Made by a program: the position numbers and the translations under genes
Source of the DNA: Gammaproteobacteria bacterium
Lineage (GTDB): Bacteria > Pseudomonadota > Gammaproteobacteria > JABXHR01
NCBI GenBank assembly: GCA_013373515.1
Contig: JABXHR010000006.1
Location: 1-51,829, forward strand
Length of the DNA stretch: 51,829 nucleotides
Reading direction: 5' to 3'
Shown here: one piece after another, positions 1-51,829 of the stretch
Layout of the letters: each line of letters opens with the position of its first letter
How positions within the stretch are numbered: the first letter of the stretch is position 1
The notes under the pieces: model-generated
Told to the model about the DNA's origin: nothing
What the model saw: the letters and a program-made list of their open reading frames with translations, nothing else
Databases searched by the model: none

Positions 1-65
1 GTTGCTCCCTTCCGGGCCTGGCGGGGTTGACAGGCGACTGCCGCGAGGACACCGATGGGATCACC
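1..65 (-). ncRNA. ffs: SRP 4.5S RNA, 5' half (partial at window edge)
   Basis: Read on the minus strand, the first ~35 bases give the conserved apical hairpin of bacterial signal recognition particle RNA: CCCCGCCAGG, then CCCGGAAGGG with the GGAA tetraloop, then AGCAAC. This is the Ffh-binding domain used in co-translational membrane targeting. Placing the GGAA loop as in E. coli 4.5S RNA (about base 53) puts the 5' end near position 65, where the strand reads GGTGATCCC. The 3' arm lies beyond the left edge, so stem closure cannot be verified. The gene is divergent from phoB. Confidence 0.85.
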
Positions 66-156
66 ATTGAAGCGAGTATTGTCGCCCGTATTACCAACAA
101 TGGCAAATCATTTGCTCTGAGGACACGATCGCGCAAACCGGACGTCGCCATTAAAA

Positions 157-185
157 TTGTCATATTGTTGTAACTTGACCGTCAC
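157..185 (+). promoter_or_regulatory. Pho box upstream of phoB (three half-sites)
   Basis: TTGTCAT (157-163), ATTG, TTGTAAC (168-174) fit the Pho box pattern CTGTCAT-N4-CTGTCAC. A third 11-bp-phased element, CCGTCAC (179-185), follows. PhoB binds such direct repeats, so phoBR is probably autoregulated. The box lies 32-60 bases before the chosen phoB ATG. Confidence 0.75.
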
Positions 186-216
186 AAACTATCGCAACTC
201 TTTGGAATTAAAAGCC

Positions 217-900
217 ATGTCTCACAGAATTTTATTACTTGAGGACGACCTTGCGATTGCCCAGCTCGTTCGCGATGTTATGCAGCGCGAAGGCCACCAC
301 GTTTTTCATGTCACGACTGTGCGCGATGCATTGATTCAAACGGCGGATAACAAGCCAGATCTATTTATCGTCGACTGGATGCTGCCCGACTCCAGCGGCA
401 TCGAATTTATTCGGCGTTTGCGTGCTGATGAATTGCATCAGAACACAGCCATATTGATGCTCACCGCCAAAGACACAGAATCGAACAAGGTGACCGGTTT
501 TGATGCAGGTGCTGACGACTATGTCTCCAAACCCTTCTCCCCCAGAGAAGTGGCCGCGCGCGTCAATGCGTTATTGCGTCGCACCGTCCAATCCCAGAAC
601 CAAAACGAACTTAGAGCGGGCGATCTCAGCATGAACCTTGTGGCACACGCAGTCAGTGTGGCGGGCAGGTCAGTGCACATCAGCGGCACCGAGTTTCGCT
701 TGCTGCGGTTTTTGATGGAGAACCCCAATCGCGTGTTTAGCCGAAACCAACTGCTCGACCATGTCTGGGGCGTCTCCACCTATCTGGACGAGCGCACTGT
801 CGATGTACATATGCTTCGGCTACGCAAATCGCTGAAACCGTATGGCAAGGACAATGTTTTGCAGACAGTGCGAGGAGCGGGCTATAAACTGTCGGTCTAA
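217..900 (+). CDS. phoB: Phosphate regulon response regulator PhoB
   Basis: DNA-binding response regulator that activates phosphate-starvation genes when phosphorylated by PhoR. The 227-residue product has a receiver domain (about 1-120) with acidic pocket E9/D10/D11, phosphoacceptor D53, T83 and K105, followed by an OmpR/PhoB winged helix (about 130-227) ending in a typical VRGAGYKL segment. The ATG at 217 was chosen because the family begins at this point. An in-frame TTG at 157 would add 20 unconserved residues encoded by the Pho box itself. The stop codon directly abuts phoR, indicating one transcript. Identification rests on sequence motifs plus the adjacent phoR-pst genes. Confidence 0.95.
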   Translation: MSHRILLLEDDLAIAQLVRDVMQREGHHVFHVTTVRDALIQTADNKPDLFIVDWMLPDSSGIEFIRRLRADELHQNTAILMLTAKDTESNKVTGFDAGADDYVSKPFSPREVAARVNALLRRTVQSQNQNELRAGDLSMNLVAHAVSVAGRSVHISGTEFRLLRFLMENPNRVFSRNQLLDHVWGVSTYLDERTVDVHMLRLRKSLKPYGKDNVLQTVRGAGYKLSV

Positions 901-2232
901 TTGGATACTCCGCCCAGCCTGATGAACTTGTTTTTTATTGACTGGAAGCTGCTTGGCTTTACCACCGGCACAGCATTGCTCATCGGGTTGAGCAGTGGCA
1001 ACTACTGGTTTTGGTTTTGCATGGCCATGCTGACCTATATCGTGGTGCAGAGCATTCACATTCGTGAACTCGCAACATGGGTATCAAAGGGCTCAAAGCT
1101 CGAATCCGCGCCAGATTTACCAGAGTTTTTCGGCGACATTGTTTCCAAGATTTACCGAATTCGCCGAAGTGACCGCAAACGTTACAAACGCACTAAGGCA
1201 AAGCTTGAGTGGTTCAACAAAACCGCCGAGTTCCACCCAGACGCAACCGTCATTCTCAATAGCGAACTAGAGGTGATCTGGGCCAATGCCAAATCCAGCG
1301 AGTTACTCAATATTGCCAATGGCCGCGACAACGGACTGAGAATCCTCAATATTTATCGTGACCCCGCACTGACGGGCTTGTTCAAACATCTCACCACCAC
1401 GAATGAAGTCGAAATCCGTTCGCCGCTGTTTTCAAATGTCACACTCGCCATACGCGCCACACCCTTTGCCGACGGCGATGTGTTTGTCACCGCACGCGAT
1501 ATCAGTGCACGCATCGAAAACCAGCGCAGCCGTCGCGCCTTTGTCGACAATGCCTCACACGAGCTGCGCACCCCATTGACCGTCATCAATGGCTACCTTG
1601 AAATGCTAGATGACGACCCGTCACTGGTCGAACACGTGCAACACCAAGTCAAAACCATGCGCGAACAGTCACAACAAATGGTCAACATTGTTCAAGACAT
1701 GCTGACCTTGTCCAAGCTTGAGGGCACTGAACTAATGCCCAATCAGGGGGAATGGATTGACTTATCGGCGCATATCGAGAGCTGGGTGAAGGCAGCCGCT
1801 GAAACCGGCAGATTCGATCATCATACCCTGGACCTAGAGCTCGATAGAGATGTCAGAGCACTTGTCATCGCCTCAGAAATCGAAAGTGTTTACACCAACT
1901 TGATCAACAATGCGGTAGCCTATACCCCTGCAGGCAGCCGCATCCAAGTCAGACTAAATATTAAGGCCGACTACCTTCGATTGGCGGTGATCGACAACGG
2001 CCCCGGAATCCCCGCACGTCATCTGCCACACTTAATGGAACGCTTCTATCGTGTCGACAGCGGTCGATCTCGGCAATCTGGCGGTACCGGCCTAGGTCTT
2101 GCCATCTGTAAGCACGTCATGCAACGCCACGGCGGAACGCTCACCGTAAAGTCACGTCTGGGCAGAGGCACCGTGTTTACGGCCACATTGCCGTCCAAGC
2201 GTGTCACCACCATCGATCAATCAAGGTCGTAA
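901..2232 (+). CDS. phoR: Phosphate regulon sensor histidine kinase PhoR
   Basis: Inner-membrane histidine kinase that phosphorylates PhoB when phosphate is limiting and reports on Pst transporter state. The 443-residue protein has a hydrophobic N-terminal pair of membrane segments (about 10-55), a basic linker, a PAS-like region (about 100-200), a HisKA dimerisation domain with phosphoacceptor H220 in SHELRTPL, and a HATPase domain with N box (NLINNAVAYTP), G1 (DNGPGIP) and G2 (GGTGLGLAI). No large periplasmic sensor loop is seen, as is usual for PhoR. The start is uncertain: TTG at 901 abuts the phoB stop, while ATG at 922 would remove seven residues. Neither has a clear Shine-Dalgarno sequence. 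Confidence 0.94.
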   Translation: MDTPPSLMNLFFIDWKLLGFTTGTALLIGLSSGNYWFWFCMAMLTYIVVQSIHIRELATWVSKGSKLESAPDLPEFFGDIVSKIYRIRRSDRKRYKRTKAKLEWFNKTAEFHPDATVILNSELEVIWANAKSSELLNIANGRDNGLRILNIYRDPALTGLFKHLTTTNEVEIRSPLFSNVTLAIRATPFADGDVFVTARDISARIENQRSRRAFVDNASHELRTPLTVINGYLEMLDDDPSLVEHVQHQVKTMREQSQQMVNIVQDMLTLSKLEGTELMPNQGEWIDLSAHIESWVKAAAETGRFDHHTLDLELDRDVRALVIASEIESVYTNLINNAVAYTPAGSRIQVRLNIKADYLRLAVIDNGPGIPARHLPHLMERFYRVDSGRSRQSGGTGLGLAICKHVMQRHGGTLTVKSRLGRGTVFTATLPSKRVTTIDQSRS

Positions 2233-2237
2233 AACAA

Positions 2238-2255
2238 CTGTCACAAAGCTGTCAT
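2238..2255 (+). promoter_or_regulatory. Pho box and promoter of pstS
   Basis: CTGTCAC-AAAG-CTGTCAT at 2238-2255 matches the Pho box consensus in both half-sites. A TAAATT hexamer at 2266-2271 begins 10 bases after the box, the usual arrangement where PhoB replaces the -35 contact. The site lies just after the phoR stop and 71 bases before pstS. Confidence 0.85.
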
Positions 2256-2326
2256 ATTCAAGGCGTAAATTAGCATCATCGGCAGAACAACACGTCGAAT
2301 TGTTAAACCAACTTCAGGATTTTATC

Positions 2327-3358
2327 GTGAAAAATACAGCTTTATTGATCGCTATCTCAGCTTTGACAGCGGGTACTGCAAACGCAGCAGGCCGTGACTA
2401 CATCCAAATTGTGGGCTCATCGACTGTTTATCCTTACGCCACTGTGGTTGCAGAGCGTTTTGGTAAGAGCGGTTCTTTCAAGACCCCTAAGATCGAATCA
2501 ACTGGCACAGGCGGTGGCGCTAAATTGTTCTGCGCGGGCGTCGGTGAAGGCCACCCAGACATCACTAACGCTTCTCGTGCAATGAAAAGCTCTGAAAAAG
2601 AAATGTGTGCGGCCAATGGCATCAACGATATCGTTGAAGTGGTAATTGGTTATGACGGCATTTCATTCGCCAACGCGATCGAAGGCGCCAATCTTAACGT
2701 TGGTCTGAGTGAGCTTTACCTCGCCACCGCAAAGCACGTTCCAAACCCAGATGGCTCAGAGACATTCGTTACCAACCCTTACAAAAACTGGAATGAAATT
2801 CGTTCTGATCTTCCAGCACAAGCCATCGAGATCATGGGCCCACCACCGAGTTCAGGCACACGTGACGCCTGGGAAGAGCTTGCGATGATCGGCGGCTGCA
2901 ACACATTTGAATGGGTCAAAGCACTCAAAAAATCTGACAAAGACGCCTATGAAGAGAACTGCATGCACGTTCGTGAAGACGGTGCCTATGTCGAAGCGGG
3001 TGAGAACGACAACTTGATCATCCAGAAACTCGTTGCCAATCCAAATGCTTTCGGCATCTTCGGCTTCTCTTTCCTCGATCAAAACCTCGATGCAGTTAAA
3101 GGTGCGACTGTAGAAAGCGTACAACCAGAGTTCGAAACCATCGCCGATGGTAGCTACCCAATCTCGCGCCCACTGTTCTTCTATGTTAAAAAAGACCACG
3201 TTGGCGTTATCCCAGGCTTGGAAGAGTTCTTGGCTGAATTCACATCTGAGAATGCATGGGGTTCCGATGGTTACTTGGCAGACCGTGGTTTGGTACCATT
3301 GCCTGACGACAAGCGCGCCCAAATGGCCGCAGACGTCAAAGCACTGAAACCAATGTAA
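2327..3358 (+). CDS. pstS: Phosphate ABC transporter substrate-binding protein PstS
   Basis: Periplasmic phosphate-binding protein delivering phosphate to PstCA. A GTG start at 2327 is chosen: AGGA lies 7 bases upstream, and the product then begins with a normal Sec signal peptide (VKNTALLIAI... cut near TANA-AG). The mature protein has the family's phosphate-binding loops, GSSTVYP near its start and SSGTRDAWEE mid-protein, over about 320 residues. Four cysteines (CAGVG, MCAANG, GGCN, NCMH) may form disulphides. The frame is open upstream into phoR, but that extension runs through the Pho box and promoter and is not credible. pstS leads the pst operon. Confidence 0.94.
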   Translation: MKNTALLIAISALTAGTANAAGRDYIQIVGSSTVYPYATVVAERFGKSGSFKTPKIESTGTGGGAKLFCAGVGEGHPDITNASRAMKSSEKEMCAANGINDIVEVVIGYDGISFANAIEGANLNVGLSELYLATAKHVPNPDGSETFVTNPYKNWNEIRSDLPAQAIEIMGPPPSSGTRDAWEELAMIGGCNTFEWVKALKKSDKDAYEENCMHVREDGAYVEAGENDNLIIQKLVANPNAFGIFGFSFLDQNLDAVKGATVESVQPEFETIADGSYPISRPLFFYVKKDHVGVIPGLEEFLAEFTSENAWGSDGYLADRGLVPLPDDKRAQMAADVKALKPM

Positions 3359-3382
3359 GTACCGTCAGGCTTACGTTTAGTA

Positions 3383-3404
3383 GAATGCCCCTCCCGGGGC
3401 ATTC
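3383..3404 (+). terminator. Stem-loop between pstS and pstC
   Basis: A perfect 9-bp stem, GAATGCCCC / GGGGCATTC, with a 4-base TCCC loop, followed by CTTATTTG rather than a full U-run. Such hairpins after a highly expressed binding-protein gene commonly act as partial terminators or mRNA stabilisers, giving more PstS than permease. The function here is inferred from structure and position. Confidence 0.6.
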
Positions 3405-3426
3405 CTTATTTGAGACAGGGGAAATC

Positions 3427-4776
3427 ATGTCAATCAACACTTTACTGATTGCATTGGCGGTGCTGGCCATCATTGCCTATTGGAGCGGTGTTCAGCGTGC
3501 AAAGGGCTCGGTCGGTAGCTTGGCCAACATCAAGCGCCTGCACTCTCGGCCAACCTACCATGGTCTGCTTATGCTGTTTGGCATCATTGTGCCTGCGGTC
3601 ATATTGTTGATCGGACTATCTGCATTTGAAAACAGCATTGCAGAGCAGATGATGATCGCCCAAGTTCCCCAGTCCATGCTGCCCGCCGAGGGCCAATCGA
3701 CCGGCCTGCTGTTAACCCAAATACGCAACGCAGCATTTCTAGGCGACAGCGCCGACCCTGCCCTGTTAGATCTCAACACTAAATGGCAGAGCATTGTCGC
3801 CAATTTACAGACCATCAAGTATGGCCTGACGCTGGCCATCCCAGCGCTGGTCGCGATGGCCATATACTTTAAAATCAACCCAACATTTCGTGCCAGAAAC
3901 CGAGTTGAATCCGTTGTCAAATGGATTCTCATGACCTGCGCCAGCTTGGCCATTTTGACCACTGTCGGCATCGTCTTCTCGGTGCTATTTGAGTCCATTC
4001 GCTTCTTCAACATGATTCCGTTTACCGACTTTATGTTCGGTACACATTATTCACCGTCATCCGACACCTTTGGCGCCGTGCCATTGTTCGCCGGAACGGC
4101 GTTGATTTCTTTGATCGCATTGTTGGTAAGCGTGCCGCTTGGATTGCTTTCAGCGATTTATCTCAGCGAATACGCCACCCCCAGAATACGCGCCGTGGCA
4201 AAACCCGCGTTAGAGGTACTCGCAGGTATCCCAACCGTGGTTTACGGCGTTTTTGCGGCCCTGACGATTGCCCCTGCCATACGGAGCTTTGGCGAAACCA
4301 TCGGCTTATCCGTGTCATCCGAGAGCGCGTTGGCGGCAGGGCTGGTCATGGGGGTCATGATTATTCCCTTCGTATCATCGCTGTCTGACGATGTGATCAA
4401 CGCTGTACCCCAGTCATTACGTGATGGTGCCTATGGGCTTGGCTCAACGCGCTCCGAAACCATCCGTAAAGTGATCTTCCCTGCTGCGCTGCCCGGGATT
4501 GTAGGCTCAGTGTTGCTCGCGGCCTCGCGCGCCATTGGTGAAACCATGATTGTCGTGATGGCGGCAGGGCTCGCGGCCAATCTCACCGCAAATCCACTTG
4601 AAGCCGTGACGACGGTTACCGTGCAGATGGTTACCGCATTGGTGGGCGATCAAGAGTTCGAAAGCCCCAAAACACTAGTGGCATTTGCGCTAGGCCTAGT
4701 GCTCTTTGTCGCCACACTTCTACTCAATGTCATCGCACTTCACGTGGTGCGCCGTTACCGTGAGCAATACGACTAA
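3427..4776 (+). CDS. pstC: Phosphate ABC transporter permease PstC
   Basis: Inner-membrane permease subunit that pairs with PstA. The ATG at 3427 follows a good ribosome site (AGGGGAAATC). An upstream in-frame ATG at 3385 lies inside the pstS-pstC hairpin and was rejected. The 449-residue product has an N-terminal membrane anchor, an additional membrane pair with a soluble loop (about 45-180), and a C-terminal binding-protein-dependent permease domain. That domain carries the cytoplasmic EAA-like loop (GAYGLGSTRSETIRKVIFPAA) that contacts the ATPase. It is longer than E. coli PstC (319 residues), as in many marine proteobacteria. The stop overlaps the pstA start (TAATG). Confidence 0.92.
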   Translation: MSINTLLIALAVLAIIAYWSGVQRAKGSVGSLANIKRLHSRPTYHGLLMLFGIIVPAVILLIGLSAFENSIAEQMMIAQVPQSMLPAEGQSTGLLLTQIRNAAFLGDSADPALLDLNTKWQSIVANLQTIKYGLTLAIPALVAMAIYFKINPTFRARNRVESVVKWILMTCASLAILTTVGIVFSVLFESIRFFNMIPFTDFMFGTHYSPSSDTFGAVPLFAGTALISLIALLVSVPLGLLSAIYLSEYATPRIRAVAKPALEVLAGIPTVVYGVFAALTIAPAIRSFGETIGLSVSSESALAAGLVMGVMIIPFVSSLSDDVINAVPQSLRDGAYGLGSTRSETIRKVIFPAALPGIVGSVLLAASRAIGETMIVVMAAGLAANLTANPLEAVTTVTVQMVTALVGDQEFESPKTLVAFALGLVLFVATLLLNVIALHVVRRYREQYD

Positions 4777-6053
4777 TGAATAAACACACCACAGAAATCG
4801 TTAAGCAAGGCTTGCAAAAGCGCTACAACGCCGAACGCCGTTTTCGCGCTTATGGCATGTTCGCGATCTTGATCAGCGTCAGTTTTTTAGCCGTGCTGTT
4901 GACCAGCGTCATCGGTAACTCAGTGCCCGCCTTTCAGGAGTCGGTGATCGAGCTGGAAGTTGATCTAAGCCAAGACAATCTAGGCTTGAGCGCAAATCCG
5001 ACCGCCGAAGAACTGTTCAATGGCAGCTATGAAAACGCCGTCAAGGCAGCAAGCTACGCCTTGTTCGATATCAGCGGCCGTAAAGAAAAAAGAGCCATTC
5101 GTGACCTGATCAGCTCGGGTGCTTGGTACTCAGTACGGGATGCCGTGGTCGCGGACCCAAGCCTTCTGGGCAAGCCGCAAAAACTATGGGTACTGGCGTC
5201 AGATAACGCCGACCTCTACATGAAGGGGATCGTCACCTCAGACATGCCCGAAACCGCCCGCCGTCTATCTGATCAACAAGTGCAATGGCTGGATGAGCTC
5301 ATCAGCTCAAACCGCATACAAAAACAATTCGCCTACACCTTTTTTACCAGCGGTGATTCGCGGGAACCAGAAACAGCGGGTATATTGGCGGCACTCAAAG
5401 GCTCTTTGTACACTTTATTGGTGACGATTTTGCTTTCGGCACCGATTGGAGTTATGGCTGCCATCTATCTTGAAGAGTTTGCACCTAAAAATCGCCTAAC
5501 TGACATCATCGAAGTCAATATCAACAACTTGGCAGCCGTACCGTCAATCGTGTTTGGTTTGTTGGGTTTGGCCGTATTTTTAAATTTCTTCGAAATGCCC
5601 CGAAGCGCCCCCGTCGTTGGGGGTGTGGTTTTGAGCTTAATGACGCTGCCAACCGTCATTATCGCCTCAAGAGCGGCCATCAAAGCGGTGCCGCCCTCAA
5701 TTCGCGATGCCGCACTTGGGATTGGGGCGTCCCAAATTCAAACCACATTCCATCACGTCTTGCCACTGGCGATGCCAGGCATATTGACGGGCACCATCAT
5801 TGGTATGGCCCAAGCCCTCGGTGAAACCGCGCCGCTATTGATGATTGGCATGGTGGCGTTTATCGCCGACGTTCCGCAAAGTATCACCGACCCAGCCGCC
5901 GCATTACCGGTACAGATTTATCTGTGGGCAGACAGTCCTGAGCGCGGGTTTAGCTATAAAACCTCAGCCGCCATCGTGGTGCTATTGACGTTTTTGATCC
6001 TGATGAATGCTGCAGCAGTGATGCTGCGCAAGAAATTTGAACGCCGTTGGTAA
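4776..6053 (+). CDS. pstA: Phosphate ABC transporter permease PstA
   Basis: Second membrane subunit of the Pst importer. The 425-residue product has an N-terminal membrane segment (about 25-50), a roughly 150-residue predominantly polar periplasmic-type insertion, and five further membrane segments of the permease domain. The ATPase-contact loop [19 protein letters not shown] is present. The start ATG overlaps the last base of pstC, so translation is coupled. The long N-terminal insertion makes it larger than E. coli PstA (296 residues) and mirrors the enlargement seen in this PstC. Confidence 0.92.
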
Positions 6054-6088
6054 GCCAGCCATCCATTCGAGACAATGAAGAACAGATT

Positions 6089-6913
6089 ATGACGACAAGC
6101 CTAGAAAACCAGCTTTACGAAGAGCTCAGCCAAACGGTTGGCAACATCACCGTCGATTCGCCCAAAATGCAAATGCAAAATGTCGACGTTCACTACGGCG
6201 CAAAGCAAGCCATCTTCGATATTTCCCTTGAACTGGGCAATAACGAAGTATTGGCAATGATCGGTCCCTCTGGCTGCGGCAAGAGTACCTTCTTGCGCTG
6301 TCTAAACCGCATGAATGACACCGTCGAATCTTGCAAAGTCGGCGGTAAACTTATGCTGGACGGTGAGGATATTTTTGCACCGGACATGGATGTGGTGTTG
6401 CTGCGTGCCCGCGTGGGAATGGTGTTCCAAAAACCCAACCCCTTTCCAAAGTCCATCTACGAAAACGTTGCCTATGGGCCTCGCATTCACGGCTTAGCGC
6501 GCAACAAGGCAGAACTCGATGATATTGTGATCAACAGCCTAAAGAAAGCTGGCCTGTATGAGGAAGTGAAAGCACGTCTCGACTCGCCTGGGACTGGTCT
6601 ATCCGGTGGCCAGCAACAACGCCTTTGCATCGCACGCACCATCGCTGTCAGCCCAGAGGTCATCCTCATGGACGAGCCTTGCTCTGCGCTCGATCCGATT
6701 GCAACCGCCAAAATTGAAGAGCTAATTGCAGAGTTAAAAGAAAATTTCTCAATTGCCATTGTGACCCACTCGATGCAACAAGCGGCACGCGTGTCAGATA
6801 GAACCGCCTACTTCCATTTGGGCAAGCTGGTCGAAGTGGGAAAAACCGACGACATCTTCACCACACCTCAGCACCAACTGACCGAAAATTACATCACCGG
6901 CCGCTTCGGCTAG
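6089..6913 (+). CDS. pstB: Phosphate ABC transporter ATP-binding protein PstB
   Basis: ATPase powering PstCA. The 274-residue product has Walker [10 protein letters not shown], the Q-loop in VFQKPNPFP, signature LSGGQQQRL, Walker B VILMDEP and an H-loop (THSMQQA). The family-specific PNPFP and CSALDP segments assign it to PstB rather than a generic ABC ATPase. The ATG at 6089 fits the family N-terminus. An upstream GTG in the same frame overlaps pstA and lacks conserved sequence. A GAAGAA stretch upstream may serve as a weak ribosome site. Confidence 0.95.
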
Positions 6914-6922
6914 GAGACAAAC

Positions 6923-7621
6923 ATGCCAGATTTTGGAAATTTCAACAGCCACATTTCTCACCAATTTAATGAGGAAATTGAAGCCATCCGCACAGAGATC
7001 CTGCAAATGGGCGGTATGGTCGAACAACAAATACGCTCAGGCATGCAAGCCCTTTTAGAGCGCGACAGTGCACTTGGAGAGCAAGTAGCCAAGGGGGATC
7101 AGCCCATTAATGCCCTGCACAAACAAATCGATGAAGAGTGCATGCGAATTTTGGCCAAACGCCAGCCAACCGCATCAGATCTTCGTTTGGTCATTTCGGT
7201 CATGCGTACCGTCACCGACATCGAACGTGCTGGCGACGAGGCAGCCAAAATCGGTAAGATCGCCCAACAACTGGCTGTGGACGGTGAGTGGCCCCAGGTA
7301 ATTGAAGAGCTCGAAGAAGTCGGCGAGCAAGTACGCCAAGCATTTTCAGCAGCACTAGACGCCTTCGCACGCATGGACTCCGAAGAAGCCTTCAATATTG
7401 CCATTGGTGACAAGCAGATTGACCACCTCTATAAACTCGTACTTAAATCAATGCTTGAGATGCAGGTCGAAGATAAATCAGACCTTGAACGATTTCTCAA
7501 AATGACCACAGCGGCCAGATCATTGGAACGAATTGGTGATCACGCTAAAAACGTATGTGAGGGCGTGGTGTTCTTGGTTAAGGGACGAGATATCCGTCAC
7601 ATACAGCCCGAGGAACTGTGA
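6923..7621 (+). CDS. phoU: Phosphate signalling regulator PhoU
   Basis: Cytoplasmic negative regulator linking Pst transporter activity to PhoR and restraining uptake. The 232-residue all-helical product contains the two PhoU repeats, each with a metal-binding-type E/D-rich helix (MRTVTDIERAGDEAAKIG and AARSLERIGDHAKNVCEG). It starts nine bases after the pstB stop with an AGGAGACAAAC ribosome site, so it is the last gene of the pst operon. No convincing terminator is seen in the following 74 bases. Confidence 0.95.
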   Translation: MPDFGNFNSHISHQFNEEIEAIRTEILQMGGMVEQQIRSGMQALLERDSALGEQVAKGDQPINALHKQIDEECMRILAKRQPTASDLRLVISVMRTVTDIERAGDEAAKIGKIAQQLAVDGEWPQVIEELEEVGEQVRQAFSAALDAFARMDSEEAFNIAIGDKQIDHLYKLVLKSMLEMQVEDKSDLERFLKMTTAARSLERIGDHAKNVCEGVVFLVKGRDIRHIQPEEL

Positions 7622-7695
7622 AGTCGTTAACCCTCTGTTCGCAAATATTCAACATACTAGTTATCACAGAAACAATGTATATGAATAAGTAAGCC

Positions 7696-8337
7696 ATGCG
7701 TAGAGTGGGATGTTTTATCGCGGTTGCAGCCCTCAGCGGCTGCAACGCCATTGATCACCATACACAGTTCTCAAAGGCAGACAATGGGCCGATGGAGCAG
7801 AACATCGTCAGCTGCCAAACGCCAACGGCAAAAAAGTATATTAGCCTTCAAAACACAGCTACTCGCCCGCCACGAGATTACAAAATCGTATCGACCGAGT
7901 CGCTGATATCACGACTTGATGAGGGCTCAACTGCATGGCAAGCCCTCAATCAGTCCATAGATGGAAATTACAGTTATATCCGCCACTTTCAGTCTTGGAC
8001 CGGGGCGAATTTTCAGACGCAAGTTGACGTCAAAAACAATACCGTCAAGAAAAAGACTACGACGACTATGGCAGTAGACCCAGGTGCCGCAGACAATGTG
8101 GAAACGGTCACCGCCCCCGATGCATTGGCATCAAACGACAATGGTTACCCTGGGCTGACCTATGAGCAACTGGTCAATCAGTGCAGAGCGGATATTCAAG
8201 CGCTATCGCAGACCAACACACCCGCACAGTTCAACCTTTGTCTTGACCAAGACGTCATCGTCAGTTGCTTGCCAGTGGACTTGCGCATTGCGGATGATCA
8301 GCCGCTCGGCTTCACCTTCTCGCGCTTGAGTTACTAG
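7696..8337 (+). CDS. Putative lipoprotein of unknown function
   Basis: A 213-residue product beginning MRRVGCFIAVAALSGC, a lipoprotein signal with lipobox LSGC and acylated Cys16. The rest is polar with no recognisable domain; there are paired cysteines at the C-terminal end (QCRAD, LCLDQ, VSCLP). It sits 74 bases after phoU on the same strand, so it may be read with the pst operon, but no Pho box is seen before it. The ribosome site is weak. Confidence 0.7.
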   Translation: MRRVGCFIAVAALSGCNAIDHHTQFSKADNGPMEQNIVSCQTPTAKKYISLQNTATRPPRDYKIVSTESLISRLDEGSTAWQALNQSIDGNYSYIRHFQSWTGANFQTQVDVKNNTVKKKTTTTMAVDPGAADNVETVTAPDALASNDNGYPGLTYEQLVNQCRADIQALSQTNTPAQFNLCLDQDVIVSCLPVDLRIADDQPLGFTFSRLSY

Positions 8338-8356
8338 CAAGAGTGCGGTGTTCGCA

Positions 8357-8689
8357 TCAGGCGAGCTTGGCGCCGTTTTGAATATGGCCATCTGGCTGTG
8401 CCAGTTGTACTTCACCCTCAGCGTTGTGGGCACCGAGCAGTAAAAACTCCGACATCAATGGCCCAACTTGCCTGGGATCAACATTCAGCAGTCCAAATAC
8501 CTGTCGTCCCACCAAGCCCTCTGCGGTGTATCGGTCAGTGATTTGCGCGCTGGTTTTCTTGACTCCAAGCTCGCCAAAATCTACCCAAACTTTTAGTGCA
8601 GGTTTGCGCGCCTCGGGAAAAGACTGTACCTCAACAACCGTGCCGACCCGAATATCGCAGCCCTGAAAAGCCTCGAAGCCGTTAGTCAT
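8357..8689 (-). CDS. csaA: CsaA-like tRNA-binding domain protein
   Basis: A 110-residue OB-fold protein with the tRNA-binding domain pattern: an N-terminal DIRVGTVVEVQSFPEARKPALK, then SAQIT and a C-terminal LLLGA segment. This matches the CsaA family (free-standing relatives of the MetRS C-terminal domain, given chaperone and tRNA-binding roles). The ATG at 8689 overlaps the pncB stop (ATGA), so the gene is translationally coupled to nicotinate phosphoribosyltransferase. An upstream in-frame extension within pncB is not conserved family sequence. The biochemical role is inferred from family only. Confidence 0.85.
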   Translation of the reverse strand: MTNGFEAFQGCDIRVGTVVEVQSFPEARKPALKVWVDFGELGVKKTSAQITDRYTAEGLVGRQVFGLLNVDPRQVGPLMSEFLLLGAHNAEGEVQLAQPDGHIQNGAKLA

Positions 8690-10209
8690 TGCCGGTATCG
8701 CTTGATCAGCGTCTGCTTCAAGTTCCACAATTTTTCACTCAGCGAAACATGGTAGATATGCGGGTTAATCATCCGACGCACCCCAAGGTCCAATCGCTCC
8801 ATATCGCTGTTGCGTCGATCGCGAATATTTTGCAGTAATTCATCGTCATCCAGATCCACCTGCGTAAGCATCGGTTCGATTCGGTCGATTTGACCGGGCT
8901 CGAGTTCACGCTGGCGCATTGTGTCGATTGGGTGATGCAAAGTCAGACCACTAGATGATTCGAAGGATTCTTCTTCCAATGAAATAAAATCTGCGGCTGC
9001 TAGGCCGCGCTGATCGTAGATACGCCATAACTGTTTTCGGCCTGGATTTGGGGTTTTCATTGAAGACTCAGACAACTTGATTGCCGGCTGCCAACCCTGC
9101 TCTGACTGAATCGAGACCAACTTGTATACCCCACCCAATGCCGGCGCGCCATCTGAGGTCATCAGCTTAGTGCCCACGCCCCATACAAGCGTGTCGAGCA
9201 AATGCGTCGCATCGACGTCATAGCGATAAGACTCATTTTGAATTTGGGTGATGATTTGCCAGATCGCCATCTCATCTAAGTTGTTGGAAAGGGCAATCGA
9301 GGCAGCGCAAAACCCCGCTTCGTCGAGCTGACGGCGCACTTGAATTGCAAGGTGCGCCAAGTCTCCTGAGTCCAGTCGAACACCGACCGGCTCATGGCCC
9401 TGCGCTTTTAAATGCTCAAATACACGAATGGCATTTGGTACGCCGCTATTTAGAGTATCGACGGTATCGACAAGCAACAAACATTGATCTGGATACAAAT
9501 CGGCATAGGCCATAAAGGCATCAAACTCACTCATCCCAAGTGCCATAAATACCTGCACCATGCTGTGAGCATGTGTCCCACGCGCTGCGAGTCCCATCGC
9601 AGCAGACACACCGACGTTTGAAGAAAAATCTGCGCCGCCAATTAAGGCCGCACGGCTGCCAGCATTAGCACCCCACCCCTGCCCGCGGCGAAGTCCAAAA
9701 TCGAGCATTAATCGACCACGACCCGCCGCCTTGATGCGTGCCGCGCGCGTTGCGATTAGGGTTTGGTAATTGAGCATCGCCAAGAGCGGCGTTTCGATTA
9801 GCTGTGCAATGGCCAACGGACCCTCAACCACAGTCAATGGTGTATTTGGGTGGACTAGCCTCCCCTCCGCCACGGCACGGATGTTTAGTACGCGAAAATC
9901 AATGCTGGCCAACCAAGACAGATAGTCTTCTGCAAAAACGGGTTCGCCCTGACTGTTTTTGTGCTGCCTTAAAATGCCGAGCTCTGCTGGCCCTACGCGC
10001 AAACCACGCAGCCAAGCTTTAAACTCGCCCATCCCGCAGTTCACACAGTAGCCCGCAGAATGGTCTCCGTAATTGGGATAGGTCCGAAAGTAATGTTCAA
10101 ACTGCGCAGGGCGCTCATGAAGCCCCTGTTTGAAAAACAGTTGCGACATGGTGAATTGGTAGAAGTCATTGAATAACAGACTTCGCTCAACTGCATTTTC
10201 AGTAGGCAA
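8686..10209 (-). CDS. pncB: Nicotinate phosphoribosyltransferase
   Basis: Converts nicotinate and PRPP to nicotinate mononucleotide in the NAD salvage (Preiss-Handler) pathway. The 507-residue product contains LLFNDFYQFTM at the N-terminus, RRGQGWGANAGSRAALIGG and the GTHAHSMVQ segment bearing the phosphorylatable histidine, plus VRLDSGDLA in the PRPP-binding half. The start is TTG at 10209, with GGAG 7 bases upstream and an 11-base overlap with the preceding ankyrin gene; no better start exists before the conserved region. It is followed by the coupled csaA-like gene. Confidence 0.92.
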   Translation of the reverse strand: MPTENAVERSLLFNDFYQFTMSQLFFKQGLHERPAQFEHYFRTYPNYGDHSAGYCVNCGMGEFKAWLRGLRVGPAELGILRQHKNSQGEPVFAEDYLSWLASIDFRVLNIRAVAEGRLVHPNTPLTVVEGPLAIAQLIETPLLAMLNYQTLIATRAARIKAAGRGRLMLDFGLRRGQGWGANAGSRAALIGGADFSSNVGVSAAMGLAARGTHAHSMVQVFMALGMSEFDAFMAYADLYPDQCLLLVDTVDTLNSGVPNAIRVFEHLKAQGHEPVGVRLDSGDLAHLAIQVRRQLDEAGFCAASIALSNNLDEMAIWQIITQIQNESYRYDVDATHLLDTLVWGVGTKLMTSDGAPALGGVYKLVSIQSEQGWQPAIKLSESSMKTPNPGRKQLWRIYDQRGLAAADFISLEEESFESSSGLTLHHPIDTMRQRELEPGQIDRIEPMLTQVDLDDDELLQNIRDRRNSDMERLDLGVRRMINPHIYHVSLSEKLWNLKQTLIKRYRQ

Positions 10210-10939
10210 GCATCAGCTCCGATGCACTCAATCCAGCAAGATTGGTACGTGTTGCATCTGCACCAAATTCAATCAAACGCTCGACCAACTCACCATGATT
10301 GCGGATGGCGGCATGAATTACCGCAGTATTGCCATCAAAATCAGCAAAATCTAAATCGCTTCCTCCGAAAGACAATAGAGCATCTAGCACCGCAACATCG
10401 CCCGAGATCGCAGCCCAGATCAGGGCATTTCGCCCCGCAGCGTCGGTTATGATTGGATCTGCACCACTGTCCAAAAGCGTATCGACCAGCTCGGCATGCC
10501 CACTGGCTACCGCAACCATTAGCACGGATTCGCCGAGCCCATTGGTCACATTAATATCGATTCCCCGTCCAATTAGCCATCCCATGATATCGGCATTGCC
10601 AGCTCGGGCCGCATAATGTGCAGCACTCATACCATCATAAGCTCGGAGGTTGACGTTGATACCGCGTGCGATCAAGCGTTGAGTCAAGTTGAGATTTGCA
10701 CGCGCGAGCGACACCATGATGGCCGAATTACCGTAGTGATCCGTGTAATTCACATCGAACTCACCGGGCAATTCATCCAAAATATGGTCTAGTTTTTCGG
10801 CATCGAAGCTGCTGATTGCATCGACCCATTCTTGGGTCAAAGGATTGTCATGTGTATGGTCCATTATTTCTGCGTTGACCTGTCCACATAACAAAACCGA
10901 AAGCAATCCAGCCCCGAGTACATGTCCCCAAGGCACCAC
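10199..10939 (-). CDS. Secreted ankyrin-repeat protein
   Basis: A 246-residue product with a Sec-type signal sequence (hydrophobic VLGAGLLSVLLCG, cut near VNA-EI), followed by at least five ankyrin repeats (for example YGNSAIMVSLARANLNLTQR, DGMSAAHYAARAGN, GRNALIWAAISG, GNTAVIHAAIRN). It is probably a periplasmic protein-binding scaffold. GTG at 10939 is chosen because AAGGAGACAAT precedes it; the upstream frame contains no signal peptide. It is first in a probable operon with pncB and csaA. The partner is unknown. Confidence 0.8.
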   Translation of the reverse strand: MVPWGHVLGAGLLSVLLCGQVNAEIMDHTHDNPLTQEWVDAISSFDAEKLDHILDELPGEFDVNYTDHYGNSAIMVSLARANLNLTQRLIARGINVNLRAYDGMSAAHYAARAGNADIMGWLIGRGIDINVTNGLGESVLMVAVASGHAELVDTLLDSGADPIITDAAGRNALIWAAISGDVAVLDALLSFGGSDLDFADFDGNTAVIHAAIRNHGELVERLIEFGADATRTNLAGLSASELMLAY

Positions 10940-10976
10940 ATTGTCTCCTTTGCAGCGATCCCACACGCCACTCTGT

Positions 10977-11011
10977 TGCAAATATGCCACACATTATTGG
11001 CATATGTTGCA
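10977..11011. promoter_or_regulatory. Inverted repeat upstream of the ankyrin gene
   Basis: TGCAAATATGCC, a 10-base spacer, then GGCATATGTTGCA: arms of 12-13 bases that match except for one inserted base. It lies 38-72 bases before the ankyrin-gene start, with an AATAAT hexamer in its minus-strand spacer, so it may be an operator or promoter-embedded regulator site. The rest of the 230-base gap between moeA and this gene shows only a weak 7-bp hairpin at 11137-11156. Confidence 0.4.
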
Positions 11012-11169
11012 TTTTTACACAGTGAATTTAGAGCAATCACCTAGAAAAGACGTATAGACAAGCAACAGTAGACCATTTTGGACGGCACGCCTCGACGAAC
11101 CGTGTTTTTTAAGGCAATGGAGACTATTGAAGCGTTGCCAAATCTGAGAATTTGGCGAGAACAATTGAC

Positions 11170-12444
11170 TTAGAACAGGTGATTTAGTGCCGCCATCGGC
11201 TGGACTTCAACCCAGTCCCCGATGTCGACATGCCCTTGCTCGGGCGGTAAGATCAGCAGGCAGTCGGCCTCGGCGACAGAGCTCAAACGCCCTGCCCCTT
11301 GTTTGCCAGCCAAAAATACGGCCATTTGGCCGTTGTCTTGGCGCAATTTGCCGCGCTGATACTCGGTGCGACCCACCAACTTTCTGAACTTCTGTCCCGC
11401 GCGTACGGCAAATGTCGTGGGCAGCGTCTGAGACGCCTCCAACATCGACAAAATGGTGGGCTGCACAAATTGATAGAAGGTCACAGCCACAGCAACCGGA
11501 TTACCTGGCAGAGCGAAGCATAAGCAGCCATTGACCAACCCGACGCCCAGTGGCCTGCCGGGACGCAGCGCGATTCGCCAAAATGCCACTTGTCCGAGTT
11601 CATGCAAAGACTTGGATACAAAATCGGCATCGCTCGCCGAGGCACCACCAGTGGTGACCACCACATCAGCCCATTCAGTCGCCGCACTCAGCGCGTCTGC
11701 CGTGGCTTTGGCGGAATCGGCGACCAAACCAAAATCACGCGTCTCCACCGGCAGCTGAGACAGCAAATGTTTGAGCGTATGACGATTGCTGTCGAAGATT
11801 TGCCCCTCTTGCAGCGGCGCACCACTGTCAACCGGAACCAACTCGTCGCCTGTGGATAAAAACGCCACCTTGGGCAGCGCTTTGACTGAAACCTCTCGAA
11901 TGCCAAGCGAAGCCAAAAGCCCCGCATGCGCGGCGTTTAAGCGTGTGCCTTTGGCGATAACAATGTCGCCAACCATGAGATCTTCGCCAGCGGCGCGGAC
12001 GTTGCGATAGGCCTCCGTATCATCGCCAAAGTGCAGAACATCACCCTCTCGACGACAATGCTCATTGATGACAACCGTATCCGCCCCTGCTGGCATTTTC
12101 GCGCCAGTGAGCACTTGAACGCACTCGCCTGCATTGACACTTCCGGTGTAAGGCTGACCTGCTTTGGCAACGCCGACTAGGGCCAGTTGTTGTCGACCAC
12201 CCGGCGCCGGCAAATCGGACGCGCGTATGGCGTAGCCATCCATCGCCGCGTTGTCATGCGGTGGAACATTTGTCTCGCAAATCACATTGTCCGCGGCGAT
12301 TCGTCCATAAACATCATCTAGATCAGCTGTCTCGACAGCCGATATCTTTGTCACAATCTCTGCCAAGCGTTCACGCGCCCGTTCAACGGGAACGAGGTCG
12401 CTAAAATCAAGATCCTGACACGACGGCCCGCGAAACTCTGACAC
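11170..12444 (-). CDS. moeA: Molybdopterin molybdenumtransferase MoeA
   Basis: Inserts molybdate into adenylated molybdopterin in the last step of molybdenum cofactor synthesis. The 424-residue product shows the MoeA N-terminal pattern (ERARERLAEI), the NAAMDGYAIR loop, the central MPT-binding-type STGDEL and TTGGASASDADFV loops, PGNPVAV and the C-terminal beta domain. GTG at 12444 overlaps the gshA stop by one base (TAGTG) and lies just after GGGAGCAGG, so it is coupled to gshA. An in-frame TTG at 12459 would add five residues. No other moa/mob genes lie nearby. Confidence 0.92.
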   Translation of the reverse strand: MSEFRGPSCQDLDFSDLVPVERARERLAEIVTKISAVETADLDDVYGRIAADNVICETNVPPHDNAAMDGYAIRASDLPAPGGRQQLALVGVAKAGQPYTGSVNAGECVQVLTGAKMPAGADTVVINEHCRREGDVLHFGDDTEAYRNVRAAGEDLMVGDIVIAKGTRLNAAHAGLLASLGIREVSVKALPKVAFLSTGDELVPVDSGAPLQEGQIFDSNRHTLKHLLSQLPVETRDFGLVADSAKATADALSAATEWADVVVTTGGASASDADFVSKSLHELGQVAFWRIALRPGRPLGVGLVNGCLCFALPGNPVAVAVTFYQFVQPTILSMLEASQTLPTTFAVRAGQKFRKLVGRTEYQRGKLRQDNGQMAVFLAGKQGAGRLSSVAEADCLLILPPEQGHVDIGDWVEVQPMAALNHLF

Positions 12445-13994
12445 TAAACCTGCTCCCAAGTTCGGGTGTAGTCTTCAATGATTTGGTTCAGCATACGGCC
12501 GTCAGTTTGCTCTGCGGCCTCTAGGCTCTGGGCAGCCTCGGTACGCAGCGCATCGAGGCGCTCTGGATCGAGTGGAGCACTCAAGGCGTTTTGCTGATGC
12601 TGCTTTGCCATCGCCATCACTTTGCAGAAGAAACCATCGCTACCCATCTCCTCCAGCCACTTGGCCGACAGAGGCTCAGCACGGCCTTCAAGCACATCAA
12701 TCACGCACTGCTCAACCGCTTCAACATGTGAGTCACCTAGACACTTAGCCACCGCCAGCAACTGCTGCCCGATATATTTGGCCCACACATTCAAACCCAT
12801 AATGCCGCAGGGTGTTTTGAGTTCGACGTTGGCTTTGCGGCCATAATGCGCAACCTGACGCCAATTGTCCTCAATGACGGCATGTTCATCACTGCTGATT
12901 TCGTCCAACTCATCGAGGGCAGCCAACCAAACCAAGCACTCAATCACTTTGAGCGCTTGAGGATCGACGCCAGTTAAAAACCACGGATTGACATCTAGCG
13001 AGCGAACTTCCAAATATTCAACTCCGCGACGCTTGAGCGCCAGTAAAGGTGTCTCGCCCGATTTTACCGGCTGCTTGGGACGAACCGAGGCGTAGTATTC
13101 GTTTTCAATTTGCAGATGATTGGCCGACAGCTGTCTCGGCCCTTCGGGCCCCTCAAGCCCAATCACTTCAAAGTCCTCACGCGGCGTGCTGACTGCCCAT
13201 TTCAGACTTTGGATGTAATCCTCGATTGAGCTGTAATTGGCCTTAAAGGAGTATCCACGCTTATCAGCGTTGTTGTAACCCATATCACCCAGACGCAAAC
13301 TGGTGGCGTCCGGCCCCACCAAAGTGGTGCCATTTTGCAGCATCAGTGCCGTCGCACGGCCTCTGGCCATTGAGCGACAGGCCGCCGGAGAGCTGCCAAA
13401 TAGATACGGCACCATCCAACCAATACGCTGCAAGTTTCGCAGCGCCACAAAGTAACCAGTGTTGCGAGCCTCATCAGCAGGTAGATCTGGATACAGCCGT
13501 TGCCAGGCTTCACTCGGCAAAGACATATTAAAGTGTACCCCTGAGATCACCTGCATGGTGCGGCCATAGCGGTGGGCCAAACCGACACGGTAGAGATGCT
13601 TGAACTGCCCAATACCGCTATCGCCATACTCGGCAATCGGGATGTTCGCCTCGTCGCCAAGCACGCAGGGCATGCTATGTGGCCAGAGCGTCTCGTCACC
13701 AATATTTTGGTAGACAAAGCGCGTTAGTTCATCAAGCTGCGCCACAGCACTGTCGACGGAGTCATGCGGGTCGGTTACAAGCTCGAGCATCGGCTCAGCG
13801 TAATCGGTCATGATGTGAGCGTGTGTAAGGGTTGCGCCCAGTGATTTTGGGTGCCTCTGCGCTGACATGCCACCGGTTTCAGTGACTCGCAGTGTCTCGC
13901 GCTCGATGCCAATTTTTCCACCCCGAGGCAGCATTTTGTCGCCGGCCAACAGCATCGACAAGCGTTGTTCAAAGGTTGTCTCGAGATGATTCAT
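12444..13994 (-). CDS. gshA: Glutamate-cysteine ligase
   Basis: First enzyme of glutathione synthesis, ligating glutamate and cysteine with ATP. The 516-residue product matches the proteobacterial type 1 enzyme in length (E. coli 518) and has GKIGIERETLRV near the start, the H-rich substrate region (GVHFNMSLP), EVRSLDVNP and AKWLEEM near the C-terminus. Its ATG overlaps the rarD stop and its stop overlaps moeA, giving a rarD-gshA-moeA transcript. gshB is not in the window. Confidence 0.95.
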   Translation of the reverse strand: MNHLETTFEQRLSMLLAGDKMLPRGGKIGIERETLRVTETGGMSAQRHPKSLGATLTHAHIMTDYAEPMLELVTDPHDSVDSAVAQLDELTRFVYQNIGDETLWPHSMPCVLGDEANIPIAEYGDSGIGQFKHLYRVGLAHRYGRTMQVISGVHFNMSLPSEAWQRLYPDLPADEARNTGYFVALRNLQRIGWMVPYLFGSSPAACRSMARGRATALMLQNGTTLVGPDATSLRLGDMGYNNADKRGYSFKANYSSIEDYIQSLKWAVSTPREDFEVIGLEGPEGPRQLSANHLQIENEYYASVRPKQPVKSGETPLLALKRRGVEYLEVRSLDVNPWFLTGVDPQALKVIECLVWLAALDELDEISSDEHAVIEDNWRQVAHYGRKANVELKTPCGIMGLNVWAKYIGQQLLAVAKCLGDSHVEAVEQCVIDVLEGRAEPLSAKWLEEMGSDGFFCKVMAMAKQHQQNALSAPLDPERLDALRTEAAQSLEAAEQTDGRMLNQIIEDYTRTWEQV

Positions 13995-14899
13995 TTAGTT
14001 GATTGCCTTTGCGTATCCACGGTGTACAACACGAGTGCACACCAAATTAATCCAAATGCCAGCCATGTCAAAGGTTCGATAACTTCGTTATAAACCCGCC
14101 AGCCAATCAAAAATTGCATTACCGGCGTAATATAAACCAGCATACCTGACAGACTCAGCGGCAAACGTCGCGCCCCATTGCCAAACAGCATCAACGGCAC
14201 CGCGGTCACCACACCGCCGAGCACCAATAATAGATCTGTTCGCATATCAAGTTGACCGAGCACCAGCGTGTCGCCCTGCCATAGCTTGGCAAGGTAAAGC
14301 AGTGCAATGGGGGCAATTATCAAACTTTCAACAAACAGACCGCTGATCGGGCCAGTGCTGGCCGCTTTACGAAGCGAACCGTAGATGGCAAAACTAAACC
14401 CAAGGCTCAAGCCAATTACGGGAAACACGCCCGCCATCAACACTAAAATCAGCACCGCTGCCACCGCCATGGCCACGGCCGTCATGCGCCAAGCACTGAG
14501 TCGTTCACGATAAAAAATTGCCCCGAGCGCGACGCTAATCAGCGGCGACATAAAATAGCCAAAGCTCGCATCCACGACACGGTCAACCGACACCGCATAT
14601 ATGTACACGCCCCAATTAATGGCAATGAGCACACCGGCAACGCCGTGAATCAACCATTGTCGAGGCGACCCCAAAGCCTCACTCACTGTGCTTCGACGGT
14701 TGGTTGAAATCATCACAACCGCTGCCAAAAAAACCAAGCACCACAAATTACGATGACTCAGCACCTCCAGTGAGGGAACATGCGATACTTGCTTCCAATA
14801 TAGGGGAAATAGCCCCCACAGCAGCTGGGCAGCGACCGCGCTGGTAATGCCAATACGAAAAGAATTCAACAGGGGCTCAGACGTTAACAAAGATGGCAA
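13991..14899 (-). CDS. rarD: EamA-family transporter RarD
   Basis: Ten-helix inner-membrane permease of the drug/metabolite transporter superfamily; the substrate is unknown (E. coli RarD was linked to chloramphenicol resistance). The 302-residue product has the RarD hallmark LLWGLFPLYWKQV in helix 1 and SHRNLWCLVFL in helix 2. The start is unsure: TTG at 14899 overlaps the divergent ybfF-like gene by seven bases, while TTG at 14869 would place the start about six residues before helix 1 and remove the overlap. Its stop overlaps gshA by four bases. Confidence 0.85.
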   Translation of the reverse strand: MPSLLTSEPLLNSFRIGITSAVAAQLLWGLFPLYWKQVSHVPSLEVLSHRNLWCLVFLAAVVMISTNRRSTVSEALGSPRQWLIHGVAGVLIAINWGVYIYAVSVDRVVDASFGYFMSPLISVALGAIFYRERLSAWRMTAVAMAVAAVLILVLMAGVFPVIGLSLGFSFAIYGSLRKAASTGPISGLFVESLIIAPIALLYLAKLWQGDTLVLGQLDMRTDLLLVLGGVVTAVPLMLFGNGARRLPLSLSGMLVYITPVMQFLIGWRVYNEVIEPLTWLAFGLIWCALVLYTVDTQRQSTK

Positions 14900-15657
14900 T
14901 TTACTACGAAATACTGGGTGGCGATAGCCAAAGCACGCCGCTGATCACCCTACATGGCTTATTTGGCAGTTGGGATAATTTAGGGGTTGTCGCCAAAAGC
15001 CTTGCGGCTTCACGCAAGGTGTACGCTCTTGACTTACCAAACCATGGCCGCTCGGCGCACACGACCAAGATAAGTTACCCACAGCTAGCCGCCACGATCT
15101 GCCAATGGATGGATGAGCGCGATCTGCACACTATCAACCTTGTGGGTCATTCGATGGGCGGCAAAGTGGCCATGGCGATCGCACTGACCCACCCAAATCG
15201 AGTGAAAAAACTCTGTGTAATCGATATCGCGCCCAAGCGTTACTCACCATCTCATCAAGCCATTTTTCAAGCCATGCACGATATTGTCACCGCGAATCCG
15301 AGCACGCGCAGCGAAGCAGATAAGCTAATGCAGCGGTATGTTGAGGATTCAACGGTTAGAAGTTTTTTGCTGAAGAACTGGGTTCGTCAGGACAATGGCT
15401 TTGCATGGCGACACAACCTAAGCACACTCGAGTCACACTACGACGACATCCTTGATTGGCCAATTGAAGGACGCTTTGAAGGCGATACACTGTTTATCAA
15501 AGGCGGGCTGTCTCCCTACATTAGCCACGAGGATCAACCGCTTATTGCGGCGCAATTCCCAAACGCCAAGGCAAAAATTATCGAGGGCACTGAGCACTGG
15601 CCACATGCCCAAAAACCGGCGTTAACAGTCGGTATAATCGAGCGGTTTCTAGCTTAG
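14893..15657 (+). CDS. ybfF: Alpha/beta hydrolase, YbfF-type esterase
   Basis: A 254-residue alpha/beta hydrolase with an HGLFGSWDN oxyanion region, DLPNHGRSAH, the nucleophile elbow GHSMGGK and a catalytic histidine in EGTEHWPH, the layout of E. coli YbfF (acyl-CoA/short-chain esterase). The natural substrate is unknown. The start ATG overlaps the proposed rarD start on the other strand, and the stop TAG is nested with the convergent panC stop (TTAG at 15654-15657). Confidence 0.85.
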   Translation: MAIYYEILGGDSQSTPLITLHGLFGSWDNLGVVAKSLAASRKVYALDLPNHGRSAHTTKISYPQLAATICQWMDERDLHTINLVGHSMGGKVAMAIALTHPNRVKKLCVIDIAPKRYSPSHQAIFQAMHDIVTANPSTRSEADKLMQRYVEDSTVRSFLLKNWVRQDNGFAWRHNLSTLESHYDDILDWPIEGRFEGDTLFIKGGLSPYISHEDQPLIAAQFPNAKAKIIEGTEHWPHAQKPALTVGIIERFLA

Positions 15658-16517
15658 AAATCGCGCCCAATCGCCACGTTATCAATCAACCGTGCATTGC
15701 CCATATGCACTGCGACCAATATCACAAGATCTTCTACTGAAGTGTTGTCACTGGGTAAATCAAGATTTCGCCGTTCACGCACGGTGAAATAGTCGGTCAC
15801 GAAGCCAGCCCCATTGAGCAGTGCACGCGCCTCGGCCTCCAACACGCCATATGCTCGATCGCCATCAATAATCGCCTGCGCGGTGTTTGAGAGCGTTTGG
15901 TGAATGAGGCTCGCTTGATCGCGTTCCGTTTGCGTCAATCGACTATTGCGCGAACTCATGGCCAAGCCGTTGTCTTCGCGCACGATTGCAGCGCCCTCAA
16001 TACGCACTGGCAAACACAGATCCTCAACCATATGGCGAATGATCATTAGCTGCTGAAAATCCTTCTCGCCAAAGACCGCCACATCTGGTTTGACGATACC
16101 AAAAAGTTTGGCCACCACCGTGGAGACACCGTCAAAGTGTCCGGGACGGTGCGCACCACAGAGCACTTCGCTAATGACCGGCACACTGACCTTGGTCGAG
16201 CGCGCCAATCCATCAGGATATAACACCTTATCATCGGGCAAAAAGACGCCATCCACTTGCATAGAGACGAGCTTTTCCAAATCTTCTTGTAAGGTGCGCG
16301 GGTAAGTCTGCAAATCAGCTTCTTGGTCAAACTGCATTGGATTGACGTAGATACTGACAATCACAATATCGGCCAATTCACGAGCTCGCGACATCAAGCT
16401 CAAATGCCCTTGATGCAGATTGCCCATGGTTGGCACGAAGCCAATTACCTTGCCAGCGGCACGTTGTTCGCTGACGTACTGCATCATCGCAGCGCGGCTT
16501 TCGAATGTTGGAATCAA
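15654..16517 (-). CDS. panC: Pantothenate synthetase
   Basis: Ligates pantoate and beta-alanine through a pantoyl-adenylate in pantothenate/CoA biosynthesis. The 287-residue product shows PTMGNLHQGHLSLM (nucleotide-binding HIGH-type motif), YPRTLQEDLEKL, the FGEKDFQQL loop and SSRNSRL (KMSKS-like position), all in family order and length. Its start overlaps the panB stop, so the two enzymes are translationally coupled. Confidence 0.95.
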   Translation of the reverse strand: MIPTFESRAAMMQYVSEQRAAGKVIGFVPTMGNLHQGHLSLMSRARELADIVIVSIYVNPMQFDQEADLQTYPRTLQEDLEKLVSMQVDGVFLPDDKVLYPDGLARSTKVSVPVISEVLCGAHRPGHFDGVSTVVAKLFGIVKPDVAVFGEKDFQQLMIIRHMVEDLCLPVRIEGAAIVREDNGLAMSSRNSRLTQTERDQASLIHQTLSNTAQAIIDGDRAYGVLEAEARALLNGAGFVTDYFTVRERRNLDLPSDNTSVEDLVILVAVHMGNARLIDNVAIGRDF

Positions 16518-17326
16518 AAGGTGTGCTCCTCAGCGGGGAATGCCATCGATTTGACTTCATCCACATACTGCTTGATGGCGCCATGTATACCACTGGCTTC
16601 AGCGATGTAATTTTTGGAAAAACGGGTGCGTTTACCCGGTGCAATATCCAAAATATCGTAAAGCACTAAAATTTGCCCATCGACATCCGCTCCAGCACCA
16701 ATGCCGATGACCGGCACACCGCTTTCTGAGGTGATCTGCGCCGCCAAGTCTTTGGGTACGCACTCAAGGAGTAGCATGTCAGCCCCCGCCTCGACCAGCG
16801 CTTTGGCGTCCTGGCGCATGCGCTCGGCCGTATCCTGGTCGCGTCCTTGCACCCGATAGCCACCAATTTTGAAATAGCTTTGCGGCGTCAACCCCAAATG
16901 TGCACACACAGGAATGCCACACTCACTGAGACGGCCCACTGTCTCTAGCTGTAATTCGCCCCACTCGAGCTTGACGATTTCCGCCATGCCCTCTTTCATC
17001 AATCGCGCTGCATTTTTAAGTGCGTCGGTCGGTGTGGCATAACTCATGAACGGCATATCCACCATCAGCATGCTGCGGCTCAAGCCTCGTGCCACCATTT
17101 TGCTGTGATAAATCAATTCATCCATGCTCACCGGAATGGTCGTCGACAAGCCTTGAACCACCATGCCGAGCGAATCACCGACCAAGGTAATATCGACACC
17201 CTGACGATCGACCGCCGCCGCAAACGCCGCATCATAAGCCGTCAGGCAAGCAAACTTTTCGCACTCAGCTTTCATTTTTTGAATATGACGTAAAGTCAAT
17301 TTTGAGACTTCGTTGTGGGCGCTCAC
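16514..17326 (-). CDS. panB: 3-methyl-2-oxobutanoate hydroxymethyltransferase
   Basis: Transfers a hydroxymethyl group from methylene-tetrahydrofolate to ketoisovalerate, the first committed step of pantothenate synthesis. The 270-residue product shows FACLTAYDAAFA, TLVGDSLGMVVQG (metal and substrate loop), VAHLGLTPQS-type HLGLTPQSYFKIGGY, and VPVIGIGAG. The start is GTG at 17326 with GAGGAG just upstream. A TATAGT (minus strand, 17359-17354) could be its -10 element. Confidence 0.95.
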   Translation of the reverse strand: MSAHNEVSKLTLRHIQKMKAECEKFACLTAYDAAFAAAVDRQGVDITLVGDSLGMVVQGLSTTIPVSMDELIYHSKMVARGLSRSMLMVDMPFMSYATPTDALKNAARLMKEGMAEIVKLEWGELQLETVGRLSECGIPVCAHLGLTPQSYFKIGGYRVQGRDQDTAERMRQDAKALVEAGADMLLLECVPKDLAAQITSESGVPVIGIGAGADVDGQILVLYDILDIAPGKRTRFSKNYIAEASGIHGAIKQYVDEVKSMAFPAEEHTF

Positions 17327-17483
17327 GTGCCGCTCCTCGCTGGAATTGCGCTAACTATACGAAAAAAAAAGTGAATTCGACACTGACGTTTTGTGCATCA
17401 ACAGGGACGACTGCATAGAGACCAAGTCGCCAAAGCGAGCACTCCTTTTTTTCAAACGCCCTTTAACCCAGCACTCAATCCGC

Positions 17484-17489
17484 TATACT
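17484..17489 (+). promoter_or_regulatory. Probable promoter -10 of the yaiL gene
   Basis: TATACT at 17484-17489, with a weak TTTAAC at -35 position (17462-17467, 16-base spacer), 31 bases before the yaiL start. The same 193-base divergent gap would also hold the panB promoter. Confidence 0.4.
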
Positions 17490-17519
17490 GCCGCTTTTGA
17501 ACCAACGTTTATCAAGATC

Positions 17520-18068
17520 ATGGCTGAATCATTACGCGATCAACTCCTAAAAATGGGAATCGCCAACGAGGAGCACGTCAAACGTGCCGACGCTGCCAAG
17601 AACAAGCCGAAGGGCAATCCCAAAAAGAATACGGGGCCCAAAGGCAAACGTCAGGAGCAAAAAACCAAACCTGCGGCCAAAGCGACGAAACCCGCCAAGC
17701 CTGCTGTCAGCGCTGAAGATGCCGCAGCACTCGAAAAGAAGCGCGAGATCAAAGCTCAAATCAAAGCGTTGATCGAAGCCAATCAAATTGCAGATTTTCG
17801 CGGCGAAACCCCGTTTTATTACCGCGTCGGCGAGCGTATCCGCCAAATTTTGTTGGCTGAAAACATCCGCGATGGCATCGTCAAAGGCGAGATGGTGATC
17901 ACCCGCCTCAACCGCGCAACCTTTGTGATTCCCACTGAAATTGCCGAGCAAGTGCTTGCCATCAACACCGAATGGTTGATCGTCAAGCACACCCCTGGTG
18001 AAGAACAGCCCAACCCGGCAGACGACCCATACGCAGGATTTGAGGTGCCAGACGACCTCGTCTGGTAG
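17520..18068 (+). CDS. yaiL: DUF2058 family nucleoid/RNA-associated-type protein YaiL
   Basis: A 182-residue member of DUF2058 (E. coli YaiL). It has an N-terminal LRDQLLKMGI helix, a Lys/Ala/Pro-rich basic linker (about 25-65), and a C-terminal domain with DFRGETPFYYRVG and PTEIAEQV. The function is not established. The ATG at 17520 is the family start; upstream in-frame sequence covers the promoter. sbcB follows after four bases, so they are co-transcribed. Confidence 0.88.
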   Translation: MAESLRDQLLKMGIANEEHVKRADAAKNKPKGNPKKNTGPKGKRQEQKTKPAAKATKPAKPAVSAEDAAALEKKREIKAQIKALIEANQIADFRGETPFYYRVGERIRQILLAENIRDGIVKGEMVITRLNRATFVIPTEIAEQVLAINTEWLIVKHTPGEEQPNPADDPYAGFEVPDDLVW

Positions 18069-18072
18069 GCGC

Positions 18073-19476
18073 GTGAGTCAGAGCTTTTTTTGGTACGACT
18101 TAGAGACCTTCGGTCGCGACCCACGCTTCGATCGCATTGCCCAGTTTGCGGGTATTCGCACTGATCTAGATCTCAACATCATCGACGACCCTGTCGAATT
18201 GTTTTGCAGACCAAGCCCAGATTATCTGCCCGATCCGGTCGCATGCACCATTACCGGCATCACACCGCAACACTGCTTAGAAGTCGGTATGAGCGAAGCC
18301 GATTTCGCCGAACGCATTGCGCGCGAACTATCCCAGCCCGGAACCTGCACCGTGGGTTTCAATAGCTTGCGCTTTGATGACGAATTTATCCGTAATCTGT
18401 TTTACAAGAACCTTCTCGATCCCTACGCCCGCGAATGGCAAAACCAAAACAGCCGCTGGGATTTATTAGATGTGGTTCGGGCGTTCAGAGCCCTGCGTCC
18501 GGGCGATATTGTCTGGCCAACCACCGAGGACGGTCGCCCCAGCAACAAACTAGAGTTGCTCTCTGCGGCAAACGGATTGGCACACGATCATGCGCATGAC
18601 GCAGTCAGCGATGTGATTGCCACCATTGAGGTGGCCAAACGCCTAAAACAATCCTCGCCCAAATTATTTGATTACGCGTTTAAGTTGCGCGACAAGCGCG
18701 TGGTGACGGAGATGATGGAGCAATCCTATGGTCGGTTGCTACTTCATGTTTCGGGCCGAGCACCGGCGGCACGCGAGCACACCACCCTCATCAGCCCAAT
18801 TTGCCCGCACCCCTCAGGCCAAGGCGCATGGATTGTGGCCGATGTCTGTGCCGCCCCACAAAGCTGGTGGCATGACGACCCCGAGGTACTGCGCAGTCGA
18901 CTCTATGCAAAAGCCGAGGCACTTGGCGATAGCCCGCGGCCACCAATCAAAGTCCTGCGCGCGAATCGCTGCCCGTTTATCGCTACCCCAAAAGTACTCG
19001 GTGAGCGTGCACAAACACTTGGCATTGATTTGGCCGCCGCAGAATCAAACCTCAATGCATTGCTCGCGCTAAACCCTACCCAATGCCTATCGACAGTCTT
19101 CGATGACCCACCACACAATTCATCGGGAGATGTCGATAGCCGTCTATATGGTGGTTTTATTGGCAAGCGTGATCGGGCGGCGCTGGAGTCAGTGCGCGAA
19201 GCGCTGCTGTTTGAGCCCGTCGATGTCACCTTTGACGACCCTCGCCTCCCAGAGTTAATTTTTCGCTACCGCGCCAAAAACGCACCCGAAATGCTGGGTG
19301 AGCAAGAAATGCAGCGCTGGATGCAACACTGCATAGACAAGCTCAATGGCGACAAGCCCAGCAACCTCACCCTGTGCCAATTCGACGACATTTTGTCGAC
19401 ACTCGACCCGACCGAAAATATTGCAAAAAGCTTAGGTGACTATCGAAACGCACTATGCGAACATTTGGGCTTATGA
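18073..19476 (+). CDS. sbcB: Exodeoxyribonuclease I
   Basis: Processive 3'-5' single-strand DNA exonuclease acting in mismatch repair and recombination. The 467-residue product (E. coli 475) begins FFWYDLETFGRDP, carrying the first two DEDDh acidic residues. It continues with FNSLRFDDEF and HDHAHDAVSDV (catalytic His/Asp), then the SH3-like and helical C-terminal domains. GTG at 18073 is the start, four bases after the yaiL stop. The last 22 bases overlap the bpt start as called. Confidence 0.94.
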   Translation: MSQSFFWYDLETFGRDPRFDRIAQFAGIRTDLDLNIIDDPVELFCRPSPDYLPDPVACTITGITPQHCLEVGMSEADFAERIARELSQPGTCTVGFNSLRFDDEFIRNLFYKNLLDPYAREWQNQNSRWDLLDVVRAFRALRPGDIVWPTTEDGRPSNKLELLSAANGLAHDHAHDAVSDVIATIEVAKRLKQSSPKLFDYAFKLRDKRVVTEMMEQSYGRLLLHVSGRAPAAREHTTLISPICPHPSGQGAWIVADVCAAPQSWWHDDPEVLRSRLYAKAEALGDSPRPPIKVLRANRCPFIATPKVLGERAQTLGIDLAAAESNLNALLALNPTQCLSTVFDDPPHNSSGDVDSRLYGGFIGKRDRAALESVREALLFEPVDVTFDDPRLPELIFRYRAKNAPEMLGEQEMQRWMQHCIDKLNGDKPSNLTLCQFDDILSTLDPTENIAKSLGDYRNALCEHLGL

Positions 19477-20234
19477 ACTCATCGAATTCTTTGCGCTGCT
19501 TTATATCGACGCTAAGCGACTGCGGGTATCTCGCAGATCGCCAGCAGCGCAATTTGGTGGTTGATCCAACCAACCGGCCCTCCGCTGCGGCTTACGAGTA
19601 CCTGGCGCCGCAAGGATTTCGCCGCAACGGCAACCACCTTTACCGCCCCTATTGTCCATCGTGCCAAGCCTGCACACCCGTGCGGATTGTGCTTGATCAT
19701 TTCGTGCCGAGTCGTTCACACAAGCGCAATCTCAAGCGCAACAGTGACCTGAATGTGGCCTTTGAGGCCACATCGTCAGAAGATGAGTTTTACGAACTCT
19801 TTATTCGCTATATCCAGTCCCGTCACGATGAATCCTCAATGAAAGATATGAGTCGCGAGGATTACCGCGCATTTTTGTTTTGCGACTGGATGGGGACACG
19901 ACTGTTGACCACGCGCCTTAATGGCGAGCTGATGAGTGCCACCTTGGTCGACTTCATGCCGCATGGCTTCTCTGCGGTTTACACCTTCTACAAGCCCGAG
20001 GAATCCGCCCGTGGCCTCGGCACCTTCGCCATCCTAAAGATGCTAGAACAGGCCCAAGAGATGGGGCTGCACTACGTGAACTTGGGCTATTGGATCGAGC
20101 AAGCCCCGACCATGAGCTATAAAACCCGTTTCAAAGGAGTTGAGCTAGCCTTCGACGGCCGCTGGGAGCCCTTCGATCCAAACAGACAATACACGCCCGA
20201 CCTGACCACTCAGCAGCTCTCCCCTGAACAATAA
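19455..20234 (+). CDS. bpt: Aspartate/glutamate leucyltransferase Bpt
   Basis: Transfers leucine from Leu-tRNA to N-terminal Asp/Glu, marking proteins for ClpAP degradation (N-degron pathway). The 259-residue product has DCGYLADRQQRN at the N-terminus, the CPSCQAC metal-type cluster, and the C-terminal ARGLGTFAI, LGYWIEQAPTMSYKTRFKG block typical of this family. A downstream ATG at 19473 is an alternative start that would avoid most of the sbcB overlap. The usual partner aat is not present in this window. Confidence 0.92.
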   Translation: MRTFGLMNSSNSLRCFISTLSDCGYLADRQQRNLVVDPTNRPSAAAYEYLAPQGFRRNGNHLYRPYCPSCQACTPVRIVLDHFVPSRSHKRNLKRNSDLNVAFEATSSEDEFYELFIRYIQSRHDESSMKDMSREDYRAFLFCDWMGTRLLTTRLNGELMSATLVDFMPHGFSAVYTFYKPEESARGLGTFAILKMLEQAQEMGLHYVNLGYWIEQAPTMSYKTRFKGVELAFDGRWEPFDPNRQYTPDLTTQQLSPEQ

Positions 20235-20284
20235 ACCGCGCCATCTGAGGTAAGCATCCGTACCGGTCAATCGGTTAACGCCTA

Positions 20285-20614
20285 GTGGGAGTGCAAATAG
20301 TGCGCTGGCTGGGTGCGAGAATGGTCACTGACAACGAAGCCTATTGGGGTAATCGCATGGCAAGCCTAGCATTACGCCAATGGATCAAAGTGCTGTTTGC
20401 ACGCGAGACACTTGAACGCATTGGCTTGACCACGTGGAGCGGCAACCCCCGCATGATGGCACTCGCCGCCAAGCTCGGCTTTAAGCTAGAGGGCCAGCTT
20501 CGCAAAGTTCGTTATCACAACGGGCAATACTACGACGCCATCCGCTACGGTGTACTAAGATCAGAGTGGGCAGCACAAAATCAACCCATCGATCCAGCTG
20601 CCGATAACCAATAA
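20285..20614 (+). pseudogene. GNAT acetyltransferase remnant (C-terminal part)
   Basis: A 109-residue frame from GTG at 20285 matches only the C-terminal half of a RimL-type GNAT domain: AYWGNRMASLALRQW (acetyl-CoA motif A region), IGLTTWSGNPRMMALAAKLGF and GQLRKVRYHNGQYYDAI. The first 70-90 residues of a normal ~170-residue enzyme are absent. The upstream 50 bases and the end of bpt do not supply them in any frame. It is most simply a truncated, probably non-functional copy, although the reading frame of the remainder is intact. Confidence 0.65.
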
Positions 20615-20640
20615 ACTCTCCGTACAACCCAGATCGGAAT

Positions 20641-21741
20641 ATGGCCGCTGCAAAAAATCCAATCATGATGCCAATTCGCCATGTCCTGCCTGGGACGGTT
20701 GTGCTGATGAGTATTTTCTTGTGCTGTTTATTGCTCAGCAGCGGATTTTTGCAAATCGATGTGGTTTGGCGCTGGTCCGGCGTGGCCACAGACTACGCGG
20801 ACAGTCGGTTTCTACTGAGCATCGATGCCGATTCGTTCAAAACCTCACCCATCCTCAACGCCTACACCAGCATCCAGTTTTGGCTGACGCAATTTGCACT
20901 GTTTAGCCTCACGCTGATCACCCCGCTATTTCGTCCGCGCTATGCTTTGAGCATTTTTTGTGGCTATGCGCTGGTGGTCGGCCTTGCCGCAGTGTGGGTT
21001 TTGCCCAGCATCGTCTATCAAGCCTATGTGTGCTTAACGCTGGTCGCCGCTGGCTATGGGTTGTTTTTCTTGGTCTCGGAGGCGCGTGAAAAGCACCTAT
21101 TGACCCTGCTGTTCTCGCGCTTTGTGCCACCTGCATTGATTCAGCGCTTTAATCTCGACCAGCGTGCTTTTTATCTGGATACCGAACCTAAGCAGCTGAC
21201 GATTTTGTTCTGTGACATTCACAGCTTTACCACCATATCAGAGCGCATGTCACCCGCACTGCTGGCGCAATGGTTAGGCGAATATTTTGAAGTTGTCACC
21301 CAAGTGATCGAACTTAATCACGGCACCATCGACAAATATATGGGCGACAGTGTCATGGCCATTTGGGGCGCACCCGAGAGCCAGCCAAATCATGCCAATC
21401 ACGCACTGAGTGCAGCACACCAAATCATGAGCGAACTGGCATTTTTGAATCGAAAACTCGAAGCCATAGGTCTGCCGCCGGTCAAGGTGGGCGTCGGGGT
21501 AGCCAGCGGCGTTTGCAATGTCGGGATTATGGGCTCGCACGAGCGGCGAAGCTACACGGTGGTCGGCGACGTGGTCAACACCGCCCAGCGCCTCGAAAAA
21601 CTCACCCGCCGCTACAGCACGCCGATTTTGTTCAATGAGACCACTGCAGTGCTCGCTACCGAGTGGCCGAGCCAAGAGCTCGGTTCAGAGTATGTTCGTG
21701 GCCGCAAGCGCTTTGTATCGATTTACAAGCCCAAGTCCTAG
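20641..21741 (+). CDS. Membrane class III adenylate/guanylate cyclase
   Basis: A 366-residue protein with about four hydrophobic segments in the first 150 residues and a C-terminal class III nucleotidyl cyclase domain. The metal aspartates D192 (FCDIHSF) and D236 (KYMGDSVMAIWG) are present, along with the transition-state block VVGDVVNTAQRLEKL. All core residues look intact, so it should be active, probably making cAMP. The N-terminal membrane region may sense a signal but resembles no sensor I can name. The stop is nested with the convergent hisN stop (CTAG at 21738-21741). Confidence 0.88.
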   Translation: MAAAKNPIMMPIRHVLPGTVVLMSIFLCCLLLSSGFLQIDVVWRWSGVATDYADSRFLLSIDADSFKTSPILNAYTSIQFWLTQFALFSLTLITPLFRPRYALSIFCGYALVVGLAAVWVLPSIVYQAYVCLTLVAAGYGLFFLVSEAREKHLLTLLFSRFVPPALIQRFNLDQRAFYLDTEPKQLTILFCDIHSFTTISERMSPALLAQWLGEYFEVVTQVIELNHGTIDKYMGDSVMAIWGAPESQPNHANHALSAAHQIMSELAFLNRKLEAIGLPPVKVGVGVASGVCNVGIMGSHERRSYTVVGDVVNTAQRLEKLTRRYSTPILFNETTAVLATEWPSQELGSEYVRGRKRFVSIYKPKS

Positions 21742-22508
21742 AGTGACCGGCCAATCTCGAGCAGCAACTGATGCAGCTCATCACTATTTGCAGCAGCGAC
21801 CGTTGTGGTATCAAGACCGATATCACCGCCCTTTAGATCGGTCATCACGCCGCCAGCCTCTCGAACAATCACCGTCAACGCAGCAATATCTAATATATTG
21901 ACCTCAGCTTCACAAATCATGTCGATCGACCCGGACGCCAGCAAGTGATAATGCAAAAAATCGCCATAACCGCGATGGCGATGTGCACCACGCATGGTCT
22001 GCGCAAGCTTGGCCAAGGCCGTTGGATTATCGAGCAAGGGATTGAGATTGCCGGTAGACAAGATCGAGCGTGCCAATGGTTTGGCCACGTCCACGCCAAT
22101 ACGCTTGCCATCCATATAAGCGCCCTCGCCTTTGACCGCCCACGCCAGCTGGCCATAAACCGGTGCCGAAGACACGCCAAGCACCAACTCGCCCTTATGC
22201 ATCAACGCAATTTGCGTGGAAAACACGGGATAGTGCCGCACAAAGCTCTTGGTGCCATCAATGGGGTCAATCAGCCATAAATAGTCCGCATCTGGCTGCG
22301 CTTGGCCGAGTTCTTCGCCATAAAAACCATGCTCTGGAAATGCTGCTTCAAGACGCGCACGAATGGCGCGTTCGGAGGCAATATCGACCTCAGTGACGGG
22401 CGAAGCATCCGACTTATACTGCACATCAAATGCACGATCATAGTGTTCGCGGATAATCGCGGCGGCGTCTGCAGCCGCGGCTTTGGCTTGTTCGAGAAAT
22501 TCCTGCAT
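21738..22508 (-). CDS. hisN: Inositol monophosphatase family; histidinol-phosphatase HisN
   Basis: A 256-residue Mg2+/Li+-sensitive phosphatase with GEEL, DPIDGTKSFVRHYPVF and NILDIAALTVIVREAGG, the three metal-binding motifs of the IMPase fold. The TKSFVRHYPVF segment is typical of the HisN branch (histidinol-phosphate phosphatase in histidine synthesis). IMPase or CysQ activity is less likely but cannot be excluded. No other his genes are adjacent. Confidence 0.82.
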   Translation of the reverse strand: MQEFLEQAKAAAADAAAIIREHYDRAFDVQYKSDASPVTEVDIASERAIRARLEAAFPEHGFYGEELGQAQPDADYLWLIDPIDGTKSFVRHYPVFSTQIALMHKGELVLGVSSAPVYGQLAWAVKGEGAYMDGKRIGVDVAKPLARSILSTGNLNPLLDNPTALAKLAQTMRGAHRHRGYGDFLHYHLLASGSIDMICEAEVNILDIAALTVIVREAGGVMTDLKGGDIGLDTTTVAAANSDELHQLLLEIGRSL

Positions 22509-22569
22509 CTTGGCTTTGATTCGATATACAAACCGTGCATTATACCTGCCTTATCTTTTTGTTTTACTT

Positions 22570-24585
22570 ATGTCTGGTTTAAACCCACAGCAACTGCGCG
22601 CCGTGCGCCACACCTCCGGGCCATTATTGGTGCTCGCTGGCGCAGGCAGCGGCAAAACCAGCGTCATCACCCAGAAGATCGCTCATCTGGTGCATCACCA
22701 CCAAATCTCGCCGCGCAATGTGTTTGCCGTGACCTTTACCAACAAAGCCGCCGCCGAGATGCGTGAGCGTGCCGGAAACTTGATGGACAAAGAGCAGGCA
22801 CAGCAGCTCAACGTGTCCACCTTTCACACGCTGGGGCTGCGTTTTCTGGCCGAGGAAGGCAAGCATCTAGGACTGCGCAAGGGCATGACCATCATGGACC
22901 CCACCGACTGCCTTGGGGCGATCAAAACCCTGCGCTCTGAAGACAGCATGCACGGGCCCGGCGAAGACGAGGACATTCGCAATCGCATCTCGATGCTCAA
23001 GAATATGGGCGTCAGTGCCGAGCTAGCGCTCGCCAATGCCGGCGATCTCTCCGAGCAATACATTGCCCGCGTCTATAGCCGCTACGATGAGCTGATTCGC
23101 GCCTACAATGCGGTGGATTTTGACGATCTCATCGTGCTGCCGACCAAACTCCTGCGCGAAAACGCCGACGTGCGCGAGAAGTGGCAAAATCGCGTGCGCT
23201 ATTTGCTAGTCGATGAATATCAAGACACCAATATCACCCAGTACGAGTTGGTGCGGTTGTTGGTCGGCATCCGCGGACAGCTCACCGCCGTGGGCGATGA
23301 TGATCAATCGATCTACGCGTGGCGCGGCGCACGACCAGAAAACTTGGCAGCGCTACAAACCGATTTTCGCAACCTCACGCTAATTAAGCTCGAGCAAAAT
23401 TACCGCTCCACCGAGCGAATCCTGCGCGCGGCCAATGAACTGATCGCCCATAACCCACACGAGTTCAACAAGGCACTGTGGTCCAATAACGGCGAAGGCG
23501 AGCATCTGAAAATCGTTCAGTGCGCCAACGGCCACGACGAGACCGATTGGGTCGCGGCCAGTATTCTCAATCACAAGCTGCGCTATCGCACAAAATTTAA
23601 AGACTACGCGGTGCTGTTTCGCGGCAAACAATTGGTGCGTTCGCTAGAGCGCGCCATGCGCGAGAAGGACATTCCCTATCGCGTGGCGGGCACCCAGTCA
23701 TTTTTTGATCGGCCAGAGGTCAAAGACTGTCTGGCATATCTACGGATCGCGGCCAATCCCGCCGATGACACCGCGCTCTTGCGCGTCATCAATACCCCTA
23801 AGCGGCAAATCGGTTCTGCCACCCTCGAAAAACTCGGTAATTTTGCCCACGAAGTCCACACGAGCCTATTCGAAGCCGCCAAACACCGCGCATGCCGTCA
23901 AGTATTGGGCGACGCCACCTATGAACGCGTGCGCCAGTTTGTGCAGACCATCGACGACATCCGTTACAAGTCATTATCCATGAGTGTGGCGGACGCCATG
24001 GCCAGCATGCTGGAATCCATCGATTATAACGGCTGGATTCGAGAAACCACCGACAGCCAAGCCGCAGGCGATAAGCGTATTGAGAACGTCAACGAACTGC
24101 TAATGTGGATGAAGCGCATCGCCGAAAAATCTCTCGAGAAAGCCACGCTGGAGGGCATCGCCAACCATCTAAGCCTCGTCGATATGCTCGATCGACAAAA
24201 CGACGAAGAGGATAGTGATTCCGTGGCGTTGATGACCCTCCATGCCTCCAAAGGCTTAGAGTTTCCACACGTCACCATTATCGGCTTCGAAGAAGATATC
24301 CTGCCACACCGCAATAGCATCGACCAAGACACCGTCGAAGAAGAGCGCCGCCTTGCATACGTCGGCCTCACCCGAGGGCGCAAAACCGTCACCCTCACCC
24401 ACACTCGCTATCGCACCAAGCTCGGCAAACCCGTGCCCAGCAAAGTCAGCCGTTTTCTCGAAGAGCTGCCGCAGGACGATTTAAAATTCTTGGGCTATGA
24501 CAGCGTCGAGCAAAGCGGCGAAGACAAAAAGCAGAGCGCTCTTGATAACCTTGCTGCAATCGAAGCGCTACTGAATCCAAAATAG
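22570..24585 (+). CDS. rep: ATP-dependent DNA helicase Rep
   Basis: Superfamily 1A 3'-5' helicase that clears proteins ahead of the replication fork. The 671-residue product (E. coli Rep 673) has motif I AGAGSGKTSV, motif Ia FAVTFTNKAA, motif II LLVDEYQDTN, motif III GDDDQSIYAWRGA, motif IV LEQNYRS, motif V LMTLHASKGLEF and motif VI EERRLAYVGLTR. Opening with MSGLNPQQ and the length favour Rep over UvrD. Upstream in-frame starts would overlap hisN and are not conserved. Confidence 0.94.
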   Translation: MSGLNPQQLRAVRHTSGPLLVLAGAGSGKTSVITQKIAHLVHHHQISPRNVFAVTFTNKAAAEMRERAGNLMDKEQAQQLNVSTFHTLGLRFLAEEGKHLGLRKGMTIMDPTDCLGAIKTLRSEDSMHGPGEDEDIRNRISMLKNMGVSAELALANAGDLSEQYIARVYSRYDELIRAYNAVDFDDLIVLPTKLLRENADVREKWQNRVRYLLVDEYQDTNITQYELVRLLVGIRGQLTAVGDDDQSIYAWRGARPENLAALQTDFRNLTLIKLEQNYRSTERILRAANELIAHNPHEFNKALWSNNGEGEHLKIVQCANGHDETDWVAASILNHKLRYRTKFKDYAVLFRGKQLVRSLERAMREKDIPYRVAGTQSFFDRPEVKDCLAYLRIAANPADDTALLRVINTPKRQIGSATLEKLGNFAHEVHTSLFEAAKHRACRQVLGDATYERVRQFVQTIDDIRYKSLSMSVADAMASMLESIDYNGWIRETTDSQAAGDKRIENVNELLMWMKRIAEKSLEKATLEGIANHLSLVDMLDRQNDEEDSDSVALMTLHASKGLEFPHVTIIGFEEDILPHRNSIDQDTVEEERRLAYVGLTRGRKTVTLTHTRYRTKLGKPVPSKVSRFLEELPQDDLKFLGYDSVEQSGEDKKQSALDNLAAIEALLNPK

Positions 24586-24593
24586 GAGCGCAT

Positions 24594-25046
24594 ATGAACT
24601 GGGCCAGCACCGACCCCAAAGCCCTTACCGAAGCCCTTCACAAGGCAATACCGGCTTTCGCCGCCATGCAAGGTGAGATTACTTACATTGATGATGACAC
24701 CGTGCGTATGACCGCGCCGCTGGCCCCTAACAAAAACGTTCACGGCAGCGGCTTTGCCGGTAGCTCGATGTCTTTGCCCTCCGTTGCGGGCTGGGTGATT
24801 GCGCAGCGCATGGCGTTTAATCTGTATGGCGAGCGCGGCATAACAGTACTTCGCAGCTGTAGCGGCGATTTCAGCGCACCGGTCAATGGCCAATTTGAAA
24901 TCGAGGCGTCGCTGGTGAATCAAGAGGCGCGTCGCAACGGCATTGCCATCGAGGTACAAGGCTCCGTCAAGCATGGCGGACACTTGTGCTCATCAGTCAG
25001 CATGCTGTTTCGTGTGCTAGAACAAACGCTTGCTGAGCCAGTGTAA
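24594..25046 (+). CDS. Putative hotdog-fold thioesterase (YiiD C-terminal domain type)
   Basis: A 150-residue protein matching the stand-alone thioesterase domain found at the YiiD C-terminus: an N-terminal IPAFAAMQGEI, NVHGSGFAGSSMSLPSVAGW along the hotdog helix, and CSGDFSAPVNG. It presumably hydrolyses acyl-CoA or another acyl thioester. AGGAG precedes the ATG by six bases, and the gene lies eight bases after rep, so they are co-transcribed. Confidence 0.8.
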   Translation: MNWASTDPKALTEALHKAIPAFAAMQGEITYIDDDTVRMTAPLAPNKNVHGSGFAGSSMSLPSVAGWVIAQRMAFNLYGERGITVLRSCSGDFSAPVNGQFEIEASLVNQEARRNGIAIEVQGSVKHGGHLCSSVSMLFRVLEQTLAEPV

Positions 25047-25162
25047 ATCGGTGCACTAACATCGATTCAGATGTGCACAAGCTTACACGCATGCGGTTTA
25101 TTCACCGAGAACTCACTGCTCGCCAATATGCTTACCCATATGTGCTATGCCGATACTGTTGT

Positions 25163-25171
25163 TGTTATACT
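25163..25171 (+). promoter_or_regulatory. Extended -10 promoter of the GGDEF-EAL gene
   Basis: TGTTATACT, a TG-n-TATACT extended -10 element, lies 88 bases before the TTG start. No good -35 is visible, as is normal for this promoter type. Otherwise I see nothing in the 212-base gap. Confidence 0.4.
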
Positions 25172-25258
25172 CGGGGCAAATAATGATAAGTCGCGGCACC
25201 TCTCGTCTTAACTGCGGATCAATACGACGAAAAGACACCCGCCTTAAAAGGAATTTCC

Positions 25259-27400
25259 TTGCTGACGCTTTTGGTCAATATTTTGATTGCCGGTGTTTAC
25301 CTGTTTGCCCCCATGGCGTGGGTCGATGGCACCTACATAATCGCTGGCATTCTCTCCGCCACCGTCGCCTGTCTGAGTTATCGCCACACAGGCATGATCA
25401 GCGATCGTTTTCGGCTTTTTCAAATCATTATTAGCGCAATTGCAATTGGTGCTTTCTTTGGCACAAACTACCAACTCCAGTCGAACACCGTGAACGATGG
25501 GTTTTATTTCGACATGGTTGGCAATATTTTGATCGGGCCACTTTGCGTCATTTGGCTCATTAAAATTGTTGATACGGGCAATTTTGAGTCCTTTGGTATC
25601 AGCAGTTTTATTCTCTGGATTGGCATTGCGTTTAATGTCTTTTTGCTTGATTTGGCGTTGAGCGAATACTCGCCCCAAAATAACCCACAAAAGCTTGCAC
25701 ATTACTTGAACATCGCAGCGATCATCTCTGTGGGTGCAGCACTGGCATTAGCCATTCAAATTAGAATTCAAGTCAGATTGCCTTTGGCTGCGAAACGCTT
25801 GCTATTGCTGTCGGTCATCTTCTTTTTTGGCCGACTACTCTTGATTCGCATAAACACCATGACCGGGTGGTTAGACGACCAGACATTGGGCCGCGTCAGC
25901 GCAGCACTCTATGCACTGGCCGTCGGTCTAAATCTGATGACGATCAAAAAACTCAAGAGCGCAAATTTTGTCTTTCCGGTCAAAACCAAGTCTACCCGTC
26001 TGGCGTACGCCAGTGGGCTACCCATCCTTCCACTGGCTTTGTGCATTCCACTCAGTGCCCTGACCTGCGAAATTCTTGGTATCTCAATGCCACTCAATCA
26101 ATTGTCCGCAGCGCTCAGCAGCATGCTGGTGCTTTTGGCCGTTATTGCTGTGGTGCTGTGGCAATCGCACAAAATTCAAGATCAAAAACAGCATTTGCAA
26201 ACCCTGTTAGATCAAGATGACTTGACTGGGTTGCTCAGCAGACGCGGCTGGAGTAACGCACTCAACACGATCGACAGAGACCACTGGCTAGTGACCATTG
26301 ATCTGAATCACTTCAAACCGATCAACGATTTACACGGTCACCACTTTGGTGATGAGGTGCTGCGGTGGGTGGCAAGTCTATTGAACGCGAGTCCAAATAT
26401 CACTGCTGCCGCGCGGGTGTCGGGCGACGAGTTTCATTGCATAATGCGCACGGCATCAGTAGAGGTTGACCTTGGCGCACTGAGTCAAAAGTTAAATCAA
26501 CCCTATTGCATACAATCTCGAACGATCAACTTATCGGCAGCGATCGGCGCAGCACAGTATCGACATCAACCGCTGACTGAGTTATCGGCAGAAGCGGATA
26601 CACAAATGTATATCGCCAAGCGCACAGGGGCGCCGTTGAGCTATGCCAGTGCCGCCTCCGCTGCGCACTTCGAGCGAAGTGAGATTTTGGCGGCTCTCGA
26701 CAATGCGCTTTCGACGGGCCACATACTGCTGGCCCAACAGCCGATCGTTGACCTAGTCAGCCGACAGACGCGCGGTCATGAATATCTAATGCGACTTCGC
26801 AGCAAATCGGGACAAATTCTCGTGCCGTCGATGTTTTTGCCCGTGGCACGTGAGGTGGGCTCATTGACGCGATTAACACTGATGATGACCCATCAGATTG
26901 CCGTAAAATGGGACAAACACAGTCCTAATCAAATTCACTTTAACTTGCCGCCAGACTTGGCCATTGAGCCGAAATTACGCGAGAAAATTATCGAGTCGCT
27001 GCCCGAAAACAAGGTGGATCGACATCGCATCACCATTGAGGTCACCGAAGAACGTGACGTCAATCTAGAGGCACTCAGCGAAGCCGTGCAAGACTTCCGC
27101 AACCACGGTTTTAAAGTCGCCATTGATGATTTCGGCCATGCCAATTCATCGCTGGCCCGCTTGGCATCGACAAACTTTGACATCATCAAATTGGATCGAT
27201 CCTTGATATTGGCCAGTGAACGCGGCCAACCGGTCATCTTAGAGAGTGTGATTCGAATCGCCGAAAGGCTCAATACGGAGGTGATTATTGAGGGGATCGA
27301 GACGGTCAAACAGTACCAATTGGCCAAAGACGCCGGCATCTCACTCGGCCAAGGGTATTTGTTCACCGCAGACTGGCAAAAAGCCTCGTTCGCCGATTAA
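25259..27400 (+). CDS. Membrane GGDEF-EAL c-di-GMP signalling protein
   Basis: A 713-residue protein with eight or so membrane segments in the first ~300 residues, then a GGDEF domain (about 320-460) and an EAL domain (about 480-710). The cyclase signature is SGDEF (S388), a form known in active enzymes. The EAL motif reads EYL (E508), but the other phosphodiesterase residues look present (IEVTE, IDDFG, KLDRSL, IIEGIET). Bifunctional or regulated activity is possible. The start is TTG at 25259 after AAAAGGAA. The stop is nested with the convergent aminotransferase stop (TTAA). Confidence 0.88.
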   Translation: MLTLLVNILIAGVYLFAPMAWVDGTYIIAGILSATVACLSYRHTGMISDRFRLFQIIISAIAIGAFFGTNYQLQSNTVNDGFYFDMVGNILIGPLCVIWLIKIVDTGNFESFGISSFILWIGIAFNVFLLDLALSEYSPQNNPQKLAHYLNIAAIISVGAALALAIQIRIQVRLPLAAKRLLLLSVIFFFGRLLLIRINTMTGWLDDQTLGRVSAALYALAVGLNLMTIKKLKSANFVFPVKTKSTRLAYASGLPILPLALCIPLSALTCEILGISMPLNQLSAALSSMLVLLAVIAVVLWQSHKIQDQKQHLQTLLDQDDLTGLLSRRGWSNALNTIDRDHWLVTIDLNHFKPINDLHGHHFGDEVLRWVASLLNASPNITAAARVSGDEFHCIMRTASVEVDLGALSQKLNQPYCIQSRTINLSAAIGAAQYRHQPLTELSAEADTQMYIAKRTGAPLSYASAASAAHFERSEILAALDNALSTGHILLAQQPIVDLVSRQTRGHEYLMRLRSKSGQILVPSMFLPVAREVGSLTRLTLMMTHQIAVKWDKHSPNQIHFNLPPDLAIEPKLREKIIESLPENKVDRHRITIEVTEERDVNLEALSEAVQDFRNHGFKVAIDDFGHANSSLARLASTNFDIIKLDRSLILASERGQPVILESVIRIAERLNTEVIIEGIETVKQYQLAKDAGISLGQGYLFTADWQKASFAD

Positions 27401-28677
27401 CGCGCTGCCAAGTGCTCTGCCGCTGTCTCAAATGCTGAGATCGTTTTTAAAACATCGTCATCAGACAATCCCAGATGCGGGTAGATCTTAGAGGGCGATT
27501 TTAAAATGCCCTCATCGCGCAACACTTTGTTGAACATTTTGGCAGCTTCGGCGTCGCCCCTGGCAACATCACGATAGTTCTCGATCGGCTTATCGCTAAA
27601 CACCACATCAAACAACGACGCCTCGCCGACAATTTGATGGGCAATTTGGCGCTTGGATAGTGACTCACTGAGTGCAGTTTGAAGTCGCAGACCAACTTGG
27701 GTCAGACGCTCGTATTGGCCCTCACGCGAGAGGACTTCAAGCGTCTTAAGACCCGCCACTGCCGCCAATGGGTTGCCGCTGAGCGTGCCGATTTGCAGTA
27801 CAAATCGATCAGTGGCGGTGGCATCAAAGTGGCGCATGATCTCTGACTGACCGGCGATGGCCGCAAGCGGCAACCCGCCTCCAATGGTTTTGCCCAAGGT
27901 ACATAAGTCAGGCGTCACGCCGTATAAGCCCTGCGCCCCTTGATAGGAGAAACGAAAGCCCGTCACCACTTCGTCAAATATCAACACTGCGCCGTACTTG
28001 TCGGCCAAGTCGCGTAGATGCTGCAAAAAGCCAGCTTTGGGCGGCACGATACGCTGCAAGGGCTCGACGATAATCGCGGCCACTTGATCGCCCTCTTTGG
28101 CCATCAAATCCGCAACATATTCAAAATCGTTATAGGGGCAGACGCGCATCGACGCCTGCACCGCCGCAGGAATGCCCGCCGTATCGGGCTGCGCTTTTGG
28201 GTAGTCGGCATTGCCTTTGGGAAAAGTGTTCATCAGCGCATCGGCAGACATGCCGTGATAGCCGCCTTCAAACTTCACAATCACCTCGCGCCCTGTGTGC
28301 GCCCGCGCAAGGCGCATGGCATACATATCCGCTTCACCGCCGGTACTGACATAGCGCAATTGCTCGGCACACGGCATGGCATCGACAATCACTTCGGCAA
28401 GCTCAATCCCCGCAGCATTGTTGGCGAAAAACGTCATGCCCTTTGACAACTGCGCATGCACTGCCTCCAGCACTTCTGGATGTCCATGCCCCAGCAGCAT
28501 GGGTCCGGAGCCAATCAGATAGTCGATATATTCATTCCCGTCTTCATCGACCACCTTGGCACCGTGTCCTTCACGGATGACCAACGAGGGATCAAAGTTG
28601 CCAAAACCGCCGCCCGGCAGAACGCCCTTTGCACGTTCGATCCAGTCTGTTTGTCGATTAGAGGCGGTATCTAACAT
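27397..28677 (-). CDS. Class III aminotransferase, glutamate-1-semialdehyde aminomutase-like
   Basis: A PLP enzyme of 426 residues with the HemL-like pattern: DYLIGSGPMLLGHGHPEV, GGEADMYAMRLARAHTGR, EGGYHGM, FDEVVTGFR and the PLP lysine in GKTIGGGLP. It resembles the HemL clade, but being last in a catabolic operon with epimerases and demethylases it more likely transaminates or mutates an amino acid made by that pathway. The start ATG overlaps the end of the upstream epimerase gene by 20 bases. The exact substrate is unknown. Confidence 0.8.
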   Translation of the reverse strand: MLDTASNRQTDWIERAKGVLPGGGFGNFDPSLVIREGHGAKVVDEDGNEYIDYLIGSGPMLLGHGHPEVLEAVHAQLSKGMTFFANNAAGIELAEVIVDAMPCAEQLRYVSTGGEADMYAMRLARAHTGREVIVKFEGGYHGMSADALMNTFPKGNADYPKAQPDTAGIPAAVQASMRVCPYNDFEYVADLMAKEGDQVAAIIVEPLQRIVPPKAGFLQHLRDLADKYGAVLIFDEVVTGFRFSYQGAQGLYGVTPDLCTLGKTIGGGLPLAAIAGQSEIMRHFDATATDRFVLQIGTLSGNPLAAVAGLKTLEVLSREGQYERLTQVGLRLQTALSESLSKRQIAHQIVGEASLFDVVFSDKPIENYRDVARGDAEAAKMFNKVLRDEGILKSPSKIYPHLGLSDDDVLKTISAFETAAEHLAAR

Positions 28678-29764
28678 GAGCTTCTCCTAGCACACTGAGA
28701 TCGGGATTGACGCCAAGACCGGGGGCGTCAGAGACTGAAATGAAGCCGTTGTCGCGGCTGGGCGCAGTGGGATCTAGTCGCGGCCCAACATAGGACGACA
28801 AATCGCAGACATTGAGCAAAAATTTGGCCGGAGTTGATGCGCCCAGATGTAGCGCCACCGCGGTGGCGATGTCCGAGCCCCAGGTGTCTTCGATACACAT
28901 TTTGGCGCCCAAATGCAGGCACAAATCACGTGCCTTACGTGCCGCACTCACACCGCCGAACTTTGAGGTTTTTATGGCCACCGCCTGCATGCAACCGCGC
29001 TCAGCCCCTTCCAACAGCGAGGCAATATCGTGCGCACTTTCATCCAATTTCATGGCATGGCCGGTGGCCTCGTGCACGGTTTGACACTGGGTGATGGTTT
29101 CGCAGGGTTGCTCCAGCATAATGTCGAGCGACATCACTTCGCGCATCACACGGATGGCCGTGAGCGCATCGGCACCGGCGTTAAAATCGCCGTATACCAA
29201 CACATCATCCGGCACCGCGGCACGAATGCGCTGCAAACGCTCCACGTCATTGCGCCAATTGCCATCGGCACCGAGCTTGACTTGAATTTGACGAATACCG
29301 GCAGCCACCGCATCGATGGCGATTTGCTCCATCGTCTCAGGCTCTACACAACTAATGCTGTGATAAATCGGCAATTCACGCTGCGCCAAGCCACCCAAAA
29401 ACGCATATAGCGGCAGGTTGGCGGCTTTGGCCGTAATATCCCAGAGCGCCATATCGATCATCGACTTTGCGTATGGATGCCCGATGAGATAGCGATTGAG
29501 CTTGCTCATCAGGGCTTCGACCCCGATTGGATTCTCGCCCAGTATTTCGTGCTGTAAGTGCTTGACCGCCGGAATCACACCATCTGCATAAGCAGGCAGA
29601 TAATGCGGAATCGGGCACACCTCTCCCCAGCCACTGATCCCCGAATCGGTATCGAGGCGCAGCACAATGGAATCCACCGTATCGCAGGTTTTGCCCTCGG
29701 CCATTTGATAGCGCAAATGGCTGGTCAGCGGGACGGTCCAAAGGTTGATCGCAGTAATTTTCAT
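28658..29764 (-). CDS. Mandelate racemase/enolase-family epimerase (copy 1), HpbD-like
   Basis: A 368-residue enolase-superfamily enzyme with metal ligands D193, E218 and D241 and general acid/base lysines K163 (VKLG) and K265 (AIKTSKFGG) on opposite barrel strands. Two lysines indicate 1,1-proton transfer (racemase/epimerase) rather than dehydration alone. It resembles proline-betaine/4-hydroxyproline-betaine epimerases (HpbD) and cis-3-hydroxyproline dehydratase relatives. It lies six bases after a second homologue, suggesting tandem duplication. Substrate assignment from context is inference. Confidence 0.82.
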   Translation of the reverse strand: MKITAINLWTVPLTSHLRYQMAEGKTCDTVDSIVLRLDTDSGISGWGEVCPIPHYLPAYADGVIPAVKHLQHEILGENPIGVEALMSKLNRYLIGHPYAKSMIDMALWDITAKAANLPLYAFLGGLAQRELPIYHSISCVEPETMEQIAIDAVAAGIRQIQVKLGADGNWRNDVERLQRIRAAVPDDVLVYGDFNAGADALTAIRVMREVMSLDIMLEQPCETITQCQTVHEATGHAMKLDESAHDIASLLEGAERGCMQAVAIKTSKFGGVSAARKARDLCLHLGAKMCIEDTWGSDIATAVALHLGASTPAKFLLNVCDLSSYVGPRLDPTAPSRDNGFISVSDAPGLGVNPDLSVLGEAHVRYRL

Positions 29765-29770
29765 GGTTGA

Positions 29771-30877
29771 TTATCCGTACACAGCAACAGGGTCTCCCAG
29801 CAGCGCCTCGTCTGGGTGAACCCCTAAACCTGGCGACTCTGGTAGGTGCAAATATCCATCAATATTGCGCGGCCCTTTGCCCGGGGCAATATCGGCGGTG
29901 ATCATATCTTGGCAAGCCCAGACCGCGTGGATATTGGCATCGGGGATTGTCGCAGCCAAATGCAGGGCTTCGCAGTCGGCCAGCACCGAACCACCCGTGG
30001 CCATCACGAACATATCGATGCCATGTGCCAAGGCAATATCGCGCATTCTGGCCGCCTTAGTGAGTCCGCCCACGCGATTGAGCTTGATGCCAAACACCTC
30101 TGCCAAGCCGTCACGCGCAATGCGCGCCGCATCTTGCAGGGTGACCAGACTTTCATCCACACTGACCGGCGCACTGTGCAAAGGGCGAATCGCAGCAATG
30201 TCGTCCAGCGTTTCGCAGGGCTGCTCAAACATCACCCGCTGCGACTCGGTGGCTTTCATCACGCGCAGCGCCTGTTGGCGCGTCCAGCCGCGATTGACGT
30301 CATACAGAATGATTTCGCCGGGTTTCTTGAAGGATTCAACGTCTAGAATCCGCGCCACATCACGCTCGACATCGCCGCCAATTTTGACCGAATGCGCCAC
30401 ATAACCCCGATCGCGGTAGCGTGTCATCACCTCGCGCGTTTGCTCCATGGTTTTCGCGCCCACCGACGAGGCAATGGGCTTGGGCGTGCGACTACCGCCG
30501 CCCATCAAATCGGCAATCGGCAGACCCGCCGCCTGACCCGCAATATCCCAGCACGCCATATCGATCGGTGATTTGGCGTAGAGATGGCCGGGCAGCGCCA
30601 AATCCATTGCCCGCTCGACCTCTAGCACCTTGCGCGGATCGAGGCCCATCACAAATGGCGACATGGTCTCGATCCCCGCGCGAATACCCGGGCCATGCGC
30701 GGGCACGTAGGTATGCCCCCACGGCGTGCCCTCGCCCCAACCTGTGATGCCAGCATCGGTCTCAATTTTGACCAACGTGGCATCCAAACATTCAAACTTC
30801 AGCCGACCGCCAGATAGCCAATAGGGTTCTGTCAGCGGCAGGTCGACTTGAAAGACCGATATTTTTGTTATTTTCAC
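29771..30877 (-). CDS. Mandelate racemase/enolase-family epimerase (copy 2), HpbD-like
   Basis: A second 368-residue enolase-superfamily protein, colinear with copy 1 but clearly diverged. It keeps K165 (SVKIGG), metal ligands D193 (YDVNRGW), E218 (FEQPC) and D241 (SVDES), and K265 (GIKLNRVGG). It also has the TYVPAHGPGIRAG segment like the TYAPSHALGARA region I recall from Pelagibaca HpbD. Of the two copies this one looks closer to HpbD, a 4-hydroxyproline betaine 2-epimerase. It lies between the MDR dehydrogenase and copy 1 in one operon. Confidence 0.82.
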   Translation of the reverse strand: MKITKISVFQVDLPLTEPYWLSGGRLKFECLDATLVKIETDAGITGWGEGTPWGHTYVPAHGPGIRAGIETMSPFVMGLDPRKVLEVERAMDLALPGHLYAKSPIDMACWDIAGQAAGLPIADLMGGGSRTPKPIASSVGAKTMEQTREVMTRYRDRGYVAHSVKIGGDVERDVARILDVESFKKPGEIILYDVNRGWTRQQALRVMKATESQRVMFEQPCETLDDIAAIRPLHSAPVSVDESLVTLQDAARIARDGLAEVFGIKLNRVGGLTKAARMRDIALAHGIDMFVMATGGSVLADCEALHLAATIPDANIHAVWACQDMITADIAPGKGPRNIDGYLHLPESPGLGVHPDEALLGDPVAVYG

Positions 30878-30906
30878 GAATGCGAGTCCTGTAGATTTGC
30901 CGCCAG

Positions 30907-31992
30907 TTAGGGTTCAATCACCAAATTGCCAGTATGGGTTTTGGCGATAAATGCTTGTTGTGCAGCGCCCAGCTCCGCCAGCGGATAGGTGGCCGCCAAT
31001 ACGGGTTTGAGCTTGCCTTGTTCGATATAACGCACCACGCGCGGAAAAACATCCACATCGTTGACCGTTGAACCGGTAAAGGTGAGATCGCGCAAGTAGA
31101 AGGTGCGCAAATCCAATTGAACCATCGGCCCGGCAATCGCGCCCGAACAGGTATAGCGACCCCCACGCACCAACAAGTCGATCAGTTTGCCCCAATTGGC
31201 TCCGCCGACCACATCGGCCACCACGGTGATGCGCTCATCGGCCAACAGCGCCTTGAGATTCTCGGCATTGCGATCAATCAAACGATCTGCGCCCAACGCC
31301 AGTACCTCAGCGTGCTTGTGAGATTGGGCAATTCCAATCAACCTTGCCCCGCGCAATTTGGCCAACTGCACCAATGCGCCGCCCACGCCGCCCGAAGCGC
31401 CGGGTATCAGCACAGTATCGTTGTGGTCCACATTGGCGCGGCTCAGCATGCCCTCGGCGGTACAGTAGGAGCAGGAAAACGTGGCAAGCTCGGCATCGCT
31501 ATAGGCCGAGTTGACCTCGGCGACGCAGCGCACATCGGTTTTGGTGTACTCGGCAAAACCACCATCGCACTCCGAGCCAAAGTAGCCCGTTTTGTCAATG
31601 TTGGTCGGGTCGCTCCAATCGCGCAGCCAGCCGTTGGTCATCACGCGCTTGCCAAGCCAAGCCTCTGGCACCCCCTCTCCAACGGCAGCCACATGACCGA
31701 CCACATCCGCGCCTTGAATGCGTGGAAATGAAATGGGTGCGCCACCCCACGTGGGGTCGTCGTCAGAAACCTCGGCATACGCGCCACCGGTAGTGGCCTC
31801 GGTGACGGCTTTGGAATACCAGCCAGAGCGCGTATTGATGTCGGTATTGTTCATCCCGCAGGCCGCCACTTTAATGACCACTTCCATCTCCCCTGCGACC
31901 GGCGTTGGCCAGTCCTCATGCAAGGTGTATTGATCAATATCGCCATGGCCGTGTAGCACCATGGCACGCATTGTGGCGGGAAGAGTACTCAT
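30907..31992 (-). CDS. MDR-superfamily alcohol dehydrogenase/quinone reductase-like protein
   Basis: A 361-residue medium-chain dehydrogenase/reductase. It has a GroES-like N-terminal domain with VAACGMNNTDIN, then a Rossmann domain with nucleotide loop IPGASGGVGGALVQLAKLRG. The four-cysteine structural zinc lobe of classical alcohol dehydrogenases is absent and NNTD replaces a zinc-ligand pattern, favouring a quinone-oxidoreductase-like, NAD(P)H-dependent enzyme. It is co-transcribed with the demethylating dehydrogenase (2-base gap) and the epimerases. Its substrate is unknown. Confidence 0.8.
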   Translation of the reverse strand: MSTLPATMRAMVLHGHGDIDQYTLHEDWPTPVAGEMEVVIKVAACGMNNTDINTRSGWYSKAVTEATTGGAYAEVSDDDPTWGGAPISFPRIQGADVVGHVAAVGEGVPEAWLGKRVMTNGWLRDWSDPTNIDKTGYFGSECDGGFAEYTKTDVRCVAEVNSAYSDAELATFSCSYCTAEGMLSRANVDHNDTVLIPGASGGVGGALVQLAKLRGARLIGIAQSHKHAEVLALGADRLIDRNAENLKALLADERITVVADVVGGANWGKLIDLLVRGGRYTCSGAIAGPMVQLDLRTFYLRDLTFTGSTVNDVDVFPRVVRYIEQGKLKPVLAATYPLAELGAAQQAFIAKTHTGNLVIEP

Positions 31993-31994
31993 GA

Positions 31995-34442
31995 TTAATC
32001 ATCGCTCCTTGGCAAGGTGGAGGCAGGGTCATAGGCCGGTTCGCCCAGCACTTTGGCATTGCGGTTTTCGTTCATAATCACCACCTCTAACGCGGTACCG
32101 GGGGCAGCCGCTTCGGGTTTGACATAGGCAAAGGCCAAGCCCTTGCCAACAGTGTGACCATAGACCACCGATGAAGTTGCGCCTACGCGCTCACCGTTCA
32201 TCAGTACCGCCTCGCCACCGTGGCCATCGCTGTCGCCATTGGGCTCAATTTCAAGGTAGACGCAAACCCATTTCAACGGATTCTCGGTGGCGGTCACCGT
32301 CTGTGCTCTGCCGAGAAACTCGCCTTTTTCAAGCTTCACAAAGCGCATCACATCCGCCTCTGGCAAGGTGACTTCGTTGGTCAATTCCCCTGCACCTTTA
32401 AACGCTTTTTCCATGCGCATAACATTCATGGCAAAGGAGCCATAATCGACAATGCCATGCGCCTCTCCGGCGGCCCATAGCGCGTTGTAGATATCGAGCA
32501 TCGCCTCGGCGGGCCCATGGATTTCATAGCCCAATTCACCGGCATAAGACATCCGCAGCACCCAAACAGAATGCCCTGCCACCTCAAGCGCCTGCGCACT
32601 GAGCCAGCGGAAACCGCTATTACTGAGATCTGCATCGGTGCACGCCGCGAGCACCTTACGCGCATTGGGACCATTGAGTGCCAGCGCCGACCAACTTGTG
32701 GACAAACACTCAATCGTCACATTCTCGCCTGTGCGATTGTGGGCCAAATGATCGAGCAAGCGCTGCTCAAAGAACGCCGCGCACACTAGGTAGTAGCGGT
32801 CGTCAGCGAGTTTGACGATGGTGGTTTCCAGTTCAATGCGTCCACGGCGGTTGAGCATATGCGTCAGTGCAATACCGCCGATTTTCTTCGGCAGCTGATT
32901 GGCCACCAAGCGATCGAGCAACGCAGCCGCATCGGGCCCGGAAACCTCTACCTTGGTAAAAGCAGAAATATCCATCACCCCCACCGAACGGCGCACAGCG
33001 GCCACTTCTGCACCGACAATGTCGTGCACAGCATTGCGACGGAAGCTATATTGATCCACCGCCTCAACCCCATCAGGTGCAAACCAGCGTGGCCGCTCAT
33101 GGCCATAGACCTCTTCGTACACCGCGCCCTTGTCCAGCAATCGTTTATACATTGGGCTTGGCTTGATCGGTCGGCCTTGCAAACGATTAAAATGCGGGAA
33201 TGGGATTTCGTGGCGCAAGCAATAGTCTTCTTTGGCTTTAATCACCTGCCAGTCTTTCTCGGCATAGCTGCCAAAACGGCGAGGATCGAATTCGCGCATC
33301 GAGATATCGGCAGAGCCATGCACCATCCACCTCGCCAATTCACGCGATAAACCCGGCCCCCAACCGATACCGATTTGGGTACCACAGCAGCACCAGTAGT
33401 TCTTAACACCGGGCGCCGGACCAATCATCGGGTTGCCATCGGGCGGGTGTGAAATTGCGCCATGCACTTCGCGCTTGATACCGAGCTCGGTCAACACTGG
33501 CATACGATCCATGGCATTCTCTAACCACGGCATGATGCGGTCATAGTCGGCTTCAAATAGTTCGTTTTCAGCTTCCCACGGACACTCGTCTTCCCAGACC
33601 GTATTGGGATTTTCTTTTTCATAAATCCCGATCAAGCCCGACTTCTGCTCCATGCGGATATAGCCCGAAACAAGTTTGTCATCGCGAATGACCGGGAGTT
33701 CCTGATCGAGCTCCAAGAATTCGGGCACTGTATCGGTCACCAAATAGTGATGCGTCATCGAGGTCATCGGCAGCGTCAGTCCACTCCACTCGCCCATCTG
33801 TCTCGCGTAGGTGCCTCCCGCGTTGACCACATGTTCGCAGCGAATATCACCTTGCGGCGTCGACACCACCCAAAACTCATCTTCGGCCTGTTGAATATTG
33901 GTGGCCTGACAACGGCGAATGATGCGTACGCCCAGCTGCCGCGCACCCGTGGCCATGGCTTGGGTAACACCTGATGGATCGACGTGGCCATCATCTGGGG
34001 TGTACAGCGCACCAATCACACCATCGAGGTTATAGAACGGGTGTTTTTCAGCGATCTCCGCCGGTGTGACCAACTGCATTGGAAAGCCCAATGCCTTGCC
34101 AACACTCATGGTGTGGTGCAACCAATCCATTTCATCTTCTGTGTAGGCCAAACGGAAGGAGCCGCAACCGTGCCAAGTCACCGAGTGACCCGTCTCTTCT
34201 TCCAGCGCACCTGAGTACAAGTCGATGTTGTAGCCCACACACTTGCCCAAGCCATAGCTCGACGTGGAATGCGTGATTTGGCCCGCGGCGTGCCATGTGG
34301 AGCCAGAGGTCAATTCGGCCTTTTCCAGCAGCACGACATCAGTCCAGCCCTCATGTGCCAGATGGTAAGCCAACGCGCAGCCCATGACGCCACCGCCGAC
34401 AATGACGACCTTGGCTTGGCTTGGAAAGTCTAGTTGCGACAT
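31995..34442 (-). CDS. FAD/folate-dependent dimethylglycine (sarcosine) dehydrogenase-like protein
   Basis: An 815-residue two-part demethylase. The N-terminal DAO-type FAD domain has VVIVGGGVMGCALAYHLA and GSTWHAAG, whose H51 corresponds to the covalent-flavin histidine of dimethylglycine dehydrogenase. The C-terminal half has FAO and GcvT-like folate-binding domains (SVGVMDISAFTKVEVSG; SYAGELGYEIHGP). The family removes N-methyl groups and passes them to tetrahydrofolate. As first gene of the operon, divergent from a Rieske oxygenase locus, it likely performs a second or later N-demethylation. Confidence 0.87.
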   Translation of the reverse strand: MSQLDFPSQAKVVIVGGGVMGCALAYHLAHEGWTDVVLLEKAELTSGSTWHAAGQITHSTSSYGLGKCVGYNIDLYSGALEEETGHSVTWHGCGSFRLAYTEDEMDWLHHTMSVGKALGFPMQLVTPAEIAEKHPFYNLDGVIGALYTPDDGHVDPSGVTQAMATGARQLGVRIIRRCQATNIQQAEDEFWVVSTPQGDIRCEHVVNAGGTYARQMGEWSGLTLPMTSMTHHYLVTDTVPEFLELDQELPVIRDDKLVSGYIRMEQKSGLIGIYEKENPNTVWEDECPWEAENELFEADYDRIMPWLENAMDRMPVLTELGIKREVHGAISHPPDGNPMIGPAPGVKNYWCCCGTQIGIGWGPGLSRELARWMVHGSADISMREFDPRRFGSYAEKDWQVIKAKEDYCLRHEIPFPHFNRLQGRPIKPSPMYKRLLDKGAVYEEVYGHERPRWFAPDGVEAVDQYSFRRNAVHDIVGAEVAAVRRSVGVMDISAFTKVEVSGPDAAALLDRLVANQLPKKIGGIALTHMLNRRGRIELETTIVKLADDRYYLVCAAFFEQRLLDHLAHNRTGENVTIECLSTSWSALALNGPNARKVLAACTDADLSNSGFRWLSAQALEVAGHSVWVLRMSYAGELGYEIHGPAEAMLDIYNALWAAGEAHGIVDYGSFAMNVMRMEKAFKGAGELTNEVTLPEADVMRFVKLEKGEFLGRAQTVTATENPLKWVCVYLEIEPNGDSDGHGGEAVLMNGERVGATSSVVYGHTVGKGLAFAYVKPEAAAPGTALEVVIMNENRNAKVLGEPAYDPASTLPRSDD

Positions 34443-34478
34443 TTTTGTTCAGTTCCCGATCTATTATGGTGAAATCTA

Positions 34479-34512
34479 TTGACAGCTTTTGGCACAAACG
34501 TATCTTTGTCAA
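34479..34512. promoter_or_regulatory. Divergent control region: inverted TTGACA...TGTCAA
   Basis: TTGACA (34479-34484) and its inverted match TGTCAA (34507-34512) lie in the 72-base gap between the demethylase and rpiR-type genes. TTGACA with TATCTT (34501-34506, 16-base spacer) would also form a promoter for the regulator, starting almost at its ATG (34515). No Shine-Dalgarno sequence is visible, so a leaderless or very short-leader mRNA is possible. The arms may be the regulator's operator. Confidence 0.4.
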
Positions 34513-34514
34513 CC

Positions 34515-35417
34515 ATGAAAAACACAAATGTTTTACAACTACAACGCGATGACGTTTTAGAGCAAATCAGCGCGCAAATCGAACAGTGGACACCGCAAGT
34601 TCAAAAGGCGGCTGCTTATGTTTTGGAAAATGCCGATAACCTTGGCTTAATCACCGTGCGCAACGCCGCAAGTGCCGCAGGTGTCAGCACCTCAACGCTG
34701 ACTCGTCTGGCGCAATTACTGGGCTACGGCAGCTACGACGAGCTACGCGCACCCTTTCGCGAGTATCTTAAGCTCGGCAAAGATGCGTTTCCCGATCGCG
34801 CGCGCTGGCTGCAATCCATCGCGCAAGACAATGCCCACGGTGGCTTGTATGCCGACATGGCGAGTGCCTCGATTGGCAACATCGAAAGCACCTTTGATCA
34901 GGGGCGCGCAGATAGCTTGAAGGCGGCGGCAGATTTAATCGTGGCGGCCAATAAAACATTTGTGTTGGGCGTGGGTGTTAACCACTCATTGGCCACCAAC
35001 TTTGCCTATCTCGCCGATATGGCACTGGGCAACGTCGAGGCCATCCCACGCTTGGGTTCAATGGCCCTAGATGAAGTCGGTCGTCTTAGCAAAGACGATG
35101 TTCTACTCGCCATGACCTTCAAACCCTATCGCCGTGAGGTGGTAGAGGCGGTAGTAGAAGCCAAGCGCTCTGGGGTCACCGTCATCGCAATTTCAGACAG
35201 CCGTGCCTCGCCGATTTTGCGCCAAGCCGATCAGGGCTTTGTGGTCGCCAGCGAGTCGCCGCAGTTTTTTCCATCGACCGTCGCGACGCTTGCACTACTG
35301 GAAACGCTGGTCGCATTTGTGGTCGCTGACGCCGATGACCAAGTGGTCGCCAACATTCAAGCCTTCCATGAACGCAGACATCAGTTGGGCATTTATTTAG
35401 AGGAGTGGGATTCATGA
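34515..35417 (+). CDS. MurR/RpiR family transcriptional regulator
   Basis: A 300-residue regulator with an N-terminal RpiR helix-turn-helix (about 15-85, including AASAAGVSTSTLTRLAQLLGY) and a C-terminal SIS domain (about 130-270, FVLGVGVNHSLA and AISDSRASPI), which normally binds a phosphosugar or small ligand. ATG at 34515 is chosen; an in-frame TTG at 34479 lies on the -35-like element. Divergent from the amine-catabolism operon and translationally coupled (ATGA) to the Rieske gene, it very likely controls both. Confidence 0.88.
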   Translation: MKNTNVLQLQRDDVLEQISAQIEQWTPQVQKAAAYVLENADNLGLITVRNAASAAGVSTSTLTRLAQLLGYGSYDELRAPFREYLKLGKDAFPDRARWLQSIAQDNAHGGLYADMASASIGNIESTFDQGRADSLKAAADLIVAANKTFVLGVGVNHSLATNFAYLADMALGNVEAIPRLGSMALDEVGRLSKDDVLLAMTFKPYRREVVEAVVEAKRSGVTVIAISDSRASPILRQADQGFVVASESPQFFPSTVATLALLETLVAFVVADADDQVVANIQAFHERRHQLGIYLEEWDS

Positions 35418-36532
35418 ACGAGGCCGTGGGACCGGTTAGATCTTTAGAGGCGGCCTATTACACCGATCCTCAGTATTTCGGCCAAGAGCTACTTGGTGTG
35501 TTCAGTCGTTGCTGGCAATACGCCGGACACCGTTCAGCGCTCCAGCAGCCTGGCGATTACTTCGCATTTGAAATTGCACGTCAGCGCTTGTTCTGCGTGT
35601 TGGACGCCGATGGCGAAGTCAAAACCTTCTACAACGTCTGCCAACATCGCGCCCACGAATTGGTCAGCGGCCAAGGCCACGCCAAGCAGTTGGTGTGTCC
35701 CTATCACGCTTGGGCCTATGACTTATCCGGCCAACTGATCACCGGCCCCAATCTCAACGCCGTCCCCGGCCTCGACAAATCCAAAATCTGTCTAAGCTCG
35801 GTGCGCACCGAAGAGTTCTGCGGGTTTATTTTCGTGAATCTCGACCCGGAAGCTGAGCCAATGGATGTCTGGTATCCCGGCGTTCGCGAACAGCTGCGCG
35901 AGTTTGTGCCCCACATCGACAGCTTGCAGCCGATCAAAACCGTGACCATTCCCGAAAAATGCAACTGGAAGGTATCGGTCGAGAACTACAGCGAGTGCTA
36001 TCACTGCAAGATCAACCACCCCACCTTTGCCACCGGAGTCATCAAACCACAAACCTATGACATCCAACCGCAAGGTTACTGCTTGCGTCACACCACCGAA
36101 TGCCAAAACCTAAACCGCATGACCTACCCCATCGATCTCGATTCCAACGAGCACGCGGGGGATTATTCAAGCTGGTTCTTGTGGCCGACCTTTAGCTTTC
36201 AGGTGTATCCCGGCAATGTGCTCAACACCTATCAGTGGCAAGCACATGACCACGAGAACTGCACGGTTTACCGCCACTGGTACACCATTGATGGACAATT
36301 GTCAGACGTGATCGACAAGCTTGCCGATCAAGATCGTGCGACAACGGTAGAGGAAGATATTGGATTGGTGGAAGCCGTGCAGCGCGGCCTAAATAGCAGA
36401 GGCTACGTGCCGGGACCATTGGTGCTAGACCCCAAATACGGCGTCAATTCAGAGCACTCTATCGCAGCGTTGCAGCAGTGGATGCGCGCGGGCACTGATC
36501 TAAACTTTCAGTACCACGCGGTGGAAGACTAA
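35414..36532 (+). CDS. Rieske non-heme iron oxygenase, betaine/quaternary-amine demethylase type
   Basis: A 372-residue alpha subunit with a Rieske [2Fe-2S] site C76-x-H78 ... C95-x2-H98 (VCQHRAH; VCPYHAW) and a mononuclear-iron motif E194-x2-H197-x4-H202 within [16 protein letters not shown]. The glutamate (rather than aspartate) and this motif are seen in glycine-betaine, carnitine and stachydrine demethylases. It probably removes the first N-methyl of a quaternary amine. ATG at 35414 has AGGAG upstream and overlaps the regulator stop. No reductase component is encoded in the window. The stop is nested with the pilin stop. Confidence 0.88.
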
Positions 36533-36993
36533 AGGCGCAAACACTCCTTGCGAATCCCCTCTGGAAGGTATTTTGCCATTCTGGAGGGTCGCCATTGCCC
36601 ATTGGCCGCTTGAAAACTACAGCCCGTGTACTGTGCAGTCGCTGGATCTACCACAGCGACCAAGCGACCACCATCGACCGCAGGGTGAATGTTCTGCATA
36701 TGGACCTTAATCGACCAGTTACTATTCTGAAATGGCTTGACGTACTCCACCTTTGACACATATTTCGTTGAGAAATTGGTGTATCCATATTCCGCAGCAA
36801 AATCATCCGGGTGCCCGCCACTGGCCACAAATAACACCGCCTTCTTGCGCGCATCGTCCCAAACGCTAATCGCCTCCACGACTTTGCTTCGCGCCATGTA
36901 GTCCACGTAGGCGGGAAACGCAAAGCTGGCAATGACGCCAATGATGGCAATCACCACCATCAACTCGATCAGTGTGAATCCTTTTTGTTTCAT
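36529..36993 (-). CDS. Type IV pilin-like protein
   Basis: A 154-residue major-pilin-like protein. It has leader MKQKG cut before [14 protein letters not shown] (class III signal, mature E5 present), a hydrophobic assembly helix, then a polar globular domain with two late cysteines (YTGCSF and KECLRL) placed like the pilin D-loop disulphide. The ATG at 36993 is fixed by the leader. The frame stays open another 150 codons upstream, but that part translates non-coding repeats. No other pilus genes are nearby, so this may be an orphan pilin or pseudopilin. Confidence 0.86.
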
Positions 36994-37133
36994 AGCTCGG
37001 CTGAATAGTTGTTCACACCTGCTAACGGCAATCGGCACATTATCATTAGCTGCAAATAGTGACGGCAAGCACAAGTTTTCGGCTGCGTTAACCATGAAAA
37101 ACTCTGACGCATATAGGGCGATTTTTGTAAGTG

Positions 37134-37410
37134 CAAAGCGCATTCGTCGAAACGGAGCTTTGACATCCCGCTCAAAGCGAATAGCACAATCTCGACGTGT
37201 GACCGAAATTCCATTTTCGGGAAAGCTGAGCCTAAGCGAATCAAACAAGCAAAGCGCATTCGTCGAGACGGAGCTCGACATCCCACCCAAAACGAATAGC
37301 ACAATCTCGACGTGGGAGCGAAATTCCGTTTTCGGGAATTCTGAGCCTAAACGAAGCAAACAAGCGAAGAGCTTCGTCGAGGCGGAACTCGATGTCCCAC
37401 AATAACGACG
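37134..37410. repeat. Degenerate ~116-bp tandem repeats
   Basis: Two near-full units start at 37134 and 37250 (period 116) and a third partial unit starts near 37364. Shared stretches include CGCATTCGTCGA, CGAATAGCACAATCTCGACG, TTTTCGGGAA and CTGAGCCTAA. Each full unit holds an inverted pair (in unit 2 CGTCGAGA at 37261 and TCTCGACG at 37305) and a short hairpin around the TTTT of AATTCCGTTTTCGGGAATT. The period is not a multiple of three and successive units are read in different frames, so the tract is non-coding. The rest of the 36994-37502 gap shows a weak pilin promoter candidate (37039-37068) and TACAAT at 37463. Confidence 0.8.
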
Positions 37411-37502
37411 TCTGTCGACACAGGAACGCAACAACCAAAGCACATCAGCCGACGCCCTAGGCTACAATATCGCCCTCAGTTTACGACAGAAGTTGCTTGC
37501 CC

Positions 37503-38657
37503 ATGGAAACCCAAGCCGGTGATCCCGGAGCCTTTCGAGCGTTTGATTTACATCGCGTTCCCAGCCCTTGTTTTGTGGTTGATCGCGCACGGCTCGAACA
37601 AAATTTGCAAATATTGGCCGATGTTAAACAGCGCTCGGGCGCCAAGGTATTACTGGCGCTCAAGGCGTTTTCGATGTGGTCTTTGGCGGATTTGGTGGGC
37701 GAGTACTTGGACGGCACTTGCGCCTCTGGGCTGTGGGAGGCAACGCTTGCCAAGGAGAAATACCACGGTGAGCTGACCACCTTTAGTGCGGCCTACAAGA
37801 CCAGTGAAATCGATGCCATCGCCGAGTTATCGGATCACTTGCTGTTCAATTCGCCCGCACAATTGGCCGCCTATGCTGATCGTGCTGAGAAGCACTGTAG
37901 CCTTGGCCTGCGCATCAACCCCGAGCACTCTGAGGGCGAGGTCGAAAAATACGATCCTTGTGCGCCCTGTTCGCGGTTGGGCACACCTCTTTCACAGTTG
38001 GGTGATTTTGATTGGTCGCAGATTGACGGTATTCATATGCATACGCTCTGCGAGCAAGGGTTCGAGCCACTGGAGCGCACCTTTGCCGCCGTCGAACGTG
38101 CGCTGGGCGGCAAGCTCCATTCGCTGAAGTGGATCAATTTTGGCGGTGGACATCATATTACGCGTGCCGATTATGACCGTGAGGCACTGGTTGAATTTCT
38201 CACGCGTGTACAACACCAGTATGGCGTCCAAGCCTATATCGAGCCAGGTGAAGCCGTCGCGCTCGACACCGGCATTTTAATTGGCGAAATTCTAGATCTG
38301 CCCGAGAACAGCATGTCACTGGCCATCACCGATTTGTCAGCCACCTGCCATATGCCCGATGTGATCGAAGCGCCCTACCGCCCTGCACTGCTGGATGAGC
38401 CGGACGCTGGCCATACTTATCGCCTTGGTGGCCCGAGCTGTCTGGCCGGTGATGTGATTGGCGATTACACCTTCGCAGAGCCGCTAAAGGTGGGTCAACG
38501 CATCGCCTTTTTGGATCAAGCGCATTACTCGATGGTCAAAACCAACACCTTTAACGGCATTGCGCTGCCAAGCATTGCCATTTGGGATTCGGCCACCGAC
38601 GCCCTGACGCTCCAGCGCGAATTTTCCTATTCCGATTTTAGAGACCGCCTGTCATGA
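37503..38657 (+). CDS. nspC: Carboxynorspermidine decarboxylase
   Basis: PLP-dependent decarboxylase making norspermidine or spermidine from the carboxy-precursors in the alternative polyamine pathway. The 384-residue product has the PLP lysine in LLALKAFSMWS, the glycine-rich INFGGGHH, YIEPGEAVALDTG, DLSATCHMPDVIEAPYRP and GGPSCLAGDVIGDY, all diagnostic of NspC rather than LysA. ATG at 37503 is chosen over TTG at 37497. It overlaps speB by four bases. The carboxyspermidine dehydrogenase partner is not in the window. Confidence 0.93.
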   Translation: METQAGDPGAFRAFDLHRVPSPCFVVDRARLEQNLQILADVKQRSGAKVLLALKAFSMWSLADLVGEYLDGTCASGLWEATLAKEKYHGELTTFSAAYKTSEIDAIAELSDHLLFNSPAQLAAYADRAEKHCSLGLRINPEHSEGEVEKYDPCAPCSRLGTPLSQLGDFDWSQIDGIHMHTLCEQGFEPLERTFAAVERALGGKLHSLKWINFGGGHHITRADYDREALVEFLTRVQHQYGVQAYIEPGEAVALDTGILIGEILDLPENSMSLAITDLSATCHMPDVIEAPYRPALLDEPDAGHTYRLGGPSCLAGDVIGDYTFAEPLKVGQRIAFLDQAHYSMVKTNTFNGIALPSIAIWDSATDALTLQREFSYSDFRDRLS

Positions 38658-39502
38658 AAATTTTTCTAGACTCCGAACTTAGCAGCAGCGAGCGTAGCGA
38701 AGACGCCAAATTTCACGTGGTGCCCATGCCACTTGAGAAAACAGTTTCCTTTGGCAGCGGCACTCAGCACGGACCAGATGCGATTTTAGAAACCAGCGAT
38801 CAGCTCGAACGTTGGGATGGCACTGATGAGCCATGCAAACACGGTATCTACACCCACCCTGCGATTGACTGCAGCGGCTCGATTGAAGGATCCATCGCCG
38901 CGCTGGAAGCCAAATGTGCAGAAATCGCCCAAGCGGGCAAAATTCCCTGTGTGCTCGGCGGCGAACACAGCCTGAGCTATGGCAGCGTGCGCGGCACCCA
39001 AGCGGCTCACGACGAGCCCGTTGGCATTATTCAAATTGATGCACATGCCGATTTGCGGGTGGATTACCAGGGGCACAAGCACAGCCATGCTTCAGTCATG
39101 CACCTGCTGTGCTCCGAGGGTTTCAAACTCGCGCAATACGGTGTTCGGGCCCTGTGCAAAGAAGAGCAAGACGCACGTGAACCCTACGGTGTGAGCTATA
39201 TCGACGGCGAGGCGCTAGAAGACACAGACATTTCAACGCTGTCCCTGCCCGCAGACTTCCCCAAAAAGGTATTTATCAGTTTTGATGTCGACGGCTTAGA
39301 CCCCTCAATTATGCCCGCGACGGGTACGCCGGTGCCGGGTGGGCTGGGCTTTTACCAGTCGATCAAGCTTTTGAAGCAGCTCTGCCAAGATCGAGAAATT
39401 GTAGGTTTTGACGTGGTCGAGCTCGCGCCGATTGAAGGCGCAGAGGCGTGGGATTTTACCGCCGCACTGTTGGTATATCGCCTGATGGGCTTGGCGGCCT
39501 AA
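38654..39502 (+). CDS. speB: Agmatinase (ureohydrolase family)
   Basis: Manganese ureohydrolase, most likely hydrolysing agmatine to putrescine and urea. The 282-residue product has GGEHSLSYG, IDAHADLR and SFDVDGLDPS, supplying the binuclear-metal ligands in family order, and the PVPGGLGF loop. Coupling (ATGA) to nspC supports a polyamine role, with putrescine feeding carboxyspermidine synthesis. Other guanidine-type ureohydrolase substrates cannot be excluded. Confidence 0.88.
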   Translation: MKIFLDSELSSSERSEDAKFHVVPMPLEKTVSFGSGTQHGPDAILETSDQLERWDGTDEPCKHGIYTHPAIDCSGSIEGSIAALEAKCAEIAQAGKIPCVLGGEHSLSYGSVRGTQAAHDEPVGIIQIDAHADLRVDYQGHKHSHASVMHLLCSEGFKLAQYGVRALCKEEQDAREPYGVSYIDGEALEDTDISTLSLPADFPKKVFISFDVDGLDPSIMPATGTPVPGGLGFYQSIKLLKQLCQDREIVGFDVVELAPIEGAEAWDFTAALLVYRLMGLAA

Positions 39503-39504
39503 CC

Positions 39505-40539
39505 ATGCAAGCGGCCTTGCTCACAGAGTTCCAGCAGCCAATCCAAATCACCGACGTGGCTGAACCCGTGCTGCCAAAAGATGGTGTGGTGATCAAGGTG
39601 CTCGCCTGCGGCGTCTGTCGCTCGGACCATCACGCTTGGCAAGGCGTTGATCCCGACGTGACCCTGCCGCATATCCCCGGGCACGAATTCAGCGGCGAAG
39701 TCGTGGAAGTTGGTGCAGACGTGCGTCGATTCAAGGTGGGAGACCGCGTCATCGCGCCGTTTATCTTGGCTTGCGGTCACTGTGTGCACTGCGACGCTGG
39801 CGAATCGACGGCTTGCAGTACGCAGGACGTGATCGGCTTTACCCTGCCCGGCGCGTTTGCCGAGTTTATTGCGGTAACACGCGCCGATTTTAATTTGGCA
39901 CATTTACCCGAATCGATCAGCCCGACCGTCGGTGCCAGTCTTGGATGCCGAATGCCAACGGCCTACAGAGCACTCGTCGATCGTGCAACGCTTCGCGCGG
40001 ACGAGTGGCTTTGTATTGTCGGGACCGGCGGAGTGGGTCTTTCTGCGCTCTTGATCGCCAAAGCGCTCAACGCCAAGGTAATCGCCGTGGATATCAGCGA
40101 CAAGGCACTTGAATTTGCAATGTCTCTGGGGGCCGATCATGGTTTGCGCGCCGATGACCCCGATCTGCAAACAAAAATTAAAACCCTCACTGGCGGCGGG
40201 GCCGATGTCGCCATCGATGCGCTCGGCAAGCAGAGCACCATGCTGTGTGCGCTTGCCAGTCTCAGCACGCTCGGACGTTATGTGCAAGTGGGCATGCCCG
40301 CGGGCAAAAGTACTGTGCTTCCGATGCCAATGGACCAAATCTACGCCAAACAGCTGTCATTACATGGCACGCGAGGCATGCCTGCACACCGTTATCCATC
40401 ACTGTTGTCACTGATCGAGAGCTCACAGATGCGGCCCGAACGCTTGGTCACCAAAACCATCGGCCTAGACAAGATCAACGACGCCTTGCAAGCCTTCGAC
40501 CAAAACTTGGGATTTGGTGTCAGCGTGGTCGTTTTCTGA
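39505..40539 (+). CDS. Zinc-dependent alcohol dehydrogenase
   Basis: A 344-residue medium-chain dehydrogenase with catalytic zinc residues in ACGVCRSDHHAWQG and GHEFSGEVVEVG, a structural-zinc lobe partly kept (ACGHCVHCDAGESTAC), and nucleotide-binding GTGGVGLSAL. It is probably a zinc-dependent, NAD-linked alcohol dehydrogenase; the substrate is unknown. It begins two bases after speB, so it belongs to the same transcript. The TGA stop lies inside a 28-base palindrome. Confidence 0.85.
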   Translation: MQAALLTEFQQPIQITDVAEPVLPKDGVVIKVLACGVCRSDHHAWQGVDPDVTLPHIPGHEFSGEVVEVGADVRRFKVGDRVIAPFILACGHCVHCDAGESTACSTQDVIGFTLPGAFAEFIAVTRADFNLAHLPESISPTVGASLGCRMPTAYRALVDRATLRADEWLCIVGTGGVGLSALLIAKALNAKVIAVDISDKALEFAMSLGADHGLRADDPDLQTKIKTLTGGGADVAIDALGKQSTMLCALASLSTLGRYVQVGMPAGKSTVLPMPMDQIYAKQLSLHGTRGMPAHRYPSLLSLIESSQMRPERLVTKTIGLDKINDALQAFDQNLGFGVSVVVF

Positions 40540-40555
40540 GCGCTTAGAAAACGAC
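40528..40555. terminator. Palindrome at the end of the adh gene (possible bidirectional terminator)
   Basis: GTCGTTTTCTGAGCGC followed by its inverted copy TTAGAAAACGAC gives a 28-base near-perfect palindrome with one G-T pair, spanning the adh stop codon and lying between convergent genes. There is no external U-tract, so termination is inferred from position. Confidence 0.45.
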
Positions 40556-40566
40556 AGCATCCATCA

Positions 40567-41103
40567 CTAATCGAACACCAAATTGCCGATGGACCGATTT
40601 GGCACTTGGATCGGTGAAACGTTGGAACGACGTCGACTGGCGGGACAATTGCCCGTTTCGATATAGGTTAATGCCGCCGCATAAAGTGTTTCATTTACAT
40701 CGCCAAATTCACCATCAATGGGGTCGACAATCTCGCAGGTTGGGGCAATCCCGGCGCTGTAACCGCCTTGGCCAAGTTTGGTGAGAGTCTCGAAGGTAAT
40801 TGCGGCAATGGAATGGCCACAGTAGTCCTCGACCTCCATCCCATAAGGCTTACCGCAGGTGGTTTCACCAATTGATACAACGGTTTGGATATAGGGTTTG
40901 AGTCCGTTAATAATCAGCTCACTGGCTGAGCAAGTTTTTGGCCCGGTCAGCACGATGACTTCGTTTAAATTCAGACCCGCGAAATCACCAACTTCAGAAT
41001 AGCTAGGCTGGCGGCTCGCGTTGTAACGATATTCAAGTAGGGTTTCCCCTGCACGACTAGCCTCTGCGTCTTGGATAATCTTCGACATGATATCCTCAGC
41101 CAA
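40567..41103 (-). pseudogene. S41 protease, C-terminal part (downstream of frameshift)
   Basis: A 178-codon frame encoding the catalytic half of an S41 (C-terminal-processing-type) peptidase. It has the serine in LTGPKTCSASELIINGL and the lysine in GETTCGKPYG, intact to the C-terminus. The conserved DLRDNGGGS motif lies just upstream in the same frame (about 41107-41136), where a TAA then blocks it. The N-terminal half lies in another frame at 41126-42685. One extra base within 41136-41143 (AATTTAAGATC on the minus strand) separates them. Alone, this part lacks a signal and PDZ domain. Confidence 0.75.
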
Positions 41104-41125
41104 TGCTGTACTGCCCCCGCCGTTA

Positions 41126-42685
41126 TCACGAAGATCTTAAATTAAGGCTATCGGGCGCACCATCAATCAGCGCTTGATAAACGCGATCAATTTGATAGTA
41201 GGCCGCCATATTGAATGCATACAAGTTCAGGTAGGCGACTGTCTGATTGGCGCGTTCGGTAAACAGCGGCCCGATAAACGCATCCTGAGCGTATTCAGAT
41301 TTGGGAATTGAAAAAGACCGGTTGTCGGATAGCCGCGTCAATTGAACAGGTTCAGCATCAATTTCACCGACAAACACGACCTCATCACCTCGACGCAGCC
41401 CATATCGATACCCGTTGCCATCCGCGTGTATTCTCGATGCAATCAAGGTGTTGTTTTGGGTTCGTACAAACGCCACACCGATACCGCTGTCCGAGCCTTG
41501 TAGGAAGTCATACCAAAATTCATTGCCAGCGATCCAACTGAATGTATGCCCCTCTTTATCCTGATCGCGTGCATCTAGATTGGCGTAAAAAATATCTCGC
41601 CAGCTTTCGCTAGCGTCGCTGGTGTCAATTTGCGCGGGAAGGTTGGTATTCCAATAATATTTTTCGTGCAGATGCTCGACAATCCAATCCTTTCGAGCCT
41701 CAGAGGAACACATTTCAAAGGTATTCGCCAAGTCGGAAAAGCCCTGAATCTCATTGTCGCTTTCATAAAGGGCCGAATAATTGAAACCCACCGCTTGCCG
41801 ATAAGCCTCAAGCGATTCTGTGTCCTCAATGTTCAAGTTGAAGGCTTGTAGATAAGGTAAGGTTTCGGCAAAAAATTCAGCTTGGGAAGTTTGCGCCGCA
41901 TCGACCAGCTTCGCCACCTGATCGACGGCCTCAAAATAATACCCCCAAAGATCGGTGATATCGCTCGCAGACAGTAAACCGTCATCGATCAAGTTATAGG
42001 CAATACCCAGACTATCCGCGTCGACAAAGCGATCCTCAGGCAGTGTTGCTCGGATGGCGTCTGCTAAATCGACAATGCTCACTTTCGAAGTGTGGGATGC
42101 AAGCTGGCGCAACAGGCGATCCCCAGCAATCTTTGTCGTTTCAGCCTCCCAAAGCTCAGCGGTGTCAACCCAAACACTCAGCTGATCGGCCAATATCGAA
42201 GCAATTTCATTGCCGTAGCGCTCTGCCACCAATAGCGCTTTGACGGTACTACTCTGCACCGGGTCTTCACGCCAGTCGTAGGCATTTGTAATGGTCACGG
42301 TATACGTCAGGGGGCTGTTCGACACTAAAGCGCCGCAAGTTGAATCCCTGCAAATATCCAACAACAGCGTTTCAGTGTGAGTGCCTACTGGTATCTGTGC
42401 AGGAGCGGAAATGTTTAAATGAACTTTTTTGCCAATCGCTCGACCATTTCTAAGACTGATGATATCGGCACTAGGCAGCGATTGCGGCCTGAGCCAATAG
42501 TCGCTGTCAGTTAGCGCAATCGATACTGGCTCAGGCCGCTCGCCATCGCTGATAAATAAGGTAGCCGAGTTGTTTTGCAGCTTTGCCGCACCCACCACAT
42601 CTCCCGTCGATTCCACGCAGCCGCTTACTAACGCCAAACTCACTAGCGCAATCGGAAGTCGCAACCCTAGACGCATTGATTTCAC
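41126..42685 (-). pseudogene. S41 protease, N-terminal part (lipoprotein with PDZ)
   Basis: A 519-codon frame beginning with a lipoprotein signal (lipobox LVSGC), followed by about 300 residues of unassigned sequence, a PDZ-like segment (SGIGVAFVRTQ; GYRYGLRRGDEVVFVG) and the start of the S41 core (VAYLNLYAF). It then breaks off as APDSLNLRSS where DLRDNGGGS is expected. It is expected to form one ~700-residue outer-membrane-anchored protease with the downstream frame. Conservation on both sides suggests a recent frameshift or a sequencing error. It lies 16 bases after the small secreted protein gene. Confidence 0.75.
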
Positions 42686-42701
42686 TCAGTTCTTGATGCG
42701 C

Positions 42702-43112
42702 TTATGGTAATGCATTTGTTTCGGGTGCGCTCTCGACCTGTAAGATCGGCTGCTCATCTAATTGGGACGATTGCCAGCTCAGCACAAAACTTGAGTCAGG
42801 ATAGGCTTCAAGGACTGTTTTAGGCAGTCGCCAGTCGACATACTGCCAGTACTCACTGTCGGCGCCATAACTCGACAGCTGGCCGACATCGACGTAATAA
42901 ATGGTGTTTTCATCGAGCTGCCACTCAAGCTTAAGCGCTGTCAGCTCGGTGGGTTTGATAAAGAATTTCACCGAATCGGTCCAATCCCGCTCGGCATCTA
43001 ACGCCACTCGCCAACTGCCATCTTCATACTGTGAGGCGGTGCTGAGATCTGCCAGCGGCTCTGCCGCCGCTGGCCCCACAAGCGCAATCAAAAGTGTAAT
43101 GTGTTTGATCAT
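42702..43112 (-). CDS. Small secreted protein coupled to tyrosinase
   Basis: A 136-residue product with a clear signal peptide (MIKHITLLIALVGPAAA) and an acidic mature part with six tryptophans, no cysteine and no histidine. I recognise no family. The start overlaps the tyrosinase stop (ATGA), so it is translated with it. That recalls Streptomyces MelC1, a copper-loading partner, but the lack of His/Cys argues against a copper-binding role. The predicted fold is probably beta-rich. Confidence 0.65.
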   Translation of the reverse strand: MIKHITLLIALVGPAAAEPLADLSTASQYEDGSWRVALDAERDWTDSVKFFIKPTELTALKLEWQLDENTIYYVDVGQLSSYGADSEYWQYVDWRLPKTVLEAYPDSSFVLSWQSSQLDEQPILQVESAPETNALP

Positions 43113-44467
43113 TTCAATACTTCAAGCCTGAGCGCTCCAACGGTCATTGAAGCAGGCGTGTCTCCTACTAAGGGCTCTAACTGCAAGTCAAACGCAATAT
43201 CACCACTCGATGTGCCAATATTTGCAAATGTCAGCAAATGGCCTGATCGGTCGCCGCATTGCATTGCCATTTCCAGCATCCCGAAAAAGCAAATTTTCTG
43301 TGTCTCAAGGATTTGACCGGCTTGTTTTAAAGAAACGGCGATTTGATGGTCGGTGGTGGCTCGCCAGTCTGGACACTCGACCAAAATCCGTAAGCCCCCA
43401 TTGCGATCGATGGTTTCTTGCACGGGCACCGTGGTGGGGGCTTGAGTCGAAATCGCGATCTGAGTTTGCAGCACTTGCTCACTCAGGACTTCATCGATGG
43501 GGCTGATCATCATTCGTCTCGGGGCCGCAAATGCGCGGGCAAATACACTGCCAATCAGCGAATTGTAACGATAGCCTTGATTGAGCAATGCCATTGATTC
43601 TGCAACCGAAATCGAGAGTGCATCGCCATCGCGGTCGAAGAAATTGGCCTGAAATACACGGTTACTCAACTCTGGAAACTGATCCAGTGGCACGCGATTG
43701 CGCGACTCCCAGCTGGCAAACTGTCGATCGACCATGGCATGGTGCAACCAAAATATGGGATCCTCCGCCGCTGTTGGCGGGTTACGCATCTGCCCCCCAA
43801 CTTGGTTGTGAACGAAATTATGGGGGATGTTTTCAATTCCACCGCTCGCACCGGGCCGACCAAATGCGGTAATAAAGTCCACGTTGCTGTAATCAACCCG
43901 TCCGATGCTCAGGGTCGTACCAGGGAGCAATGTGCGACGTGTATCGAACACATCTTGATATAAATAAGCAGGTATTGAGGGCATGTTGTCCCAATCCCAA
44001 TACGGCAAGGCAAAACCCTCATCACCCGTCACTTCGCGGCAAATTTCCTCGAAAAAGTGCAAATAGGCACGATGCCAAGGGCCAAATGCCCAGTTGCCGT
44101 GTGGACAATGGTCATTGTGAATTTGCGCCTGTCGCGACCAGCTACGCGGATCACTGGGTGGCAGCGCTTTCATGCGTCTGACCGCTTCGCGATAGGTATT
44201 GATGATGGGGTGCGTGGCACTTAGACTGCTCAATGGTACCCGCACGCGGTTCGCACCGCTGCGAGGTACCGGATCCGGCGTCGGTGTAGGTGGCACAGGG
44301 GTCGTTGTGGACCCGTCCGGCACCGTTGGGTCAGGCGTTGTGGGCGGGGATGTCGGGGGCAAATCTGTCGCACAGCTGGCTAGCGCCGATGCGCTGACTG
44401 CCATCCCAATACCCGTTTTGATTGCTTTGCGTCGCTGTCGATCGACAGCTTCTTTTTTTCCGTCCAT
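43109..44467 (-). CDS. Tyrosinase-domain copper oxidase, Tat-exported lipoprotein
   Basis: A 452-residue type 3 copper protein. The N-terminus has a twin-arginine signal (RQRRKAIKTG) and a lipobox LASC (C32), then a Pro/Thr-rich linker (about 36-70). The CuA region has HNDHCPHG (117-124), WHRAYLHFFE (H132, H137) and PYWDWD; CuB has PHNFVH (H216, H220) and DPIFWLHHAMVDRQF (H242, H243). It should hydroxylate/oxidise phenols outside the cytoplasm, possibly for melanin-like polymers. The ATG at 44467 fits the Tat signal; upstream codons do not. Confidence 0.87.
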   Translation of the reverse strand: MDGKKEAVDRQRRKAIKTGIGMAVSASALASCATDLPPTSPPTTPDPTVPDGSTTTPVPPTPTPDPVPRSGANRVRVPLSSLSATHPIINTYREAVRRMKALPPSDPRSWSRQAQIHNDHCPHGNWAFGPWHRAYLHFFEEICREVTGDEGFALPYWDWDNMPSIPAYLYQDVFDTRRTLLPGTTLSIGRVDYSNVDFITAFGRPGASGGIENIPHNFVHNQVGGQMRNPPTAAEDPIFWLHHAMVDRQFASWESRNRVPLDQFPELSNRVFQANFFDRDGDALSISVAESMALLNQGYRYNSLIGSVFARAFAAPRRMMISPIDEVLSEQVLQTQIAISTQAPTTVPVQETIDRNGGLRILVECPDWRATTDHQIAVSLKQAGQILETQKICFFGMLEMAMQCGDRSGHLLTFANIGTSSGDIAFDLQLEPLVGDTPASMTVGALRLEVLK

Positions 44468-44597
44468 GGATTCTCTCTCGTTAAGTTTAGTTCTCTGCGC
44501 ATCAGCGCTTAGGCACAACCTTAACCCGAAAAACTGAACCAAATATGAGTGACCATACCGGCAAAAAATAACCGTGCAAAAAGTTACTTAGGGGCGA

Positions 44598-46313
44598 TTA
44601 ATCTGAATAGGCACGATAGAGAGAGAAACGCTGTTGAATGAGTTTGATATCCAACAAGGCTTGGATCATGTAAAACCAGCGATAGCGAACGCCGCGACGC
44701 CGCAAGAACTTGCGGCCTAAACTCAGCGGCAAAGCGAACAACGCCAGCAATTTACTCCGGGCATAGAAATCTTCCAAGCTCACCAGTCTTAGCCCCGATC
44801 CAGGCTCTCCTTGTCGCCCGCCACGGCCCATCAACTGAGTATCGCTTCGCACCGTAAAAATCGGGTCATAAATCAAAATCTGCAAGCCGCCAGCGGCCTC
44901 AACCCCCGCACCGAGCTTGATGTCGGTACCGCGTCCGCCAATATTGGTGGTCACCGTGACTTGGCCTGCCCGCCCAATCTCGTCAACCAATGCCTCTTCT
45001 TCGGCACTCTCGACAAAGGCATCGTAGACGCCACACGCCACACCGGCGCGCTGCAGCTGGCGCTCAATCGACCGTGCCGACTCAGGTGATTCGGCGCCGA
45101 CGAGCGTAGGCCGGCCCTGCGATTTTGCGGTCGCGATTTGGGACAAAAGAAAGTCAAATTTTTGATCCCGCGTGGAAAACAGTCGCAGCCCCGCGTCGCT
45201 AAAGACATGATTTTTAAGTTTTAAGCGATAGATGCCCGCCCCATACAGACGCAAAAGATCCACATCACAAAAATTGAGTGATCCGCTGCACCCCCCGACC
45301 CAGCTGTAGCGCTGAAAAAGATTGAAAAACCAAATCTTTTGCGCATTTCGCGAGAATGGCGTTAGCGGCACGGCTTCGATTAGTTCGACAATGCTGTGAT
45401 ACACCCCACCGAGCTTACGATCCGGTTCACGGCGCCCACTAAACTGGTCGAGCAACTCGATCTTTTCCTCGCGCACCACATAATGTCGATCGCGTTTGTA
45501 GTTCATGGCGACGTAAATCACTTGATCGACCAAATAACTAACAGCCAAGTAATCAAGTGGCTCATCGGCAAACTGTCGCTCAAGCCACTGCAGAAATTTG
45601 ATTTTTTCCGAGGCATTGAGCGCCTCACCACGTGTGCCGAGCCAGTTCATTTGGTCGACATAGCGATAGGCAATTTGCAGTTGCTGCTGCAGTGGGCCGT
45701 CCTGGTATTGCTCGGACATCACAAACGGAATACGCGTCTCGTCCAGCAGTAAACTGTCCGCTTCATCTATTAACACCACCGCATTGCTAAATTCGGTTTT
45801 TGCGCCCGAAAACAACGCAGAGGCCAAGGATTTGGCCGAGGTGTAAATTACCGTGTGTTTCTGCGCAATCCCATCCGTGCCGCTGACCACGCCCAAATCC
45901 GCGAACAAGGGCCGAGATTTACCGTAATCTCGATGAGCAAGGTATTCATTAGAGGTCAGGATAGTGGCCGCCTTACCAGCGCGTGCAATCAATGCTGCAG
46001 CCATCAACAAACACACAGACTTGCCCGAGCCAGTCTCCAACTCGACAAAGTTGCCGCGCGACATGAGCAGCGCCGTATGTACCTGTCGCGGCGTTGGCAA
46101 AAAGCCATAATGCCGCTGGATGACTCGGCCAATTTCACTGAGCATGGCGATCAACTCGGGCGCATCGAACGCACACCCCAGATAGTCATACACGCCATCC
46201 GGCGGTGGATCGGTAGACTGCAAATAAGCAATGGACTGCAACTGACGCACCAGCTTAGAAGCGCGCTGGCGGTGGCGCAGAAGATCCGTCAGTGAGTGCA
46301 GCTGGCCATACAC
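44598..46313 (-). CDS. Short SecA-like ATPase
   Basis: A 571-residue SecA paralogue (E. coli SecA 901). NBD1 has Walker A ETGSGKS (93-99), SNEYLAHRDYGKSRPLF and DEAD box DEADSLLLDETRIP (183-196). A preprotein-crosslinking-like region (about 200-340) is followed by the WVGGCSG pivot, and NBD2 has TNIGGRGTDIKLG (456-468) and GRGGRQGEPGSG. After ~520 the protein stops in a short basic tail, so nearly all of the helical scaffold/wing and the zinc-binding tail are missing. GTG at 46313 overlaps the M50 gene stop by one base. It is probably the motor of the adjacent export operon. Confidence 0.85.
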   Translation of the reverse strand: MYGQLHSLTDLLRHRQRASKLVRQLQSIAYLQSTDPPPDGVYDYLGCAFDAPELIAMLSEIGRVIQRHYGFLPTPRQVHTALLMSRGNFVELETGSGKSVCLLMAAALIARAGKAATILTSNEYLAHRDYGKSRPLFADLGVVSGTDGIAQKHTVIYTSAKSLASALFSGAKTEFSNAVVLIDEADSLLLDETRIPFVMSEQYQDGPLQQQLQIAYRYVDQMNWLGTRGEALNASEKIKFLQWLERQFADEPLDYLAVSYLVDQVIYVAMNYKRDRHYVVREEKIELLDQFSGRREPDRKLGGVYHSIVELIEAVPLTPFSRNAQKIWFFNLFQRYSWVGGCSGSLNFCDVDLLRLYGAGIYRLKLKNHVFSDAGLRLFSTRDQKFDFLLSQIATAKSQGRPTLVGAESPESARSIERQLQRAGVACGVYDAFVESAEEEALVDEIGRAGQVTVTTNIGGRGTDIKLGAGVEAAGGLQILIYDPIFTVRSDTQLMGRGGRQGEPGSGLRLVSLEDFYARSKLLALFALPLSLGRKFLRRRGVRYRWFYMIQALLDIKLIQQRFSLYRAYSD

Positions 46314-48442
46314 TAGCGGTTACTCGCCGTCAGCCAGTTCCAGAAACGGACATACAATGGCTGGTCACGAGACCACCAAGTCAGCCTAAGCGGCATTTGT
46401 TCACGCAGGACTTTCTCGCAGTTAAGCTGCAAGCGAAATACCGTTACCGGCTCCCGTGTGACCAGCTGACTGTTTTGTAATTCGTGTGCCAGCCCCGAGG
46501 CCAACATCGCATTTTGATAACGCACATCCACGGCTGTGCGCAGCCCACCAATCTCACCGATCTGTTCAACCACGCAGCCGAGGTTCTGCAACCCAGCGTC
46601 AATACTTGCCGGTTCACCGGCCTTAATCGCCGCGATGGCATCTAACTTTGCCCGCGGGATCAGCATTCGGACCGTGCCCGTGGACTGTTCGCTTTGGTTG
46701 ATGATGCCAATGCGCTGCCCGGCACTGAGCCATTGCCCCTCATTGACCGGGGTCTGAAAGAAAAACAAACCATCCATCGGCGCCGTGATGACGTAGTCGG
46801 TCATTTTCTCGTTTAAGACAGACAGGGTTTCCTCTAACTGAGCGCGCTTTAAATCCACCATCTGCCGATCTGCGGCTTCAGACAAATACAGGGCTTGGGT
46901 GTTTAACGCCGTGAGTGTGGCATTTTGCTCCTCGACCAAATTGTTGAGCTGATAAGGATCGAGCCTCACCAGCACATCGCCTGCGCGAACAAAATCGCCG
47001 TCCTGCACCTCAAGCGACACCACTTCCGCCAGCGTTTGCGAGCTGACCAATCGCTCGGAGCGAATGTCGACAAGCCCGTGAACTTCACTGCGCCAGGGCA
47101 AAGGCACCACCGCCAGCGCCACCAGCAAGCCTGCCAGCGCCAACAACATGATTCCGCGCATGATTCGAGTCTCCTCCTTGTAAGGGGACATCACCAAATG
47201 AACCACCGCCTTTTTAAGCGGCATCAGAAAGATCAATAAAAAGGCGAGTAACAGGTAGAAATACCCCACCAATTCATTAAGCGAAAAGACATATTTCGCG
47301 ATGATCAACGTCACCGCAAAGGCGTAGATGCTACTGGCCACGCCATACACCCCCAGCAACGCGGGTCGACCGGAGAAATAGGTTTTGTCGAGCGCCTGCG
47401 CCGCGCCCACCCAACGCGCCATGGTCGAGGTTAAAAACTTTCGGCTGCGTTGATATAAATCTGGATAGTCGACTACCTCAGATAACGCATAGTAGGCATC
47501 GAATTTCAAAAGCGGATTGCCGTTAAAGAACAAGCTCGAGACCACCACAATGTACACCGCGTTGGCAAACACCGTCTGGTAGAAGCTATCTTCCACCCAC
47601 AAGAAACCCAAAATACACAAAAATCCCAGCAAGATATCAGACATCATCCCGGCCAGAATAATCATCAACCGAGAACCTTTTGAGGGATTCATTACCGCTT
47701 CTGAAGCGTCTACAAATGGAATGGGGGCAAGGATTAGAATCATGACCCCGATCTTTTTGACATGCACGCCGACATAACGCGCCGCCAACGCATGTGCGCT
47801 CTCATGCAGCAACTTACTCATCAGATAGGTCAAAAACAACAATCCGATCTGGGTGTAGCTGCTCAAATTAGGGAGATAGGGCCGCAGCGCAGCAAAATTC
47901 AAATAAAACGCCACTCCAAACGCACCACCGAGCAGCACAAACACGGCCCACACCGAGGTCGTCGATAGATATTTTGCAGATGGCCTGACCTTGTTAAACC
48001 AATTGGCGAGCGCCACCGAACCCAGCCTAAAGAAAAACAAAGACCACAGTTTTTGCGACAGTGGTTTGCGCTCGGATTCAAGCTGAATCCGCTGCTCAAT
48101 CGGCGATGCGGTGGTATCCGCGCGGCGAGACTGCAAATAGCCCCCGTCAAACAAACTGACAATGGCTTGATAAAACTCGATCTCAGTCGGCAGGCCATCA
48201 TCCAGAAAATCGACACGCCGATTCCAAATATCAATCGCCGCCTCACCCGAGAACAGCGAGCGCAACATGGGAATCAGTCCGCCGGTGACTTCCAGCCCCT
48301 TACAACACTCGGTGTTGTAAATCATCATCACTCGACGGCCTTCCCCGTCGAGACGATAATTAAACGTCACCCAAGGCGAAGGCCGAAACGCACCGCGACC
48401 GAAGCGGTGAATGTCGTTGGAGAAGTAGTTCTCAACCGCCAT
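46313..48442 (-). CDS. PqqD-like / M50 metallopeptidase / HlyD fusion protein
   Basis: A 709-residue inner-membrane protein in three parts. Residues 1-110 are a PqqD-like peptide-binding type domain. Residues 135-445 have many membrane segments with the M50 zinc site HESAH (213-217) and NPLLKFDAYY (309-318). Residues 450-700 are a periplasmic HlyD-type adaptor with lipoyl-like segments (VVSLEVQDGDFVRAGDVLVRL and VITAPMDGLFFF) and a short coiled coil. The gene ends overlapping the SecA-like start. Related fusions accompany peptide export loci; whether it cleaves a substrate or acts as the membrane channel base is unknown. Confidence 0.85.
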   Translation of the reverse strand: MAVENYFSNDIHRFGRGAFRPSPWVTFNYRLDGEGRRVMMIYNTECCKGLEVTGGLIPMLRSLFSGEAAIDIWNRRVDFLDDGLPTEIEFYQAIVSLFDGGYLQSRRADTTASPIEQRIQLESERKPLSQKLWSLFFFRLGSVALANWFNKVRPSAKYLSTTSVWAVFVLLGGAFGVAFYLNFAALRPYLPNLSSYTQIGLLFLTYLMSKLLHESAHALAARYVGVHVKKIGVMILILAPIPFVDASEAVMNPSKGSRLMIILAGMMSDILLGFLCILGFLWVEDSFYQTVFANAVYIVVVSSLFFNGNPLLKFDAYYALSEVVDYPDLYQRSRKFLTSTMARWVGAAQALDKTYFSGRPALLGVYGVASSIYAFAVTLIIAKYVFSLNELVGYFYLLLAFLLIFLMPLKKAVVHLVMSPYKEETRIMRGIMLLALAGLLVALAVVPLPWRSEVHGLVDIRSERLVSSQTLAEVVSLEVQDGDFVRAGDVLVRLDPYQLNNLVEEQNATLTALNTQALYLSEAADRQMVDLKRAQLEETLSVLNEKMTDYVITAPMDGLFFFQTPVNEGQWLSAGQRIGIINQSEQSTGTVRMLIPRAKLDAIAAIKAGEPASIDAGLQNLGCVVEQIGEIGGLRTAVDVRYQNAMLASGLAHELQNSQLVTREPVTVFRLQLNCEKVLREQMPLRLTWWSRDQPLYVRFWNWLTASNR

Positions 48443-48445
48443 GGT

Positions 48446-50134
48446 TTATTCGTAGCGCTTGGTCAGCTTGAGCCAAATCCGCCAGGCATGACGCTGAATC
48501 CATCGCCACGCCTCAACCTTGCCGGTTTGAAGATAACCATCCAAGTCCGTGCCGGGCACCAAAGCCAAGGCATCGCCATGATCCAACTTAATCGGAATCG
48601 AATGCGGGCGCTCATTGGCATCAACCACCACGGAGGCAATCGCAGAAACGCGAGCATCGAAATAGGCTTGATCTAGCCCCTTGCGGCGCAGTTTAACCGG
48701 CATGTCAACCGCCGCAAAATCCACCTCACGCTCTGGCACAAAGCCCAAAATATCGCCGCTGACACCCGGAGATACCACATAGAATCGTTCGCCAACATTG
48801 ACCGAATTGCCCAAGAAATTTTGCCGCTCCCCCGATACCACATAGCCTGTGAGCGTGGAGCGAATGGTAGAGCGCTCGATTTGCGATTGGATTTGGGCAA
48901 TTTTGGTTTCGATGACGCCAATATCTGCGCGCGCCAACTCGGCTTGTGCAAGATCGCCCGCCGCGACAGAGAAGTTCACCGTCGATTCCTTTGAGGCGCG
49001 TTCACCCTCCAGCTCAAGCAAACGCAGCTGCAAATCCACCGTATCGAGCTGGATCAAAATATCGCCCTTATTCACGGCATCGCCAAGATTCTTGGTGGCC
49101 TCGACCACCAATCCCGGCACAGAGCTAGAGACCACTTGATCTTCAGTGGCTTGCACAATCGCATCGACCGGCACCCGATACTGCAATTGATACAGCACCA
49201 ACCACGCCACCAAAGCGGCTATCAGTGATATGTTCAGCAGCCAGCCCAGCCGCAATTTTCGCCCGCCGGTACCCACCAAACGCATGCCGATGCGCCGCCA
49301 GAATGAAGACAAATCGTACCCAAGCTGTGCGAAAGGCCAAGACAACGCAACATTGGTGCGCAGACCAGCAGCCACAGGGGGATCATTGGATTGATGACGA
49401 ATCAGTAACAGCACCAAGCGTTTGCGCTCACTGCGCACTCGGCTGCCAAAAAACACCACGTCCACTTGATGCTCCACTGCAAATTCACGCACACTCCTAG
49501 GCGCCAACTGCAGGCTTTGCACATCGTGAAAACTATTCCATCCTTCAAAAGTCGATAGCTCGCTGAGCATTAAATTAAGCCGGCCACGAAAGCGCCCACT
49601 CAATTCATCAGCGTCTTTGGTGGCGCCCGATAACTTGAAATGTCGAACCGACTGCGCTTTGACTTCCGCCGCCGCAGCATTACTGTAGCCGAAGGTTTTG
49701 CAGAGTTTGTTGAGCCACTCTTTGATCAGATCATTGCGTTCGTCGCGAGCGGAAAGGTAATTGATGCTGTCATCATCGAGCTCTGTCAGTGGCAAACTCG
49801 GGGCGGCCGAAAGTGGCTGCGCCGCCACCGCACGCGCGACGGATTTTAACCAGCGCAACTTGGTGGGATGCTTACGCACTTGCCCCAGCACAACCACCAG
49901 TTCCCCAACCAAAAAGGCAGACACATAAGCGCTTTGGTCGGCCAATGTTAAATCTTGCTCGGGTTCGCGTGCAGGGTCGACCGTGGCTCGCCACTGAGAG
50001 ATTCCCGCTTGTAAACCCGGGCTCCCGGAGCAGTGCGTCAGCGGCTGATCTAAGGTGTTGGCATACCCCACATAGCAAAATTCACGATCTGTCGTGGCAA
50101 TCGCCCCTAATAAAGCAACAACGGACTGACTCAT
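48446..50134 (-). CDS. HlyD-family adaptor with a large N-terminal cytoplasmic domain
   Basis: A 562-residue membrane-fusion protein. Residues 1-290 are soluble, without a recognised domain (a GAF-like fold is possible in 120-270). A single membrane helix lies near 300-318 (LNISLIAALVAWLVLYQL). The rest is a HlyD adaptor with lipoyl halves (VPGLVVEATKNLGDAVNKGDILIQL; STLTGYVVSG) around a coiled coil. The ATG overlaps the preceding hlyD stop (ATGA) and three bases separate it from the M50 gene. The cytoplasmic domain could engage the SecA-like ATPase or a substrate. Confidence 0.83.
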   Translation of the reverse strand: MSQSVVALLGAIATTDREFCYVGYANTLDQPLTHCSGSPGLQAGISQWRATVDPAREPEQDLTLADQSAYVSAFLVGELVVVLGQVRKHPTKLRWLKSVARAVAAQPLSAAPSLPLTELDDDSINYLSARDERNDLIKEWLNKLCKTFGYSNAAAAEVKAQSVRHFKLSGATKDADELSGRFRGRLNLMLSELSTFEGWNSFHDVQSLQLAPRSVREFAVEHQVDVVFFGSRVRSERKRLVLLLIRHQSNDPPVAAGLRTNVALSWPFAQLGYDLSSFWRRIGMRLVGTGGRKLRLGWLLNISLIAALVAWLVLYQLQYRVPVDAIVQATEDQVVSSSVPGLVVEATKNLGDAVNKGDILIQLDTVDLQLRLLELEGERASKESTVNFSVAAGDLAQAELARADIGVIETKIAQIQSQIERSTIRSTLTGYVVSGERQNFLGNSVNVGERFYVVSPGVSGDILGFVPEREVDFAAVDMPVKLRRKGLDQAYFDARVSAIASVVVDANERPHSIPIKLDHGDALALVPGTDLDGYLQTGKVEAWRWIQRHAWRIWLKLTKRYE

Positions 50135-50934
50135 GAATTAAAAACGATATAACCGTTAATGCCGAGCAATGACATATCTACCGAATCAGGAATACTGAAA
50201 TAGAAGGTTCGCTGTTGGTTTTGCTTATCAGGCACTGCCGAGGCATGTGAAAAGGTGACCGGAATTTTCTGACCGCCTAACAACACCTCAAAGGTCCGAT
50301 CGCTGCTGGCCATGGCCCATTGGTTTTGTGGAACACCCACCTCAAAAAAGCGTGCCTTGTGGTCGATAATGCGTGCCAAAACTTCACCCGGCTTCACCCA
50401 CTGCCCTTTTTCGACCATCACCTCGGCCACAAAGCCTTCAATGGGAGATTTCACAGTCAGATCGTCTAGCCGCTGCTGCCACTGCGTCATCTCTAGTTTG
50501 GCTTTTTCGCGCTCTCGCACAGCACTAGCCATCTCTGTCTTCAGCTGCTGGGAGCGCATCAGCGCATTTTCGACATCAGACGCGGTGATTGATCCCATAC
50601 CGCCAGCGGCCTTGCGGTAGCGCTGGTATTGCTTGTCGGCAGAGCGCAATTGCGCGCCGAGCGCATCAATCACGGATGAATCATTCGCGTACAGCGCAGC
50701 ACTCTCCAATGCGGTTTGCGCAAGGCGCGGATCAAACTGCACCATCGGCTGGCCCACCGATACCAAGTCGCCCTCTTCGACCACCACATCAACCACTTGC
50801 CCGCCTTCGCGATGAATCAATTCAACGTCATATTGGCTTTCAATCGAGCCAATCAAGCGCACCTCAGCCGCAGACAATGGCAATGCCATCGCCAGAATTA
50901 AACCTCCACATAACGCCTTAAGCACGGCTGACAT
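50131..50934 (-). CDS. Periplasmic adaptor (HlyD/RND membrane-fusion type)
   Basis: A 267-residue secreted adaptor with an N-terminal signal peptide (LCGGLILAMALPLSAAE), lipoyl halves GGQVVDVVVEEGDLVSVGQPMVQF and SPIEGFVAEVMVEKGQWVKPG, a helical hairpin between them (about 75-165) and a beta-barrel end. It is shorter than typical RND adaptors. It overlaps the tolC-type gene by 17 bases and the next adaptor by four, so the operon makes three adaptors to bridge to the outer-membrane channel. Confidence 0.85.
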   Translation of the reverse strand: MSAVLKALCGGLILAMALPLSAAEVRLIGSIESQYDVELIHREGGQVVDVVVEEGDLVSVGQPMVQFDPRLAQTALESAALYANDSSVIDALGAQLRSADKQYQRYRKAAGGMGSITASDVENALMRSQQLKTEMASAVREREKAKLEMTQWQQRLDDLTVKSPIEGFVAEVMVEKGQWVKPGEVLARIIDHKARFFEVGVPQNQWAMASSDRTFEVLLGGQKIPVTFSHASAVPDKQNQQRTFYFSIPDSVDMSLLGINGYIVFNS

Positions 50935-51829
50935 ACCCCCTATAGATTGAAATTAAATCCGCCGAATCACGGTAGATCTCGATTAAGCGCTTTTCGATTT
51001 CAATGGCGTCGAGCTGGAACTGCAAAAGCTGCGACATACTGACATTGCCCAACCGTTGTGCCTGCTCAAGTTGCGCCAACAGCGTCTGGTTTTCGCCACG
51101 AATGGTCATTGCCAAATCAATGCGCTCGATCAATGACGCCGCCAATGATTGAAATGATTCGATGTTTTTATGGAATATCGTCTCAGTGCGCTCGAGATTC
51201 TGCGTTTCGGTCAAGAGCTGGTTGCTAAGTGACGCCAACTTCTGCCGACGCTGACGATCGAAACCAATCGTCGACTCAAACTCCAGCCCCACATACCAAT
51301 CGGCATAGGTTTTATCCTCTGCGGCTTTTTGGATATCTTCGCGACGATAGGCAATGGAGCCCTGACTAATCGTGCCCACCAGATCCAAGCGAGGGCCCGT
51401 GGATTTGCGGTAACTTTCAAGCTTTGAAGCCGCCGAACGATAGCGAGCCAAGCCTTCCACGTACATGGCCCAATCTTGCAAATCTCGTCCATTGAGCTCA
51501 GTCGACAAGACTTGCAAAGCGGCCTTAGGCGATTGGAACACCAAATCTTGGCTATTGACGTCCAGCTGCAGCTCGCGATTGATATCTAACACCGCGGTTT
51601 GCAATAAATGATTGAGTTCCAATAGATCCGACTGATTGCTCATCCGGCGTAACTGGAGCAACTTGAGTTGCATCGGGTTGACCAACCCCGCATCCAAGTT
51701 CTGCTCCATGCCCACAACCAATTGCGAAATGATCGATTGCTCGCGCTGCAGTATTTGCGACTCTTGCTCACCGATCACAATGCGCCAATACAAATCACTG
51801 GCAAAAGACGCCGCCTCAGCGCGCCGCGA
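50918..51829 (-). CDS. TolC-family outer-membrane protein (partial, 5' end outside window)
   Basis: The frame stays open to the right edge, giving at least 303 residues of the C-terminal part of a TolC-type protein. Long amphipathic helices are interrupted by beta-like segments (STGPRLDLVGTISQGSI and WYVGLEFESTIGF), ending in helices with LLQFQLDAIEIEKRLIEIYRDSADL. An apparent TTG start at 51793 is internal: codons upstream continue the frame. It is presumably the outer-membrane exit duct of the export system and the most upstream gene visible. Confidence 0.8.
   Translation of the reverse strand, partial: SRRAEAASFASDLYWRIVIGEQESQILQREQSIISQLVVGMEQNLDAGLVNPMQLKLLQLRRMSNQSDLLELNHLLQTAVLDINRELQLDVNSQDLVFQSPKAALQVLSTELNGRDLQDWAMYVEGLARYRSAASKLESYRKSTGPRLDLVGTISQGSIAYRREDIQKAAEDKTYADWYVGLEFESTIGFDRQRRQKLASLSNQLLTETQNLERTETIFHKNIESFQSLAASLIERIDLAMTIRGENQTLLAQLEQAQRLGNVSMSQLLQFQLDAIEIEKRLIEIYRDSADLISIYRGYVSRA

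Follow-up and report, generated by a model that had tools for sequence, protein, structure and literature searches.

The five-gene operon reported here is a real, divergent member of a published yet uncharacterised SecA/HlyD/M50 module, and the evidence across its relatives supports well that operons of this type are tied to giant surface proteins with a LEPR-XLL leader as their cargo. It was found in a window of 51,829 bp, the whole stretch of DNA analysed, which is the entire contig C215 of a 3.65-Mb assembly in 287 contigs. The link between the module and the LEPR-XLL giants is new here, as far as the literature could be searched. We regard it as probable that the operon serves to export, without an ABC transporter, giant repetitive surface proteins with a LEPR-XLL-type leader, and is dedicated to them.

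The LEPR-XLL/DUF4347 giants, with frames of 4,600-18,000 residues, rank among the largest bacterial proteins, and no paper on their export route was found in a literature search. Joining them to the locus described in 2015 merges two questions, that of cargo export and that of locus function, into one, and could define an exporter with a SecA motor in place of an ABC transporter.

The five-gene operon

The genes of the operon and the adjacent tyrosinase-domain gene are listed below with their best Pfam matches.

50918..51829, minus strand: TolC/OEP-family outer-membrane duct gene (OEP, 8e-6), truncated at its 5′ end by the contig boundary
50131..50934, minus strand: HlyD2, small periplasmic adaptor (HlyD_3, 2.7e-15), one N-terminal hydrophobic segment (1-23)
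48446..50134, minus strand: HlyD1 (HlyD_D23, 2.2e-8), N-terminal domain of ~290 aa, membrane segment 294-318, HlyD adaptor
46313..48442, minus strand: M50-HlyD (Peptidase_M50, 7.9e-7; HlyD_3, 1.8e-6), polytopic M50 with C-terminal HlyD
44598..46313, minus strand: SecA-like ATPase, 571 aa (SecA_DEAD, 3.9e-28; P-loop_SecA, 9.6e-26; SecA_PP_bind, 6.7e-7)
43109..44542, minus strand: tyrosinase-domain gene, outside the system (Tyrosinase, 2.8e-34)

A previous sequence-only reading of this DNA had described five genes on one strand with these families and overlaps; its coordinates were exact and the Pfam families agree. By the coordinates, neighbouring genes overlap by 17, 4 and 1 bases, the 1-base overlap lying between M50-HlyD and the SecA-like gene, and one pair is separated by 3 bases. 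The ORF list and Pfam likewise bore out the claimed absence of an ABC transporter, an RND pump and SecY, none of which was found among the five genes. The tolC gene is cut because the window is a whole contig, and about 130-250 N-terminal residues are absent relative to full-length relatives. With the TolC of a locus of the same gene order (L180) as query, the window tolC was the single match in its own genome (E 2e-4).

The SecA-like protein consists of the motor domains and a short, partial PP_bind region, with intact motifs (Walker A GSGKS at 95, DEAD at 183, TNIGGRGTDI at 456 and QLMGRGGRQG at 493). The housekeeping SecA of the same genome is encoded elsewhere, by a 924-aa ORF on contig C80. 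By Pfam, the wing/scaffold domain SecA_SW was found neither in the window protein nor in any of the 19 family members scored. The M50-HlyD protein has HESAH at 213 and NGNPLLKFDAY at 307, and 22 homologues all share the HExxH and NP/D residues; the protein thus carries the motifs of an active-type zinc protease (HExxH and a distal NP...D), whose activity is predicted. Pfam detects PqqD at the N-terminus of 12 of these 22 homologues, and the N-terminal region of the window protein is assigned to the PqqD type by homology. A GAF domain precedes the membrane segment in 15 of 20 HlyD1 homologues; none was detected in the window HlyD1, which is homologous and in place.

Conservation of the operon as a unit

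The M50-HlyD protein of the window, used as query, detected homologues in at least 52 of 369 genomes drawn evenly across its class, a lower bound since three candidates were scored per genome, in a survey whose counts otherwise ignore kinship. Neighbourhoods of up to 20 kb were viewed at 40 places, together with the best 80 loci of the named genomes; the ORF caller was simple, and some false long frames were chosen in GC-rich loci. Across the homologous loci HlyD1, M50-HlyD, the SecA-like gene and HlyD2 form a compact block. HlyD1 abuts M50-HlyD in 91 of 102 loci, and in 80 of 87 the SecA-like gene follows M50-HlyD at no more than 300 bp (median spacing −8 bp). With a SecA-like profile, members of the family scored 774-973 bits and housekeeping SecA no more than 644, which leaves a clear gap, and the SecA-like sequences form one group against housekeeping SecA with a branch support of 100. 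Had the five genes not belonged together, SecA-like genes should mostly occur without the adaptor genes; the M50-HlyD gene was instead present in all 22 other genomes of the class above the score gap, directly adjacent in about 19. The five genes belong to a single module, conserved and free of ABC genes, that contains a SecA-type ATPase and whose distribution includes Pseudomonadota, Desulfobacterota, Nitrospirota, Fibrobacterota, Omnitrophota and Planctomycetota.

The window member sits on a very long branch, yet groups with L180, L199, L207, L053 and L043 (98% support), and in the M50 tree its operon occupies the longest branch of all. Its gene order TolC-HlyD2-HlyD1-M50-SecA recurs in L180 and L207. 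In the two genomes of the window's taxonomic order, a search found no relative outside the window's own genome.

No SecA-like gene lies nearby in 34 of 121 M50 loci, about a quarter, so the SecA-like protein is either not universally required or replaced there by another ATPase. The E. coli and Citrobacter plasmids carry such a version in the order giant-TolC-HlyD2-HlyD1-M50, for Citrobacter by similarity. On the E. coli plasmid (NZ_CP104683.1 96967-116712; L285, L289) a 4,457-aa Ig-like giant with the N-terminus FALESRQLFDGAA is followed by TolC, two HlyDs and M50-HlyD. No ABC transporter was found among the ten neighbours of SecA-less loci that were scanned, the large ones being OEP, Ig/cadherin and unrelated genes. 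The SecA-less loci are the chief difficulty for the export model set out below, and another ATPase may serve there.

A small DUF3467 protein was observed at L282:15863-16144, L283:15744-16064, L287:12681-12977 and 24 further loci, and is absent from the window. Where the locus is annotated, its gene sits between those of the giant and HlyD1, and it may act as a chaperone or in coupling. The SecA-like gene is labelled 'prepilin peptidase' or 'DEAD/DEAH box helicase' by NCBI (e.g. L284:20260-23098), names under which the family has been hidden.

LEPR-XLL giants as probable cargo

Giant ORFs flank the operon in its relatives, and most of those with a visible N-terminus bear the LEPR-XLL leader (NCBIfam NF012209). 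They often contain DUF4347 (PF14252), cadherin/Ig or RTX repeats, and in some the RTX repeats are C-terminal. The Ig/FG-GAP giant of L053 departs from this, with a start that resembles a Sec signal. In the survey of 369 genomes, where LEPR genomes were defined by LEPR-8K matches at E <= 1e-3, M50-HlyD was present in 26 of 28 LEPR genomes (3.9 expected; Fisher, 3e-23) and the SecA-like protein in 16 of the 28 (1.7 expected; p 1e-15). DUF4347 and M50 occurred together in 34 genomes of the same survey (6.6 expected; p 2e-24).

Among 27 named genomes picked for a giant ORF beside the operon, and not for LEPR, 26 contained a LEPR protein (E <= 0.1), as did 23 of a second set of 27 named genomes with M50 (E <= 0.01). 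In 22 of the first 27 the leader starts the operon-adjacent giant ORF itself, in frames of 4,610-14,390 codons that end just before the operon. Four extended loci from other genomes yielded complete operon-linked giants of 10,321, 3,177, 14,059 and 8,630 aa, all four with the leader. The same arrangement is visible in NCBI annotation: plasmids of Pontibrevibacter, Pseudosulfitobacter and Thalassospira read LEPR-XLL protein, adaptor, M50-HlyD, SecA-like, adaptor, with the SecA-like gene in Pontibrevibacter and Pseudosulfitobacter only and not in Thalassospira; M50-HlyD is there named PqqD family, site-2 protease or biotin/lipoyl-binding protein.

A set of 65 leaders gave the consensus [F/Y]x[F/L]ExLEPR[L/I]LLSAD[P/L], located 3-120 codons past the start of the frame and preceded by a basic stretch. 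None of the 65 has a long hydrophobic core, so the leader is not an ordinary Sec signal. A SapC gene was found in about 20 homologous loci, in the gap between the giant and TolC/HlyD1, in that between M50 and the SecA-like gene, or just after the operon; it adjoins the giant and TolC in L180, L207 and G054. The sequence-only reading had supposed that a substrate gene may lie upstream of tolC, outside the window, and this fits: in L180 and L207, with the order of the window, a giant ORF and SapC occupy that place. Two further occurrences of the leader were observed, one being the eleven LEPR-8K matches in a single genome of Phycisphaerae (G421, L145), the other an 18,012-codon open frame with the leader in Thiomicrospira microaerophila (G372:C10:53906).

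The same reading had also named the adjacent tyrosinase group as possible substrate. This was rejected, as no tyrosinase homologue was present in any of about 120 homologous loci. The tyrosinase-domain protein (43109-44542) begins RQRRKAIKTGIGMAVSASALASC, which looks like a Tat and lipoprotein-type signal, or one of these. At 40567-42685 of the window a frameshift or stop seems to have divided one gene into two neighbouring ORFs, of which the upstream one has a Peptidase S41 N-terminal domain.

Candidate cargo in the genome of the window

In the genome of the window itself LEPR-8K gave no match at E <= 10 (criterion, above 17 bits), and no DUF4347 was found. A family-wide leader model built from 21 leaders had its best match in this genome at the N-terminus of an ORF on contig C140 (15.4 bits, E 0.076; MAMRKFVKKNWFQSLCKPTEQRTLFSADPIVV). 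The locus is:

G000:C140:14430-23254 (L294, L296): giant of at least 4,806 aa, then SapC (PF07277, 8e-71), then giant of 2,669 aa

Complete, repeat-like and nearly cysteine-free, the 2,669-aa giant begins MAMRKFVKKNWFQSLCKPTEQRTLFSADP and has a homologue (2e-20) in the LEPR giant of the G054 operon. Its leader, TEQRTLFSADP, is divergent and falls below detection by the LEPR-XLL model. The two giant ORFs around SapC are likely the cargoes in this genome, judging from leader, homology and partner gene, on a contig separate from that of the operon. Joining C140 to the end of the window was considered and rejected, as the two do not overlap and the 3′ side of C140 seems to close with a gene in the opposite orientation.

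A model for export and its alternatives

TolC and the HlyD adaptors are known to build ducts that span the periplasm and the outer membrane, PqqD-type domains bind leader peptides, the motor domains of SecA push unfolded chains, and M50 proteins are polytopic and cut within the membrane. Placing these family functions on operon and cargo gives the following model. Recognition of the LEPR leader would take place in the cytoplasm, where the PqqD-type N-terminus of M50-HlyD is a plausible receptor, and the truncated SecA-like ATPase would feed the unfolded giant chain. The polytopic M50-HlyD would form or guard the inner-membrane passage, as receptor or channel, with possible cleavage of the leader, and the duct to the cell surface would consist of TolC and the three HlyD modules. 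We infer in this way that the SecA-like protein drives translocation, that M50 is the channel or cuts the leader, that the PqqD-type region recognises the leader and that all parts form a single machine. The stronger version, a distinct trans-envelope system in which a LEPR leader, a PqqD-type receptor, a SecA-derived motor and an M50-HlyD-TolC conduit handle proteins as long as some 18,000 residues without SecYEG or ABC transporter, is put forward tentatively, at somewhat less than an even prospect.

Modelled by AlphaFold (pLDDT 74), the SecA-like protein has its best TM-score matches in SecY-engaged SecA (6itc, 0.74; 3dl8, 0.73), which leaves room for a version coupled to SecYEG. The giants would then cross by SecYEG with the SecA-like ATPase, and M50-HlyD, the HlyDs and TolC would act on periplasmic and outer-membrane steps only, in processing, retention or exit. 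The retained PP_bind domain agrees with such a route, and the housekeeping SecA could serve the SecA-less versions. SecA engages SecY, however, through wing/scaffold parts, and SecA_SW is missing in 19 of 19 SecA-like proteins; in addition the LEPR leaders are without a signal-peptide core and secY does not recur in the annotated operons. We consider passage by SecYEG rather unlikely. A structure search with the M50-HlyD model matched the HlyD part alone (MexA/AcrA), with no site-2 protease among the top 50 matches, and the M50 fold thus rests on sequence.

The operon might otherwise be a device for maturation or anchoring, in which M50 cuts the leader or regulates release and the SecA-like protein is an unfoldase or acts in quality control, the giants leaving elsewhere, e.g. 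by a type I system. The invariant catalytic HExxH and D of M50-HlyD, the GAF-type sensory domains of HlyD1 homologues and the occasional absence of the SecA-like gene would suit this, as would the RTX repeats of some cargo, since C-terminal RTX repeats are typical of ABC-driven type I secretion. But TolC and three adaptor modules are parts of a duct, not of a protease, and SecA-less loci such as that of the E. coli plasmid are also without a nearby ABC gene, so that we hold this explanation to be improbable. Equally slim is the chance that in its own genome divergence has given the window's operon a cargo unlike the LEPR giants; its place as the longest branch in the M50 tree, the shortened SecA-like protein and the negative LEPR-8K and DUF4347 searches point that way, against which stands the 2,669-aa giant beside SapC on C140, with its LEPR-like leader and its homology to the operon-encoded cargo of G054. 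The preferred reading remains export of LEPR-type giants by the operon. Counting against it are the SecA-less loci, the loss from the SecA-like protein of the wing/scaffold that SecA employs at SecY, the C-terminal RTX repeats of some cargoes, and the divergent leader of the window's genome on a contig with no physical link to the operon.

Comparison with known systems

The sequence-only reading took the operon for an undescribed system and knew of no characterised one with this set. Its conserved ABC-free module with a SecA-type ATPase stands, but 'undescribed' does not: Kamneva, Poudel & Ward 2015 (PMC4452313), in the portion of the paper available, describe 'secondary SecA_DEAD' genes in a conserved locus with M50/HlyD, GAF/HlyD, HlyD and sometimes OEP, and no ABC transporter. 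As they propose the same machine, with SecA as ATPase and M50 as pore, it was already known as a prediction. The biological role is there called 'completely unknown', and that portion names no cargo. No later study of a locus of this type was found in a search of the open-access literature, preprints lying outside it; a paper on polymorphic toxins was considered as prior art and rejected, as it yielded no relevant passage.

The window resembles the 2015 locus, as far as the available portion describes it, in a second SecA_DEAD protein without SecA_SW beside a separate housekeeping SecA, in the adjoining protein with M50 and HlyD, and in the further HlyD and OEP; the GAF-HlyD protein may correspond to HlyD1, in place and homologous, with GAF detected only in its homologues (15 of 20). 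Added here to that portion are the LEPR/DUF4347 giants, the SapC and DUF3467 partners, the PqqD region, the SecA-less forms and a divergent tolC-containing member, that of the window. The families LEPR-XLL (NF012209) and DUF4347 (PF14252) describe the cargo and not the machine, and NCBI names some operon-adjacent giants LEPR-XLL.

Type I secretion (HlyBD-TolC, with giant adhesins such as SiiE and LapA) shares HlyD adaptors, TolC and giant repetitive cargo in one operon. It differs in that the window operon has M50-HlyD and a SecA-like ATPase instead of the ABC transporter ATPase/permease, and in that the LEPR signature is N-terminal, whereas that of type I substrates is C-terminal. The models of M50 maturation proteases of daptides and epipeptides were not reached, with 96.5 bits against a cut-off of 300 (NF041824) and 28.9 against 225 (NF058609). 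The accessory Sec systems of Gram-positives (SecA2, SecA2-SecY2) likewise devote a second SecA-family ATPase to special exported proteins. The SecA-like protein scored far below the cut-off of the SecA2 models (217 against 930 bits), and in contrast to accessory Sec it is without the wing/scaffold, has no SecY2 or SecY gene in its operon and is built into a Gram-negative adaptor-TolC operon.
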